Assembly: GCA_029204225.1 (NCBI GenBank)
Contig: MU831993.1
Coordinates: 1 to 64,000 of the forward strand
Origin: Diphasiastrum complanatum
Lineage: Eukaryota; Streptophyta; Lycopodiopsida; Lycopodiales; Lycopodiaceae
Direction: 5' to 3'
Length of the DNA stretch: 64,000 nucleotides
A program made the position numbers and the translations under genes. Under the pieces are notes generated by a model. The model saw only the letters and a list, made by a program, of their open reading frames with translations. It did no database searches and was not told the DNA's origin. The first letter of the stretch is position 1. Each line of letters begins with the position of its first letter. Below, in pieces: positions 1-64,000 of this stretch.

Positions 1-261
1 AATTCGATTCCTTGCAGTAAAGAGCAGATACTTTCAGGATATGCTGAGAACTGCAGGAGAGGTGGTGGTATAGTGAAAGCTCCTTCTTTTGAGGATATCA
101 AGGTGAAAGAGCTGCGAGAGGAGACAAAATTGCTTACGAGGGAGTAGCAAATGGTAAAGGATAAGTGGGCAAAATATGGGTGCACGATCGCTGATGGTTG
201 GTCAGACACACGTAGGCGACCTATCATGAACTTTGTTGCTACTAGTATTTCTATCTTTTAA
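1..261 (+). pseudogene. hAT transposon / DUF659 protein fragment
   Basis: The frame beginning at 61 reads KYGCTIADGWSDTRRRP followed by IMNFVAT, which matches the DUF659 signature of plant hAT-type proteins (usually yGCtImsDGWtD...R..inF). About 15 codons upstream, in another frame, KSRYFQDML resembles the conserved segment before it. An in-frame TAG at 145-147, a frame change near 60-80 and a stop at 259-261 show that it is broken. It runs off the left edge of the window. DUF659 proteins are transposases or domesticated relatives; only a remnant is visible and no function is expected. Confidence 0.75.
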
Positions 262-371
262 TGTAGTGTGAATGCTAGTGGTTTGACAAGATCAAGTGTG
301 TAAATCTATCAATATTCAAAGGAAATCATTGGTAGGTAGGAGTTGTTACAAAGTGTTGATAGAGAGGGAGC

Positions 372-795
372 CTGTTACGTACCCATAAGGGCACGCAACA
401 TGTTTACCTGAGGTGACGGTCTCATTTATGGGACAGAACGCTAGTCTGGAGCTATAGGTCTTTTGGGTGCCACGTGTCAATGGCGCGAGGTGACCCTTTG
501 TTATGGACCCACGTCAGTGTGCACAACTGACACATGTCGATGGTTTCGACCCAAGGTTCCCATAAGGGGTTGACACTTGTTTTTTGGGCCATGTGCTTGC
601 TAGGTGGCGTCTATAAGGCCCGCCACCCAACAAGGCAAAAAGGGAAGGAAAAGGGTGTAGGTGGGGGGTAAAGGCTCCACTCATCATTGAGGAGCTTGTT
701 TGGCTTAGTCTCCTTGAGTTGAGTTCTCAAGTTCTCCAGGCCATTTTGTAACCAAACTCTTGCCAACTTTTCTTTCGAGCCCCCCTTAGTGCGCC
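372..795 (+). repeat. Putative gypsy LTR and leader
   Basis: The stretch starts with TGTTACGTACCC, has a promoter-like CTATAAGG at 611-618 about 185 bp before the first gag codon, and runs directly into a decayed gag frame. This arrangement fits a 5' LTR plus a short leader of the element whose gag follows. The second LTR is not seen, I could not place the LTR end, and no clear tRNA primer site is visible, so the boundaries are tentative. Confidence 0.4.
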
Positions 796-1688
796 ATGGA
801 CCTTGTTAGTGAGGGTCCATCTTCACCATCTCCTCCTCTTGATCTTGATATCGCACAACTTTTACATGCCTTGAATTCTCTCCAAAACCAAATCCTAGAA
901 ATGCAATCTAGGCATATCGTGGCCAAGCAAGAGTGGTGTTCTTCAACGCACTTGCGGTTTGCCGTCCTTTATCCCATGTTCAATCCGGAATTCCTTTTGG
1001 GTGAAAAGAAGGATCAACATCCTGATGTTGTACTATCGTGGCTCGATTTGTGGAAGTCATTTTTCCATGCACGACCCGCCTGATAGTACAAAGATCGTGT
1101 CTGCCCTCATGTTCTTATGCGGAAAGTCGTGGCAGGATCTGAAGGAAAGGGCTGGTCCCCTTCCACGTGGGATGCATTTCAGAAAGCCTTTAAAACGGCT
1201 TTTCTGCAAGTCCTAGATGATTTTGAGCACTGGCGGCGTTTTGCCACCTTGCAGATGGGTAGTAGGCCGTTAGATGCCTACATATAGGAGTTCCAGGAGC
1301 GAATTGACTCTGTTTTAATAAAGTTACACTTTATTTTGGGGCTTCCAAAGGAATTTCAACTAGAAGTGCGGCGTAACCAACCGCAGACAATTGAGGATGC
1401 TATTCGCAAAGTATGCCCAAGGTTGAGCAAAAGGAAAAGAAGTTTTTCAGAAGCGAGGCAAAGGCAAGACGGACATCGGTCCCTAGGGTGGGAAAAAAGC
1501 GCATCAGGTTGGATCGCGCGGACTATGACAAGGCGACAACCGGTGAGTTGTGCTTCTCCTGCATGGAGAAGGGGCCTCTGTCAAAAGATTACCTGAAGAA
1601 GAAGCAAAAGAAATCGGGCGGACAACTTAAATCTTTTAAGGCGCCAGATAATTTAATATTTATTTTGTTGATTTGGATGGCACCATAG
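796..1688 (+). pseudogene. Ty3/gypsy gag remnant
   Basis: Three overlapping frames together give a retrotransposon gag (capsid) domain. An N-terminal part lies at 796-1083 (ATG at 796), a middle part contains WDAFQKAF and WRRFATLQMGSRPLDAY, then GLPKEFQLEVRR and a lysine-rich tail. A zinc knuckle is recognisable as CFSCMEKGPLSKDY near 1549-1590, but the His and the last Cys of CCHC are Pro and Tyr. A stop lies after PLDAYI near 1287 and at least two frameshifts are present. Capsid packaging function is lost. No pol follows on this strand; a MITE-like insert begins at about 1684. Confidence 0.75.
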
Positions 1689-2166
1689 AACCCACGGTTC
1701 TCAGAACCGTGGTCCTGGGAACCGTACCACCGTGGTACGGTTCCTGTAGTTAATTAATTAATTATTTATTTTTTTCCCAATTTCCCCCCAAAACCCCTCC
1801 CAAGGCATTTTTGGTCCTCATCATAAATTTCACAGATTTCACACATGGTCCTTTGATTTCACAAACGATTTCACAGATTGAACCAGATTTCATAGATTTT
1901 TGGATTGGATTTCACAAATGATTTCACAGATTGAACAAGATTTCACACATATTTCACAAATGGTTCTCTGATTTCACAAATGATTTCACAGATTGAACCA
2001 GATTTACAGATGTCATAGATTTTTTTTGGCGTTTTTTTGGCCTATTTTTGGGGGTGGGAAACAAAAATAAAAGTATTTAATTAATTAACTGTACGGTTCA
2101 CGATTTTTTGTGAACCATACGGTTCTCAGAAATGTGATGAACCGTGGACGGTTCATTAATTCTATG
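1684..2166. mobile_element. Palindrome-rich MITE-like element
   Basis: Both ends carry inverted CCATAGAA and several copies of ACGGTTC/GAACCGT. Inside the left end are a 9-bp perfect hairpin (1692-1700 with 1704-1712) and a 27-bp palindrome with 13-bp arms (1718-1744). Near the right end lies another inverted pair around 2091-2130. AGTTAATTAATTAA occurs just inside both ends in inverted orientation. The middle (1826-2010) is a degenerate repeat of TTTCACAGATTGAACCAGA. It interrupts the gag remnant region. This fits a non-autonomous terminal-inverted-repeat element; the superfamily is uncertain and the target duplication was not resolved. Confidence 0.5.
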
Positions 2167-2234
2167 GATGACACTAGTTGTGAGAATTGTCGCTTTAATC
2201 GTTGGACGCCAAGTTGTGACTGTTCTTTTTTTAA

Positions 2235-3250
2235 TTGTTTTTTTATCTGACCTTACGGACCTTATTATAATCGATTTGAATACCTTTATCAAATATGACA
2301 TGGCCCACGTATTTGAGTTTAGTTTGAAAGAACTCTCATTTCGACTCCTTAGCGTAGAGCTTTTCTTGCCTTAGAAGATCTAAGACAATACGAAGATGCT
2401 CTTCATACTCCTCAAGGGTCCGACTATAAATCAATATGTCGTCCAAATACACCACGACAAACTTTCCCAGATATGGACAAAGGATATCGTTCATCATCTG
2501 CTGGAAAGTGGCAGACGCATTCGTGAGTCCAAAGGGTAAAACTAAAAACTTGTATTGGCAGTACCTGGATCGAAATCTAGTCTTAGGAACATCCTCGTTC
2601 CTAATCCTTATCTGATGGTATCCTGATCTAAGGTCAATCTTGGAGAAATACTTAGCTCCATTTAGACAATCCATTAGATCATCCATCCTAGGTAAGGGAT
2701 ATCTATTCTTGATGGTTAAGTCATTTAACTTTTTAAAATCGCCACACAACCATGTGCTGCCATCCTTTTACTAACCAAAAGCCCTGTATGTAAAAAGAGG
2801 TAGAACCATCTGAAGATAAGCCAATTGCTCCTGGCAAGGAACTTTGTGAATCCCAAGAAGGACTCCACTATCTAACTCAGCAACGTGGGTATTATTTATA
2901 GGCATATACAAAGGCAAATGCGATAAATCAGTATTTAGACTCTGAACTTCATGGTCATCCACATAGACTTCATCTATAAGAAAGCAAAGATAAACTTTGT
3001 TTTTATAGTCTTTCAAATATTCGACAACTTCTAAAGCAGAAACAACAAGATCAAAAGGCCTATTTACATCACCTTTTAGTTCAACAAATGAGCCATAATG
3101 CAAAAGGTTATACTATGAGTTTCATAGTCCTTTCTTAAGGACTCATTTTTGGATTAAAACCACTCCTTTCCTAAGATTATGTCTACGCTATTTAAATTCA
3201 TAATATGAAAATCCAGCAGTTCAACATAATCTTGAATTCTAAGCGGCAAC
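2235..3250 (-). pseudogene. Ty3/gypsy protease-RT fragment
   Basis: On the minus strand the order is a protease C-terminal piece (about 3250-3150, FHIMNLNSVDIILGKEW), a spacer frame (3103-2771) I cannot assign, then reverse transcriptase (2770-2235). RT motifs are [42 protein letters not shown] and the catalytic YLDD, followed by YVGHVI. Stops after EWF and within KESK*EFF and a frame change before DGSTW show decay. The 3' part of RT, RNase H and integrase are missing to the left. It belongs to a different element from the plus-strand gag at 796-1688. Confidence 0.8.
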
Positions 3251-3389
3251 TAAGAAACAAGCTGGTCCCAAGCTTGCCAATCTTCCCCCAACGCCATTTT
3301 CACCACATACAAGTGACTACTTGGTGCGGTGGCCGCCTTGAGTTTCTACACCAATTTAGCATTTATAAACTTGTGTGAAACCATCATCA

Positions 3390-3560
3390 AAAACAAGGTT
3401 ACAAGCCGATTTGAATTGGGCCGATTTGACCGGTTCGAACCGGGAAAAAAAATCCAAAACGTTTTTTTGGCTTTTTTGGAGTTTTTTTTTTTCCGGTTCA
3501 AACCGGCTCCGAACGGTGTGAACCGCGGTTCGAGGTCCGAACCGTGGTTCGTGCAACTAT
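3390..3560. repeat. Fold-back-like repeat near GAR1 intron
   Basis: The stretch is built from GGTTCGAACCGG and CCGGTTCAAACCGG palindromes around a T-rich core, and ends with GAACCGTGGTTCGTGCAACTATGG. The inverted end CCATAG... and the GAACC(A/G)CGGTTC blocks resemble the ends of the element at 1684-2166, so it may be a related, partly deleted copy. No coding sequence is visible in 3251-3717. Confidence 0.35.
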
Positions 3561-3717
3561 GGTAAATATTCAAAATTCTCTGCTACATCTACGTACAGCA
3601 AGAAGATAGCTGCTGGTTAACGTCTAGAGGATACGAACTTATTTTTGTCATGCAAAACTACAATCACCTGGTCCTGATTCCTAACAAATAATAACATATA
3701 TTTTTTTGCTTCTACAG

Positions 3718-4681
3718 AGGTTTCAGTCTTTTCGCATGCATGTGAAGGAGAGGCAGTTGTGAAGCTGACAAACGAGAAGATTCCCTATTTCAATGCACCC
3801 ATTTTCTTGGAGAACAAGACACAGATTGGCAAAGTGGAGGAAATTTTTGGTCCTATTAATGAAGCAGTAAGCAATCCTCATCACTGTTTTTTGGCTGGAG
3901 AGGATGAGAATTTGCAAAGCAAACGTGTGGGATTCCTTCTTTTACTTTTGTAAACGGTTAGTTACAGCATATTGAACCTTCAAAGATGTTCGATTCTGTT
4001 ATAACTGATGGAATCTTTTGGACTGGAGATAACTGGAGCATCTTATTGTTTTGCAGTACTTTTCTGTTAAAATGCAAGAAGGAATCATTGCAACTTCCTA
4101 CCAATGTGGGGACAAGTTTTATATAGATCCAAACAAGCTTTTACCCTTGCAACGGTTTCTACCTCAGCCAAAGTAAGAACTCCCTTTAGATTTGATATTA
4201 CTTTGAGTAGGACTATCAACATTGTAAGGAGTCAGTGGTGATATGTAACTTTGTAATATATTGGTTGTGAATGTTTCTTTGAGTTCTGCACTCAATTTAT
4301 TCTACTTGCATGTCATGTGTTTTGTAAACCAGTAAAATGGGTTGAGATATTGCAGTCATTGAGAAAAGCTCTGGCTGATTTTTATTTTGCAGAGGACAAG
4401 GTGGACTGCAAGGTGGTGGAGGACGTGGCGGGGGTCGTGGTGGTAAGTGGCAGCTTCAAATGGCTTAGCTCCTTTGCAATTGTCTTTCTTTGTCATTGGT
4501 AGAGTTTGTTGCTGGAATGCTTATTTGAATCTATAATACAGGAAGAGGTGGGCGTGGAGGAGGCCGTGGGGGCCGAGGTGGAGGTGGGTTTCGTGGAAGG
4601 GGTGGTGGGAGAGGTTTTGGTGGTGGCCGTGGTGGCTTTGGTGGTCGTGGTGGAGGATTTAGAGGAAGGGGTAGAGGATGA
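3718..4681 (+). CDS. GAR1: GAR1, H/ACA snoRNP subunit (5'-incomplete)
   Basis: GAR1 is the H/ACA ribonucleoprotein subunit that works with dyskerin (CBF5), NOP10 and NHP2 in nucleolar pseudouridylation of rRNA. Four exons are visible: 3718-3866, 4057-4172, 4393-4442 and 4542-4681, with GT-AG introns and matching phases. The conserved core reads [72 protein letters not shown] and RFLPQPK, followed by a C-terminal glycine-arginine-rich domain ending RGRG-stop at 4679-4681. The usual N-terminal RGG-rich exon is not found between 1 and 3717, where transposons sit instead. Either the first exon lies beyond the left edge behind a large TE-filled intron, or this is a 5'-truncated copy. No internal stop or frameshift is seen in the remaining exons. 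Confidence 0.88.
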
Positions 4682-7600
4682 TCTCTGATTGCTTAAGCGC
4701 TTGAAAATTGGTCGGGTTGTTATTGTAAACCAGTTACTTCAATATTTAATGTTGTTTACACCTATGGAGTCGTAAACACATTCTATGAAGCACAAGGCAG
4801 CAAGTAGCACATCCACATAGTTTTTTACTATTTTCTGCGAGATGGATGAGCCTTTCTCACAAGGGCTTCGGTGCTTGCCGATGATTCTTGTCATTAAATT
4901 TCCATAAAACAATTTTGCTAATCTCTAGTTATGAAATTCCATCAAAATTGGCCTCCCATCTATCCTTTTGGGAACGTGATGAGTTTAACACTTTGAGTTC
5001 ACTCATTTTGGTAGAGTGCTTGAGGAGTTAGTGGCCTTTACGTTTTGTGTAAAACTACTTTGCTAAGAGTTAGTATTTGTGGTTTAAATTTCTTATGTTT
5101 TAGATAATTTCTGCCTCAGTCCAAGCTAAGTCTAATACCACTCTGGATGAATGGATGGATTCACATTGGGGAAAATCGGGGAGGGAAGATATTTGTTTCC
5201 TCCTTTCAGTGGAGTAACTTTTGGGTTGCCTTTCATAAATTTGCATATAGCCTCACTTGATTTGTTGAAATAGGCCAGTCAATGTTCTTCTCAATTCATC
5301 GGTAATACTATTTACGATAATGAACGAAGACGCTTTTGCTTATGTGTCGGCCAAGTATGGAATTTGCAGATTGTTTTCTTATTGTCAAAACATTCCCATC
5401 GTAGTGTAAAACACAATCCAGCTACATGTCTGATTGATGCTCAGATTTTTGTTTTCTCGTCCATCACATAATCAATTGCATTCTAATATATACAATTCTA
5501 GGTTTGTAAAAATGAAGTTGATACCCTGAACTTAACATCCAGAATGAGCTTAAGAGGTTAATTAATGCGAGAATGTACTCCAGCTTCTATAAAGTCCTAG
5601 AATTTTTTTCGACCGGAAGTTTTTTATAGACTAACACTAACGTATTTGACAAGACTTTCCTCCCTAATTATCCAGATCCTATTAGGCTCTTGATATGAAT
5701 CAAGAGATCTCTAATTATGATTTGGACAATTATGGAATGTACATCAAGAATCTGCAATGGTCTCCTATTTGCAGTGTTTGAATAAAAAGCAAGCGGAAAC
5801 AGAATGTTCAATTGCAGAAATTGAATACTAAGCTGTTTTGAAAAAGGAGGTGAGTTTTAGAAGCTAGTATGCAAAAAGTATTTTACTTCCACAATATTAA
5901 CATATGTTATCAGTATATCACAATCGAACATGTAAGTTTGGCATAGGATGCACATTGAATTTGTTTTCTGTTTATTCATGTGCTGTATTTTAATAGAAAT
6001 GAGTGATTGTGACAAGTGACAAAGTCCATGATTTCTTGCTATTTAATGAATTGTATACTATATAAAGCTGTCTATTTCTTGCTTGGGTACAAATTGCATA
6101 CCTTGTACATGTTTTTGGGAAGAATGTGATTTTATATCACTGAATAAAATTCATTCTGTATTTTGGCCTAGTAATGGACATAATCTTTTTTAGACCCAAG
6201 GTTTTGGAGTTAAATTCTGCTTGTGCCCATTGTAAGGACATACGGGAAAAAAACAGCTCCTCTACTCCACGGAATTTTGGAGTAATGTGTCTCTGAGTTG
6301 CACTTAATCTAATGGGGCTCTCAATCCGAATGCAAGTCATTAACAATTTGATGAGAAGAATAGAACCTTGAGTTTTTGCATCTAAGACGACCTACAGGAA
6401 TCTAACTATTTTTTTAGGAGGAAATCTTGAACAGCATATCTTAGGGAAGCCACAATTTCTTAAATCAGTTATTGACGGGCAATTTTTGTAGCAACAATGT
6501 CTTTACTGAGGCTATGTGTTTTATTTTGACTGTTCCCATGTGGAATCATAGAATGACCCGAGAGATTCTTAGTCACTCTATATTCCTTTCCTTTCATCTC
6601 TACTTAGACATGCATGTTTCTCCTTGGCTCATAAAACTCTTTGGATTGGATGGTTAATGTTTGTTGCATTATGAATCGATGTTTTTCGTAAAACTGCAAG
6701 ATGGCACTTATACAAGCAAAATGTACTAAGGTATAGGCAAAATCACCTAAAAGTTCAAAATAAACTGGAAATTAAAGTGTTTTTCAAACAACTGCAAATC
6801 ATGGACGAATTAGTGGGAGAAACATGGCTGATTCCATAGTATTAGCAGAGTCTAACATGCTTACCTTGCGAATGGTGTGGGTTCACAATTTTCACCAAAT
6901 GGACTTTTATAAGCCTATTGTCATGACTATGGGCTCTAATAGATCATTGACAAGGAAAGTTGGTTACAATGTCTTTTCTCTCCATGTTCATTTTTGATTG
7001 GATTTAAGATGTGCAATGATTTAAATTCACGTCGAGAAATTGCTCATCAATGTATTTAGAAGTCTTTTTATATCTAGTATGGAATGAAAGTGGAGGGAGC
7101 TCTCACAGTCATTGGTAACAAGTATGACACAAGAGCAAGACCTTTAATGGTTTGGGAGTAACTTTAATAGCCACAACTCTACATATTTTAGAAGTCGTGA
7201 TATGGGCTTGACTTGAGTAACTTTAATGGCATGGGAATAACTTTTATGTGCTTTTATGGCAAGGGACTGGGCAAAAGTTTTTGCCCCCGGTTTAGAGAGA
7301 GAATAACTTGTGGTTGTAGGTCCAAAATAATGTTCAATTGGCTCAAGTTGTGTTGCAACCTTTTTTTTTTATTATAATGGTAATCATTTACAAAAGTTTG
7401 AGCATGATAACTGTTTTCCCTTTTGGAGAGGAGGCACTTACTATTGCAATCTACAAGTCATATTGGAAAGAATATTATTGTATGAAAATTTTAATATGTA
7501 TAGAACATGCTTCATAAAGGTAGCATCATGCATATTATGCATGACAACAAAATTTTATCGCTCAAAGATTGGGTACCAATAATAAATTTCACTTATGATG

Positions 7601-8610
7601 CTTTTTAATTGGCGAAATCAATCTCGTAGATTCCATAGGTTGAATGGCCATTGAGAGAGCTACAATGTCATGAAAATTAATTTTTTCTCATGACATTGAT
7701 GTCTAATGTAAGTGTGCAATTCATTAAATGGAATCAATGTACGATGATGGTACATAACATTTGTCACAATATGTTGTTATTGTGAATACGTATATTTACA
7801 AATGTTCATCAATCAATGGCATGTAGACAATGTCGACCTCACTTTCACTTGTTAGTTGTAGTAGGAATTCTAGTAATAAAGAACTAGTGTAACACTTTAG
7901 AGGAAAAAAAAGGAAACAGTTTTGAATAAATGCATGAGAGAAAAGTCAAAGGACATCAAAAAAGTGAATGAATATTTTGGAATTCACATTGGGTTTAGTT
8001 CGAGGGGTTGTCAAGGCTCTATCAAGTGCAATGGTGAGAGTGACATTTAATGAGACATGGTTGGTCTTAATCAAATATAAATTCCGTATGCCAATCTTGG
8101 GGAAAATCTTTTGCAGTTTCTTTTTTGTAGTGAAAATAAATAGCTTATGTCATAGTAGGAGAATTATTATGGGCCACAACTGCAACCAAGATAAAAGATT
8201 ATGTGAACTTTTGACACTTTTTGCTTGAAAAAACAGAAGAAGTGAGTAGAAGATCACCTTTCTTAAACCAACACATCCTAACTCTAACTTTTAATAAATC
8301 TAAAACATGATAGATGCTCAAGTAGGAGTTTAGAGCGGAAGGAAAGAACAACACAAGTAAGTGCTCATCTTGAATAAATGTAAGGTAATAAGTATTATGA
8401 TAGTCTTGGTTGGGACTTGTAGTTTTTCCAACTTTGCCAACATTATTTAAAATATTCCTACCCTTGCCTAGCTTGTTACTAAAATCACTCTTGATTAAAA
8501 TAGGAATCGAGATAGTGTAACAAGTGAGAAGGTTGGTGTGAGGGGCATATTTATAATATAAATACAACAACGCTACCACTATCCCTCAAAATGGTACACA
8601 TAATAAAGTC
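4682..8610. other. Intergenic, no gene seen
   Basis: This begins with the probable 3' UTR of GAR1. The rest is AT-rich, full of stops in all frames, with only short chance frames (for example 6472-6657 and 7968-8228) that match no family I recognise. No long repeat, LTR or structured RNA was seen. Confidence 0.6.
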
Positions 8611-8850
8611 TATGGAGTTTTGATTAGCGGCCATAGGATTGATACCAAAAAGGATATGGAGTTTTGATCACTGGCTATAAGAGTAATACCAAAAAGTCAA
8701 TTTTCTTGAGTTTAGTGCATGGATCATGCATGGTAAGGAGGTACAAAGGGACTACTAAATTGACAACCAAAACCATTATAGTTGAATCTTTGTTGTGAGG
8801 TGATTTTCAATTCTGAATCTTTGGTTGTTAGGTGATTTTCAATTTTTAGA
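8611..8850. repeat. Two small tandem duplications
   Basis: TATGGAGTTTTGAT...AATACCAAAAAG/GATACCAAAAAG occurs twice with a 44-bp period at 8611-8698. A second pair based on GAATCTTTG.TGT.AGGTGATTTTCAATT repeats at about 8784-8848. Nothing coding is associated. Confidence 0.6.
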
Positions 8851-9340
8851 GTTCCATGTAGTTGGGATGGAGATGACACACTGAAATCTAGGAAAAATCT
8901 AGGATATTTTTTTGATGTTAAAAACGTTTGATCTTTGTTCCTCGATGTTAACGATGTTAATTGAGGGCAATTCAAACAAGGCAGCAACAAGCTTTGCACA
9001 CTCATACACTAGCAAGTTATCATGTGACTACATTTACTCGTTAGAATGGATATCTTCTTTTATCCTTGGAAGTTGGGTATTTTCTCAACTCTCTTGCGGA
9101 TTTGCAAACCGCTCTCTGTGGATCCCATGTGGATAGCTACTGTTTGCAAAACCTGGCTGTGGATCTCGATTGGCTGGCATAGCGACTGTTTGCAAAGTTG
9201 ATGAATAGCATGCTCTGATTTTCTATGCAAATATACCACGGTTCAAGAGAGGAGGAAGTTTGAATAGGGCTTTACAAGGCAGTGTTACAGAAAAAGATAC
9301 TCACATTCTAACAACATGCACGCACGTACGCACACGCACA
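8851..9340. other. Unassigned sequence left of Helitron end
   Basis: There is no recognisable gene. If the Helitron end at 9395 belongs to a full element, this stretch is part of its body, because a plus-oriented element extends to the left of its CTAGT. I could not find its 5' TC end. Confidence 0.4.
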
Positions 9341-9394
9341 AGCATGCGTGCACACGTCCGCCATTGCCCGTCAACGACGGACACTCACAACTAG

Positions 9395-9395
<1 letters not shown>
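9341..9395 (+). mobile_element. Helitron 3' terminus (element H0)
   Basis: CCATTGCCCGTCAACGACGG forms a short hairpin (CCGTC, loop AAC, GACGG at 9368-9380) and is followed 10 bp later by CTAGT (9391-9395). A GC-rich hairpin just upstream of terminal CTRRT is the diagnostic 3' end of Helitrons. The same module recurs four more times between 11.5 and 15.3 kb. The element extends left; its other end is not identified. Confidence 0.65.
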
Positions 9396-9452
<57 letters not shown>

Positions 9453-9484
9453 GATATATATATATATATATACACACACACATA
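9396..9484. repeat. (TA)n(TG)n(TA)n microsatellite between Helitrons
   Basis: ATATATATGTGTG... followed by a long TA run and CACACA fills the gap between the 3' end of H0 (CTAGT at 9391-9395) and the 5' TC of the next Helitron at 9485. Confidence 0.9.
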
Positions 9485-10002
9485 TCTATATATATAAAAC
9501 TATTTGTGCGCATGTGTATGGGTGCACCCATGCATCTTCCTCTCCTCACCCATGCATACACACTTCCTTAACTAAAAATGATGAGGAGGGGATGCATTTA
9601 TGAGAAAAGTGCATATCCCCATACATTTGCACATTGTGTGCATTGAGGGGTGGGCCTCAAAAAGATTCCCCACCCCCGCCCTCCTACTCACTAAATTCAA
9701 ATATCTTTCTCTAAATTCATTGAAGTTTGAAGTTAAGGTTTTATTTTCTTTACACACTTCAATGTGCATTAAACTTTAGCCAATAATCTTTATTACATGG
9801 CTTTCTTATTTATTTTAAATTATCAAAGTTTTTATCATAAATCATGAGCATAAATTTTTTTTTCCAATTCTTCAAATCCCTATCTTGGCCCGCCATTTTT
9901 AGAAATGTTTAACCACAAGCCCAAACTCACTAGATTTAACTCCTAAATTAGGAGCAAAAGAGACAATAAAAAGAGAAAAATAGGGCGGGGCGGGGATTTG
10001 GA

Positions 10003-10007
10003 ACACA

Positions 10008-10057
<50 letters not shown>

Positions 10058-10134
10058 TGCGCGTGCGCCTATGTGTGTGTAAGCGTGTTTGTTGTGTGTG
10101 TGTGTGTGTGTGTGCGCACACACACACATATACA
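10003..10134. repeat. (GT)n microsatellites
   Basis: There are two GT runs, about 10009-10052 and 10092-10114, separated by GCGCGTGCGCGTGCGC, a strongly alternating purine-pyrimidine stretch. A (TC)13 run follows at about 10226-10252, and a C-run with CACACA at about 10399-10427. They lie inside Helitron H. Confidence 0.9.
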
Positions 10135-10220
10135 CATCTCCATATTGTGGATGAGGTATATTGTATGAAGTATAGAGTCTAGAGTCCTTTTTCCTCCTTC
10201 TCTCCCTCCCACGGGCCCCA

Positions 10221-10258
<38 letters not shown>

Positions 10259-10689
10259 CAGGCTGACCAACCACCCATAGAGGGAGGGAGGTCCCTTCAT
10301 GCTCCTAAAAAAAATTAAGAAGGTTAAAATGTGTGTGTAGATATATAAAACAAGGGGGTGCCTCCATTCCATAAAAAATAAATATAACAATATATATCCC
10401 CCCCCCCCACACACACACACACACACATTTTCTTAAATGTAAAACACCTCCCCTTTAAAACGTAAACCCCTCGTTAAAAAATATGAATGTAAACCCCTTA
10501 AAAATGTGAACCCCCACTCCCCATCAAACAAAAAAAGTGAAGGGGCTTTTTGGCTCCCCATACACTAAGTTGTATTTTTTTTTTAAACGGAGACTAAAAA
10601 AAGTCCCCATCAAGAAAGAAATCCACCCCCCCTCCCCGAAAAAAAAAAAAAAAAAAAAAGAGCTAGGATTTTTAAGACTCAAATTTTTT

Positions 10690-10975
10690 CCTCCAAAGAC
10701 TCGAATTTTTCCAAAGATTCAAATTTTTCCAAAGACTCAAAGTTTTTCAAAGACTCGAATTTTTTTAACCCAACATTGAGCTTGGCAAAGAAGGATTTTC
10801 TGACCTTGGATCGGATCGGATAGAGGCAAATTTATTCCGACATTTTGTATATTTTTGACCCTGTGGAATTTTTTCGACCTAGAGTACAATCCAACCCTTT
10901 GTATATTTTTGACCCTTTGTACTGTCAACGTAGAATTTTTCCAAAGACTCGAATTTTTCCAAAGACATTGGGTCG
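10690..10975 (+). repeat. Degenerate 18-bp repeats in Helitron H
   Basis: Repeats of GACTCGAATTTTTCCAAA cluster at 10690-10770, with further copies at 10930-10970. The same unit appears in reverse complement in the two minus-oriented Helitrons (11800-12118 and 14395-14615), so it is a shared internal module whose orientation follows the element. Confidence 0.8.
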
Positions 10976-11608
10976 AAAAAAATCTGACAATGGATTTTTC
11001 GACCTTTTGAAAAACTCGAGCCTTCTTTTTCTAGGTTTTGTATAGCTTTTAGGATGCTCATTATTGAGGCTGGGCATCAAATTCCAACAAAACACACATA
11101 CATACCACATGCATGAACAACATATTCACTTTGAACTGTGGGTCGTCCGTTAACAGACATTTGCAAATAGAAATCGCCTATTGCCTGTCAACTTTTTATT
11201 AAGATACTCCTTGTGCTATTGTTGAGCATGGTTACATTTTGACCCCTACTATGGCTGAGATGTGTGAGATATGTTACATATTCGAGATGCGAGATCGACC
11301 ACCATCAAAATCATCGGTCGTCACCCAGATCGTTGGCGGCCACCTAAATCCACACCATATTTGTACGATCATTGGCCGCCACCCAAAATTTTGGCTAATT
11401 GTCAATAACAACTTTTGACCCAAACCATTGACCTTCGACCCAAACATCGGTCGTAACCCAATTTGTCGGCCGTCGACCGTCCATTGCCCTCCATTGTCCG
11501 CCTTCAATCATCAATCGCCCGCTATGAGCATCGTCCACACGTGTCGACCACAAGCCGCCACATAGATTGTCGTCCATTGCCCGTCAACGACGGGCACTCT
11601 TTACTAGT

Positions 11609-11613
11609 ATATA

Positions 11614-11645
<32 letters not shown>

Positions 11646-11694
11646 CATAGAGAGAGAGACACACACACATACACACACACACACACACATATAT
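11609..11694. repeat. Microsatellite separating two tail-to-tail Helitrons
   Basis: ATATATGTGTG, then a TA run, a GA run and a CA run lie exactly between the CTAGT of Helitron H (11604-11608, plus) and the CTAGT of Helitron H'' (11699-11695, minus). Confidence 0.9.
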
Positions 11695-11799
11695 ACTAGG
11701 AAAAAGTGTCCGTCGTTGACGGGCAATGGAGGCTGATCCAGGTGGCGGCCGATGATTTGGATCATGGCTAATCTCACATATCTTGCATCTCAAATATCT

Positions 11800-12118
11800 A
11801 ACATTTGAGTCTTTGAAAAAATTTAAGTCTTTGGAAAAATTCGAGTCTTTAAAAAAATTCGAGTTTTCGAAAAAAAATCGAGTCATTGGGAATAAAATCA
11901 AGTCTTTTGATAAAATTGAGTCTTTCGAAGAATTCTAGTCTTTTGAAAAATTTGACTTGACAATACAAAGGGTCCTTCAATCCTTCGAAAAAATTTGAGT
12001 CTTTGGAAAAATTCGAGTCTTTGAAAAAATTCAAGTCATTGGAAAAATTCAAGTCTTCGAAAAAATTCGAGTCTTGGAAAAATTCGAGTCTTCGAAAAAA
12101 TTCGAGTCTTAAAAAAAT
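11800..12118 (-). repeat. 18-bp repeat block in Helitron H''
   Basis: About 15 degenerate copies of TTCGAGTCTTTGGAAAAA (plus-strand reading) run in tandem. It is the reverse complement of the unit in Helitron H. Confidence 0.8.
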
Positions 12119-12499
12119 CCGAAGTTTTGACCATTTTTTACTGAATCCGACCAATTTTGATGGGCCTAGAATTCCAGGAATGCGTATAGGGTTTCTGGTT
12201 CGGACGCACGTTTGTGTGTGATTACTGAATCGTTTGGAATCTGGTTTAGTCCTGCAGGTTCGTCTCGGTGTGGAGCATAAGACGGAACAGAGGATCCAAA
12301 AAATGGACTTTGTTCGGCGACACTGGACCAGTTCTCATGTATGTTGGATAGTGGTCCATTTAGTGCATTCCCCTCACACAACGTCGGAATTGAGCTGTGA
12401 ATGAACCTGTGGATTTGTGTCGAGCCCACAAACCTGTGGACACCACCCATTTGAAGTTCTGGCCATTTTTTATGGAATCCGACCAATTTCTGGCTCGAT

Positions 12500-12720
12500 G
12501 GGCTTGAGTAGCAGACCATATAGGCATGTCATAGGTCTGATATCTACCAAGCATGTCATAGACTGCCACATGGCAAGCCATGTAAGCCTACCCCATGGCA
12601 AGTCATGTAAGCTTGGGGTTTGCCACGTGGCAAACCACGTAGTTCTAACATAGGCTTGCTTGGCAAGCCAACCAGACTCTGTCACGTAGGCCTCAGTGGA
12701 CATATATATATATATATATA

Positions 12721-12817
<97 letters not shown>

Positions 12818-13530
12818 GGGTGTCGAAAGTTGTCACATGGCAAGTCACGTGAAAAACCATGTAGACTTGGGACTGTCCATGTGGCAAGAAGCCATGTAGG
12901 CCTACCATAGGCTTGTGTGGCTTGTCACATGGCCTACCATAGGCTATGTAGTAGGCCACATAGGCCTACTATCTAGCAAGCCTATCATAGTTTGCCACAT
13001 GGCAAGCCAAGTAGGTCTGCCACATGGCAAATCATGCAAGTTTGGGGTATGCCACATGGCAAGCCATGTCGGCCTACCATAGGCTTGTGCGGCAAGCCAA
13101 CAGAGCTCTACCATATTAGGCCTGAGTGGACCCAGAGAGAGATATAGAGAGGTGGACTCGAAAGCTGACACATGGCAAGCCATCCCGCACACTGCCATGG
13201 GGCAAGCCACGTAGGTCTGCCACATGGCAAATCATGCAAACTTAAGGTTTGTCATGTGACAACCATGTGTCAAGCATGTAGGCCTACCATAGGCTTGTAT
13301 GGCAAGCAAACCGGGCTCTGTCTCGTAGGTTTGAGTGGATTTAGAGAAAAAAATATAGGTGGGCTCGAAAGTTGCCATGCAGGCCTACCATAGGCTTGCG
13401 TGGCAGGCCACATAGGCATGGCATAGATCTAATGTCTGCCATGCAAGCATGTCGCAAGCTACCACATAGGCTTGTCATAGGCTTGTGTGGCAAGTCAACC
13501 AAGCTCTACCATGTAAGCTTGAGTGGACCT

Positions 13531-13606
<76 letters not shown>

Positions 13607-13870
13607 GGGGCTCACAAGTTGCCACATGGCAAGCCACGTAGGTATGTCATGAGACAAACCACACAGGCTTGGGACTTGCCATGAGGCAAGCCAGGCTTGT
13701 GTGACAGGTTACATAGGCATGACATAAGCTTGATGTCTGCCATGTAGGCATGTTGCAGTCTGCCACATAGGCTTGACGTAGGCTTGTGTGGCAAGCTAAC
13801 TAAGCTATGCACCACGTAGGTCTGTCATGCAAGCTTACGTGCAATTGCAGAGAGAGCGAGAGAGAGAAAG
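12500..13870. repeat. Irregular tandem repeat with GA tract in each unit
   Basis: Units share TGAGTGGACC.AG, a GA-rich tract, GTGGGCTCGAAAGTTG and many copies of CCACATGGCAAGCCATGTAGG and ACCATAGGCTTG. Unit starts lie near 12690, 13112, 13330, 13512 and 13830, so lengths vary from about 180 to 420 bp. The GA tract is about 90 bp at 12725-12814, about 70 bp at 13534-13604, but only a few dinucleotides at 13133-13150, 13340-13352 and 13850-13870. TGCCACATGGCA is itself palindromic. Confidence 0.75.
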
Positions 13871-14290
13871 GCCCACCAGGCCTGCGTTTTGAAGCTTTTC
13901 CAACCCTTCATAGCCGATTTTTCTTTCATAGAAATGCATTTTTATTTCAACCTTTCCCGTGAAAAGCCTGATAATTTAAAAAATCCTTAGAGCACCCTTC
14001 AAATTTTTGATAATGACAGTCTCATTTGTTTAACACCTTTCACCATGAAAGTATGTACATGCACTTCAAAACACTATGTGTGTTGATAAAGGATAATTTG
14101 AATTTGGAGTGGGCCCCCTTAGATGCATGCATGAGGAGGAGGGCCATGCATCCTTTTCCCCATACATGCATCCTCATTCCCAAGTTTTTTAGTTAGAAAA
14201 AGCTCATGCATGGGTGGGGGGAGGAGGATGCATGGGTGCACCCATACACATGCGCAAAAGTGTACATAAGTTTAAATATATATATATAGA

Positions 14291-15244
14291 CTAGTAAAGA
14301 GTGTCCGTCGTTGACGGGCAATGGAGGCCGATCTAGGTGGCGGCCGATGATTTGGATGATGATCAATCTTGCACATCTCGCATCTCGAATGTCAAAAATT
14401 CGAGTCTTTGAAAAAATTTGAGTTTTTGAAAAAATTCGAGCCTTCGGAAAAATTCGAGTCTTCGGGAAAATTCTAGTCGTTGGAACATAAAATCGAGTCT
14501 TACTTGTAAATTCGAGTCTTCGGAAAAATTCGAGTCTTTTGAAAAATTCGACTTGACAGTACAAAGGGTCCTTCAATCCTTTGGAAAAATTCGAGTCTTT
14601 GGAAAAAATTTGATCCTTTGAGATTAAAGAGAGTGAGTTTGGGCTTGTGGATTAACATTCATGAAAATGGTGGGTCACGATAAAGATTTAAAGGATTGAA
14701 AAAAAAGAAAAAGCAATTTTAACTAGTCAAGAAAAATTTTATGTTCATGATTTATGGGTAAAACTTTGGTAATTCAAAATAAATAAGAAAACCATCTAAT
14801 AAAAATTATTGGCTAAAGTTTAAAACACATTGAAGTGAGTGAAGAAAATAAAACCTTAACTTCAAACTTTAAATATTTGAATTTAGAGAAAGATATTTGG
14901 GGCCCACCCCCCAATGCACACAATGTGCAAATGTATGGGGATATGCACTTTTCCCATACATGCATCCCCATTCCCATCATTTTTAGTTAAGAAAGATATT
15001 TGAATTTATTAATTGGGAGAGAGGGGTGACGAATCTTTGTGGGGCACACCTCCCAATGCACACAATGTGCACATGTATGAGGATATGCACTTTCCTCATA
15101 CATGCATAATTTTTTCCATACATGCATCCTCCTCCCCAAGTTTTTTAGTTAAAAAAAACTCATGCATAGGTGAGGGGAAGAGGATGCATGGGTGCAATCA
15201 TATACATGCGCAAAAGTGTACATAAGTTTAAATATATATATAGA
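14291..15244 (-). mobile_element. Non-autonomous Helitron H' (short copy)
   Basis: On the minus strand it starts TCTATATATATTTAAAC at 15244 and ends with the hairpin CCCGTCAACGACGG and ACTAG at 14294-14291. Its 5' ~600 bp match Helitron H in inverted orientation (left arm about 9485-9960). It contains the 18-bp repeat block at 14395-14615. Its 3' end abuts the 5' TC of H'' and its 5' TC abuts the 3' CTAG of the next element to the right, giving two head-to-tail junctions with the same sequence CTAGTCTATATA. Length is about 950 bp; no coding capacity. Confidence 0.65.
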
Positions 15245-15844
15245 CTAGTAATGAGTGCCCGTCGTTGACGGGCAATGGCGGCCGATCTAGGTGGTGGCCG
15301 ATGATTTGAAAATTTAGTATGTCGTTGACGGACGATGATTTCCCGATCTAGGCGGCGATGGTCCTTGTGCGACCTAAATGCGATCCTTACGTGGCGGTCC
15401 TTATGTGACCGCAATCGTTGTCTTTGCGGTTCTTTGAAATGCGGTCATATGCGGTCAAAATGGAATCCTTTGCGGTGTGAGGGAGAGAGAGCATCCGAGT
15501 GAGTGCAGTTTGCGGTTCGTTCAAAGCATTCAGGCCGCATAGGGACTATGATAGGCATAGGGATAGTGATGGGACCGTGATGGGCCATGATGAGACCGTG
15601 ATGGGCTGCATAGGGACTGTGAGAACCGTGAGTGACAACATTTAGGCCGCATTTAAGCCATTATTGAGTTCTGCGACTCATCGTATATCACAATAGCTTA
15701 CAGATAGTTGATGTGTGATGATACAACCCCTTGGAAACAATGTTTGGGAATAGCTGCCTCAAAGAGAGAAGAACCGTGAGAATCGTAAATGCAGTGAGAG
15801 AGAGAGAGAGACACTTTCTTTAACATTAATGCCTATTACACTCT

Positions 15845-15972
15845 CTCTCAAGAGAAAGCCTTCTTCAAATTGCATTTCATGTGGCGGGGGAAGGACAGCA
15901 CCATTAGTTGAGAGAAAGCCTTATTCAGATTGCATTTCAATGTGGCGGGGGAAGGACAACACCGTTAGTTGA
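15845..15972 (-). repeat. 61-bp tandem duplication inside the clathrin fragment
   Basis: The segment coding LPPPHEMQ...EEGFL is present twice in tandem (about 15972-15909 and 15908-15848). The copies differ by a few substitutions and a 1-bp indel; the upstream copy contains a stop (SE-stop) and the downstream copy reads EEGFLLRE. Confidence 0.8.
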
Positions 15973-16434
15973 ACTAACATGAGAGACTATTCCGAAAATC
16001 CGAACAAACCAGAGTCGTCTTCAACTCCAAAGGGTTTACCATTAACCTCACACAGGTAAGAAACCTCCTCTAGAACCATATCCCACATTCTGATCCGGCT
16101 CAAAAGAGCCTTCATACGAAGCAGCACCTTCAAGAGTCTGCAAATGTTCGCTAAACAAATGCTCGTACGAAGGCGACGCATCGAAACCACTATCATTTTC
16201 TACTTCCTTCGACTCATCCAGAAAGAGAAAATGATCTTCCGAATATATTCGATCTGGAACACTGTAGGCATCAAACCGTCCAGACTCATCAAATCTTCCG
16301 GATTCAAAGCGTCCAGAGTCAAACCTCTGAGATGGTAGGCACGGATCAAACCCCATATATCCATCGCTGTCGAAGGGCCGGGTAGCATCACCAAGGTCAT
16401 CCGCTCCAGTCGGATAGCCATCAAAGCTCGCCAT
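15845..16434 (-). pseudogene. Clathrin light chain fragment
   Basis: Clathrin light chains bind the heavy chain hub of coated vesicles. On the minus strand an ATG at 16434-16432 opens a frame with the plant light-chain N-terminus: TRPFDSDGYMGFDPCLPSQ then repeated RFDSGRF/RFESGRF motifs, to a stop near 16048. The next frame continues with VNGKPFGVEDDSGLFGF, and further downstream NGAVLPPPHEMQFEEGFLLRE matches the family signature (D)GPxLPPPxEMxxEEGFxLREW. A frameshift near 16060, a TAG after FGFSE, a duplicated segment and loss of everything after LLRE (the WRR start of the heavy-chain-binding helix) show it is non-functional. The remaining exons are absent. Confidence 0.8.
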
Positions 16435-16544
16435 TGCTTCCTCACAAGCTCACACAGGATCAATCTGACAGTTGAAACGACACCAGGATCAGTGTGGCAG
16501 CTGAAACAACACCAAATCTATGAAATATCAACTCTTGAACCAAA

Positions 16545-17475
16545 ATGCAAATGATCTTGTGCAGCTCCTTCTGAACCAAAACGCAAAACTCTTGAACCCA
16601 AAAATGCAATGCTGCTACTACTAATGCTCATACGTTCATTTCTCATATCATGCACTCAGACTAAACATGCATGCGCTCAGAAATGTTGCATGTGCTAGAC
16701 TTAGAAAAGCAAAATCAAGTCATAGCAGAAAGGTTGAGAGAAACTGTGATCTGAAGTTGAAATTAAGAAATTGTACCTATTGATCTTGTGCAGCTCCTTC
16801 TGATGAATGGCTCAGCAATGATTGAAATCAACTCTTGAACCAAAACACAAATGATCTTGTGCAGCTCCTTCAGCGATTGAAATCAGCTCTTGAATCAAAA
16901 CGCAAATGATCTTGTGCAGCTCCTCCTGAACGCAAAACTCTTGAACCAAAACACAGCGATGTACCTATTGATCTTGTGCAGCTCCTTCTGATGAATGGCT
17001 CGGCAGCGATTGAAATCAGCTCTTGAACCAAAACGCAAATGATCTTGTGCAGCTCCTTCAGCGATTGAATTAATCAGCTCTTGAACCAAAATGCAAATGA
17101 TCTTGTGCAGCTCCTTCTGAACCAAAACGCAAAACTCTTGAACCAAAAAATGCAACGGTACTACTACTAATGCTCATACATTCATTTCTCATAGCATGCG
17201 CTCAGACTAAACATGCATGTGCTAGACTTAGAAAAGCAAAATCAAGCCGTAGCAGAAAGGCTGAGATAAACTGTGATCTGAAGTTGAGGTATTGTACCTA
17301 TTGATCTTGTGCAGCTCCTTCTGATGAATGGTTCAACAGCGATTGAAATCAACTCTTGAACCAAAACACAAATGATCTTGTGAAGCTCCTTCAACGATTG
17401 AAATCAGCTCTGGAATCAAAACGCAAATGATCTTGTGCAGCTCCTTCTAAACGCAAAACTCTTGAACCAAAACGC
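16545..17475. repeat. 546-bp direct duplication with short internal repeats
   Basis: The motif GATCTTGTGCAGCTCCTTC occurs about nine times together with AACTCTTGAACCAAAACGCAAA. A larger block containing CTACTACTAATGCTCAT is present at 16615 and again at 17161, an offset of 546 bp, with the flanking sequence conserved. It lies between the clathrin and XCT fragments and codes for nothing I recognise. Confidence 0.8.
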
Positions 17476-17561
17476 AGCGATGTTCAGTCTCCAAAACGCG
17501 TGCAGATTTCAGTCAGGAAATGCCATGTGGCCTAACAAAATCAAAAGCAATGAAAGGCAAT

Positions 17562-17773
17562 CTAATTGCTGCAGAACAGCTCGTAAGAATTCTCAGCTAT
17601 AGTATCTCCCTTCTTGGCCTATACAGCAACACAAAAAAAAATCAAAATTTTTTAAAAAACATTAAAATGTAGTATGCAAAGATACCAGCTAGCTGAAAAT
17701 TGACCATTAACCTGAATCACTCGTCTATGACCAGCTCCATCCCAGTAACTGTAGGTGATTTCCAGCGGTTCAT
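17562..17773 (-). pseudogene. XCT (XAP5/FAM50) gene fragment, two exons
   Basis: XAP5 CIRCADIAN TIMEKEEPER is a nuclear protein linked to clock, small-RNA and splicing control in plants. On the minus strand 17773-17712 reads EPLEITYSYWDGAGHRRVIQ between an AG acceptor and a GT donor, matching the most conserved XCT segment. A second exon (17618-17562) reads KKGDTIAE then EFLRAVLQQL, matching VRKGDxIxxFLRAVQQQL, but a 2-bp insertion shifts the frame. No other XCT exons are visible. Exon-intron structure is retained, so it was copied as DNA, not by reverse transcription. It lies on the same strand as the clathrin fragment and the Helitron end at 15245. Confidence 0.8.
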
Positions 17774-17964
17774 CTACAACATTCAAACACTTCAGTCAGC
17801 ACAATTGTCAAACATAACCAATCCTGAAGCAAGAATTACACAGCAAGAATTACATGAAGCAACCCCAAAACAAAAACCAAAGAAAAGGAGTAAAAGCAGG
17901 ATGAGCATCAAAAAGAGGGAGATACCTGCAGCGACCAAAGCTCTAAAGTGAATAGGATTCTATC

Positions 17965-18066
17965 ATAAATTCTAGCAGCACATAAATGCAAACATCATTC
18001 ATAGTGGACTGGACGATAAATTCTAGCAGCACATAAATGCAAACATCATTCATAGTGGACTGGACG
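17965..18066. repeat. 51-bp tandem duplication
   Basis: ATAAATTCTAGCAGCACAT through GTGGACTGGACG is present twice in perfect or near-perfect tandem with a 51-bp period. Confidence 0.85.
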
Positions 18067-18099
18067 GTGGCGCACCTCTTTGAATCTCTTCATAAGAAC

Positions 18100-21034
<2,935 letters not shown>

Positions 21035-22206
21035 TTAGTTAATGGTAGAAAATAGAATCTTGAAGTATAATCCCCACGCGTTGTGGCTACCCAACTTCCA
21101 GTTAACTACATACGTTACTAGTGAGGTCAAGTCATCGGAGTTGTGCGGGCAGACCAAGAACTCGGTCGGAGTTTTAAAATCTAATGATTTTCTCTCTTTT
21201 ACGTGGCATTTCTTAGACAACCCTTTGGGCCTTGGAACTCTTCTAATGGCTAGCATAAATAGCCTGGTCTTGACTTGTTGCTCAATTGTAGCTTTTTCAC
21301 AGAGATATGTAGAAAAAGCTTCCATGACTCTTAGCGAAGGTACTAAGAATTCTACAGGCATTACCGCCTCTTGACCATACACTAAGTGGAAAGGGGTAAC
21401 CCACCTAGTGGCTTTCTTCGGGGTGGTGCGGTAAGTCCAGATAGCTGAAAAAAGTTTTGTTTCCCAATCAGAGCGACTGGTTTCAACTATCTTTGTCAAA
21501 ATTTTACATATCGTCTTGTTAGTTGATTCAGCCTGGCCATTACACCTAGGATAGTACGGTGGTGTACTCTTTCGGTAAACAACAAGATAATGGCGTAGTA
21601 AATTATCAATGACAACATTTAAAAAATGTGTGTCCTGATTTCTAACTAGCTCTATAGGACAACCAAAATGTGTAATAATGTTTTCGTAAAGAAAATGCGC
21701 GACAATTTTTGCGTTGGCGTCCTTTGTTGCTCGAGCCTCAACCCACTTAGTGGCGTAATCTGTGGCTATGAGGATGTAACGAGCTTGGGTATGTTTCGCT
21801 GCTGGACTGATTGGTCCCAAAAAGTCAGTTCTCCACTTATGGAAGGCTTCGCCTTCTATAATGGGAGTTAGTGGCGTGAAGTCTGCTTTTGTATTTTTCT
21901 TGGCTCGTTGACAAACATCACACGTTTTATGACAACAAATGTGTCTTTAAACAAAGATGGCCACCACAATCCTGCTCGAAGGATAATCTTAGCTGTGGCT
22001 TCAGCAGAGAAGTGGCCACTGCCAATACTCTCATGAGTCTGAGATATGATAGGCCGTATCTCAGATTCATAAGCGCATCGTCGGATAATACCGTCAACGC
22101 CTTGTTTATAAAGTTGTCCGGCTATGAGCTGAAAGGGCGCTGCTTTAAGCAAAAAATTCCTTTTTGCCACCGTACTCAGGCCTTCTTTGAGTCTGCCTGT
22201 TGTTAG
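21035..22206 (-). pseudogene. Gypsy A integrase remnant
   Basis: The N-terminal zinc-binding part and the start of the core lie at 22170-21868 (AKIILRAGLWWPSLF), the core at 21820-21035. The core shows GPISPAAKHTQARYI, DYATKWVEA (first catalytic Asp) and CNGQAEST (catalytic Glu). The second catalytic Asp is replaced: the usual SDxGTHF reads RNQDTHF. A frame break separates the two parts. This is the 3' end of a minus-strand Ty3/gypsy gag-pol. Confidence 0.85.
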
Positions 22207-22314
22207 GAACTAAGTGATCTCCTCAGCCCATAAGGGTGTAGCATCAATCTGAAAAAGACATGCATCAAGAAGATCATCGTTGATTGGTGCAGTTGCTTTT
22301 TCAACATTAGGTAG

Positions 22315-23740
22315 TCAGGAAAGGTGATCCGCCATGAAATGTTGGGTCTCTTTCCGAACGACTACGCGAAAATTAAATTCCTCTAGTATCAACAACCATC
22401 GAGCTATACGTCCTATTTTACAGAATTTATTAACAATATATAATAGGGCTTGATGGTCAGTGTAGAATGCAAAGGTCTGGCCTAGTAAATAATGTCTTAG
22501 TTGTTGTACGGCATAGACCATCGCCAATGCTTCTCGCTCGATGGTTGTATAGTTTACTTCAACAAACACCAGTTGCCTGCTCAAGAAACGTATTGGGAAA
22601 TCCTTTCCATACTCATCCAGTTGCGCAAGAAGACCTCCAATGGCATACTTACTTGCGTCAGTATGCACATGGAATTCTTTCGTATAACTGGCGAGCGGAG
22701 TATGGGTGCCGTGGTAAGGGCTATTTTCAACTCCTCAAAGGCTTTAATCCGTTCTTTGGTCCATCGAGGATCTACCATAACTAAATAAATGAGACGTGCC
22801 TTGCCGACATAGTCGATTATAAAGATGCGACAATAATTTGTATGACCAAGGAAGATGTAAACTTTTTTCACTATTGTAGGTAAGGGCATTTCAATAATCT
22901 TGATTTTTGACGGGTCGGTAAAAATACCATCCTTTGAAATTATATGCCCGAGTACGACCCCATGGGTTACCCATATTTGACATTTATCAGGGTTTAGTGA
23001 GATTCCAAATCTACGGCAGCGAATGTAGATTTTTTCCAGTGCGTCAAGGTGCATAGCGGCTGAAGAATGTACACCCAGATTGTCGAGATAAATCTCGACA
23101 ATCCGATGTAACTGGTAGTTGCATGACCCTTTGAAACATTTAAGGGGCGTTGCATAAGCCAAAAGGCATGACATTATAAGCATAAACATTGTTCTCTGTG
23201 GCAAGGGCCGTTTTATGTTTATCTTCAGGGGCTATTTGAACAAGGAAATAACCGCTGAATCCATCCAAGAAGCTGAAAGCTTCAGCTCCTGCCATTTCCT
23301 CTAAGATTTGGGTTGTTAAAGACAAGGGAAAATGGTCTTTCTTCGTAACCGCATTAAGGTCCTTGAGATCGACCCAGATACGAAGTTTGCCATTTTTTCT
23401 TGGGTACAACCACAATGGGTGATACCAAGTCAGTATGTTGGACTTCATAAATGAACTCAGCATCCAGCAATTTCTTAATGTCTTCATCGATTCTCTTGCG
23501 ATAGACGAGGTTACTTCTATAAGGTTTAGTCCGAATAGGCTTAGCGTTGTCTTCCAAAGGAATCATACGAACCACTACTTCAGGCGAAATTCCTTTCACT
23601 TCTGTATAGTTCCATGCAAATACGTCCATGTATTTTCGAAGTAAAGTTTCTAGATCAGAAAGTTGTTCGGACGAAAGGTGTGCACCAACATGAACTAGTC
23701 GATCCATCTCCTCATCAGGATCTTTAAGTTTTAACGGCAT
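22315..23740 (-). pseudogene. Gypsy A reverse transcriptase and RNase H remnant
   Basis: From right to left: RT N-terminus (23740-23354, ending VVVPKKK), fingers and palm (LRIWVDLKDLNA, SFLDGFSGY, NVMPFGLCNAP), then the catalytic block as YLDNLGVHS where YxDD is expected, followed by GHIISKDGI. RNase H follows (22668-22315) with HTDASKYAIGGLL, ALAMVYAVQQLRHYLLG and YTDHQAL. Three frame changes split the region, and the second Asp of YxDD is Asn, so the polymerase is dead. Confidence 0.88.
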
Positions 23741-24214
23741 GATTTTAGCTGGTTCTTCAAAGGAGTTGGAACTTGGTGTAGGTTCCCGGTGTGGCTATGG
23801 TAACTGGATAACAACGTCATCCAATGTGAAATCTTTAAATTTCCGTGGAAGATCAAAAGGTGGTTCCACAAAGTTTTCTGGAAATTTGGGAATCATCTTT
23901 GTTGAGTCACTACCAGACGTGGAAGCTTGGTCTGATGGTTTGGATTCTGTCTCTTTAGAGAAGGGCTTAATCAACTGCTTAAGCTTCTCACGCATCTGTT
24001 TTTGATGCTCAGTTAATTTTGTATCGATAGTTTTATTTTTTTGTAACCGAGGTTTTTGTGATTTTTGAGTGGGTGGTGTTGTTGCCTCACTTATCATGTC
24101 GTCATCGATTGTATCCCAGACTTCGTCTGGATACACATCCCATGTGTCTACTTTGGGTTTGGGCCTATAGTACGCTTGTGTGGTGGGTACTTTGGATGTT
24201 AGTTGGACATGAGC

Positions 24215-25060
24215 CTACGGACCTGGTGACTTGATCTCCTGAGGAATTACTTTTGGGGGATAACGTTGGGCATCTAAATAAAGGAGTACATGTTCATCCA
24301 TCATTTGAACATCACCCATGGAAAGAATACCTTCTTTGGAAATATGGGTGGTAGAGATGCTAGGTTCTCCTGGGCACCACGCTATAGAAATCGGGTCAAT
24401 CATCATAAGTGGGATGATGGGTGTATCAATGTCTGTAGAAGATGGGAGAATATCCACCGCTTTTGCAGCGGTCTCAATACGACATCGATTAGAATCAGCA
24501 CAGTCCACAATTGCTAGTGCATGTCCCCAATTGATTATGTCCGTTGATCTCGTATAGTGGCCTTTGGGTTGGATCGGGACACTATCTGATTCGTCATATG
24601 TTGTTGATGACCAATCATCATAAACTTTAGCAGGCTTGACATGGCCAGTTGAGTCAACAGTGACTCTTTTGTCATGATTGCCAAAGGTGATTTTGCTATG
24701 CTTCCAATCTTGGACAACACCTACCATCTGGAGCCAGGATGTACCGAGAAGGAGTTTATAAGTATTGGCATCTTCTGGTAAGTCTAAGATGACACAATCG
24801 ATTACAAATTTGACACCTGCTATTTGAACTTTAATATTTGATAAATGACCAGCAGGGTCTGTAATACGTTGATTAGCCATGTGAAGTTTGTATTGTGGTT
24901 GATCGAGGGTATGGAAACCCCATGACTTTGCCAAGGACAAAGCCATTATATTTACGCTTGATCCACTATCAAGGATAGCAGATACTACGGGATAGTCTTT
25001 ATAGGACAAAAGCAAGGTGATGCTAGTCCCCTTAGCAACACCTATATTCAGCAGATTCAT
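24215..25060 (-). CDS. Gypsy A aspartic protease region
   Basis: A 281-codon open frame has the retropepsin active-site motif ILDSGSSVNIM near residues 30-40 and the C-terminal YKLLLGTSWLQ block near residue 103, consistent with a retroviral-type aspartic protease followed by a spacer of low similarity. It lies between gag (right) and RT (left) in the same orientation, as in Ty3/gypsy elements. The frame is intact, but the neighbouring domains are broken, so it is part of a dead element. Confidence 0.75.
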   Translation of the reverse strand: MNLLNIGVAKGTSITLLLSYKDYPVVSAILDSGSSVNIMALSLAKSWGFHTLDQPQYKLHMANQRITDPAGHLSNIKVQIAGVKFVIDCVILDLPEDANTYKLLLGTSWLQMVGVVQDWKHSKITFGNHDKRVTVDSTGHVKPAKVYDDWSSTTYDESDSVPIQPKGHYTRSTDIINWGHALAIVDCADSNRCRIETAAKAVDILPSSTDIDTPIIPLMMIDPISIAWCPGEPSISTTHISKEGILSMGDVQMMDEHVLLYLDAQRYPPKVIPQEIKSPGP

Positions 25061-25167
25061 AGGAATCTAGGGAATTTCAGGAATCTCTTCTGTTTTCTAC
25101 TATTCATCAGGAATAGTAGGCAGCTGAAAACTACAATGGATATATCGTTGAAGCGCGGTGAAAGGTT

Positions 25168-26765
25168 TTAGTGCACTATGGAATGGCATAGTGAGTTGAG
25201 CTTGCAAGAGGTCAGAAAATACGTCAAGTCCTTGTAGAAATTTCTCTTTGTCAGGGACCTGAGCGGATAACAAACTTTCCGTATGTCCTTCCTCTTGCAA
25301 AAACTCCTCTCAAAATTCATTGTATTGTCTTTGTTCCACGTTGGGTCTAGGTAGTCTTTGGGTGATGTGGAAGCTGTCACAAGTGGCTTTCATTCGGGTC
25401 AGCTGATTTTTCATTGTTTTGCTGCTGTTCTTGTTGTTGGCGTTGTGCTCTTGTTAGAACTCTAACAGGTTCGGATGATATATGACGTGCTAGAAGGATC
25501 CTGTTAGGTTGTTTAGGACAGTCTTTGAAATTGTGTTTGCGAACAAAGTTTGGGCACTCCGCATGGTATTGGTTCTTAGCTTTACAGTCAACCATGAAGT
25601 GGCCGATTTTGCCAGAAATAAATCAACTGTTGCTCATTGGGCCTATGACAATAGCATAACCATCTTGGATGACTTGTGTTGGATTTTCTGGTGGTGTAGA
25701 ATACTCATCCCGTTTGCATGAGCATGAGTTGTCGGTTGGATATTGTTGAGAACTAACAGATGGAAGTGTGGTATCATGATGATATGAGTGATTGTAGGAG
25801 TTTTCTACAAGATGTGTCTGTGCAGATTCTCGAAGGTGTCTATGTTTTTGTGCTCCTAGATCAGGTTGTCCCCTTGGAGGTGGTCCTAAGAGCGCCAGCT
25901 ATGGTTGAGGTTCATGTTTAGATTGTCTGGGCAACTCTTGTATATGAACTTGGTTGTTTCGTGATGGATAGTGCTAATTTTGATTATGTGAAACAAAATG
26001 GTGTCTGGGAGGTTGATAATGTCCCCCTGACTGGTTGTGAGGCTGATTCCTTGGGTTATAATAGCAATAAAGTGAGGTATGTCCCATAAAGTCGCAGATG
26101 TCACATTTGATCAATGAAGTATCTGGGACCGGTTGGTATGAAGGGCACTCATTGCCAGTGTGTGCACCTCGACAATGAGGGCACCATGTGTTCTCTCGTC
26201 TATGGTGGATTTGGCCAATGGGTAACTGACCTGGCATCGAACTTTGGATAGACTTAAGAGTGTTTTGAAACTCTTTTGTGAGTGTCTCCATTTGTTGTTG
26301 GTGTTGCTAGTTAAGCAACTCCATCTATGTTTTCCACAACTATTCTCGTGTTTCTCATTTGGTCGAGCTTCTTGGACAGCACGATGTGCTCTCCATTCAC
26401 ATGGCTCATCGACATCTGATCCCTCATCTTCTTCCCGAATGGCATCAGACATGGCTTGTTTCAATGATGTGTATTCATCATTGGAGTGAAGTTCATGTCT
26501 TATCCATTGTGGGAGTCCAACAAGGAACCAATTACGAGCATAGACTCAGTGGGTTGCTCTTGTACCTGACTTTTTAATCTTTTAAATCGTTCAATGTAGT
26601 CACGTACTTTCTCATCTTTTGTCATTTTGATGTTACTTAGCTTGACAAAAGGACTTTTGATCAAGCGAAATGGCTTGAAGCGTTTGATAAATGCCTCCTT
26701 CAAGAGTGACCAGTCTCATTTATCTTCACGATCAAGGTTGAAAAACCATTCTCGTACTCGATCGA
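25168..26765 (-). pseudogene. Gypsy A gag remnant, N-terminus cut off
   Basis: On the minus strand the capsid domain reads REWFFNLDRED, then LKEAFIKRFKPF and KVRDYIERFKRLK (26703-26500). Two Cys-rich segments follow: CPHCRGAHTGNEC with CDICDFMGHTSLYC (26290-26040), and CKAKNQYHAEC (about 25590). Several frames and stops are involved. The N-terminal end is truncated at about 26765, where the sequence changes directly into copia integrase. Confidence 0.75.
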
Positions 26766-28722
26766 TCACCTCGATCTGTTCTGATCTACTTAACCTTGTT
26801 GCATGTACATCTTTCTACCCAATTCACATATTTTGTGAGTTTATCAAGTGCTTCGGATTTATTCTGAATAAAATACACTTTGGCAAATTTACTATAGTCA
26901 TCAATGAAGGTTATGTAATATTTTGAACCCCCTACTGAGATCACATTGAATGGTCCGCAGATGTCAGAATGCACTAGATCTAGAATCTTAGTCGTTTTGT
27001 AGGAGTCTTTGATGAATGGAGTGCACAACATCTTGCCTTTCAAACATGCATCACAGGTGGTCGAACTGGTTGCATTCGAGATGTTGACCCATGTTATTGC
27101 TCCATGATGGCTTGCTTGGTAAAGTGCCATTGAGTTCATGCGGCAGAGTCTTCTGTGACATAGAGTGTCTGGCGAGTCATCATGAGTCTGATGCATCTGA
27201 TCTTCAAGTAGGAGTACCTTCAGTGATATAAGTTTTTTTTCCTTCTGCCTTGAGCGATCAAAGTACTAGTACTGGCATCAATCACGTTGCATGCTTCGTT
27301 AGAAAATGTCACACGCATCCCTGCATCTGCTATTCTTGCTACAGATAGCAAGTCTTGTTGTAGAGTAGGCACAAACAAAACGTCTTTGAGTCATCTGTCT
27401 CTGCCATTGGTGTTGAGCCATAGTGAACCAATACCGTTCACTTGATACTTAGATCCATCTCCAAGAACTATGAATCTTGAAAGATCTACACTTCTGAAAT
27501 CATACATTATTCGTCTTGATGTCACAAAGTGTGAGGTCGCTCCTGAATCTAGGATCACCTCATGTGTGTCAGATGTTGACGCTGCACACACATCTTCATA
27601 GATGTAGGCGGTCGAACAACTTTTGTTCGTTCTTTCTTCGCCCATCTTTGAGCTCTCGGGCTCCTCGACATAGGATGAACTGTTGCTGTTCTCCTATCTA
27701 TTCTGTGCTGATTTGTTTCTCAGGTTCTGGTGGAAATCCACGGCTGCAAGAACCTTCTTGTGGCAGTGAATACACTCAATCTTGGGATTGAGCCAGTAGG
27801 TATCTACTGTATGCCCATCTCTTGTGCATCTCACGCAAGACTTCTTGTCTGCACCTTGCTGCTTTGACCTCCCTTTGCTCTTCCAGTTGCCCTTGCTTGT
27901 TCCCTCTGCTTGCTGGTCACGATCCTGCCTCTGATTTGACTCCCTCTTAGGCTTATATTGCTTCTTGGATTTTTCTTTGTTGCCGTAGAGGGCTTAGTCA
28001 GAACCATTCTTGTGATCAAGATGTTTTCTGGCCTCAACTTCCTCTCGAATCTCGACAATCACCTTTTTGAGGTTCATGGTAGGATCTTTCACGAGCAGGG
28101 TTCTTGTCATCTGGAAAGATCTGGGTAAGGCTCTCAACAAGTACGTGAGCTACTTCTCAGCTGACACGACGTTCTCTACTCCAGAGTTGTGTAGTGATAG
28201 AAACAGATCCTTCATCTTTCTTACGAACGAAGTAAGGTCTTTTCCATCCCATTGTAGATTCGTCAGCTGATCTTCCAGCATCATGATTTGACTTCTTGAT
28301 TTCGTCTAAAGTCTGGTGAGTAATGCATCCCACATCTCCTTAGCTTTGGAGAGTATAGCCAGGTCAAGTGTGAGGCTATCTTTGATGGAAGATGATAGCA
28401 AGGCTACTGCCCTGTCATTTTTCTCCCTCCATTCGCATAGCTCTTGTCTGATGTTGTAGGCATTTCTTTTGTGCCATCTACCCAGGGGAATAGATCTTCT
28501 CCCTTGAGTATGAGTGATGTTTTAACTTTCCAAGCTAGAGAGTTAGATCTTGAAGAATCAAGTACTGTGCAAATATTGCTCTGCATGCTGCTGATTGAAG
28601 CCATTGCTTCTTGGAGTCTGTTCCCTCATTGATGGTTGTTTGTCTGAATTCTTGGCCTCCTAGATCTGACGGCTTCTTAGCTATGTCAGATTATGACAGT
28701 AAGTAAGTAGGCTCTGATACCA
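26766..28722 (-). pseudogene. Copia-1 gag-protease-integrase, truncated
   Basis: Right to left: gag start MASISSMQSNIC at 28604 with LILKGEDLFPWVDG (UBN2-type copia gag), a zinc-knuckle region near 27840-27780, protease ILDSGATSHFV (27645-27391), and the GAG-pre-integrase and integrase start HRRLCRMNSMALY, CDACLKGKM, HSDICGPF and YYITFIDDYSKFAKVYF (27196-26786). The first integrase Asp (HSDICGP) is kept. The element ends abruptly at about 26766, before the rest of integrase, RT and RNase H. It is closely related to copia-2 at 30-35 kb, matching through gag, protease and integrase. Confidence 0.85.
28711..28722 (-). other. Copia-1 primer-binding site (tRNA-Met)
   Basis: Minus-strand TGGTATCAGAGC is complementary to the 3' end of initiator tRNA-Met, the minus-strand DNA primer of most plant copia elements. 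It lies just inside the LTR that begins at 28724. Confidence 0.9.
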
Positions 28723-28723
28723 C

Positions 28724-29744
28724 TGATGAGAATGGAGGAAATCATGCAAAAGTCGCGGAACTGTCGCGATCGCGAATTCAACCTCGATTCTCTTGCAATT
28801 TGGATGGAGTTTAGATGCGATCGATGGACACTGCCGGCTGAATCACTCCTACAGTCCTCCAGAATGTAGTCAGACACTGTTGATCTACGTTAATAAAAAA
28901 AAATTAATACAACATTCAACATAGTTTCAACCAAGGTGCGGAATTAAAATGAACAAGAAAACTTAGACACACGAATAACAGCAGTCACTTTTTGCATTCG
29001 AGATCAAACACCACAAGAAAATCATCTATATTGATCTTTCTCTAATGCAAATTCACGCAGTGTGTTGGCATGGGAGAAACGCGGTTTTCTCACGAGTAAT
29101 CGTCTCGCTTTACTAGCAGACAGTTTGATCTACGGATCCTAGACAAAATTGTCTTCGCATGCAGGCGGACATGTATTCTGTAACTTTGTCTTGATTGCTT
29201 ACTTGCATCAGACTACTTCATTACACTATATGTGTATTCTGTCATCACATGTCAAGTATCATCCAGTAAGTATACAGTCGCTCTATGTAACTTTTAAGAT
29301 TAGAGTGACTAAACATCTACAACTAATCCGAGAATTACAAGACTTGCGGATTAGCCATGACCTAGATTGTATCTGCTGACGTCATGTCATCAGGTTAGAT
29401 ATCTGTACTTCTGGGTACTTGCATGATCTCGCTAGCACTCTTTTTGAAGCATGGAGGGTAGGAGAAGGTTTTATGATATTGGTTTCGTTTCCATCGTTGG
29501 TTTCATTTTTTTTTTGGTCGTCTGCCTTCTCTCGTACTGGACCACAAAAGATTCTCATGCCAGACCGCAAAAGATTCTCGTTTGTGAGTCTTTTGTGTTC
29601 GCGAACCGTTCGTCTTCGTCTCCTTTGACTTTTGTGTTAACGAACCATTCGTGTTCGTCTCCTTTGACTTTTATGTTCGCGAACCGTTTGTCTTTGTGTT
29701 TCGTGTCAGACGGAGGACTGAAAGCTAGCAAGCCTTTGTAGTTA
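28724..29744 (-). repeat. Copia LTR shared by two tandem elements
   Basis: About 1.02 kb, homologous end to end with the LTR at 34249-35216. Shared blocks include CTACGTTA.TA....TTAATACAACATTCAAC, the CTCACGAGTA..GTCTCGCTT block, GCTGACGTCAT and AAAGCTAGCAA. On its left it abuts a primer site (copia-1), and on its right a 20-bp end-of-internal-region sequence (29745-29764), so it is flanked as both a 5' and a 3' LTR. Confidence 0.7.
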
Positions 29745-29764
29745 GAAACATTTTGTTTCTTCAG

Positions 29765-29993
29765 TACTTCATGGTACTTGCATGATCTTCCTGATCCTTT
29801 GGAACGTGAAGGTCAAAAAGTGTCACGAAAATTTTTGTGTCGCTTCGAGTCATTTGACTTTTGCGTTGTCTGACTTTCTCCTGTAGTATCACGAACATTT
29901 TTCTTTCATGAACATTTCACGTTTTCACGAACATTTTCGCTTCATGTATTTTCGTCAAATTGAGGGCTGAAAACTAGCAAAGCTTTGGAAATA
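29765..29993 (-). repeat. Partial copia-2 3' LTR
   Basis: About 229 bp homologous to the first part of the LTR at 34998-35216 (TACTTGCATGATCTTCCTGA, GTCACGAA, GGGCTGAAAACTAGCAAAGC). It directly follows the RNase H end of copia-2 and stops at the junction with the 20-bp end-of-internal-region sequence at 29764. Confidence 0.65.
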
Positions 29994-31437
29994 GAAACGT
30001 TTTGTTTATTCAGCTCCCTCTCAAAGCGTGGTAGCTTGATGACTCCAAGACTGCTCCTCTGTTTCTTGAACAAACCTTTGTCTAAGGCCTTTGTGAAAAT
30101 GTCAGTCACCATCTCCTTTGTTCCAATGAAAATAGTCTCCAGCATCTTCTTCCTGATCAGATCCCTTATCAAGTGATACTTGATTGCAATGTGTTTCGTC
30201 CTTGAGTGAAACACAGGATCCTTCGTCAGATGTATGACATATGTATTGTTTATTTGCAAAATCAGGGGCTCATTTCTTGTTTCGCCTAGTTCGTCATGAA
30301 ATTGTTTGAGCCAAATGATTTCCTTAGCCATCTTTGCTGCCGCAACGTATTCTGCTTCGCAGGATGACTGAGCCACAATGGTCTACTTCTTGAAGACCTA
30401 GAGAATTGTGCTCCTGACACGATGGTCCATCCTCCTGAAACACTTTTGTAGTCGTCCTTGAGAGATGCCCATCTAGCATCATTATAGGAAACTATCTGGA
30501 ACCTTGCATCACGAGAATAACACAAATGAAAATCCTTCGTTAATTGAAGGTATTGCTAAATTTGTTTCGCAATCTTCCAATGAGTTGAGCCTGGATTCGT
30601 ACAGAATTGGCTCATCTTGAACACGACATAAGCAATGTTAGGATGTGTGTTATCTGCAAGGTACATCAGTGACCCGATCAGCTTCCTGTATGGTGTAAGC
30701 TTCAGTCTTCGAACAGTCTTCGTTGGTCAAGACTGTTCCTATAAGCATTGGAGTATTTGCTCCTTTGCAACTTAGCATCCCAAAATCTTCTAGAATTTTT
30801 TGGGTATATCTGGCCTGATGAAGGTACAATTTACCTCTCTCATAGTCCCTATCAATCTGTAAGCCGAGATAACATCTGGCTTCTCCCAAGTTTGCAATAT
30901 CGAAATGTTTCGAGATGTCATACTTCACCTTGGCAATAAGCTTTTTACTTTTGCAGAGTATCAAAGTGTCGTCCACATATATAGCTACAATGATGATCTT
31001 CCAATCTGTAATTCTTATATAAACATTGGAATCAACTATTAGTGGCTTGAATCCCAAGGATTTCAAGACTTGATTTTTTTTCTTATACCATTGTCGCACT
31101 GATTGCTTCAGACCGTAGATACTCCTGTGCATTTTGCATGCATAAGTGGAAAGTGAATTTGAGATGTAGCCTGGAGGTTGATCCATGTAGACTTCTTCAT
31201 CTAGCTCACCATGCAAGAGTGCTATCTTCTCGTCCACGATGTGAATCTTGAGATCATATGCAGCTGCATATGCAAACAGTAGACGTAGGGACGAATTTTT
31301 TACAACAGGAGAGAAGATCCCAGCATAGTCAATACCATACCTCTGAGAAAATCCCTTCGCTACAAGTCTGGTTTTATTCTTAGAAATATCTCCATTCGGT
31401 CCATACTTCAGCTTGTATACCCACTTGCATTTTACAG
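29942..31437 (-). pseudogene. Copia-2 reverse transcriptase and RNase H
   Basis: RT (31237-30650) shows ALLHGELDEEVYMDQPPGY, IYGLKQSVRQWY and the catalytic YVDD, then YLGLQIDRDYERG. RNase H (30525-29942) shows QSSCEAEYVAAAKMAKEIIWL, HLTKDPVFHSRTKHI and VTDIFTKALDKG. The N-terminal RT part to 31437 is split by stops. The last codons read into the start of the 3' LTR. The polymerase motif is intact, but frame breaks make the whole pol non-functional. Confidence 0.88.
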
Positions 31438-33229
31438 TCTTTCACTTGTCTGGTAATGGCTGTAACATCCATACCCGATTTTTCCTAATGCATTCCATCT
31501 CCTCATTCATGGCTTGGATCCATTTGTTCTTCTCTGGACATTCAATTTTTTCCTCGACTGTTTGTGGTTCTCCACTGAATCCACAAAACTCTTCTGATTA
31601 GAAGCTGAGATGCCTGGCACAAATCTTGCTGACACTCTTTGTTCTCTTGTCGATCTTCTAGGAGATCCTTCTAGAACTACAATGCTTTTGTCCTTATCTG
31701 CTCTGCTAGGTCCGGAACCATTTCAGTTTACAAGTATTGTAGCAGTAGGCTGGCTTGCGAATCTTTCTTTGTCTGATTCGTCACTCGAATGAGGTGCAAC
31801 TCAAACATCTTCATCTGAATGTTCATCCTCTGCTCCCTCTGTCATAGTTGGTAGACCATAGTATTGTCTTCCAAGGACTTCATAACTAACAAGATCATCG
31901 TTGGCCATTGTTATGCTCTCATCAAATTCGACATCTATGACTGTTTTCACTGTGTTTGTCTCTGGAATATAGACTCTATAGTATGAAAAATGATTGTCAT
32001 ATCCTACAAGATATCCTTGTTCCGCTTTCTCATCAAGCTTCTTTCGAAGCTTATCAGGAATATGTGCATAAGCTGCATAGCCAAAGATTCAGATGTGAGT
32101 CAGATTGGGTTTTCTACCCCACCATAATTCGTGTGGTGTATCATGAGGAACACCAGATTTTCCTGTCTTGTTCTGAATGTAAGCAGTTGTAGCTACTGCT
32201 TCAGCCTACAACACTCTTGTAGCCTTCAAATAGGCCATCATGCATCTGGTAGCTTCCATTAGAGTCCTATTCTTTCTTTCTGCAATACCGTTGTGCTGCA
32301 GTGTGTAAGATGCAGTTCTTCTGTGAATGATTCCATGATCATCGCAGAAGTCAGTGAATCGATTTGAGATGTATTCTCCACCTCGATCTATTCTGATTTG
32401 CTTCACCTTACTTCCTGTGCATCTTTCTGCCCAATTCACATACTCTATGAACTCGTCAAATGCTTCTGATTTATTGTGAATAAAGTAGACTCTGGCAAAT
32501 TTACTGTAATCATCAATAAAGGTTATATAATACTTTGAGCCTCCTACTGAGATCACGTTGAAAGGTCCACATATGTTTGAATGTACAAGCTCCAGAATCT
32601 TTGTAGTTCTATAGGAGTCTTTGACAAAAGGAGTACGTGACATCTTACCCTTCAAATATACATCACAGGTCATCGAACTGGTTGCATTCAAGATACTCAC
32701 CCCTATAATTGCTCCATGATGGCTTGCTTGATATAGTGCCATTGAATTCATATGGCATAGACTCCTGTGCCATAGAGTATCTGGCAAATCATCATGAGTC
32801 TGATGCACTTAATCTGCAGGTAGGCGTACCTTCAAGTGATACAAGTTGTCTTTTCTTCTACCTTGAGTGATTAGTGTACTGGTATTTGCATCAATAAACG
32901 TTGCATGCTTCATTTGAGAATGTTACACACATCCCTGCATCAGCTATTCTTGCCATTGATAGCAAGTCCTGCTGTAGTATAGGCATGAACAGAACATCTT
33001 CGAGTCGTCTGTCTTTGCCGTTTGTGTTGAGCCATAGTGAACTAATACCATTCACTTGACGCTTTGATCCATCTCCAAGAATGATAAATCTTGATGGATC
33101 TGCACTTCGAAAATCAGACATGATCCGTCTTGATGTAACGAAGTGTGAGGTAGTTCTTGAATCAAGGATTACCTCATGTGTGTCAAGTGTTGATACTGCA
33201 CACATGTCTGCACAGATGTAGGCGGTCAA
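31438..33229 (-). pseudogene. Copia-2 protease and integrase
   Basis: Protease (33229-32891) has ILDSRTTSHFV where DSGATSHFV is expected, so the catalytic-loop Gly is Arg. Integrase (32808-32206) has HRSLCHMNSMALY, HSNICGPF where the first catalytic Asp is Asn, IDRGGEY (second Asp) and GIAERKNRTL (Glu). A TAG interrupts it after YLKATRVL; the C-terminal part continues with TTAYIQNKTGKSG and a GKPNLTHI-like region with further stops down to about 31440. Confidence 0.85.
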
Positions 33230-34136
33230 ATTGGCTCCTCGACATAGGACGAACTATTGTTGTTCTCCTGTCTTCCTTGAGCTGATTTGTTTCTTGGGTT
33301 CTCGCGATAGTCCATGACTGCATGAACCTCCTTATGACAGTGGATACACTCAATTTCTGGATTAAGCCAACACGAATCAAAAGTATGTCCTTCGCGTTTT
33401 CATCTCACGCACATCTTTCTATCTGCACTCTACTGTTTCGACCTTCCTTTGTTCTTCCACTTGCCTTTACTGGCTCCTTCTGCTTGCTGATCTCGATCCT
33501 GCCTTCGATATGACTCCCTCTTAGGCTTGAATTGCTTCTTTGCTTTCTCCTTGTTGATGTAGAGGGCTTGATCAGAAGCATCCTTGTGATCAAGGTGCTC
33601 TCGAGCTTTGACTTCTTCTAGAATCTCGACAACAGCCTTTTCAAGTGTCATTGTAGGATCTTTTGCTAGCAGCGTTCTGGTTGTCTGGAAGGATGTTGGT
33701 AAGGCTCTTAACAGATAAGTAAGTTGCTTCTTTGTTGACACTTCATCTTCCTAATAAAGGAAGTGAGGTCTTTACCATCCCACTACAAGTTTGTCAGCTG
33801 ATCTTCGAGCAGCATGATTTGATTGTGTGATTCTGTCTGAGAACTTGTGAGTAATGTATCCCACATCTCTTTTGCTTCAGAGAGTGTAGTCAGGTAAAGA
33901 GTTAGGCTATCCTCAATGGATGATGATAACATAGCTATTGCCTTGTCATTCTTCTCTCTCCATTCGCACAACTCCTTGTCTGTAGTTGTAGGCATCTCCT
34001 CGATGCCATCTACCCAGGAAAATAATCCTTCTCCCTTTAGTATCAACGAGGTCTTAACTTTCCATACTAGGAAGTTAGATCATGATGAATCGAGAATTGT
34101 ACAGATCTTGGATTGTAAGTTGCTTATTGAAGCCAT
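33230..34136 (-). pseudogene. Copia-2 gag
   Basis: The start is at 34136, with LILKGEGLFSWVDGIEEMP, AMLSSSIEDSLTLY and KEMWDTL typical of UBN2/copia gag, then KKQLTYLLRALPTSF and a basic tail (KPKRESYRRQDRDQQ). A degenerate zinc knuckle follows near 33400-33330. At least one stop (about 34080) and a frame change near 33760 break the frame. Confidence 0.8.
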
Positions 34137-34235
34137 TGTTGTGAATTGTGTTCTCACTTGTTGACGGTTCTTTGTTTGAATGCTTAGCCTCCTGGATCTG
34201 ATAGCTTTGCGGCTATGTCAGACTATGACAAGGTG

Positions 34236-34247
34236 GCTCTGATACCA
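34236..34247 (-). other. Copia-2 primer-binding site (tRNA-Met)
   Basis: Minus-strand TGGTATCAGAGC, 2 bp from the LTR end at 34249. Confidence 0.9.
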
Positions 34248-34248
34248 C

Positions 34249-35216
34249 TAATGCGAAAAATAATCAACGATGAAACACAAATTGCAAATATTGATCAAGC
34301 TCTGTAATAAAATGAAACGAAATAAAGCGAAACTGGACAAAACGAAGCGAAACTTGAACGAGTTCTAATATTGACATTGCTAAAGCGAAATCAAATTAAT
34401 CGCAAAGGAAATAAATTCGGATGGATTTCAGATATGATTGATGGTCACTACTTGCTATATCATTCCTACAATCCTCTAGAAAGTAGACAGACACTGCTAA
34501 TCTACGTTATAGATTAATACAACATTCAACAAAACTGAACCAATGTGCGAAATTGATAAAACAAGTGAATGAGATACACAAGCGATAGCAGACAATAATT
34601 CATTCAAGATTAAACAAAATTGAGAGTGATATGTGCGTAATAGCTACAATATCATCTATTGATCCTCTTGATTTCAAGCACTGTATGACAGATCCACATA
34701 GCGCATTGGCCTGAGAGAAAATAGTGTTATCTCACGAGTAGTGTCTCGCTTACTAGCAGACTTCTTGAATCTCTGTGGATTTTGACAAAATTGTCTCGCT
34801 CACAGGCGGACTTCTATTCTGTATATTTTCTGCTACTGTATGTATTTTATACAGCTAGGTAATTGCATACATTCAGAGTAGCATATCTGATTAGATAGAT
34901 TAAACAATCTATAACTAATTATGGATTAAAGAGAAGTGGGTTAGGCACGTTCCAACGCTCTTCCGCTGACGTCATCATATCAGATCAGGGTTTTTGTACT
35001 TTATGGTACTTGCATGATCTTCCTGATCCTTTGGAGCGTAAAGGTCAAAAAGTGTCACGAAGATTTTTGTGTCGCTTTGAGTCATTTGACTTTCATGTCA
35101 TCTGACTTTCTCATGTAATTCGCGTTCGTGTCTTTTTGTCAGGATGTTCGCCAACATTTTTGCTTCGTGTCTTTTTGTCAAACTGAAGGCTGAAAGCTAG
35201 CAAAGCTTTGGAAACA
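34249..35216 (-). repeat. Copia-2 5' LTR
   Basis: About 968 bp. On the minus strand it begins TGTTTCCAAAGCTTTGCTAG at 35216 and ends next to the primer site. It matches the LTR copies at 28724-29744 and 29765-29993 and an inverted partial copy at 42900-43265. Divergence between copies is visible by eye, so insertion is old. Confidence 0.75.
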
Positions 35217-36550
<1,334 letters not shown>

Positions 36551-36554
36551 AACA

Positions 36555-37170
36555 AACTTTAAGTATCGAAAGCTTTGATCTAAACTTATCAAACTTTTCT
36601 CTAACAAGTGGCTTAGTGAAAATATCAGCTAGTTGTTAGTCCGTACTACAATGAACAACATGAATTTCATGACTCAGCAGCCTCTCACGTATAAAGTGAT
36701 ATTGAATCTCAATGTATTTGGTTCTCACATGGAACACTGGATTCTTTGCTAGCTGAATGCCACTCTGACTGTCGCTATGTATACTTGTGGGATTCTCCTG
36801 TTTCATGCCAACTTCTTTCAAGATTTGCCTCAGCCATATAGCTTCATGTGCTGCACTACACATTGCCTTATACACTGTTTCTGTGGTGGATAAAGCAACT
36901 GTACTTTGCTTTTTGCTGAATCAGGAAAAACAACTACCACAAAGCTGGAATACATACTCTGTGGTGGATCTACGATCGTCATAGTCACCTCCCCAATCTG
37001 CATCCACATAGCCACATAACTCAAGTAAACCCTCATGCTTCCTGTAAACCAAGCCATAATCTGAAGTGCCTTTGACATAACGCAAAATGCGCTTAGTTGT
37101 CTTCTAATGCATTTTCGTAGGTGCTGCCATAAACTGACTTACATTACCAACAACATAGCATATATCTGGT
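36555..37170 (-). pseudogene. Copia-3 RNase H, frameshifted
   Basis: Minus-strand pieces read YKAMCSAAHEAIWLRQILKE, SDSQSGIQLAKNPVFH, RTKYIEIQYHFIRE and, after a stop, LADIFTKPLVREKFD, the usual C-terminal RNase H blocks of copia pol. Frames change around 36875 and 37078, and a TAG lies before QLADIFTKP. Confidence 0.8.
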
Positions 37171-39246
37171 CTAGTCATCACTAAGGTAAATCAAGCTCCC
37201 TACTAATTGCCTATTCAGCGTAGCATCAAATGGCTGTGACTCATCAAACTTAGAAAGCTTTTTACCTGGTTCAATAAGAGTGTTCACTGACTTGCAATCC
37301 TGCAACCTGAAACTGTGCAACAACTCTCTGACATACTTCACTTGTGTTAAACCCACTTTGTGTCCTTTTTGCCACACCTCCACTCCAAGGTAATAATGCA
37401 TTAGGCTGAGATCTGTCATCTCGAATTGTTCCATGAGGTCTTTTTTGATCATGTCTATTATCTCTTGATTATTTCCTATGATAATCAAGTCATCGACATA
37501 AAGAGCAATCAAAGCAACCATACCATCAAAGCATAAGACATAAAGATTCGGATCAGAATGTGTTCTCACCATCCCCTTAGAATGAAAGTAGGCATCAATC
37601 CTGCTATACCACGCACGTGGTGCCTGTTTAAGACCATAAAGCGCTTTCTTCAAGTGACATACTTTATTCTCCTGTCCTTTCGCTACAAAGCCTTCAGGTT
37701 GATCCATGAACACCTCTTCTTCTAACTCACCATTTAGAAAAGCAGATTTCACATCTATTTGATGCAAAGGCCAACCAAAATGTGAACCTAAAGCGACAAG
37801 TAGACGTAGATTATTCCACTTACATACTGGCAAAAAGGTCTCCTCATAGTCAATGCCTTTACTTTGTGCATACCCTTTGATCACCAATATTGCTTTGTGC
37901 TTTGCTATACTTCCATCTGCATGGTACTTAGTCCTGTATACCCATTTACAACCAATGGGTTTCTTGCCAACTGGTGGTTCCACTAAGTCCCATGTGCTAT
38001 GCTTAGCAATTGACTCCATCTCCTCTCCCATGGCCTTGACCCAAATGTCATCATCCTTCGCTTCACCATAAGTCGAAGGTTCTTTGCTTTGAATAATGCT
38101 AGATAAGAGAGCATAATTTGCTTCATACCTTTTAGGTTGTGTCTTCTCTCTTGTTGATCTTTGTAACTCTCCCTGGCTAGATGATCTTGGAAAGTCATCC
38201 ATGTCACGGCTCTCCAACAATCTCTCAAACCACTTAGGGAGCTTCCTGTCAGGTGATCGGCTTCCTGGTGAAAATATATTCCACGGTACATCTTTCTCCT
38301 TGCGTTTGTCACATGTAATTTCAATCCTTGCACCAAAGGGTTTGTCCCTACCTCTCCAACCTGTGTCTTGAGGTTGAGTAGTAGTATTTTGAGGTGTATC
38401 CTCGTGTCCATGACTAGGAAAGTCAATAAATGGATCATCATCAGGAGGTATCCTCACTATACCATCTTTCTCATTGGATGTTTCTGTCTTCTCAACATCC
38501 TCATCTTCATACATCTTAGACTCATCAAAGATAACATCACGGTTGACATGTATTTTGTTCTCCATTGGATCAAAACATCTATAGCCCTTGACACGATCAT
38601 CATATCCTAGGAATATACACTTGATAGCTTTCACATCAAGACGTCTCTCTTCCTTAGGAATGTGTACAAAGGCCTTACATCCAAAGATTCGCAAGTGATT
38701 CACCTTTGGCTTCTTCTTCGTGAATGCCTCCTCAGGTGTTATCTTTGGTATGGCAATGGTGGGACTTCTATTTTGAAGATAGACTGCCGTACTGCATGCT
38801 TCTGACCAAAAATCTTTTGGTAGTTTCATCTTAGCTAGCATAGATCTAGCACTTTCCACAATCGTACGATTCCTGCGCTCAGCTACACCATTGAGAGCAG
38901 GAGTATGAGCTTGCGTAAATTGTCTTTTGATCCCACATTGATCACAAAGATCATTGAAGTCGTTAGACTTATACTCACCTCCACTATCTGATCTTACAAC
39001 TTTGATTTTTCTACCTGTCTGATTTTCGACCAATGGTTTGAAGCTCTTGAAATTGTTAAATGCATCCGATTTCTTCTTCAAGAAGTAAATCCACGTCTTA
39101 CGTGACATATCATCAATAAAGGCCATGAAATAGAAGGCTTTACCTGAGGACATAGTCCTCATAGGCTCGCATAAATATGTGTGGATCAAATGTCCTTGCA
39201 ACACCACCTTTATTGAACTTCTCTCGATGTTGCTTCCCATACACAC
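37171..39246 (-). CDS. Copia-3 integrase-RT open frame
   Basis: A 691-codon open frame, the longest in the window. Integrase: HTYLCEPMRT (expected HTDLCGP; the first catalytic Asp is Tyr), AFIDDMSRKTWIYFLK, VRSDSGGEY (second Asp) and GVAERRNRTI (Glu). RT: WVYRTKYHADGSIAKHKA, VKSAFLNGELEEEVFMDQP, ALYGLKQAPRAWY and the catalytic YVDD at about residue 580, then YYLGVEVW. It is joined to RNase H on the left only by frameshift, and to gag/protease on the right by stops, so the element is defective although this frame is open. Confidence 0.9.
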   Translation of the reverse strand: MCMGSNIERSSIKVVLQGHLIHTYLCEPMRTMSSGKAFYFMAFIDDMSRKTWIYFLKKKSDAFNNFKSFKPLVENQTGRKIKVVRSDSGGEYKSNDFNDLCDQCGIKRQFTQAHTPALNGVAERRNRTIVESARSMLAKMKLPKDFWSEACSTAVYLQNRSPTIAIPKITPEEAFTKKKPKVNHLRIFGCKAFVHIPKEERRLDVKAIKCIFLGYDDRVKGYRCFDPMENKIHVNRDVIFDESKMYEDEDVEKTETSNEKDGIVRIPPDDDPFIDFPSHGHEDTPQNTTTQPQDTGWRGRDKPFGARIEITCDKRKEKDVPWNIFSPGSRSPDRKLPKWFERLLESRDMDDFPRSSSQGELQRSTREKTQPKRYEANYALLSSIIQSKEPSTYGEAKDDDIWVKAMGEEMESIAKHSTWDLVEPPVGKKPIGCKWVYRTKYHADGSIAKHKAILVIKGYAQSKGIDYEETFLPVCKWNNLRLLVALGSHFGWPLHQIDVKSAFLNGELEEEVFMDQPEGFVAKGQENKVCHLKKALYGLKQAPRAWYSRIDAYFHSKGMVRTHSDPNLYVLCFDGMVALIALYVDDLIIIGNNQEIIDMIKKDLMEQFEMTDLSLMHYYLGVEVWQKGHKVGLTQVKYVRELLHSFRLQDCKSVNTLIEPGKKLSKFDESQPFDATLNRQLVGSLIYLSDD

Positions 39247-40656
39247 ATGATTCGCACATCGACTTCAAGTGGTCTTCTAACGTAGGCAATCCTCTCACCA
39301 TTTCCAATTTCCTCATCAAACTGAGGCTTCCTAAGTTCAAGTGACCAAGCCTCTTATGCCACAGTTCAGTTTGTGATGGAATGGACGAGACAAGTCAATG
39401 TTGCCTCTTGATTGTAGCATTCAACATGTACAATTTAGTGTTGGGCTTTTTTATACCATCCACAATAACTTTGAACTTTTCGTTCACATCCTTCACAAAG
39501 CAACGATCATGGGCAAATTCTACTTTCAACTTTTGATCAGTAATAAGACCAACAAAAAGTATAAATTTTTTCAAAACTGATATGTAAAGTACCTCCCTGA
39601 TCATCCTGCTTTTGCCATCAGGTAGTTGGATTGAAACGGTGCCTATTCCCTTGATCTTGCACACATCACCATTTTCTTGTGAAACAGACATTCCATTATC
39701 CAACACTTTCAAGCTATTGAACCAATCCTTGTTACCTATCCTCCTGAGTCAATGTACCACGCTTGATCATCTTGATTAGATGACAATGCTGATATGAAGA
39801 TGCTAGAGTCTTCAATCTCACCCTCATCGACAAGGTCACTTGCTTGCTTTGGTTTTCCCTTGTCTGATTCCGCCAGGAATTTCCGACATTCACTCTTCCA
39901 ATGGCCCTTTTTACCGCAATGGAAGCACTTGCCCTTCTTCTTGGTCTTGCTGGAAGATCCCTCATCCTCCTGAGTCTTGGTGAATTGCTGCTTAGACTTC
40001 TTCTTGCCCTTGCCCTTGCCTTGTTTTTGGCGTGTCACAAGTGCCTGATCATCAGTGTTTTGACGTCTAGCTTTCACCATTTCTCACTGTTGCTCTTCTT
40101 ACATCAATATTCCTATGGGCTCGTCAAAGGTTGGAAATCTTTCTCTTGATGTTATTCTGCTCACAAACATCTGATAGGGTTCTGCAATGCTGCACAATGC
40201 ATTGTGCACCAGCTCCACATCATGTATGCGCTCACCAATAGAGTGCAGTTCATCCCTCATTGTCTTGATTCTGGTCATGTACGTCTGAATGTGCGCTCCT
40301 TGCTCCATGTGGGCATTATTCAGTTTTGACTACAGAAACATGATTCTTGACGGATTTGATGTATTGAACTGCTCCTTTAGCACATCCCATGCCTTTCTGG
40401 GTGTAACAACATCACAAATGTGGGTAATGATGTGATCCTTCACTGACAAGTTAATGAAGGTCAAAGCTTTCCTCACCTTCTTATCGAACACTTTGATGTC
40501 CACTTCATTTGGCGGTCTTCTCTCATCACCTGTGATGACATTCCACACATCCTTCTCCATCACTATGTTTTTCATTTTGAATTTCCACACTGCATAGCTG
40601 GGAATCCCGTCCAATTTGCTACTTTCACTCATAAAGGACTCTCCCATGTTTGCCAT
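39247..40656 (-). pseudogene. Copia-3 gag, protease and integrase N-terminus
   Basis: Gag starts at 40656 with KLDGIPSYAVWKFKMKN, EKDVWNVI and AWDVLKEQF, then YMTRIKTMRDEL and an intact zinc knuckle CFHCGKKGHWKSEC (about 39937-39896). Protease is cut: YIDSGG is followed by a stop and GNKDWFNSLKVLD, lacking the usual ATxHM stretch. Further left are GTVSIQLPDG, LRHKRLGHLN-like ELWHKRLGHLNLGSL and CESCVYGKQHREKF of the pre-integrase domain. Stops at about 40330, 40099 and 39395 break it up. Confidence 0.85.
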
Positions 40657-41957
40657 TGCAAAACTGTTTGAAACTTCAACCGTAGGCTAAAAACTGTATA
40701 CCGAGGCCAACTGTGATGTCAGAAGTTGAAAATAATGACCTTCTATTTTTTTCTTACCAGGCCACCCACTGCTTTTTCGCCAAATTGTCGGCATCGCCTT
40801 CCGAAATGCACTTTGTCGCCAACTCCCAACTACGTGCCCAATGGAATTGTGAAATCACTTTTGGTGCATTTTGAACACTTTCTCCGCTGAAATCACTCTA
40901 TTTTGCGGTATCGTACTTGCAGGTACAGTCCGGGTGCCCTTTGTTTGGAGGTTATAGCCTTTCGTTTGAGTCAAATAGGCTTAAGGACTAGAAAATAAGG
41001 GCTTTTCTAGTTTTTGAACTGTTTCTTCAGCTTGAAGAAACTTCAACCTTCAATAAAATTGGGACCCAACTCCAATTTCAAAGTGAAGATTTTTAAAGAA
41101 GTTGAAGATCACTTTGCCCTTCAAGCCCCTTTATTTGAAGCTTAAAATGGTTCCAAAGCAATCCAATGGCTATCTTGTGGATCCAATGATTCACGTTGCT
41201 CCTCAGGCCCTTTAATCAGCACTGTCCATCGCGATGGAACTCAATCCTATGGCTCTTAATCCTTCAAGGCATCGATGGACCTCCACACAACCGCTAGGCA
41301 CCTTCGTGCACTAAATACCCACTCGAGTGAGGGCGCGCGACTGGCCCGCGATCTGTCTCCACCTTCTCTGCACTTCCTAGCCTGTTTCTAGTCTGGTCAA
41401 ACTCCTTTTTTATCGATTTGAGCATGATCTAAGTCCTGGAGCAGGGTCGCCCTATTGATTTCAAGTCTACAAATTGTTCAAACATGGAATTTCGTGGAGA
41501 AACGGTGATTTTTGCTCAACTTGAAAAAGTGGCTTTTTCTCACTTTTTATCGCAGATCTGCTAGGTTCTCTCTCTGCATGCAAATCTCTGACATAAAACT
41601 CAAAATCTCCGGGTTGACAATATGATTAGCTTCCTTCCTGTCTTTACGGCATCCAAAATGGAGCACAAACATCGAAGAAATCACCAGTTATGTGTAGAAA
41701 ACCGTAACCTCAAACCGGTTTGAATTTTCAACTAGCTACAAAATCGCCAATTTTCCACCAAGTTTTTCCTTGTGTGATGCTATGCACATGCTAATAAGTC
41801 CTCTGCTGAGCTTGGCAAGCCTCTATAAACTATAAATTGTGCACCAGTGCATTACTTTCTGTCTACAACCCGTTGTAAATCCTGAACTCTCAGAAGACTG
41901 CTCTTCTTTTGAAGCTCTCTTCAACGGCGACACTGTACTGGGTACACTCCCTATACG
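40657..41957 (-). other. Copia-3 long 5' leader
   Basis: About 1.3 kb between the primer site at 41958 and the gag start at 40656, with no long frame and no recognised domain. It is unusually long for a copia leader, or it contains a small undetected insertion. Confidence 0.55.
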
Positions 41958-41969
41958 GCTCTGATACCA
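41958..41969 (-). other. Copia-3 primer-binding site (tRNA-Met)
   Basis: Minus-strand TGGTATCAGAGC. The LTR should begin at about 41972 to the right, but a GA tract begins at 42138 and the LTR could not be traced further. Confidence 0.85.
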
Positions 41970-42135
41970 ACTTGGAATTCTGCACCTACCAGATGTGTGT
42001 ATTCTGCACGATCATATATTAGCTTAAAGAAATTCCATAGCAAGAATAGATAGGCAAAGAATACACTTACTGTTGATAGTGTGGATCACTCTTCAATTAT
42101 AGGAGGATGGGCATTGCAAATCCAAAATTCTATTG

Positions 42136-42319
<184 letters not shown>

Positions 42320-42527
42320 TGCCACCTTCCTTATAGGTGATTTCATTTGTAGAAGAAGCCTTCAATAGTAGCCGTAGGATGAAGCTAAGTCGATCTTGAC
42401 CATTGAAGTAGCAATAACTGCAAGTGAATGTTTAAACATTTCCCACCAAAAAAACTTTTTTAGGGGGTCATATATCTTACAAAGCTTATGATTCCAAGTA
42501 GCGTAAAATAGCGTCGACTACCATGCA

Positions 42528-42665
<138 letters not shown>

Positions 42666-42899
42666 CCATCTGTTATGATTATTGTCGCATCAACATGTGG
42701 ACTTGCTATTTTACTCAATATCAAATCATAACCCTTCATCTTAATGCATATCTACATTGTATAATATGTCACGTGGTTACTTTAAAGAACTCACCTACTG
42801 ACTGTTCTAATGCTTTTCGACACCTTCAAATATTTTGTCTGCTACTATTCGTGTATCTGATTCACTTGTTTATTCAATTCCGCACATTGGTTTGATTTT

Positions 42900-43265
42900 G
42901 TTGAATGCTATAATAATTTATAACGTAGATCAGCAGTGTATGTCTACATTCTGGAGGATTGTAGGAATGATATAGCTAACAGTGACCAACAGTCATATCT
43001 AAATTCCACACGAACTGATTTTATTGGTGAATGTTTTCGCTTCGCGATCACTTGGCTAAAAGTGTAAATCGATTTTAGAGCTCAATTAAGTTTCGTTTCG
43101 TTTTGTATAGTTTCGTTTTGTTTCGTCTCGTTACAGAGCCTAATTGATCTTTTCGTGAATTCTTCTCTTTTGTCTAGTTTCGTTTCGTTTCATTTCATTG
43201 TAGAGCTTGACTGGATCACGAATTCTTCTGAGCAGATATTATTCGTGATCAGAATAGTTTCGCAA
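42900..43265 (+). repeat. Copia LTR fragment, inverted relative to copia-1/2
   Basis: TAACGTAGATCAGCAGTGT, CTGGAGGATTGTAGGAATGA and the GTTTCGTTTCGTTTTG region are the reverse complement of 34250-34530 in the copia-2 LTR. No internal region accompanies it. Confidence 0.75.
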
Positions 43266-44186
43266 AATTGTTTGTGAATCGTTCGAGAGACTTTTATCAG
43301 TTCGTTACCAAAATTTTACTGGAATTTTGAATTTGCTCAATTTGCACACATTTGGATTTTCCATCAGTTTGCAAAGAGTGAAGGGTATTAATTGTTTCTC
43401 TTATATTGAAAGGTTGGAATTTTTACTTATGAAACTCGGCTTTTGATCAAGGTGTAAGTTTTGCGTTGAAAACATGAGCTCACTATTCAGGTTTATATAT
43501 TACATTGACGTCAAAACACAACATGGTTTTAGGGATCTTTCTATTACTCTTTGCTCCATTTTGAGTCTATACACTTACTGCCCTTCATGTAAAGCAAGAA
43601 CTCGTGGCTTATGCACTTTAAGTGCCCTTCATGTAGGGCAATATTCTATGAATCATCAATTAATCTCTATCATACTTTGAAATTCAAGACAATGATGGAT
43701 CTATACATGACATGCTTCTACGCAACATCTATAAATCAACTATCAATATCGCAATGTACAATTCACTTGCCATTAAAATTTCTATTCAATTTGAATCAGA
43801 ACAAAATTGCGTAGCTAGTATATGCTCTCTAGGAAAATGAGTGCACATGGTAACTCATAGATGGACCCTAACACCTCATTGCATCATCTTATGTTACTCC
43901 ATGCTTCGAGCAAAAAGCGAGCAAGATATGTACCAAAAAATCGATATTCAAAAGTAACAAAATATCAAATTCATTTTCTGTAAGCTTCTAAAAAATGCAC
44001 ACCTTTGGACGTGCCACATCATATTGATGGCATCATTTCCTATGCTAAGTAGGATAGAGTGGAAGTAACTCCATAAGTCCCTTTGAGAGACCAAGATGCA
44101 GAAGTCCCTTCAAGAGAATGCATGCTCCAATATACAAAAGGGCAAATATTGTGGGATAAGAGTGAGATACATTCAACTCAACCTCT
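43266..44186. other. Upstream region of the cupin gene
   Basis: No coding match. TGCCCTTCATGTA occurs twice, about 45 bp apart (43580 and 43625). The segment immediately left of 44187 may contain distal promoter elements. Confidence 0.4.
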
Positions 44187-44229
44187 TGCCACGTACACTC
44201 TCATCTTAGAGGTGGCGCCATGCATGCAT

Positions 44230-44230
<1 letters not shown>
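44187..44230 (+). promoter_or_regulatory. RY element and ACGT motif upstream of cupin
   Basis: CATGCATGCATG at 44219-44230 is a perfect extended RY element, the binding site of B3 factors (ABI3/FUS3/LEC2) in seed-protein promoters; GCCACGTAC at 44188-44196 has the ACGT core of ABRE/G-box sites. Both lie 230-270 bp upstream of the ATG at 44460. RY plus ABRE is the classic pair in seed storage genes, so seed maturation control is inferred. Confidence 0.6.

Positions 44231-44314
<84 letters not shown>
44231..44314. repeat. (CT)n tract in the cupin promoter or 5' UTR
   Basis: A (CT)42 run lies directly between the RY element and the ATG (146 bp upstream of it). CT tracts near plant start sites can act as initiator-like or GAGA-factor sites; here its size suggests simple slippage. 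Confidence 0.95.
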
Positions 44315-44317
<3 letters not shown>

Positions 44318-44459
44318 CTAAGCTACATTGAAGGGTTTGCTTGATCTCTCTTAATGGGTCGCTTTTGATCTCTCATACACTCACAAATCTGTGCCTGATT
44401 TGTGCTTTGTCCTTTCTCACTCGATCGACTTTGGTGCTGTAATTGTTCCACAAGGGAAG

Positions 44460-46673
44460 ATGAAAACTGGGCAGGCATTGATTCTGCTCCTGGTCATTTG
44501 CGTGAGTAGTGTTTGGGGTCGCCATGAGAGGGATCGTGAGCGAGGAAGAGAAAGATATAGATACTTTCGGGATTTAGAGCCACGTGAGCCCCGGGAGGAG
44601 TACAGATCGGAGGGGGGAAGTATTGAGTCTTGGGCGGAGGATTATGAAGCCCTTAAGAATGCCAATCTGGGTGCAGCAAGAATTACGTTGAATCCTCGGA
44701 GCTTGGCTCTGCCGTATTATGGAGATGTCGATTTCGTCAAATTCATTACTCGAGGTACTTGCCATCATCCTTGCCTGCTCCATTAGTTTCCTTTTTTCTT
44801 TTCTTTCATTTTTGTGCTTTTTGCATTGGTTAATATGCCGCTCATCACCCATTGAACTATAAAAGGATTCAGATCATTGGAATCTAAGAGAGCCTTTGTA
44901 TTTGGTCATGCGTTCTACGACTTTTTCCTTTTTATAAGTTGGTGGCGAATTATTTTGGTCAGGAAGAGTCTTGTAGATGTTTTAATCTTCACGTCGTGGG
45001 AAACCATTTCATAACTGAGTATTACATATTAACACAAAACTTTATGCAGGATCTGGGAGGCTAGGTATAATTCCCCCTTTTGGAGACAGAGCAATTCAGC
45101 ACAACGTTTACAAGTTGAAGCGCGGAGATGTTGTAGCTATTCCCAAGGGCACACCGACTTGGTTGTATAACGATGGCGATGAAGAGATGGAAATAGTTAC
45201 AGTCGCTGATACCTCCACGGCAACACAACCTGGACGCTTTGGAGTACGTTCTGTCATTTCTATCACGCAATCTCTTACCAGGAATATGCACAGGCAACTT
45301 TTAGTTTGATGTGGGTTTCGCTGAGCTGGAATATGCAGTGTTCAGCTTAGCACGATTACTATATCACATGCATTTTCTAAAGATGTATCAATCAACATAC
45401 CATGCGTACTATTTCAGAAATTTAATTGTGGAGGCTTACCATTTTACTTTCTTCCTTGGCCCTTCTATATCGTGTGTCTGTGGAGCTCTGGTGTTTGCAG
45501 ACCTTTTTGCTTGCTGGTGGGAAGGATAAGGGTCCAGGAAGTGTGCTTCAAGGGTTCAGCGAGGAAATTCTCGCAAAGGCCTGGAACGTGGAGAAGGACA
45601 CGGTGAGTGAATTACTAGAGAGTCAGAATGGAACGGTCTTCATTAAAGTGCTTGAGGGCATCGAGTTCCCAGATTCTTCGGATGATTACAATGGATATTT
45701 CAAGGAGTTTATCTATCACCTTCATGCGGCAGACCCTGACGTGAAAGTTAGAGATGGAGGAGAGCTCAGACTGGTCACCAGTGACAAGTTCCCTGTACTG
45801 AGAATTGTCCACCTTGGTTTGTCTTGCACTAAACTAAGACCGGTAAGATGGATCTGAGCATTTCGGCTTAAATATTTCACAAGCCATGCCATTCGATTTA
45901 AATTCTTCTGACTACTTTCAATTTTGATATTATAGAAAGCTCTCTTCGCACCTAGCTGGTCCCACAACGCACACGAGGTGATCTATGTGGTAAATGGAAG
46001 TGCACGAATTCAAATCGTAGGCTACAATGGTGAACAGGCATTGGACACAAGGGTGAGGGAGGGATCTTTGGTGGTGATCCCTCGTTTCTTTCCAGCTACA
46101 AAACTTGCAGGCAACGATGGCTTTGCTTACGTCTCTTTCCACTCTAATGAAAGGTGGGGATTCACTTTTACCTTTATCGATTTGGATACGCTTCCTTTTT
46201 AAGTGTTATGGTGATCTTTTGGAAATTGCCAGATCTTCCATCCATTCCTCTGTCAATGTAGAGATACAAGGATTATCCTGATCTTAATTTGCTAACAATA
46301 TCTCATGCATTCCTCAAAACTTCCACTGGTCATATCTTTGGACCATGATCTCATGAATATCTGTACTCATAATAATTTTTATACTACCGATCAGTCACAA
46401 AGTTGTCATGATTTAAGTAACTGATAATTCAGGCCAATGCTCATATTTGTGACATGCTTGTCCAACATGCTGATTATATTCAGGCCAATAAACTCCTTTC
46501 TCGCTGGACGCAACTCGGTGTACAAGGGCATCCCAGAGCAAGTGGTCGCTCGTGCATTCAACATAGATGACAAGTTCGAGAAGGATATAAGAGAGCGACG
46601 GAAGGATGAGGCTATCATATTTCCTCCATCCTCTAAATCAGGCAGATATGATCCTCTGATCCAGATTTACTAA
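44460..46673 (+). CDS. 11S-globulin-like secreted bicupin
   Basis: Five exons (44460-44754, 45050-45243, 45501-45842, 45936-46153, 46484-46673) join in phase through GT-AG introns to 412 codons plus stop. Residues 1-20 (MKTGQALILLLVICVSSVWG) are a signal peptide; a short basic-acidic stretch follows. The N-terminal cupin has GSGRLGIIPPFGD and GDVVAIPKGTPTWLYNDGD; the C-terminal cupin has ALFAPSWSHNAHEVIYVVNG, EGSLVVIPRFFP and SFLAGRNSVYKGIPEQVV, the standard 11S globulin/legumin signature. It is shorter than storage legumins (about 450-550) because the variable acidic region is missing. At the acidic-basic junction NG is kept (DYNGYFKE) but the usual EE and the junction Cys for the interchain disulfide are absent. 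No internal stop or frameshift. It probably enters the secretory pathway or vacuole; it may be a non-storage 11S relative rather than a bulk storage protein. Confidence 0.88.
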
Positions 46674-46688
46674 GAAACGCAGCTGCTG

Positions 46689-46985
46689 CTTTTTTTGGTT
46701 GTTGGGTTAGTTCAGACTTCAGAGATAAGCTAAGCACGACGTAAAAAACAAAAGTAGCTGCTTGTTGTCAGCTGAATGTAGCAATACCATGTGAACCAAC
46801 AAAAAACGAGGTTCTTTTCTTTGTTGGTTGGGTTAGTTCATACTTCAGGGATAAGCTAGATGTAAAAAAAGAAAAGGAGCAGCTTGTTGTCAGCTGAAGG
46901 TAGCAATACCATGTGAAACAATAAAAAACGAGGTTCTTTTCTTTGGTAGTTGGGTTAGTTCAGAGATAAGCTAGATGTTGTTACA
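46689..46985. repeat. 122-bp tandem repeat downstream of cupin
   Basis: GGTTCTTTTCTTTG.T.GTTGGGTTAGTTCA... GCAGCTTGTTGTCAGCTGAA... CAATACCATGTGAA recurs with a 122-bp period for about two and a half copies, starting 15 bp after the stop codon, so at least the first copy is probably in the 3' UTR. Confidence 0.9.
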
Positions 46986-47249
46986 CATGAATGTATGTGT
47001 GAAAGTACACGAGTGAATGTTGAAACCAAAGTATTTGTTCCACTTTTTTGAGTAGCAAGTTTGTCTTTAGAGAAATCAACATGAATGAAAAAGAGTGAGT
47101 TTCCCATCATTTTCATGCTTCAAATATGCATATAGTAATCATTTTGGGTCTGCTTGCTCTATGAAAGATTTAGAACTACTTAATTAGAGTTTATTTTTCT
47201 TCCATGTGAGTTGAAAACTACCATCAACCATAAAAAATAACCAACAATA
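46986..47249. other. Intergenic, nothing recognised
   Basis: AT-rich, no coding match. Confidence 0.6.
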
Positions 47250-47378
47250 TCTATATATACCAAAAGGAAAGTGGTTTCCTGGCAGCTCACGGTGTGATGG
47301 GCAGTGTGAGCTGCCCGGACCAAACTCATATTTTAAAAAATGTGTAGCCCGCCCAAGTGGGCAGGCAAACGTACTAGT
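47250..47378 (+). mobile_element. Miniature Helitron, about 129 bp
   Basis: It starts TCTATATATACCAAAAGG after an A and ends with hairpin GCCCGCCC-AAGT-GGGCAGGC (7 of 8 pairs) followed by AAACGTACTAGT. These are complete Helitron 5' and 3' signatures in only about 129 bp. There is also an inverted GGCAGCTCAC/GTGAGCTGCC pair inside. It differs from the 9-15 kb family in hairpin sequence. Confidence 0.6.
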
Positions 47379-47418
47379 AATGGATGAAAATCAGTTATCC
47401 ATTTTTTAGCTTTACTAA

Positions 47419-47580
47419 TCTATTATAATAAAAAAATTTGTGGTCTCAGACAACAGCAGTCGCACTACCCCACGGGCAGGCTGACCTTGCCCAGAAATAT
47501 TTTTTTTTACCATTTTTAAAATTTTTAACCCACCCGCCCAAACCCTGCCCGCCACAGACTTGCGGGCTCACATCGCTAGT
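47419..47580 (+). mobile_element. Second miniature Helitron, about 160 bp
   Basis: It starts TCTATTATAATAAAAAAAT after an A and ends with CCCGC-(CACAGACTT)-GCGGG, then CTCACATCGCTAGT followed by T, so the A|T target rule fits on both sides. It lies 40 bp after the first miniature element, same orientation. Confidence 0.55.
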
Positions 47581-48461
47581 TATTTTTTTTTGAAATAGAT
47601 GGGGGTATTATGCTCTTCCAAATTAGCTAAAAAAGTGATGTTTGATCATTGTCTATAAATAGCCAAGTTTTGTATATGCTTGTTTCTAAATGAGCTTACA
47701 CGTTTTGTATTTCTTGATTGTTGGCAAGTTTATTTATTTATCAACAACAACATCATAGTCAATTTGTCATATTATTTATAAAAAGGGAGAATCATAAATA
47801 GATTTTTATGGAATCTACTAAATATAGTTGATGGGACAACGCTAGTCTTCTTCATATTATGGTTAATGGTGTTTTCAAGCTTAATAACACCCAAGGAAGA
47901 GGAGCTATTCACACTTAAATGATTGGAGAACTAGGAATGAACAACATTTTGAACCGATTGGGTTTTTGAAAACATTTAGTATTAGATATAGACAAAATGT
48001 TCATAAGCAAGGTAAACAGCAACCCAAAAAGTCATTTTCAAAAATAGAACCAAGACTATCAGTAGACAACGTAGGGAGGCAGTCCAGTAAGCAATAAACG
48101 ATGTAGCAATATAATTAACTAGAGAGCATGTAGAAAATGCATAGAAAATTTGAAAAACACGTAAGTCAAAAAGTGGAGTAGGGGAACCCTAAAAAACCTA
48201 CTGGTTTCGTAGGTTTCAGATCTTCCATAGCACAAAGAGCTTGCATACATGCCAGAATGTGAGCAAATCCCTACCTTTAGAGGGGGTGTCTCCTAGCAAT
48301 ATGGAGTGCTATAGTGAAAGAACATATGCTCAACAATTTCTTCTTGCAATAGGCAAACTAGGTAAAGGAGATGAGTGAGGAAAGGCCACTTGGCTCACAA
48401 GAGGAGGGAGTTGGAGGTAATGTGATAAGCAAGATAACAAAGTTTGCCCATACGGAGGGAG
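47581..48461. other. Unassigned; possible LTR-element internal remnant
   Basis: No recognised frame. The right end, GGAGGGAG immediately before the LTR at 48462, resembles a polypurine tract, so part of this may be the 3' internal end of a plus-oriented element. Confidence 0.35.
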
Positions 48462-48765
48462 TGTCATGTGCTGTATGTAATGGGCCCATGAGCTTATTAA
48501 TTAATTACCAAAATAGCCATGGAGCTAAACTAGACTAGAATTAGAATTGTTAATAAAAAGGCGTAAACAACCACGCCACATTTGTATTGGCGGGAATTAT
48601 AATAATGGTTGTAAGGCCCAAATTTAAGTAATAAGGCCCCAAATATTAACTAGAGGCACTAAAGACCCACTATAAATAGAGGAGGTCGTGCTAATTTGGA
48701 GTCTATTCTACTTTATGATTTTTGAACTTTTGGTGATCTTGAAGCTTCTCTTCATCAGATTCAAA
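48462..48765 (+). repeat. Partial LTR of the TR-GAG family, plus orientation
   Basis: It starts TGTCATGTGCTG and matches the reverse complement of the LTR at 52390-52952 (CCCATGAGCTTA, ATAGCCATGGAGCTAAA, ATGGTTGTAAGGCCCAA). It includes a TATA box CTATAAATAGAGG near 48671. Similarity fades near 48765, so the LTR is truncated. Confidence 0.7.
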
Positions 48766-49644
48766 AATCAACTTTAAAAAAAATACTAAATCGCACATGT
48801 GGGCGCCAAAGCTCAAAACCTTTCCTTTGAATTCGCGAGAAAACGTAGGGCACAGGAGGAGGTTTGCTCCTCTTCACGAATTCCTCTGCGACTTCACGAA
48901 TTCCCCCGCGACTTCTTCATGAATTCCTACAAATTCTGCCCATAATTTCCTCTCCAAGTACGAATCCAGGCACAAATTCTAGCAAATACCCCCTTCGCGA
49001 ATTCTTCGACCTGCCCCTTTTTATCTGCAAATACTCCTTTGTAAATTCTTCACGATTTCTTTGACTTCCCCTTCCTGTCCGTGAATACCCTGCTCGCAAA
49101 TTCTTCCTCCATTGACCTGCCCCCCTACTCGCGAATTCTCGCGAATCCTTCACGAATTTCAGCCCACACCTCACGAATACCCCCATTCTTTTTCCTCCTT
49201 CCTCATCAACGTGCCTGAAAAAAAATAAATAAAGATAAAATTAAAAACATTTAAAAAAAAAACTACCGTCAATTTCCATAATTTTTCATTTCGTCATCAT
49301 TATTTGTTATTTTTAATATTTTTATAGGACCCCTTATTTCTTAACTTGTTCCCATTTTATACTACATTCTTTTAAAATTTTTCATATCACTTCCATGTGA
49401 CATTAGATTTCAATGTTGTAAAAGGGAAAAAGTGGTCATTACGTTGAGTTCAATTAAATGGCACCGAAAATGAAAATGCCAAGTCATACAATCAATTGTA
49501 CAAACTGATATCTGTATTCAATAAAATATCACCCAAATTTGGGAATTTTTTACAACTGTGCAAACAATTCTTTTTCTGTATTCATTATATGTTGGTATTT
49601 CATTGTATGTCTATATTTCTATATCAATATGAAACTATGTATAT
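48766..49644. repeat. GAATTC-rich degenerate repeat and AT-rich DNA
   Basis: Between about 48828 and 49160, CACGAATTC, CGCGAATTC or close variants recur about ten times at 15-50 bp spacing in C-rich sequence. The rest, to 49644, is AT-rich and without a recognisable gene. Confidence 0.6.
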
Positions 49645-50572
49645 CTATTCATCTTGGGTATTTACAAATTCCCCAGTCTCATTTAGAATCTGAACATAAC
49701 CTGGCTTAGAAGACCCAGCAGGAGTCTTTGGTCCAGTAGTTGATCTGACCAGTAGACTAAAGATAAGCTCCTGTCGAAATCTGTACACTTCGCCAGCTAT
49801 ATAATCACGGAGGGCAAACTGCAATGAACAATATATTAGATGAATATTATTAATAAACAATATATAACATGAAGATTAAAGAGAAAGGAAACTAATTAAC
49901 TCGCCTTTAAAATATCAACATCCTCTTGAAGAATGTACCACTCAAAAAATAATTTGGCATTGTAAAGAATACACCATGCATAGCTAAATGAGTCATTTTG
50001 TTAGGGTGTCTGCAGTACATTCAACTGATTAATAATGGGACGAAGAAACTTACACTAAACAATGATGATAAACAAAAATACGTAAGAAATGTTCAATGAT
50101 TACCTCAATGCTTACAATTTCACATGCCCCTGCCATGGGATTCTCTATTGAAAAATATTTACAAATAGCCGGCAGCAGCAAGTCAGTATCTTTATGTGTG
50201 TTACGAGCGAAATTCATCTTGAAACAAAAAAGATTTACTACATTATTTGCAGTTTTTTTTACAGAGACTACAGTTAAACTCCAGTGATCACTGCAAAAAC
50301 AAAGAAAAATTCCATTAGATATATGATATAGTGATTACAAGTAAAGAAATAAACATACTTGGTATAATAGGGCATCAACAAAATCTTCACAGCTGGTAAA
50401 CATGCACCAAGGAGACAGTGTGACAAAGTTTTGTTGTCGTCCTTGATGGCCTGCAGAAAAAAATTGTTGAGAAGTGTCAATTCATTCATTGAATTTCTCG
50501 CAATATCAAATTGTAGTAGGGGCAGACCCGTCTCTACACTGGATCGCTGATAGAAACCCTTCTGTCCTTCAT
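49645..50572 (-). pseudogene. Ulp1/SENP-like (C48) protease remnant, four exons
   Basis: Exons, minus strand: 50572-50359, 50290-50104, 50009-49905, 49818-49645; phases match, introns have AG acceptors and GT donors (one GC at 49904). Key blocks: ILLMPYYTNDHWSLTVV across the first junction (the catalytic-His motif of Ulp1 peptidases), QNDSFSYAWCILYNAKLFF where Q..DCG..... is expected, and VYRFRQELIFSLL resembling the C-terminal FRxxL helix. The catalytic Cys position appears to be Tyr (SYAW for xCGx), the Asp is not identifiable, and a TAA lies just before QND. The final exon ends at TAG 49647-49645. Ulp1-like domains occur in SUMO proteases and in many plant transposon proteins (for example Mutator-like and CACTA). 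It was probably once a cysteine protease, now inactive. Confidence 0.6.
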
Positions 50573-50619
50573 CTGAATACAGTCTAGGATTATAAAGTTA
50601 AGAGTAAAACCAATTTCTT

Positions 50620-51378
50620 CTATTTGGAAGAGAATTGGTAGCTGATATTATCTATAACATCAGATATATCTTTCTGAAATTTTAAATAATCATTCGAATC
50701 TATATATAATATAGGTTTGAGATTAATGGGAGGGGGGAGAGGAATAGTATTCACAATGGAGGGGATGTCCAAAATTTTTGTGGCTGAATCAACCACAGTA
50801 TCTAAGGCTAGTGGATTTACAATTGCATCACCTCCAGATGAGGAATGTTGGAGGTCCATGCATCGGACCTTTTTAGGTGCTTGAGCAGAGGATTTCTTGC
50901 TCCTTTTAGGGAAATGTTGCTTGCGAGGCCTCTTTGTGAGAATGTTAGTCCTGTCAATGGGTTTGTCCTTGGGAGTAGAGGGTTCACCCTTGTGAAGTTT
51001 ACAGAATCTCTCCCTCATTCTATACAAAATTTGAAAATCTTTGGGCATTATGGTGACCCGCTTAGCATGGATTGAAATCAAAAAAGAATCTTCAAAAAAA
51101 CATGCCAAATAGTCCTTCACGGACTCCTGCAAGCACTGTAGTGCTCCAAGTGCGAACCTAACAAGACTTTGCAGACTATTCCTGGTAATCAGACGGACAG
51201 TTCTGTAGAAAGGGGCTCTTGGTATCAGGAGTAAGGTGGATCTCTGATATTTCTTAATCTCAGAGAGCCATCTGCTCCTGTTAAGCCTGGTTTGTCGTGG
51301 TGGATTCACAGTAGGAGTACTTGTCGATAGAGTGCCAAGAGAGAAGAAATCCGTCCAGTTCTGTTTGACCCTAGACAC
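50620..51378 (-). CDS. Histone H3-fold protein with long C-terminal extension
   Basis: A 252-codon open frame with ATG at 51378-51376. Residues 40-122 align over the whole H3 histone fold: EIKKYQRSTLLLIPRAPF (alpha-N), then LQCLQESVKDYLACFFEDS (alpha-2), then IHAKRVTIMPKDFQ (loop 2, nearly identical to H3). The segment between alpha-1 and alpha-2 is one residue longer than in canonical H3, as loop 1 often is in CENH3, but there is no Trp there. The N-terminal tail (39 residues) has none of the canonical ARTKQTARKS marks. Residues 123-252 form an extension unknown in H3, with a basic Lys/Arg-rich segment (about 148-171) that could be a nuclear signal. It ends with TAG at 50622-50620, 47 bp before the Ulp1-like exons on the same strand, in another frame. 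It may be a CENH3/H3 derivative carried or domesticated by a transposon. Confidence 0.8.
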   Translation of the reverse strand: MSRVKQNWTDFFSLGTLSTSTPTVNPPRQTRLNRSRWLSEIKKYQRSTLLLIPRAPFYRTVRLITRNSLQSLVRFALGALQCLQESVKDYLACFFEDSFLISIHAKRVTIMPKDFQILYRMRERFCKLHKGEPSTPKDKPIDRTNILTKRPRKQHFPKRSKKSSAQAPKKVRCMDLQHSSSGGDAIVNPLALDTVVDSATKILDIPSIVNTIPLPPPINLKPILYIDSNDYLKFQKDISDVIDNISYQFSSK

Positions 51379-51700
51379 CAGGATAGTATCGATTTTGTAC
51401 GCAGTTATAGTAACAATGATGAGAAGAGGATAACCAGGCTTGCAGAGTTGTGATATGTACTAATGTATCGGTCTTGTGCGAGGGTCGACAAAGAAAAAAA
51501 GTAGCGAATGAGGTAACGACGCACAGAAGCGAAATGTACGGTCGTAGTATCGCTCTTGTGCGCACGTAGAGAGATGAGGCGATGAGGGAGCAAACGGGAC
51601 ACGCAGAGAAGCTATGTGACACGAAAATCAGATGAAAAAAAAGTGAAAATGACCTCTACGCTCGTGACCATGTGCCCTCGGATTTCGCACGTGTGGTCAC
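51379..51700. other. Upstream of the H3-like frame
   Basis: Possible promoter region of the minus-strand H3-like frame. CGCTCTTGTGCG and CGGTCTTGTGCG recur, about 85 bp apart. No TATA box or coding match was identified. Confidence 0.3.
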
Positions 51701-52245
51701 ACGTATGATCCAAACCATTCAATCAACAATTGCCACATGGCATTCACACGTGGTGTAATGGCCATATTCGGTTAAGGACCTGGAATAGTCCTAATATGGT
51801 AGACCGGCCCTCCGGTATTCGAGATTGTTGGTCACGCCATGATTTAATTTCATGTTAAGGCCAGTTTGTGACTAATAACCTTGAGAGGACCCAAACACTC
51901 TAATTGAGACATATGGAGTATTGCATGTACGTGTGACGGGTATAGGCAAGAGGACTGCATGAAGGAATGTGATCTATTTATAGTTGACCTGCATGAGGGT
52001 TGCATGGTTTCATGCACAGGACTCTACTCTTTATATAATGAGGTAGGGATTCTCCCATCGATATATTGGTTTAGGTTACCAGTTTCTCTCTTCTCCTCTT
52101 GCTTCACATGGCATGGCTTGGGGGCTAGATCCAGGTTTGATCTAGGAATGGTTGGGCAGTTTGGCTCCATAGTCTCTCTTATTGTGTTCTCCTATCCTCA
52201 TCTTAGGGGTTATCCCTGTAGGGTCCTTACATTGGTATCAGAACC
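51700..52245 (+). repeat. LTR with primer-binding site, truncated element
   Basis: TGGTATCAGAACC at 52233-52245 is a tRNA-Met-type primer site preceded by ...CCTTACA, a typical LTR end, and TTTATATAATGAG at 52031-52043 is a TATA-like box 190 bp earlier. The LTR start is uncertain (somewhere between 51700 and 51830). The internal region is cut at 52389 by the TR-GAG 3' LTR. Confidence 0.6.
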
Positions 52246-52389
52246 CGGCTAAGATGCAGTCTTGGATAGGATGGAGACAAGCCTACATCGATTTGGAAGT
52301 TGAAGCGCTTGGATTTACATCTCGGTTGGAGTGCTGTCTGTTCTCGAGGAAATTATGGAGTTAAATTCACAAATTCCAGATAACTAGCA

Positions 52390-52952
52390 TGTCATGTGCC
52401 AACCTTAGCATTCAAACATCTAATCCATTCATTAAACATCAAATTACAATGGGAAATGCAAGAAATTAAAAAACTAGTCAAAAATCAAGAAGATAGCTAA
52501 AATTAACAAAACTTCACCAAATTAGGCAAAGTAAGGTATCTTTATTCATGATTATTGATCATTCACAAGATAGGGCCTAATTCTAGAGCATGATCATAGC
52601 TCTCATGTGATTTTAGGCACATGAACCACTTTCTTCATCAAGAAAGCTCTCAAAGAGAAGCTCCAAGATCTCTTAAAACTCAAAATTACAAAATGAACAA
52701 TAGCCTCCAAATTTAGCACGACCTCAGCTATTTATAGTGGTCATTTGTGCCTCTACTATAAGTTTGGGGCCTTGTTTAGCTACATTGGGCCTTACAACCA
52801 TTTCTACAATTCCGCTATTCTCAATTATAGCGAGGTTGTCCAAACCTCTTTATTAACTGTCCTGTTGACTAGTTCTAATCTAATTTAGCTCCATGGCTAT
52901 ATTTGGCAATTCATTAGTAAGCTCATGGGCTATTTACATGCAGCACATGACA
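52390..52952 (-). repeat. 3' LTR of TR-GAG element
   Basis: 563 bp with 10-bp terminal inverted repeats, CAATG..AAATGCAAG near the left end and TATTTATAG near 52731-52739 as a TATA-like site. The 260 bp at its left end match 57399-57658 with only a few differences, so the two LTRs are near-identical. Confidence 0.85.
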
Positions 52953-53491
52953 CTTCCCCTACTTTAAGCATTTTTGCCCTCAAAAATGAAGACCATGTAG
53001 TCCTTTGTTAAGTGCCATGTCTCGTTAATCCTTTGGCGGTAGTTGAGAAGTATTTGGCCACCTTGAATAAGAAACATCTTTTCTTGTATTATTCTTGTCA
53101 GTAGCCATTTACCATTTAAATTTGGTTTCCTCAGATTCAACTTCCAGCTTATTGTTGTAGAACAAGATTGCAACGAGTTTTCTTCATAGAGAACCTTTGA
53201 TCTACAACTGATCCTATAGAATTAATAAGATCACTGAAGAAGAGATTGATGAAACACAGGAAAGCCTCAAGTTGCATTAGTTCTGTATGGGTTGACAGGA
53301 TCCAAACAACAAGACATTCAATAGTCTTCTTCCTTAGTATCTTCCTTGATTGGATAGGCTATCCAATTCTAGATGCGTCTTTTCTTGTCCTTGCATCCAG
53401 TTTTGTTGCCTTGTGCATTGCTCCTTGATGTAGGATCACAATATCCTTTTGTGACTCCAAAGCGTTGATTAAAGCAATGATTTCATCCAAG

Positions 53492-53989
53492 TTATCCGAT
53501 TGAGCATGGAGTTCCGTCTTGTCGAATCATTCTGAGAAAGATAGCGTTATCTCGCTCAAGATGGATGGCCATGGATCCATTGATATCCTCTGTGAGTGAA
53601 GCGATGGGTATAGCTCCTAAATAGTAATGCTCCAAATCAAATGATTCATTGTCCCAATTTGGCCACATTCTAGTTGTTTCCAATTCCTCATTCTGTTCCA
53701 AGAGAGCGTCGTTATGTTGGAATATGAACAACTCATATTCGTTCCATTGTAAGCAATGATGATCCTCAATTTGATCTCCAAAGATAAATTTGTCATATAT
53801 ACAATGATAGGCAATAGTAATATTAATCTCAAAAGCTCTCGAGTCAACAATATTGGAAGGTGAGTCAGAATTCATCTGTTGTTGATGTTGAGACATGATT
53901 GGATGTTCAAGAGACGTATTCTGCAATTCCTTGATTCCTTTCGATCCTTCATCCATTGAAGAATTTCTCTCTGAAATACTTTCGTTCAA
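53492..53989 (-). pseudogene. TR-GAG C-terminal frame
   Basis: A 165-codon frame, overlapping the end of the main gag frame by about 40 bp in another frame. It is acidic, with NWDNESFDLEHYYLGA and no zinc knuckle or protease motif. It may be the shifted C-terminal part of gag or a second protein; I recognise no family. Confidence 0.4.
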
Positions 53990-55442
53990 ACCAGCACCTT
54001 GATGAGCTTGGAATTGACATATTGATAGTTCTGGAGAGTTTTGCTGATGGAGAGTTGAATACTAGGAATTTCTTCCTGCTGATCTGTAGTTGCATCTTTT
54101 GTTGTCTTATCCTTAGATCTTGAATTAATGCCTTTTGCATTACATCTGTCAATGTTGGATTCGCTCGAAGTACTTTATCCAAATGTTGACGAATGTGATC
54201 TTGAAGACCACGTAGATAGTGTTGGATAGATAATTCTTCATCAAGACACCTCTGTTTAGATGCTACCATATGGAATCTAGTATTATATGCCTTTACAGAA
54301 CTAGTTTATTCTAGCATATACCATGAGTCCATATAATAATCTATAAATATTTCTGCACAAAACTCTTTGAAATCATCCCATGACTTCAGTTCATACTCTG
54401 GATGACATAACACTCCTTGAAAGTAGGATGCTGCTATGGTAATTTTGCCCTGATCAGAGATAGAATATAGTCGCAGATTCTCATCGACAATAGATAGCCA
54501 GTCATCAATATGTAATGAACTCATTTCTCCCTCAAAGGTTGGTATGTTCTCAAAAGGAACATCACCAGGATTTCGTTGAATATTGATTTGTTGATGTTGA
54601 TTTGCCTTTGACGAACTGCTCTCACCATTGTAACAGGAACTAGGAATGGTCACTATGCTCCCATAACTAGTATTGTCTCTTGTTTGTAACCCAATAATTT
54701 CCACATTTGGTTTCACAACCATAGAGGAAGCATCTTCTGTTTGCATGGATGTACTGTTGAATGCCATGGTACAAAGAGAAGATTGGTATTCAGAATTATC
54801 TTCTTCAACTTTGTATTGTTTGGAACCAACTTCGTAATCATCATTGTAGTCTCTATCATCACTGATGTAGTGATTGGGATGCACTTCTGTCTCTTGACAA
54901 TGTAATCTTTCATTGTACATGTTGTGGACCGTTGGATCTTCTTCATCATACTCACAACTTTCAGGGATATCATTTGGTTGACCCGTGGGCTCATATTGGT
55001 CCTCATGTTGCCATTCAAAGTGATTATGACCCTCATAGTCAACAATGTTATACTCGGTTTCATATGGACCATCGTTATATTCGTCTGCATCACCATGCTG
55101 ATATTCCCGATCATCTGGTTGACAATCATGATCCGCATCGGAATATTGTTCATGCTTGTTCGTATCATCACATTGTTGATGATCATCTTGCTGACAATCG
55201 CTACCATCTTCACATTGCGAATCATCCTGTTGACAATCGTTACCATCATCACATTCCTCATCATCTTGTTGACAATCATCACCACCATCGTCATACCAGT
55301 CACTTTGGTTATGATACTCATAATCATTTCCATCCCATTGATCTTCATAGTCGGACATATATTCATTATCAGTGTCCATGGTGTAGTGACAAATAGTTTG
55401 TGGGTTACGGGTCCATAAATCTGAATGAAGAATTTGGGACAA
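53949..55442 (-). pseudogene. TR-GAG gag with acidic repeat N-terminus
   Basis: The start is at 55442 (MSQILHSDLW). Residues about 20-190 are very acidic, with repeats of DDCQQDD and CDDGNDC/CEDGSDC. A Retrotrans_gag capsid domain follows: IPTFEGEMSSLHIDDWLSIV, KITIAASYFQGV, KSWDDFKEFCAEIF, then after a TAA at 54308-54306, in the same frame, SVKAYNTRFHMVAS and SIQHYLRGLQDHIRQHL. One stop therefore splits an otherwise continuous frame of about 498 codons. No zinc knuckle is visible. Confidence 0.8.
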
Positions 55443-56793
55443 TTGTAAATTTCACTCGTAAAATCACAAATTTTCTAGTAACAAATTTGTTCTTCTCCAC
55501 CGTTCCAAAATTCTGAGTCCTCGAAGAATGTAACAAAATAGCTATTGGCAAAATGTCAACTTTGTTTCATGGATCAGTTTTGGCTGTTCGATGTAATGAG
55601 CACTTTTCATTTTTACTGCGTCGAAATCTGAGGTCAAATGGAAAAGATATGGAAGTTCAAAGAAATGGATTATAAAATGTAACAACTAGGGCAAAATGAG
55701 ACAAAGTTATAAAAAAAATCAAATGATGATTTTGAGGGTACATATAGATGAATAGTGTCAAGCTCGATGATCTGATTGCTTTTGCTTTTGACTATACTGA
55801 AATCCAACTGCAAACGAAAGAGTTATTGACATACAAAAATCGAGGAACAAACGTAATTAAGCAAACTTAAGAAAAAGGCCCTAACACAATGTTTTTTTTT
55901 TTCTTTGTTTCTTTGAAACATTGGACCGTGAAAGAAATAAAACCGTAAAAATCTTAAAAATGATGGCAAAATTTTTTTCTTGGTTACTTGGGCGATCCAT
56001 TGGGGTGCTTGGAAGCAAAATATAAAATCGTTAAAGAACTAGGAATAAACAGAAAAAATATAAAATCGTTAAAGAACTAGGAATAAACAGAATTTTTTTT
56101 TATCGGGCACGTAAAAAGAAGATTCTGGCAACGTGGGCAGAGGGGCACCGTAGGTAGAGGGACAGTTAGAGAGAGAAAATCTCGACCAATGGAAAGAGAG
56201 GGGCGAGTAGAGAGAGAAAATCTAGACTGATGGAGAGAGGGGCGGGTAGAGAGAGAAATCTCGACCGACAGGGAAATGGTAGGTAATCGAAGGGGAACTG
56301 AAGACGTAGAGAGAGGAAAAAACCAAGTATGATCGAATATGATGTGGACAGGGAGGACCAAGGTGACTGTTGCCTGAGTGTATTGATCTATGCCTTAGTG
56401 ATCAGCCATCGCTGAAGAGGAGGCATTTTCTGGCCGCATGGAGAGGAGTGATCAATTTGTCTGATTAAAGTGGTGAGAGAGAGAAGGAGTGATCACACGA
56501 ACGCGATTGGTATTTGGATTTGTTAATTTTCGTTCCTTTTCTTTCTGGGTTTTGGATCCTGACTTGTTTGCTCATAGATACGGATCACTGAAGCGCTATA
56601 ATTTGAAATGAAGGAAGCATGTTTGGTTGTAAGCAGAACTAAAACAGAAGTGTAGCCTTAATGAGCAATTTGATCTCCTTGGTTGGAACGATCAACTCCA
56701 GTCGCCATTGCTGTCACAGCAAGATTGCCATTATAGATGAGAAGAATTGGCGCGTGGAGGGAGGCGTCGTGAGGAGGGAGGGAGTAAATGTGT

Positions 56794-56836
<43 letters not shown>

Positions 56837-57382
56837 TTAGGGTTAGGTTTAGGGTAGGTAGGTAGGTCAGGTTAGCGTAGGCGTGTAGGGTTAGGTTTAG
56901 GTCGCATGAAGGTTAGGGTTAATTTTTTTTGTTAACGAAAACTTCAAAATGCAAGAACTGGAAAAAATTTACAAAGAAACCAAACTTCAAGAATGAAAAG
57001 TTGAAGTGCTTCTCTCCCAACTTTCCTACCAAAGCTAAGATTTGACCTCTTTCACAAGAATTGTCATATAACTTAGTCAATTCTCAACCAAATTGGCTCA
57101 GATTCAGGCTAAGACTGAGATCTACAATCCTATAGAATGACAGTCACAAATTTCGCCCAAAAGTACAGCAAAAAATGGAGAAAAACAGACTGCAAAAACT
57201 ATCAGAAAATCTCAGTACCTCCAAAAAGCTAAAAGAGAAATATATTGATCTAAAACAAGAAACTACACAAAAAATGAGAATTAGATAGTCAAAAACCGAA
57301 TAAAAAATGTTGGAAATTCAAAAATCAAGAAAGCTACCAAATTTAACAAAATCCACCAAATCTAATGGGGAAAGGATCCAAT
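55443..57382 (-). other. TR-GAG long leader
   Basis: 1.9 kb between the primer site and gag with no long frame. It contains a (GA)16 run (56799-56832), telomere-like repeats (56835-56925), and a 37-bp duplication (ATATAAAATCGTTAAAGAAC at 56021 and 56058). Confidence 0.6.
56835..56925. repeat. Telomere-like repeat cluster
   Basis: TTAGGGTTAGGTTTAGGG, GTAGGTAGGTAGG and GGTTAGGGTTAA in a short stretch resemble degenerate TTTAGGG units. They lie next to a GA run inside a retroelement leader. Confidence 0.6.
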
Positions 57383-57394
57383 GCTCTGATACCA
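57383..57394 (-). other. TR-GAG primer-binding site (tRNA-Met)
   Basis: Minus-strand TGGTATCAGAGC, 4 bp from the LTR end at 57399. Confidence 0.9.
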
Positions 57395-57398
57395 AAAT

Positions 57399-57658
57399 TG
57401 TCATGTGCCAACCTTAGCATTTAAACATCTAATCCATTCATTAAACATCAAATTACAATGGGAAATGCAAGAAATCAAGAAACTAGTCAAAATCAAGAAG
57501 ATAGTTAAAAGTAGCAAAACTTCACCAAATTAGGCAAAGTAAGGTGTCTTTATTCATGATTATTGATCATTCACAAAATAGGGCCTGATTCTAGAGCATG
57601 ATCATAGCTCTCATGTGATTTTAGGCACATGAACCACTTTTTTCATCAAGAAAGCTCT
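57399..57658 (-). repeat. Truncated 5' LTR of TR-GAG element
   Basis: Begins TGTCATGTGCC (plus reading) and matches 52390-52650 nearly base for base until AAGAAAGCTCT at 57658, where unrelated sequence begins. Confidence 0.85.
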
Positions 57659-57698
57659 GGTTTAGAATTAAAAAATACAAAAACAATAAAAATAAAAC

Positions 57699-57962
57699 TT
57701 GAGAGGCAAAAAAAATCCATCAAAAGTACAGCTTCAAAGAATTAATTCTTCTTTTATTAAAAATAAATCTATGCCTAGCTCTATTGACTCAAATGTTTAC
57801 TTCAAGGCCATTGGCACTTCCTTTGTAGATATTATATTATACATTGATGATACATTATTTACCGATAATGACATCAAATTTATCGACGATGCCAAAAGAA
57901 TGTTGTCACAAATGACAAACCTAGAGGAGGCCCATTTTTTTCTCGAAAATTTTGATCCATAG
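57699..57962 (+). pseudogene. Copia reverse transcriptase fragment
   Basis: The frame contains SNVYFKAIGTSFVDIILYIDD, the copia RT catalytic block (YxDD as YIDD), and MTNLEEAHFF, the block usually ending in LG. Only about 65 residues are recognisable and nothing of the rest of pol is nearby. It abuts the truncated TR-GAG LTR. Confidence 0.7.
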
Positions 57963-59832
57963 AGACAAGCAAGTCATATTTCTCTCTCTACAATAACCAC
58001 TAAATACATAGTATTGATTTCTTCTTAGGGCTAACGAGACCAATTTTCGACACTTGTGTCAGTACGTGACACATGCATGACCATACTAGTCTCTCACAGT
58101 GATGTGCATACACTGTCAAAAAAGAAAGCACTATACTTACGGATTTCTACCGTTGCAATAAAATTAAGCATTTAAATCCAACTTAAATATTATACAAAAG
58201 AAATATTATGCAAAAAAAATATCCAACAATAGAAATTTTGACACATTTGAAAAAAAATTTTGAGAAAAACAAATACTAGATTTTCATGAGCCCCTTGGGC
58301 TAGCACACCGATGTGCTAACCTACAAGGCTCCACAGCCATATATTTGTAGTCTAAATAAACTTATCTTTAAAAGGTAGCTAAGTGTCTTTTGATGGGCCT
58401 ATCTAAAATTTGACGAGTACTGAGATTTTAACTATGTATCATGAAAGTAATTTGATTGTGCAAAAATGTTACAGGAGCCTTATAGGCTAGCACGTCAGGA
58501 GCCTTATAGGCTAGCACGTCAGCGTGCTTGCCTATGGGAATTCAAAAGAATAAACAATAAAGTGGCATGCTGAAAAGTATCACTTGAGCCTCATTGGATG
58601 CTCCTACGTATCTCATTCCACCATATCTTGCTAACCAATATCAATAATGTAAGCAAAACATTTCACATAAATGTTAAATATATGCTCTTATCAATTTAAA
58701 CCATGAGGTGCAAAAATCAAGCTAATGATAAAAAGAGTCCACAAGTGCAAAGAATTAGTGTGAATTCATTCTTATTTCTCTATTTTCAATGATGTGGAAT
58801 GATATGCTCAATGCTTGTTTTCTGTTTGGCTAGGATAACATAGTTAGGCCATAATGTTCTAAATCATAACATATCGGATGAGGTCATAGATGAATGGATA
58901 GTGAGTCTATTTATCCCGTGAGTATGAACTGCTAACTGTTATGACATGATTTCTTTAAGTGCATGTGGAAGGTCAGAGATTTGGTTAAAGCTAAATCCTC
59001 CTTAGAACTTGCACAATGTGAACATTGGTGGGAGACAGTTTTACTTGCAGCAAGCAGTATTGTAAGCTAGGATGTTTTTTATAACAGTCCACCTCCCTGG
59101 AATATCTGTTCCTGCAAGACAGTGTTGTACTAGTCTAGGTTCATGCTTGGGAACGTGGAGAAGAGAGGTAACCCTGTTTCTTGAACAAAATGAACTTTTT
59201 GAACTGGCTGATCAGGTAGGTTACTGGTCAGAACTTCTGAGCAGCTATTTCACAGACTATTCGTGATTTGTGATTATCTTTTTCAGATCATGATAAGCTG
59301 TGAAATTCTGAGAATGGCTTGCTGCTCAGTTGCTGGTTATTGTGTTGCTCCATGGAGTTATGGATTGGAAAATGGAGGGTTGACAGTCTGTTTTGGAATA
59401 ACAAATCGCTCTGTAACCTTTTTGCTACTTGTGCTGATTGTATGGATGCTCCACAGGTTGTGGCAGTTGCAAGGAGTCGCGCTGATTCAACGCTGTTAGA
59501 GAGGATCTAAAATGCGGTTGAATCCAGAATATGAAGACACAGATTTACCTTGTTGATTCCAGTTTTGCAGCTATATCGACCGTACCTGTTCCTGCTTCAG
59601 CATGTTCCTTGCTCTCTCTTTCTCGCGATGGTGGCGGCAGTTGCAGGGACGTGTGCCCTTCCCTTCTTGTTAATCATAACCTATTAGGGTTTTCAGGGGG
59701 GCATTTGTGGGGGGCATGATTGACCTTTAGGGGGAGTGAACCTCAATCTTTTGGGATGTGAAACCCTTAGGGTTAATTGCAACCTTGTAAAGAGTTTCAT
59801 AATTCATGTGTGGCCTTGCCTGGAATTTTCGA
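57963..59832. other. Unassigned, with small repeats
   Basis: AGGAGCCTTATAGGCTAGCACGTC is duplicated in tandem at about 58473-58520, and a related GAGCCCCTTGGGCTAGCAC occurs near 58290. Plus-strand frames at 59072-59500 and 59531-59719 are open for 60-78 codons but match nothing known; a transcribed or intron-rich region cannot be excluded. Confidence 0.4.
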
Positions 59833-60003
59833 GAATTGAAAATTTTAGAGAGTTTTATGGCTTTTGCTTAGTTGAGAGACTTTACATGGGTTTTTCTTTC
59901 ATATTATTAGAGGTTTAAGAATTGAAAATTTTAGAGAGTTTTATGGCTTTTGCTTAGTTGAGAGACTTTACATGGGTTTTTCTTTCATATTATTCGAGTA
60001 AAC
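59833..60003. repeat. 86-bp tandem duplication
   Basis: GAATTGAAAATTTTAGAGAG through CTTTCATATTATT is present twice with an 86-bp offset, nearly identical. Confidence 0.9.
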
Positions 60004-63000
60004 CTCTATATGGTTTAAAGTTAATCTTTGACTATTTTGCATGCGAAGAGAGCTTGTGAGTTGTAATAGGCATTACGACATCGGCTACTCTTCTAGTATG
60101 GCACAAAAAATAATTAGTTCTAACAAGGATAACCATAAGAAAAATCTATATTAAATTCTCTAGGCCATAATGGGTGACGATATAAGTTTTGCTATCCTAA
60201 CAGAACGTCTATGATTTTTCTTGTACTATGTTTGATGGTGACTAAACTTTGGGTGCATGCAATCTCCCCAGATTAAAGGTTAAAATTCATTTTTTCTTTT
60301 TTATTGAATTTCAAGTTTGGTTAAAATTTGGAATTGGTTACTTGTCCTGTAAATTTTTAATTGACATCAATCATTAGAAATGGGTCAAGTTAATGTTTGT
60401 GTAAGATATCGTGAAAATTGAATTGAAAACCATCAAACATTATGAAATGGCCTGATAGAATGAGTGATGACAGTACTCTATATCCGAGCTCTTAAATCTT
60501 GTTTGGATACAGTTTAAAACTGAAATCCTATTGGTAGGATTTTCATTCATGTATTTTCATACTCTGGGTTTGGATATTTTTTATTAATATTGATGGAGTA
60601 ATGCCAGACCAGTCAATAAAAAGAAAAAACAGTCCAAATTTATTGGAAAAATTGTAATTTAGGAATAAAAAAAAAACTGATTTCATTTCCAATCAAATTC
60701 TATGGTGAATTATATTCAAAAGATCAGACTAGGATTGTTTCACATACTATTAGATGATTTTTGATGTATCAGTTATTTGACCCATGTATAGGATAGAAAT
60801 GAAATTGTTTCAGACTTTTTTCTACAGTACTTAATTTCTAAACATTTACTAATGTCGTTACGTCTTCTTCATACCTTAGCTGAAGGATTTTCAGGGAACT
60901 GAAAATTCTAAGGAGGAAAGAAGAGTGGACATCAGAGGTAGTAAGTGTGATCGAGAAATGTATTTCGCAGTTAGGATTTTAGGTAAATCCCAGTAAATAA
61001 TTGCTTAATACCGATTATTAATTTCCTGAATAGAATTCCTTTAGTTGAGTTTATAACTTATATCTTGTAACCATTGAGTTATCCGCAGTTTTGGATGTCA
61101 ATTGTGATGTTAGAAGTAGAATTTTATACATGGATTACATTGGATCTGTTAATTGATAGAAGCTTGTCCCTAGAGTTAATGCTCTTGGATCCAGGGGGAT
61201 TCGAAGCTTATCATTAACCAAAAAAGATCAAAATGTAAAGTGAACCATGCTAATTCTTCTGTTTAGATCACAAGGTCAGGTGTGGATTGTGGTATCCATC
61301 TGAGCCAATCATCCAAATAAATGGATTCCCTAGTGTTGGGAGCAAGAGATAATATTCTATATGGATTATAGGACAGCTAGACGATCTGTGGATCTCTAGA
61401 ATATCAGAGAAGGCGGTTAAGGGTTTTCTGGAAGGAAAAGCTGATGGTATGGGACATCAGTAATTTTGGAAAGAGAATTCTAAAACTGTAAAGATCTGAT
61501 GATCAATGGTGTGTTTTAGTACCTAGTCGCGATATGGAAAAAATAAAACCATTTGATCAAATGTATTTTGAAAAATTTTCAGGTTTAATCTAGATCCCAA
61601 TGTGGTATCTCATTATCTACAAAATCAGAGGCCCTCAAATCTATTTCTCACTTTCTTAATTAATCTTTTGCTTCTTAGTAATTTCTCGAATATAGATATC
61701 AGAATGGTTTATATGATTCTTTCCAGCATGAAGTTATTCCTCTAAAAGACTGTTATGTCATATAAGTGACTACTTGTGTGAAAAGACTTGGAATTTAAAT
61801 AAATTCTAAGTTTAAGTGTTTCAATTTCTTAAACCTAGAATATCTCTTTTTGCATAAATGGATTTCGATAGAATGGTAGTTTCTGTCACTTGGGTTGAAA
61901 ATATTTGAAAGAAAAGTCCTATTGTAATAGAGTGAATCTTTTAGTGGAAGCACTTATTATTGACTTTTGTTTAATTTGGATATTTTCGTATATCATCTTT
62001 CCAGTTATCTTTGATTGAAATTGTGAATTTCTTTAAAAGGAGAGGTGAAGTGATGGGATAAAATTCTATTTGGGAATATGTGGGTTGCATAGTTTTCGGG
62101 AGAGAACCAGCTGTGGTATAGAAATGAGATTTTTCTGAAGGTAATTTCCGATAGAGTCAGAGTAAGATACCTAATTGGAACTTTTCGAATAAGAGGAATT
62201 CTCTAGGGATTGTGTGGACAATCTGAAACTAGAACATGTTTGATACTTGAATCATTATCTATTAGTACAATGAAAGGTCAAAGGTTACTAATTCCATTTC
62301 GATTGGAATAGAAGTAAGTTTGATCAGGATTTAAGTTTGAGAGTTTTTGTATTGGATCAACCTAATCTTAGTTTTAGTACTAGGATCAGAAAAGGGTTGA
62401 TTGAGAAGAAGATCATGCTATTAGAGAAAATTGGATTGGAAAACTGTTGAGAGAAAATGTTATTTGTCTCAAAGATAACCTGGATATGTTATTTACTCAT
62501 GAGAAATAGAAAATCTCTTGTATCTCAGTTACAAGATTCTCAGTGAGATATGTGAGTAACATATGTGGGTTCTGGAGAAATCTGTCTGATAAATATGTGT
62601 TTATGTATTGGGTCATAGTGAGATTAATCACATATGTGCACAATTAATCTTGTATAAATCTACTGTGTATTCTTGGTTACTAGGGTTATTTGGTGCACTT
62701 AATCTAGTCGATGAACATGAACATATGATCAAGTATTTTTTTGACAGATACTTGCAAGTTAACAAATCTTTGTTTATGGATTAACTTATAAATGATTTGG
62801 GTAAGGATCTAAATGTCGGTCATACTAGTATAATTGAATTCTTCACCTAGACATTTGAGATTTCTGAATCATTGGCAATTAACTTGAGTAGTTGATTACT
62901 CCAGAGTGAAGTTAATTGGTAAAATGATTAGTGTGATGTGGATTCACCAGAAACTGATAGTTTGATTTATATTGCTTGTAAGACACATGGTTAGTCAATT

Positions 63001-64000
63001 ATTTGGGTTCATCAGTTAAAATTATGTGCATTGGATATACAATATTTTTGGGATAGAGTATTTTTTAGTTAAGGAATAGACTTAGCTCATTAGTGATTGT
63101 ATTCCAGAGCGCTCAATTGGATAATGAATCATAATGAATTCAAGAATAATAATTGATTTGATTCTAGATTGTAATCTAACGTTTTTTGTAGTTGACAATG
63201 ATTGTCATTTTGGTATGCGTTCAGCCTATAATTACCAATGGTTTATAGAACTTAAATCTTGATTCTTACTTTTCCTAAGTTATGTTGGACATATATTCTA
63301 GCATCTTGTAAATGATTAAGTATGGTGAAAATTATGATTGATGAATCATATGAATCTAAATATTTATGATTGACGAATCATAAATAAATACTTAATTATC
63401 ATCAGAGGATTATAAGGAATGGTGATGATTCTTAAGTGTGACGATTAAGTTTTGATCTATTATTTGAGTAGGAATTCAGATCAGTGTCCTGAATCTCTCT
63501 ACTCTAGTATTTATTTGAGAATCTATGGATCTCACTGACATCTCACAGGATAAGTATTTTATTTATGGAGAATTTAATTATTTCAGTGGATGTTATTCTG
63601 CTACAGTCTATGGTCTGCAAATGCTTGAGTACAGTTGTTCATTTGATTGGATCTCCAGATATCATAGGAGACAGACAAATCTATTAAGATGAATGAGTGC
63701 TATTTTCTTGTATTCGATGTTAGAAATGAGCATTTAACTCAAATGAGTATTTAGGATACTCAGAGTTGAGTTTTAATCATTTTATATCTTAATGATTCTC
63801 CTAGAGATTCTAGTTAAATGAATTATCATATCTTAAAATTGGATTCTAAGAATAGTTGTACTTGGAAGCTTTTTATGAACTGTTTGCCAGAGTTGTGGAT
63901 GATTTTAGATTGTAATTATTATTTTTTCTTTAACTTTAATCTCCTAAGTTAGGTAATATTTCACTCAGTTGGTTCATGTAGGTGTTTTACATGAAGGTGA
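60004..64000. other. AT-rich non-coding sequence
   Basis: No frame of 60 codons or more, no recognisable protein, LTR, Helitron end, microsatellite or RNA gene. Many short imperfect repeats (GATTCTAAG, TTTATTTGAG) are consistent with old decayed DNA. Confidence 0.6.

Follow-up and report, generated by a model that had tools for sequence, protein, structure and literature searches.

A DNA transposon family in the genome of Diphasiastrum complanatum encodes a single protein, in which a tail derived from that of histone H3, an H3 fold, a basic linker and an Ulp1/C48-type domain follow one another, and whose gene consists of four exons. Copies of the family number well over 100 in the genome, and the H3 part of its protein is under purifying selection. 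The DNA analysed here, called the window, is a stretch of 64,000 nt (assembly GCA_029204225.1, contig MU831993.1, positions 1–64,000, forward strand), and includes a truncated, decayed member of the family.

The copy in the window

The initial annotation of the window had described a frame with a full H3 fold and a basic extension, followed on the same strand by four Ulp1-like exons down to position 49645, and had suggested that either two genes abut or one ancestral gene has decayed. The basic extension after the H3 fold is real, and so is the series of exons, the limits of which were transferred to the window from the gene model of a better-preserved copy, L027. The features of the window copy are as follows.

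49475..51752, minus strand: transposon fragment of ~2.28 kb with homology to family A (blastn), both element ends absent
51271..51378, minus strand: N-terminal tail, derived from the H3 tail and reading VSRVKQN... in this copy, start codon gone (sequence)
51004..51270, minus strand: H3 histone fold with αN, α1, L1, α2 and α3 (Pfam, PDB H3 chains, alignment)
50707..51003, minus strand: basic linker (sequence and alignment with other copies)
50359..50706, minus strand: beginning of the Ulp1-like part, its frame broken in the window; in other copies it lies in the same exon as H3
50104..50290, minus strand: exon 2, with DHWSL (His) and an FKMNF block (KMNS in other copies; Asn)
49905..50009, minus strand: exon 3, with the QNDSF block, Gln retained, one stop
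49645..49818, minus strand: exon 4, terminating at a stop codon

The frame at 50620–51459 of the minus strand is open for 279 codons and contains the complete H3 fold, which is confirmed by matches to the Pfam family Histone (E = 2.3e-21) and to H3 chains of solved nucleosomes in the PDB (E ~2e-19). GTG is found at 51378, the place occupied by Met in eight other family-A copies. In exon 3 the catalytic Cys is replaced by Tyr, and the donor site is GC, not GT. Pfam gave no match for four window frames spanning the end of exon 1 and exons 2 and 4; the Ulp1-like character of these exons was borne out by L027 (see below).

The H3 and Ulp1-like parts of the window copy are out of frame with each other. 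The stop and frame change between them, as first described, are genuine, and were found in none of the 10 other copies in a junction alignment of 11 copies that included the window; L013 and L020 are also broken at the junction, but differently from the window. The frame of L009 (contig C19) is broken at the same place as in the window, but L009 duplicates the window locus at 99.6% identity and was therefore not counted as an independent copy.

Comparison with L010 and L011 by blastn covered the stretch 49475–51752 of the window at 86%. A 305-bp inverted repeat (48457–48752 and 52653–52957) that flanks the copy was considered as the terminal inverted repeats (TIRs) of the element and rejected, as relatives match 49475–51752 only and the real TIRs differ in sequence. 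The arms of the 305-bp repeat adjoin an LTR-like direct repeat (52390–52650 and 57399–57658). The window also contains a cupin exon (Cupin_1, 8.3e-16, Pfam), which we take to be legumin-like.

One gene in other genomic copies

The genome searched was that of the window itself (1.745 Gb, 5176 contigs), in which the H3 part as query gave at least 151 matches. The sequences read were 20 copies of 9.9 kb, 18 short copies, and one canonical host H3. Among the long copies L010/L011 and L015/L016 are near-duplicates, and L009 duplicates the window.

A single frame connects the H3 fold with the Ulp1 part in 15 of 21 sequences (the 20 long copies and the window), nine of the 15 being stop-free; it is broken between the two parts in the window, L009, L012, L013, L018, and L020. 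The short copy L058 also has one frame from H3 to Ulp1. L027 and L022 are free of stops through all four exons, which are separated by three introns, bounded in L027 by GT and AG in each case. The spliced L027 protein of 470 aa, the one spliced form scanned against Pfam, matched both Histone (1e-27) and Peptidase_C48 (1.1e-10), and its C-terminal part alone matched PF02902 at 2e-11 (44.6 bits, cut-off 20.7). Its matches to Ulp1-type proteases in the PDB were weak (6.5e-4 and 1e-3).

The first exon of L027 (331 aa) was further used as a query against the genome. All 121 places listed cover the H3 part, the linker, and the start of the Ulp1 part, each including at least residues 12–314; 24 of them are stop-free and 97 have stops. 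Since only the best candidates were scored, 121 is a lower bound and is biased toward good copies; it includes L027, L022, other copies that were read, and some near-identical duplicates. The corresponding exon of family G (364 aa, L055) gave at least 120 matches, 32 of 120 covering residues 1–364 in one block, and eight of these 32, L055 included, are stop-free.

The separate frames seen in the window are what two genes that merely abut would give. For the ancestral gene this reading is refuted by the single frame in 15 of the 21 sequences and by the presence of both parts in every one of the 121 listed matches, and its probability is close to nil. The same 121 matches contradict the idea that the H3 frame was inserted by chance beside an unrelated protease gene, and the joined frames support the other proposal of the initial annotation, that one gene combining H3 with a SUMO-protease domain has since decayed.

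Families and phylogeny

At least five families were distinguished by their H3 sequence (A, B, E, F, and G), four of which (A, B, F, and G) also showed the Ulp1 part. The window belongs to family A. Family E is represented by one copy (L050), in the 1.6-kb stretch of which no Ulp1 exon was recognised, and family G by one copy read (L055). Two further groups were designated C, consisting of H3 sequences with a proline-rich front and showing no Ulp1 within 1.6 kb, and D, a single divergent copy (L045). The αN helix opens with Trp in all except D, with Leu in L054, and LIR of H3 is replaced by LIP in most copies, the exceptions being L024, L043, L045, and L054.

In a tree of the stop-free copies and outside H3 sequences, families A, B, E, F, and G stood apart from groups C and D and from the host and outside H3s with a support of 92. 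Family E was separated from A and B with a support of 97, and F grouped with G with a support of 66. It is likely that H3 was captured once. The gene structure is preserved across the diverged families A and B, and the frames are joined in F and G.

The histone H3 part

An H3-type fold with an extended αN is present, as judged by the Pfam Histone match of 1e-27 and matches to H3 in the PDB. The tail of L055 (family G) begins with MARTKQTAR and so matches H3 over its first nine letters, Met counted. Three tails of family F begin with MARMKQTTR, MARTKQTVR, and MARKKQTAR, and those of family B with MD[RK][RK]K[QH]TRR, two of the B copies having an internal stop. Family A tails are mostly MSRVKQN-x-R, and that of family E is MARTESTAR.

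K4 is present in 23 of 24 tails, a set that includes near-duplicates, the exception being family E (L050) with Glu at this place. R2 and R8 are retained in most tails, and T6 is replaced by Asn in most of family A. None of the 24 tails has lysine at the K9 position. Residues 6–31 contain three lysines in all 24 tails combined, versus five in the tail of the one canonical host H3 read, which has seven lysines besides K4. The transposon tails thus do not carry the canonical set of K4, K9, K14, K18, K23, K27, and K36; beyond R8 they cannot be aligned with H3, and hence the ‘loss’ of K14–K36 means that nothing corresponds to these residues there.

In the core, I51, F67, L92, H113, K115, V117, and M120 do not vary among the 25 copies compared, and R69 and R83 are retained in 22. 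R63 is replaced by Pro in 23 of the 25, and Q85 is altered in all of them. This count omits the window and the near-duplicates L011 and L015, and includes copies with stops. An H3 part with many core residues retained may enter nucleosomes or bind H3 chaperones, and the changes of R63 and Q85 indicate that some DNA contacts differ.

Structure prediction for the first exon gave a useless model with alignment A1 (pLDDT 37). A low-confidence model of the H3 part obtained with alignment A2 (pLDDT 62, pTM 0.36) showed four helices, and its best Foldseek match was nucleosomal H3 (E 1.3e-5, rmsd ~12–25 Å). Because of this large rmsd and the presence of canonical host H3 in the alignment, the model adds little.

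The Ulp1-like part

His in DHW or KHW and Gln and Cys in PQQNDSF[SN]C, residues of a C48-type active site, are found together with a conserved MNS block in most copies of families A, B, F, and G, with one or other residue lacking in single copies; Cys is gone in the window, L019, and L058. The place of the active-site Asp is taken by Asn of MNS when aligned with yeast Ulp2 and by Lys when aligned with yeast Ulp1 and 6dg4, and catalysis is therefore uncertain. A Cys-His-Asn arrangement, as in papain, is possible.

Selection on the gene

Pairwise dN/dS values were calculated by the NG86 method for each part of the gene. The start of the Ulp1 part proved to be less constrained than the H3 fold. 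For the H3 fold of family B compared with L027, they were 0.07 (L019), 0.11 (L024), 0.13 (L025), 0.11 (L023), and 0.24 (L021); two further B pairs, L021/L024 and L025/L021, gave 0.30 and 0.17. The tail of these seven pairs gave 0.21–0.57, the linker 0.28–0.67, and the Ulp1 start 0.21–0.57. Thus, the H3 fold has the lowest dN/dS of the four gene parts in seven of seven older B pairs.

Other H3-fold values were obtained for the window/L016 (0.10), L016/L010 (0.17), and L053/L059 of family F (0.22), as well as for two pairs of group C (0.18 and 0.20), L019/L020 (0.32), and L021/L022 (0.35). Between families A and B dN/dS was 0.12 at a dS near 2. In the comparison of transposon families the synonymous sites are mostly saturated, the pN/pS values being 0.27–0.52.

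The recent pair L022/L027 gave a dN/dS of 1.0–2.1 in every part, which indicates that late copies decay neutrally after insertion. In L019/L027 dS is uneven, 0.56 in H3 and 0.08 in Ulp1, and such unevenness along the gene in some pairs suggests recombination or exchange between copies.

The carrier transposon

Four family-B copies were extended with their native contiguous upstream 10 kb. The elements of L022 (9,305 bp) and L027 (8,681 bp) both end in inverted repeats CATTAGAGGAGTTCTCAATATCAAAAAGACCC..., giving the termini CATTAG...CTAATG, and the TIRs are ~35 bp long. The right end alone was seen in L019, L020, and L026, and the left end alone in L023. A 32-mer of the TIR, with up to 3 mismatches, has 1177 + 1240 = 2,417 matches in the genome, as compared with 0 + 0 for the reversed control. 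A diverged right end with 6–8 mismatches is located at the expected place in family-A copies L010, L011, and L014. In the window no TIR was found by a scan tolerating up to 9/32 mismatches, and a single stray match with 9 mismatches appeared in L025 in the same scan. The terminal inverted repeats looked for are thus present around full-length relatives and absent around the window copy. Copies of families F and G were covered over 1.6–1.8 kb.

Insertion sites were studied by joining the flanks of an element and searching the genome for the empty site. The joined flanks of L022 match 40 scored places, 35 at exactly the same length, and the counts were 39 of 40 places for the TIR pair C2:29743085 and 16 of 19 places crossing the junction for the TIR pair C1:48368841. 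The latter two pairs were taken from the listing of TIR matches, their interiors being outside the sequences read, and L022 is the informative element whose H3-Ulp1 gene was read. A joined empty site was found neither for L027 nor for the pair C1:20721697. Insertion therefore proceeded without target duplication, 0 bp in all three informative tests of the five tried, contrary to the target duplications that had been anticipated.

Three further genes were recognised in the element: one, transposase-like, has the orientation of the H3-Ulp1 gene, and two lie on the opposite strand. All four copies that were extended upstream have the transposase-like sequence along with the fusion gene. The motifs of this sequence are D, D with C(2)C, H(4)H, and E, and all five occur in four of 21 sequences scanned (L018, L019, L020x, and L023x); the motif patterns were written after inspection of the sequences, and many of the non-matching sequences lack the region or do not cover it. 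No Pfam family exceeded its cut-off for any gene of the element except H3-Ulp1. The best sub-threshold score was that of TnsA-like N (0.003) for the rightmost gene; for the transposase-like protein the best Pfam score was 0.014, to an unrelated family, and the PDB gave no match. The MULE (MURA) profile was not found among the element ORFs tested. In viral contigs, 17 stretches matched the search pattern, none of them a relative.

Given the motifs of the CMCT group (CACTA and kin) and the CA..TG termini together with the lack of a 2–5 bp duplication, the element is described as CMCT-like and is not filed in CMCT. A carrier that combines CACTA-like motifs with insertion without target duplication may represent a new transposon lineage. 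Of the exact TIR matches on contig C1, 83 were listed, and the best 6-Mb stretch holds 27 of these, a number reached in none of 2000 random placements.

Possible function of the H3-Ulp1 protein

H3K9me2 is the mark tied to silencing of plant transposons. The features of the tail, core, and Ulp1-like part would best be explained if the protein were a chromatin-directed factor that counters silencing, an explanation to which we give a little less than an even chance. The H3 part would enter nucleosomes through H4, or would bind H3 chaperones. The retained K4 end could be used by activating readers or writers, and the tail, which lacks K9 and has hardly any other lysine, could not receive H3K9me2; lysine would be missing at this place because it would permit that mark. 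The Ulp1-like part might remove SUMO from silencing proteins, or hold it, where the histone is deposited, and transcription of the element and access for the transposase would then follow. VANC proteins, which counteract silencing and some genes for which carry Ulp1, provide a precedent (PMC13317346, in the part consulted), and other transposons are described in the consulted part of a second source as carrying SET or TET genes (PMC12730594). Several observations speak against this explanation: the uncertain catalysis and weaker constraint of the Ulp1 part, Glu at K4 and no recognised Ulp1 exon in family E, Asn at T6 in most of family A, the neutral-looking pair L022/L027 and the stops in 97 of the 121 listed copies, the uneven dS, and the altered R63 and Q85.

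A more specific proposal, which we advance tentatively and hold to be rather less than even, is that a transposon lineage with a CACTA-like carrier has its own H3 variant, with the K4 end, no K9 mark, and an Ulp1-like domain, and thus deposits silencing-resistant chromatin on itself. If so, it would be, as far as the open-access literature shows, the first mobile element that fights silencing by a histone and not by an enzyme or DNA-binding protein. A natural separation-of-function H3, with K4 kept and no K9, would also provide a probe for what H3K9 methylation and SUMO contribute to silencing of plant transposons.

The fusion could instead serve transposition itself, the H3 fold pairing with host H4 or binding DNA and tethering the complex to chosen chromatin, and Ulp1 acting as a SUMO-binding arm or processing a transposition protein. 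Such a role would agree with the presence of a transposase-like sequence beside the fusion gene in all four upstream-extended copies and with the strong clustering of the TIR matches listed for C1. However, segmental duplication or slow removal of copies from heterochromatin would produce clustering as well, and tethering needs neither retention of K4 nor absence of K9; a role in transposition is accordingly rated as somewhat unlikely. An origin of the H3 part from CENH3, by which the element would be directed to centromeric chromatin or exploit it, is improbable. Most copies have LLIP where H3 has LLIR, and loop 1 exceeds that of H3 by one residue in families A and B and by four in F, both of which resemble CENH3; but loop 1 has the length of H3 in families C, E, and G, and the tree, which contains one plant CENH3, keeps the transposon H3s apart from it. 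Moreover, L055 has MARTKQTAR, and CENH3 tails are not known to follow this sequence beyond MARTK. The host CENH3 was not recognised: an Arabidopsis CENH3 query best matched canonical H3 (59%), the examined rows being canonical H3 and transposon-like copies.

Passive capture, in which a host H3 and an Ulp1 gene would have been trapped and multiplied as functionless cargo, perhaps like H3 in a fungal hAT element, is disfavoured and is assigned a very small probability. Transposons do commonly capture genes (PMC13317346, part consulted), H3 has been captured in fungi (PMC6710886, part consulted), most of the 121 listed copies (97) have stops, and the pair L022/L027 looks neutral. Against this stand the dN/dS of 0.07–0.30 for the H3 fold in seven older B pairs, the maintenance of one gene structure in A and B and of joined frames in F and G, and the retention of K4 while most of the tail changed.

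Comparison with known systems

No description of a histone-Ulp1 fusion in a transposon was found among titles and abstract openings in the open-access literature, and the main text of a 2026 review on plant gene capture never uses the word ‘histone’ (PMC13317346). The nearest relatives in content are Kaonashi and KIU of the VANDAL MULEs, kin of VANC, in which, as here, a plant DNA transposon has an accessory gene with a C48/Ulp1 domain. These are non-TIR MULEs, whereas the element described here has TIRs and no MULE transposase profile, and the consulted parts of the sources mention no histone part in them, whereas here Ulp1 is joined to H3 (PMC13317346, PMC6117577). Similarly, the oomycete transposons CryptonF and CryptonS include a C48 peptidase in a DNA transposon; they are tyrosine-recombinase elements, with no histone part mentioned in the portion of the source consulted, in contrast to the fused H3 here (PMC3212892).

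A hAT transposon has captured H3 in Pseudocercospora and its relatives, and H3 is also amplified in Pyrenophora, where many copies are potentially active; there, as here, H3 has been multiplied by a DNA transposon (PMC6710886, part consulted). No fusion is mentioned in that part of the source, and the P. fijiensis copies are RIP-inactivated, in contrast to the selected chimera with an altered tail described here.

As to the carrier, the CA..TG termini and the D, D, C(2)C, H(3-4)H, E motifs are shared with CMCT, the members of which differ from the present element, with 0 bp in three insertions and no Pfam transposase match, by a duplication of 2–5 bp (PMC12730594, part consulted). Spy/PHIS, like the present element, has TIRs and a 0-bp duplication (PMC4482050, part consulted) and belongs to the Harbinger relatives with 0, 2, or 3 bp (PMC12730594, likewise). 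It differs in this kinship, since the present element has CACTA-like motifs instead and no Harbinger-type Pfam transposase match.

Transposons with Ulp1 domains, anti-silencing proteins, and fungal capture of H3 are already known; a transposon-encoded H3-Ulp1 fusion kept by selection was not found in open-access print. Genes for epigenetic marks are also aboard other elements, with SET methyltransferases in HarbingerS and MuDR of Phytophthora and TET/JBP in fungal transposons (PMC12730594, in the part consulted). Those genes encode enzymes, whereas the element described here encodes the histone substrate itself, which suggests that a histone can serve as a weapon in the contest between host and transposon.

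Possible exchange between fusion-gene copies and distribution of the terminal repeats

Comparison of the first exon of the fusion gene in two family B copies, L019 and L027, gave a dS of 0.56 for the H3 fold versus 0.08 for the Ulp1 part. This uneven divergence suggests gene conversion or recombination between elements.

Among the matches listed, exact matches to the CATTAG...CTAATG terminal inverted repeat (TIR) of the carrier transposon were clustered on contig C1 of the same genome (G000) at 64.9–66.7 Mb and 95.0–100.7 Mb, which hold 15 and 26, respectively, of the 77 merged sites on C1. The following pair, known from its ends alone, is perhaps a short non-autonomous derivative.

G000:C1:47860002-47862593: TIR pair, 2.6 kb spacing

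Surroundings of the copy in the window

Features in the window
45936-46202, + strand: Cupin_1 exon fragment (8.3e-16)
52390-52650 and 57399-57658: direct repeat, 261 bp, 96%

The Cupin_1 fragment resembles a legumin/11S seed globulin. The direct repeats are probably the LTRs of a retroelement; a primer-binding-site-like TGGTATCAGAGC adjoins the second repeat copy, and an inverted stretch at 48457-48752 is related to sequence adjoining the first.

Other H3-fold sequences

A further repeat encoding an H3 fold, family C, was represented by L041-L044, L046-L049 and L057. In most of the copies read, the fold is preceded by a long proline-rich N-terminal part and the frame stops shortly past alpha-3. 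Over the 1.6–1.75 kb read per copy, nothing recognisable as a Ulp1 part came to light. One divergent H3-fold frame, L045 (Histone, 4.3e-30), lies outside all other families; it may represent either a variant H3 of the host or a further case of H3 capture. L051 is the sole canonical host H3 whose full sequence was read; it combines signature residues of plant H3.1 and H3.3, namely A31, Y41, S87 and L90.
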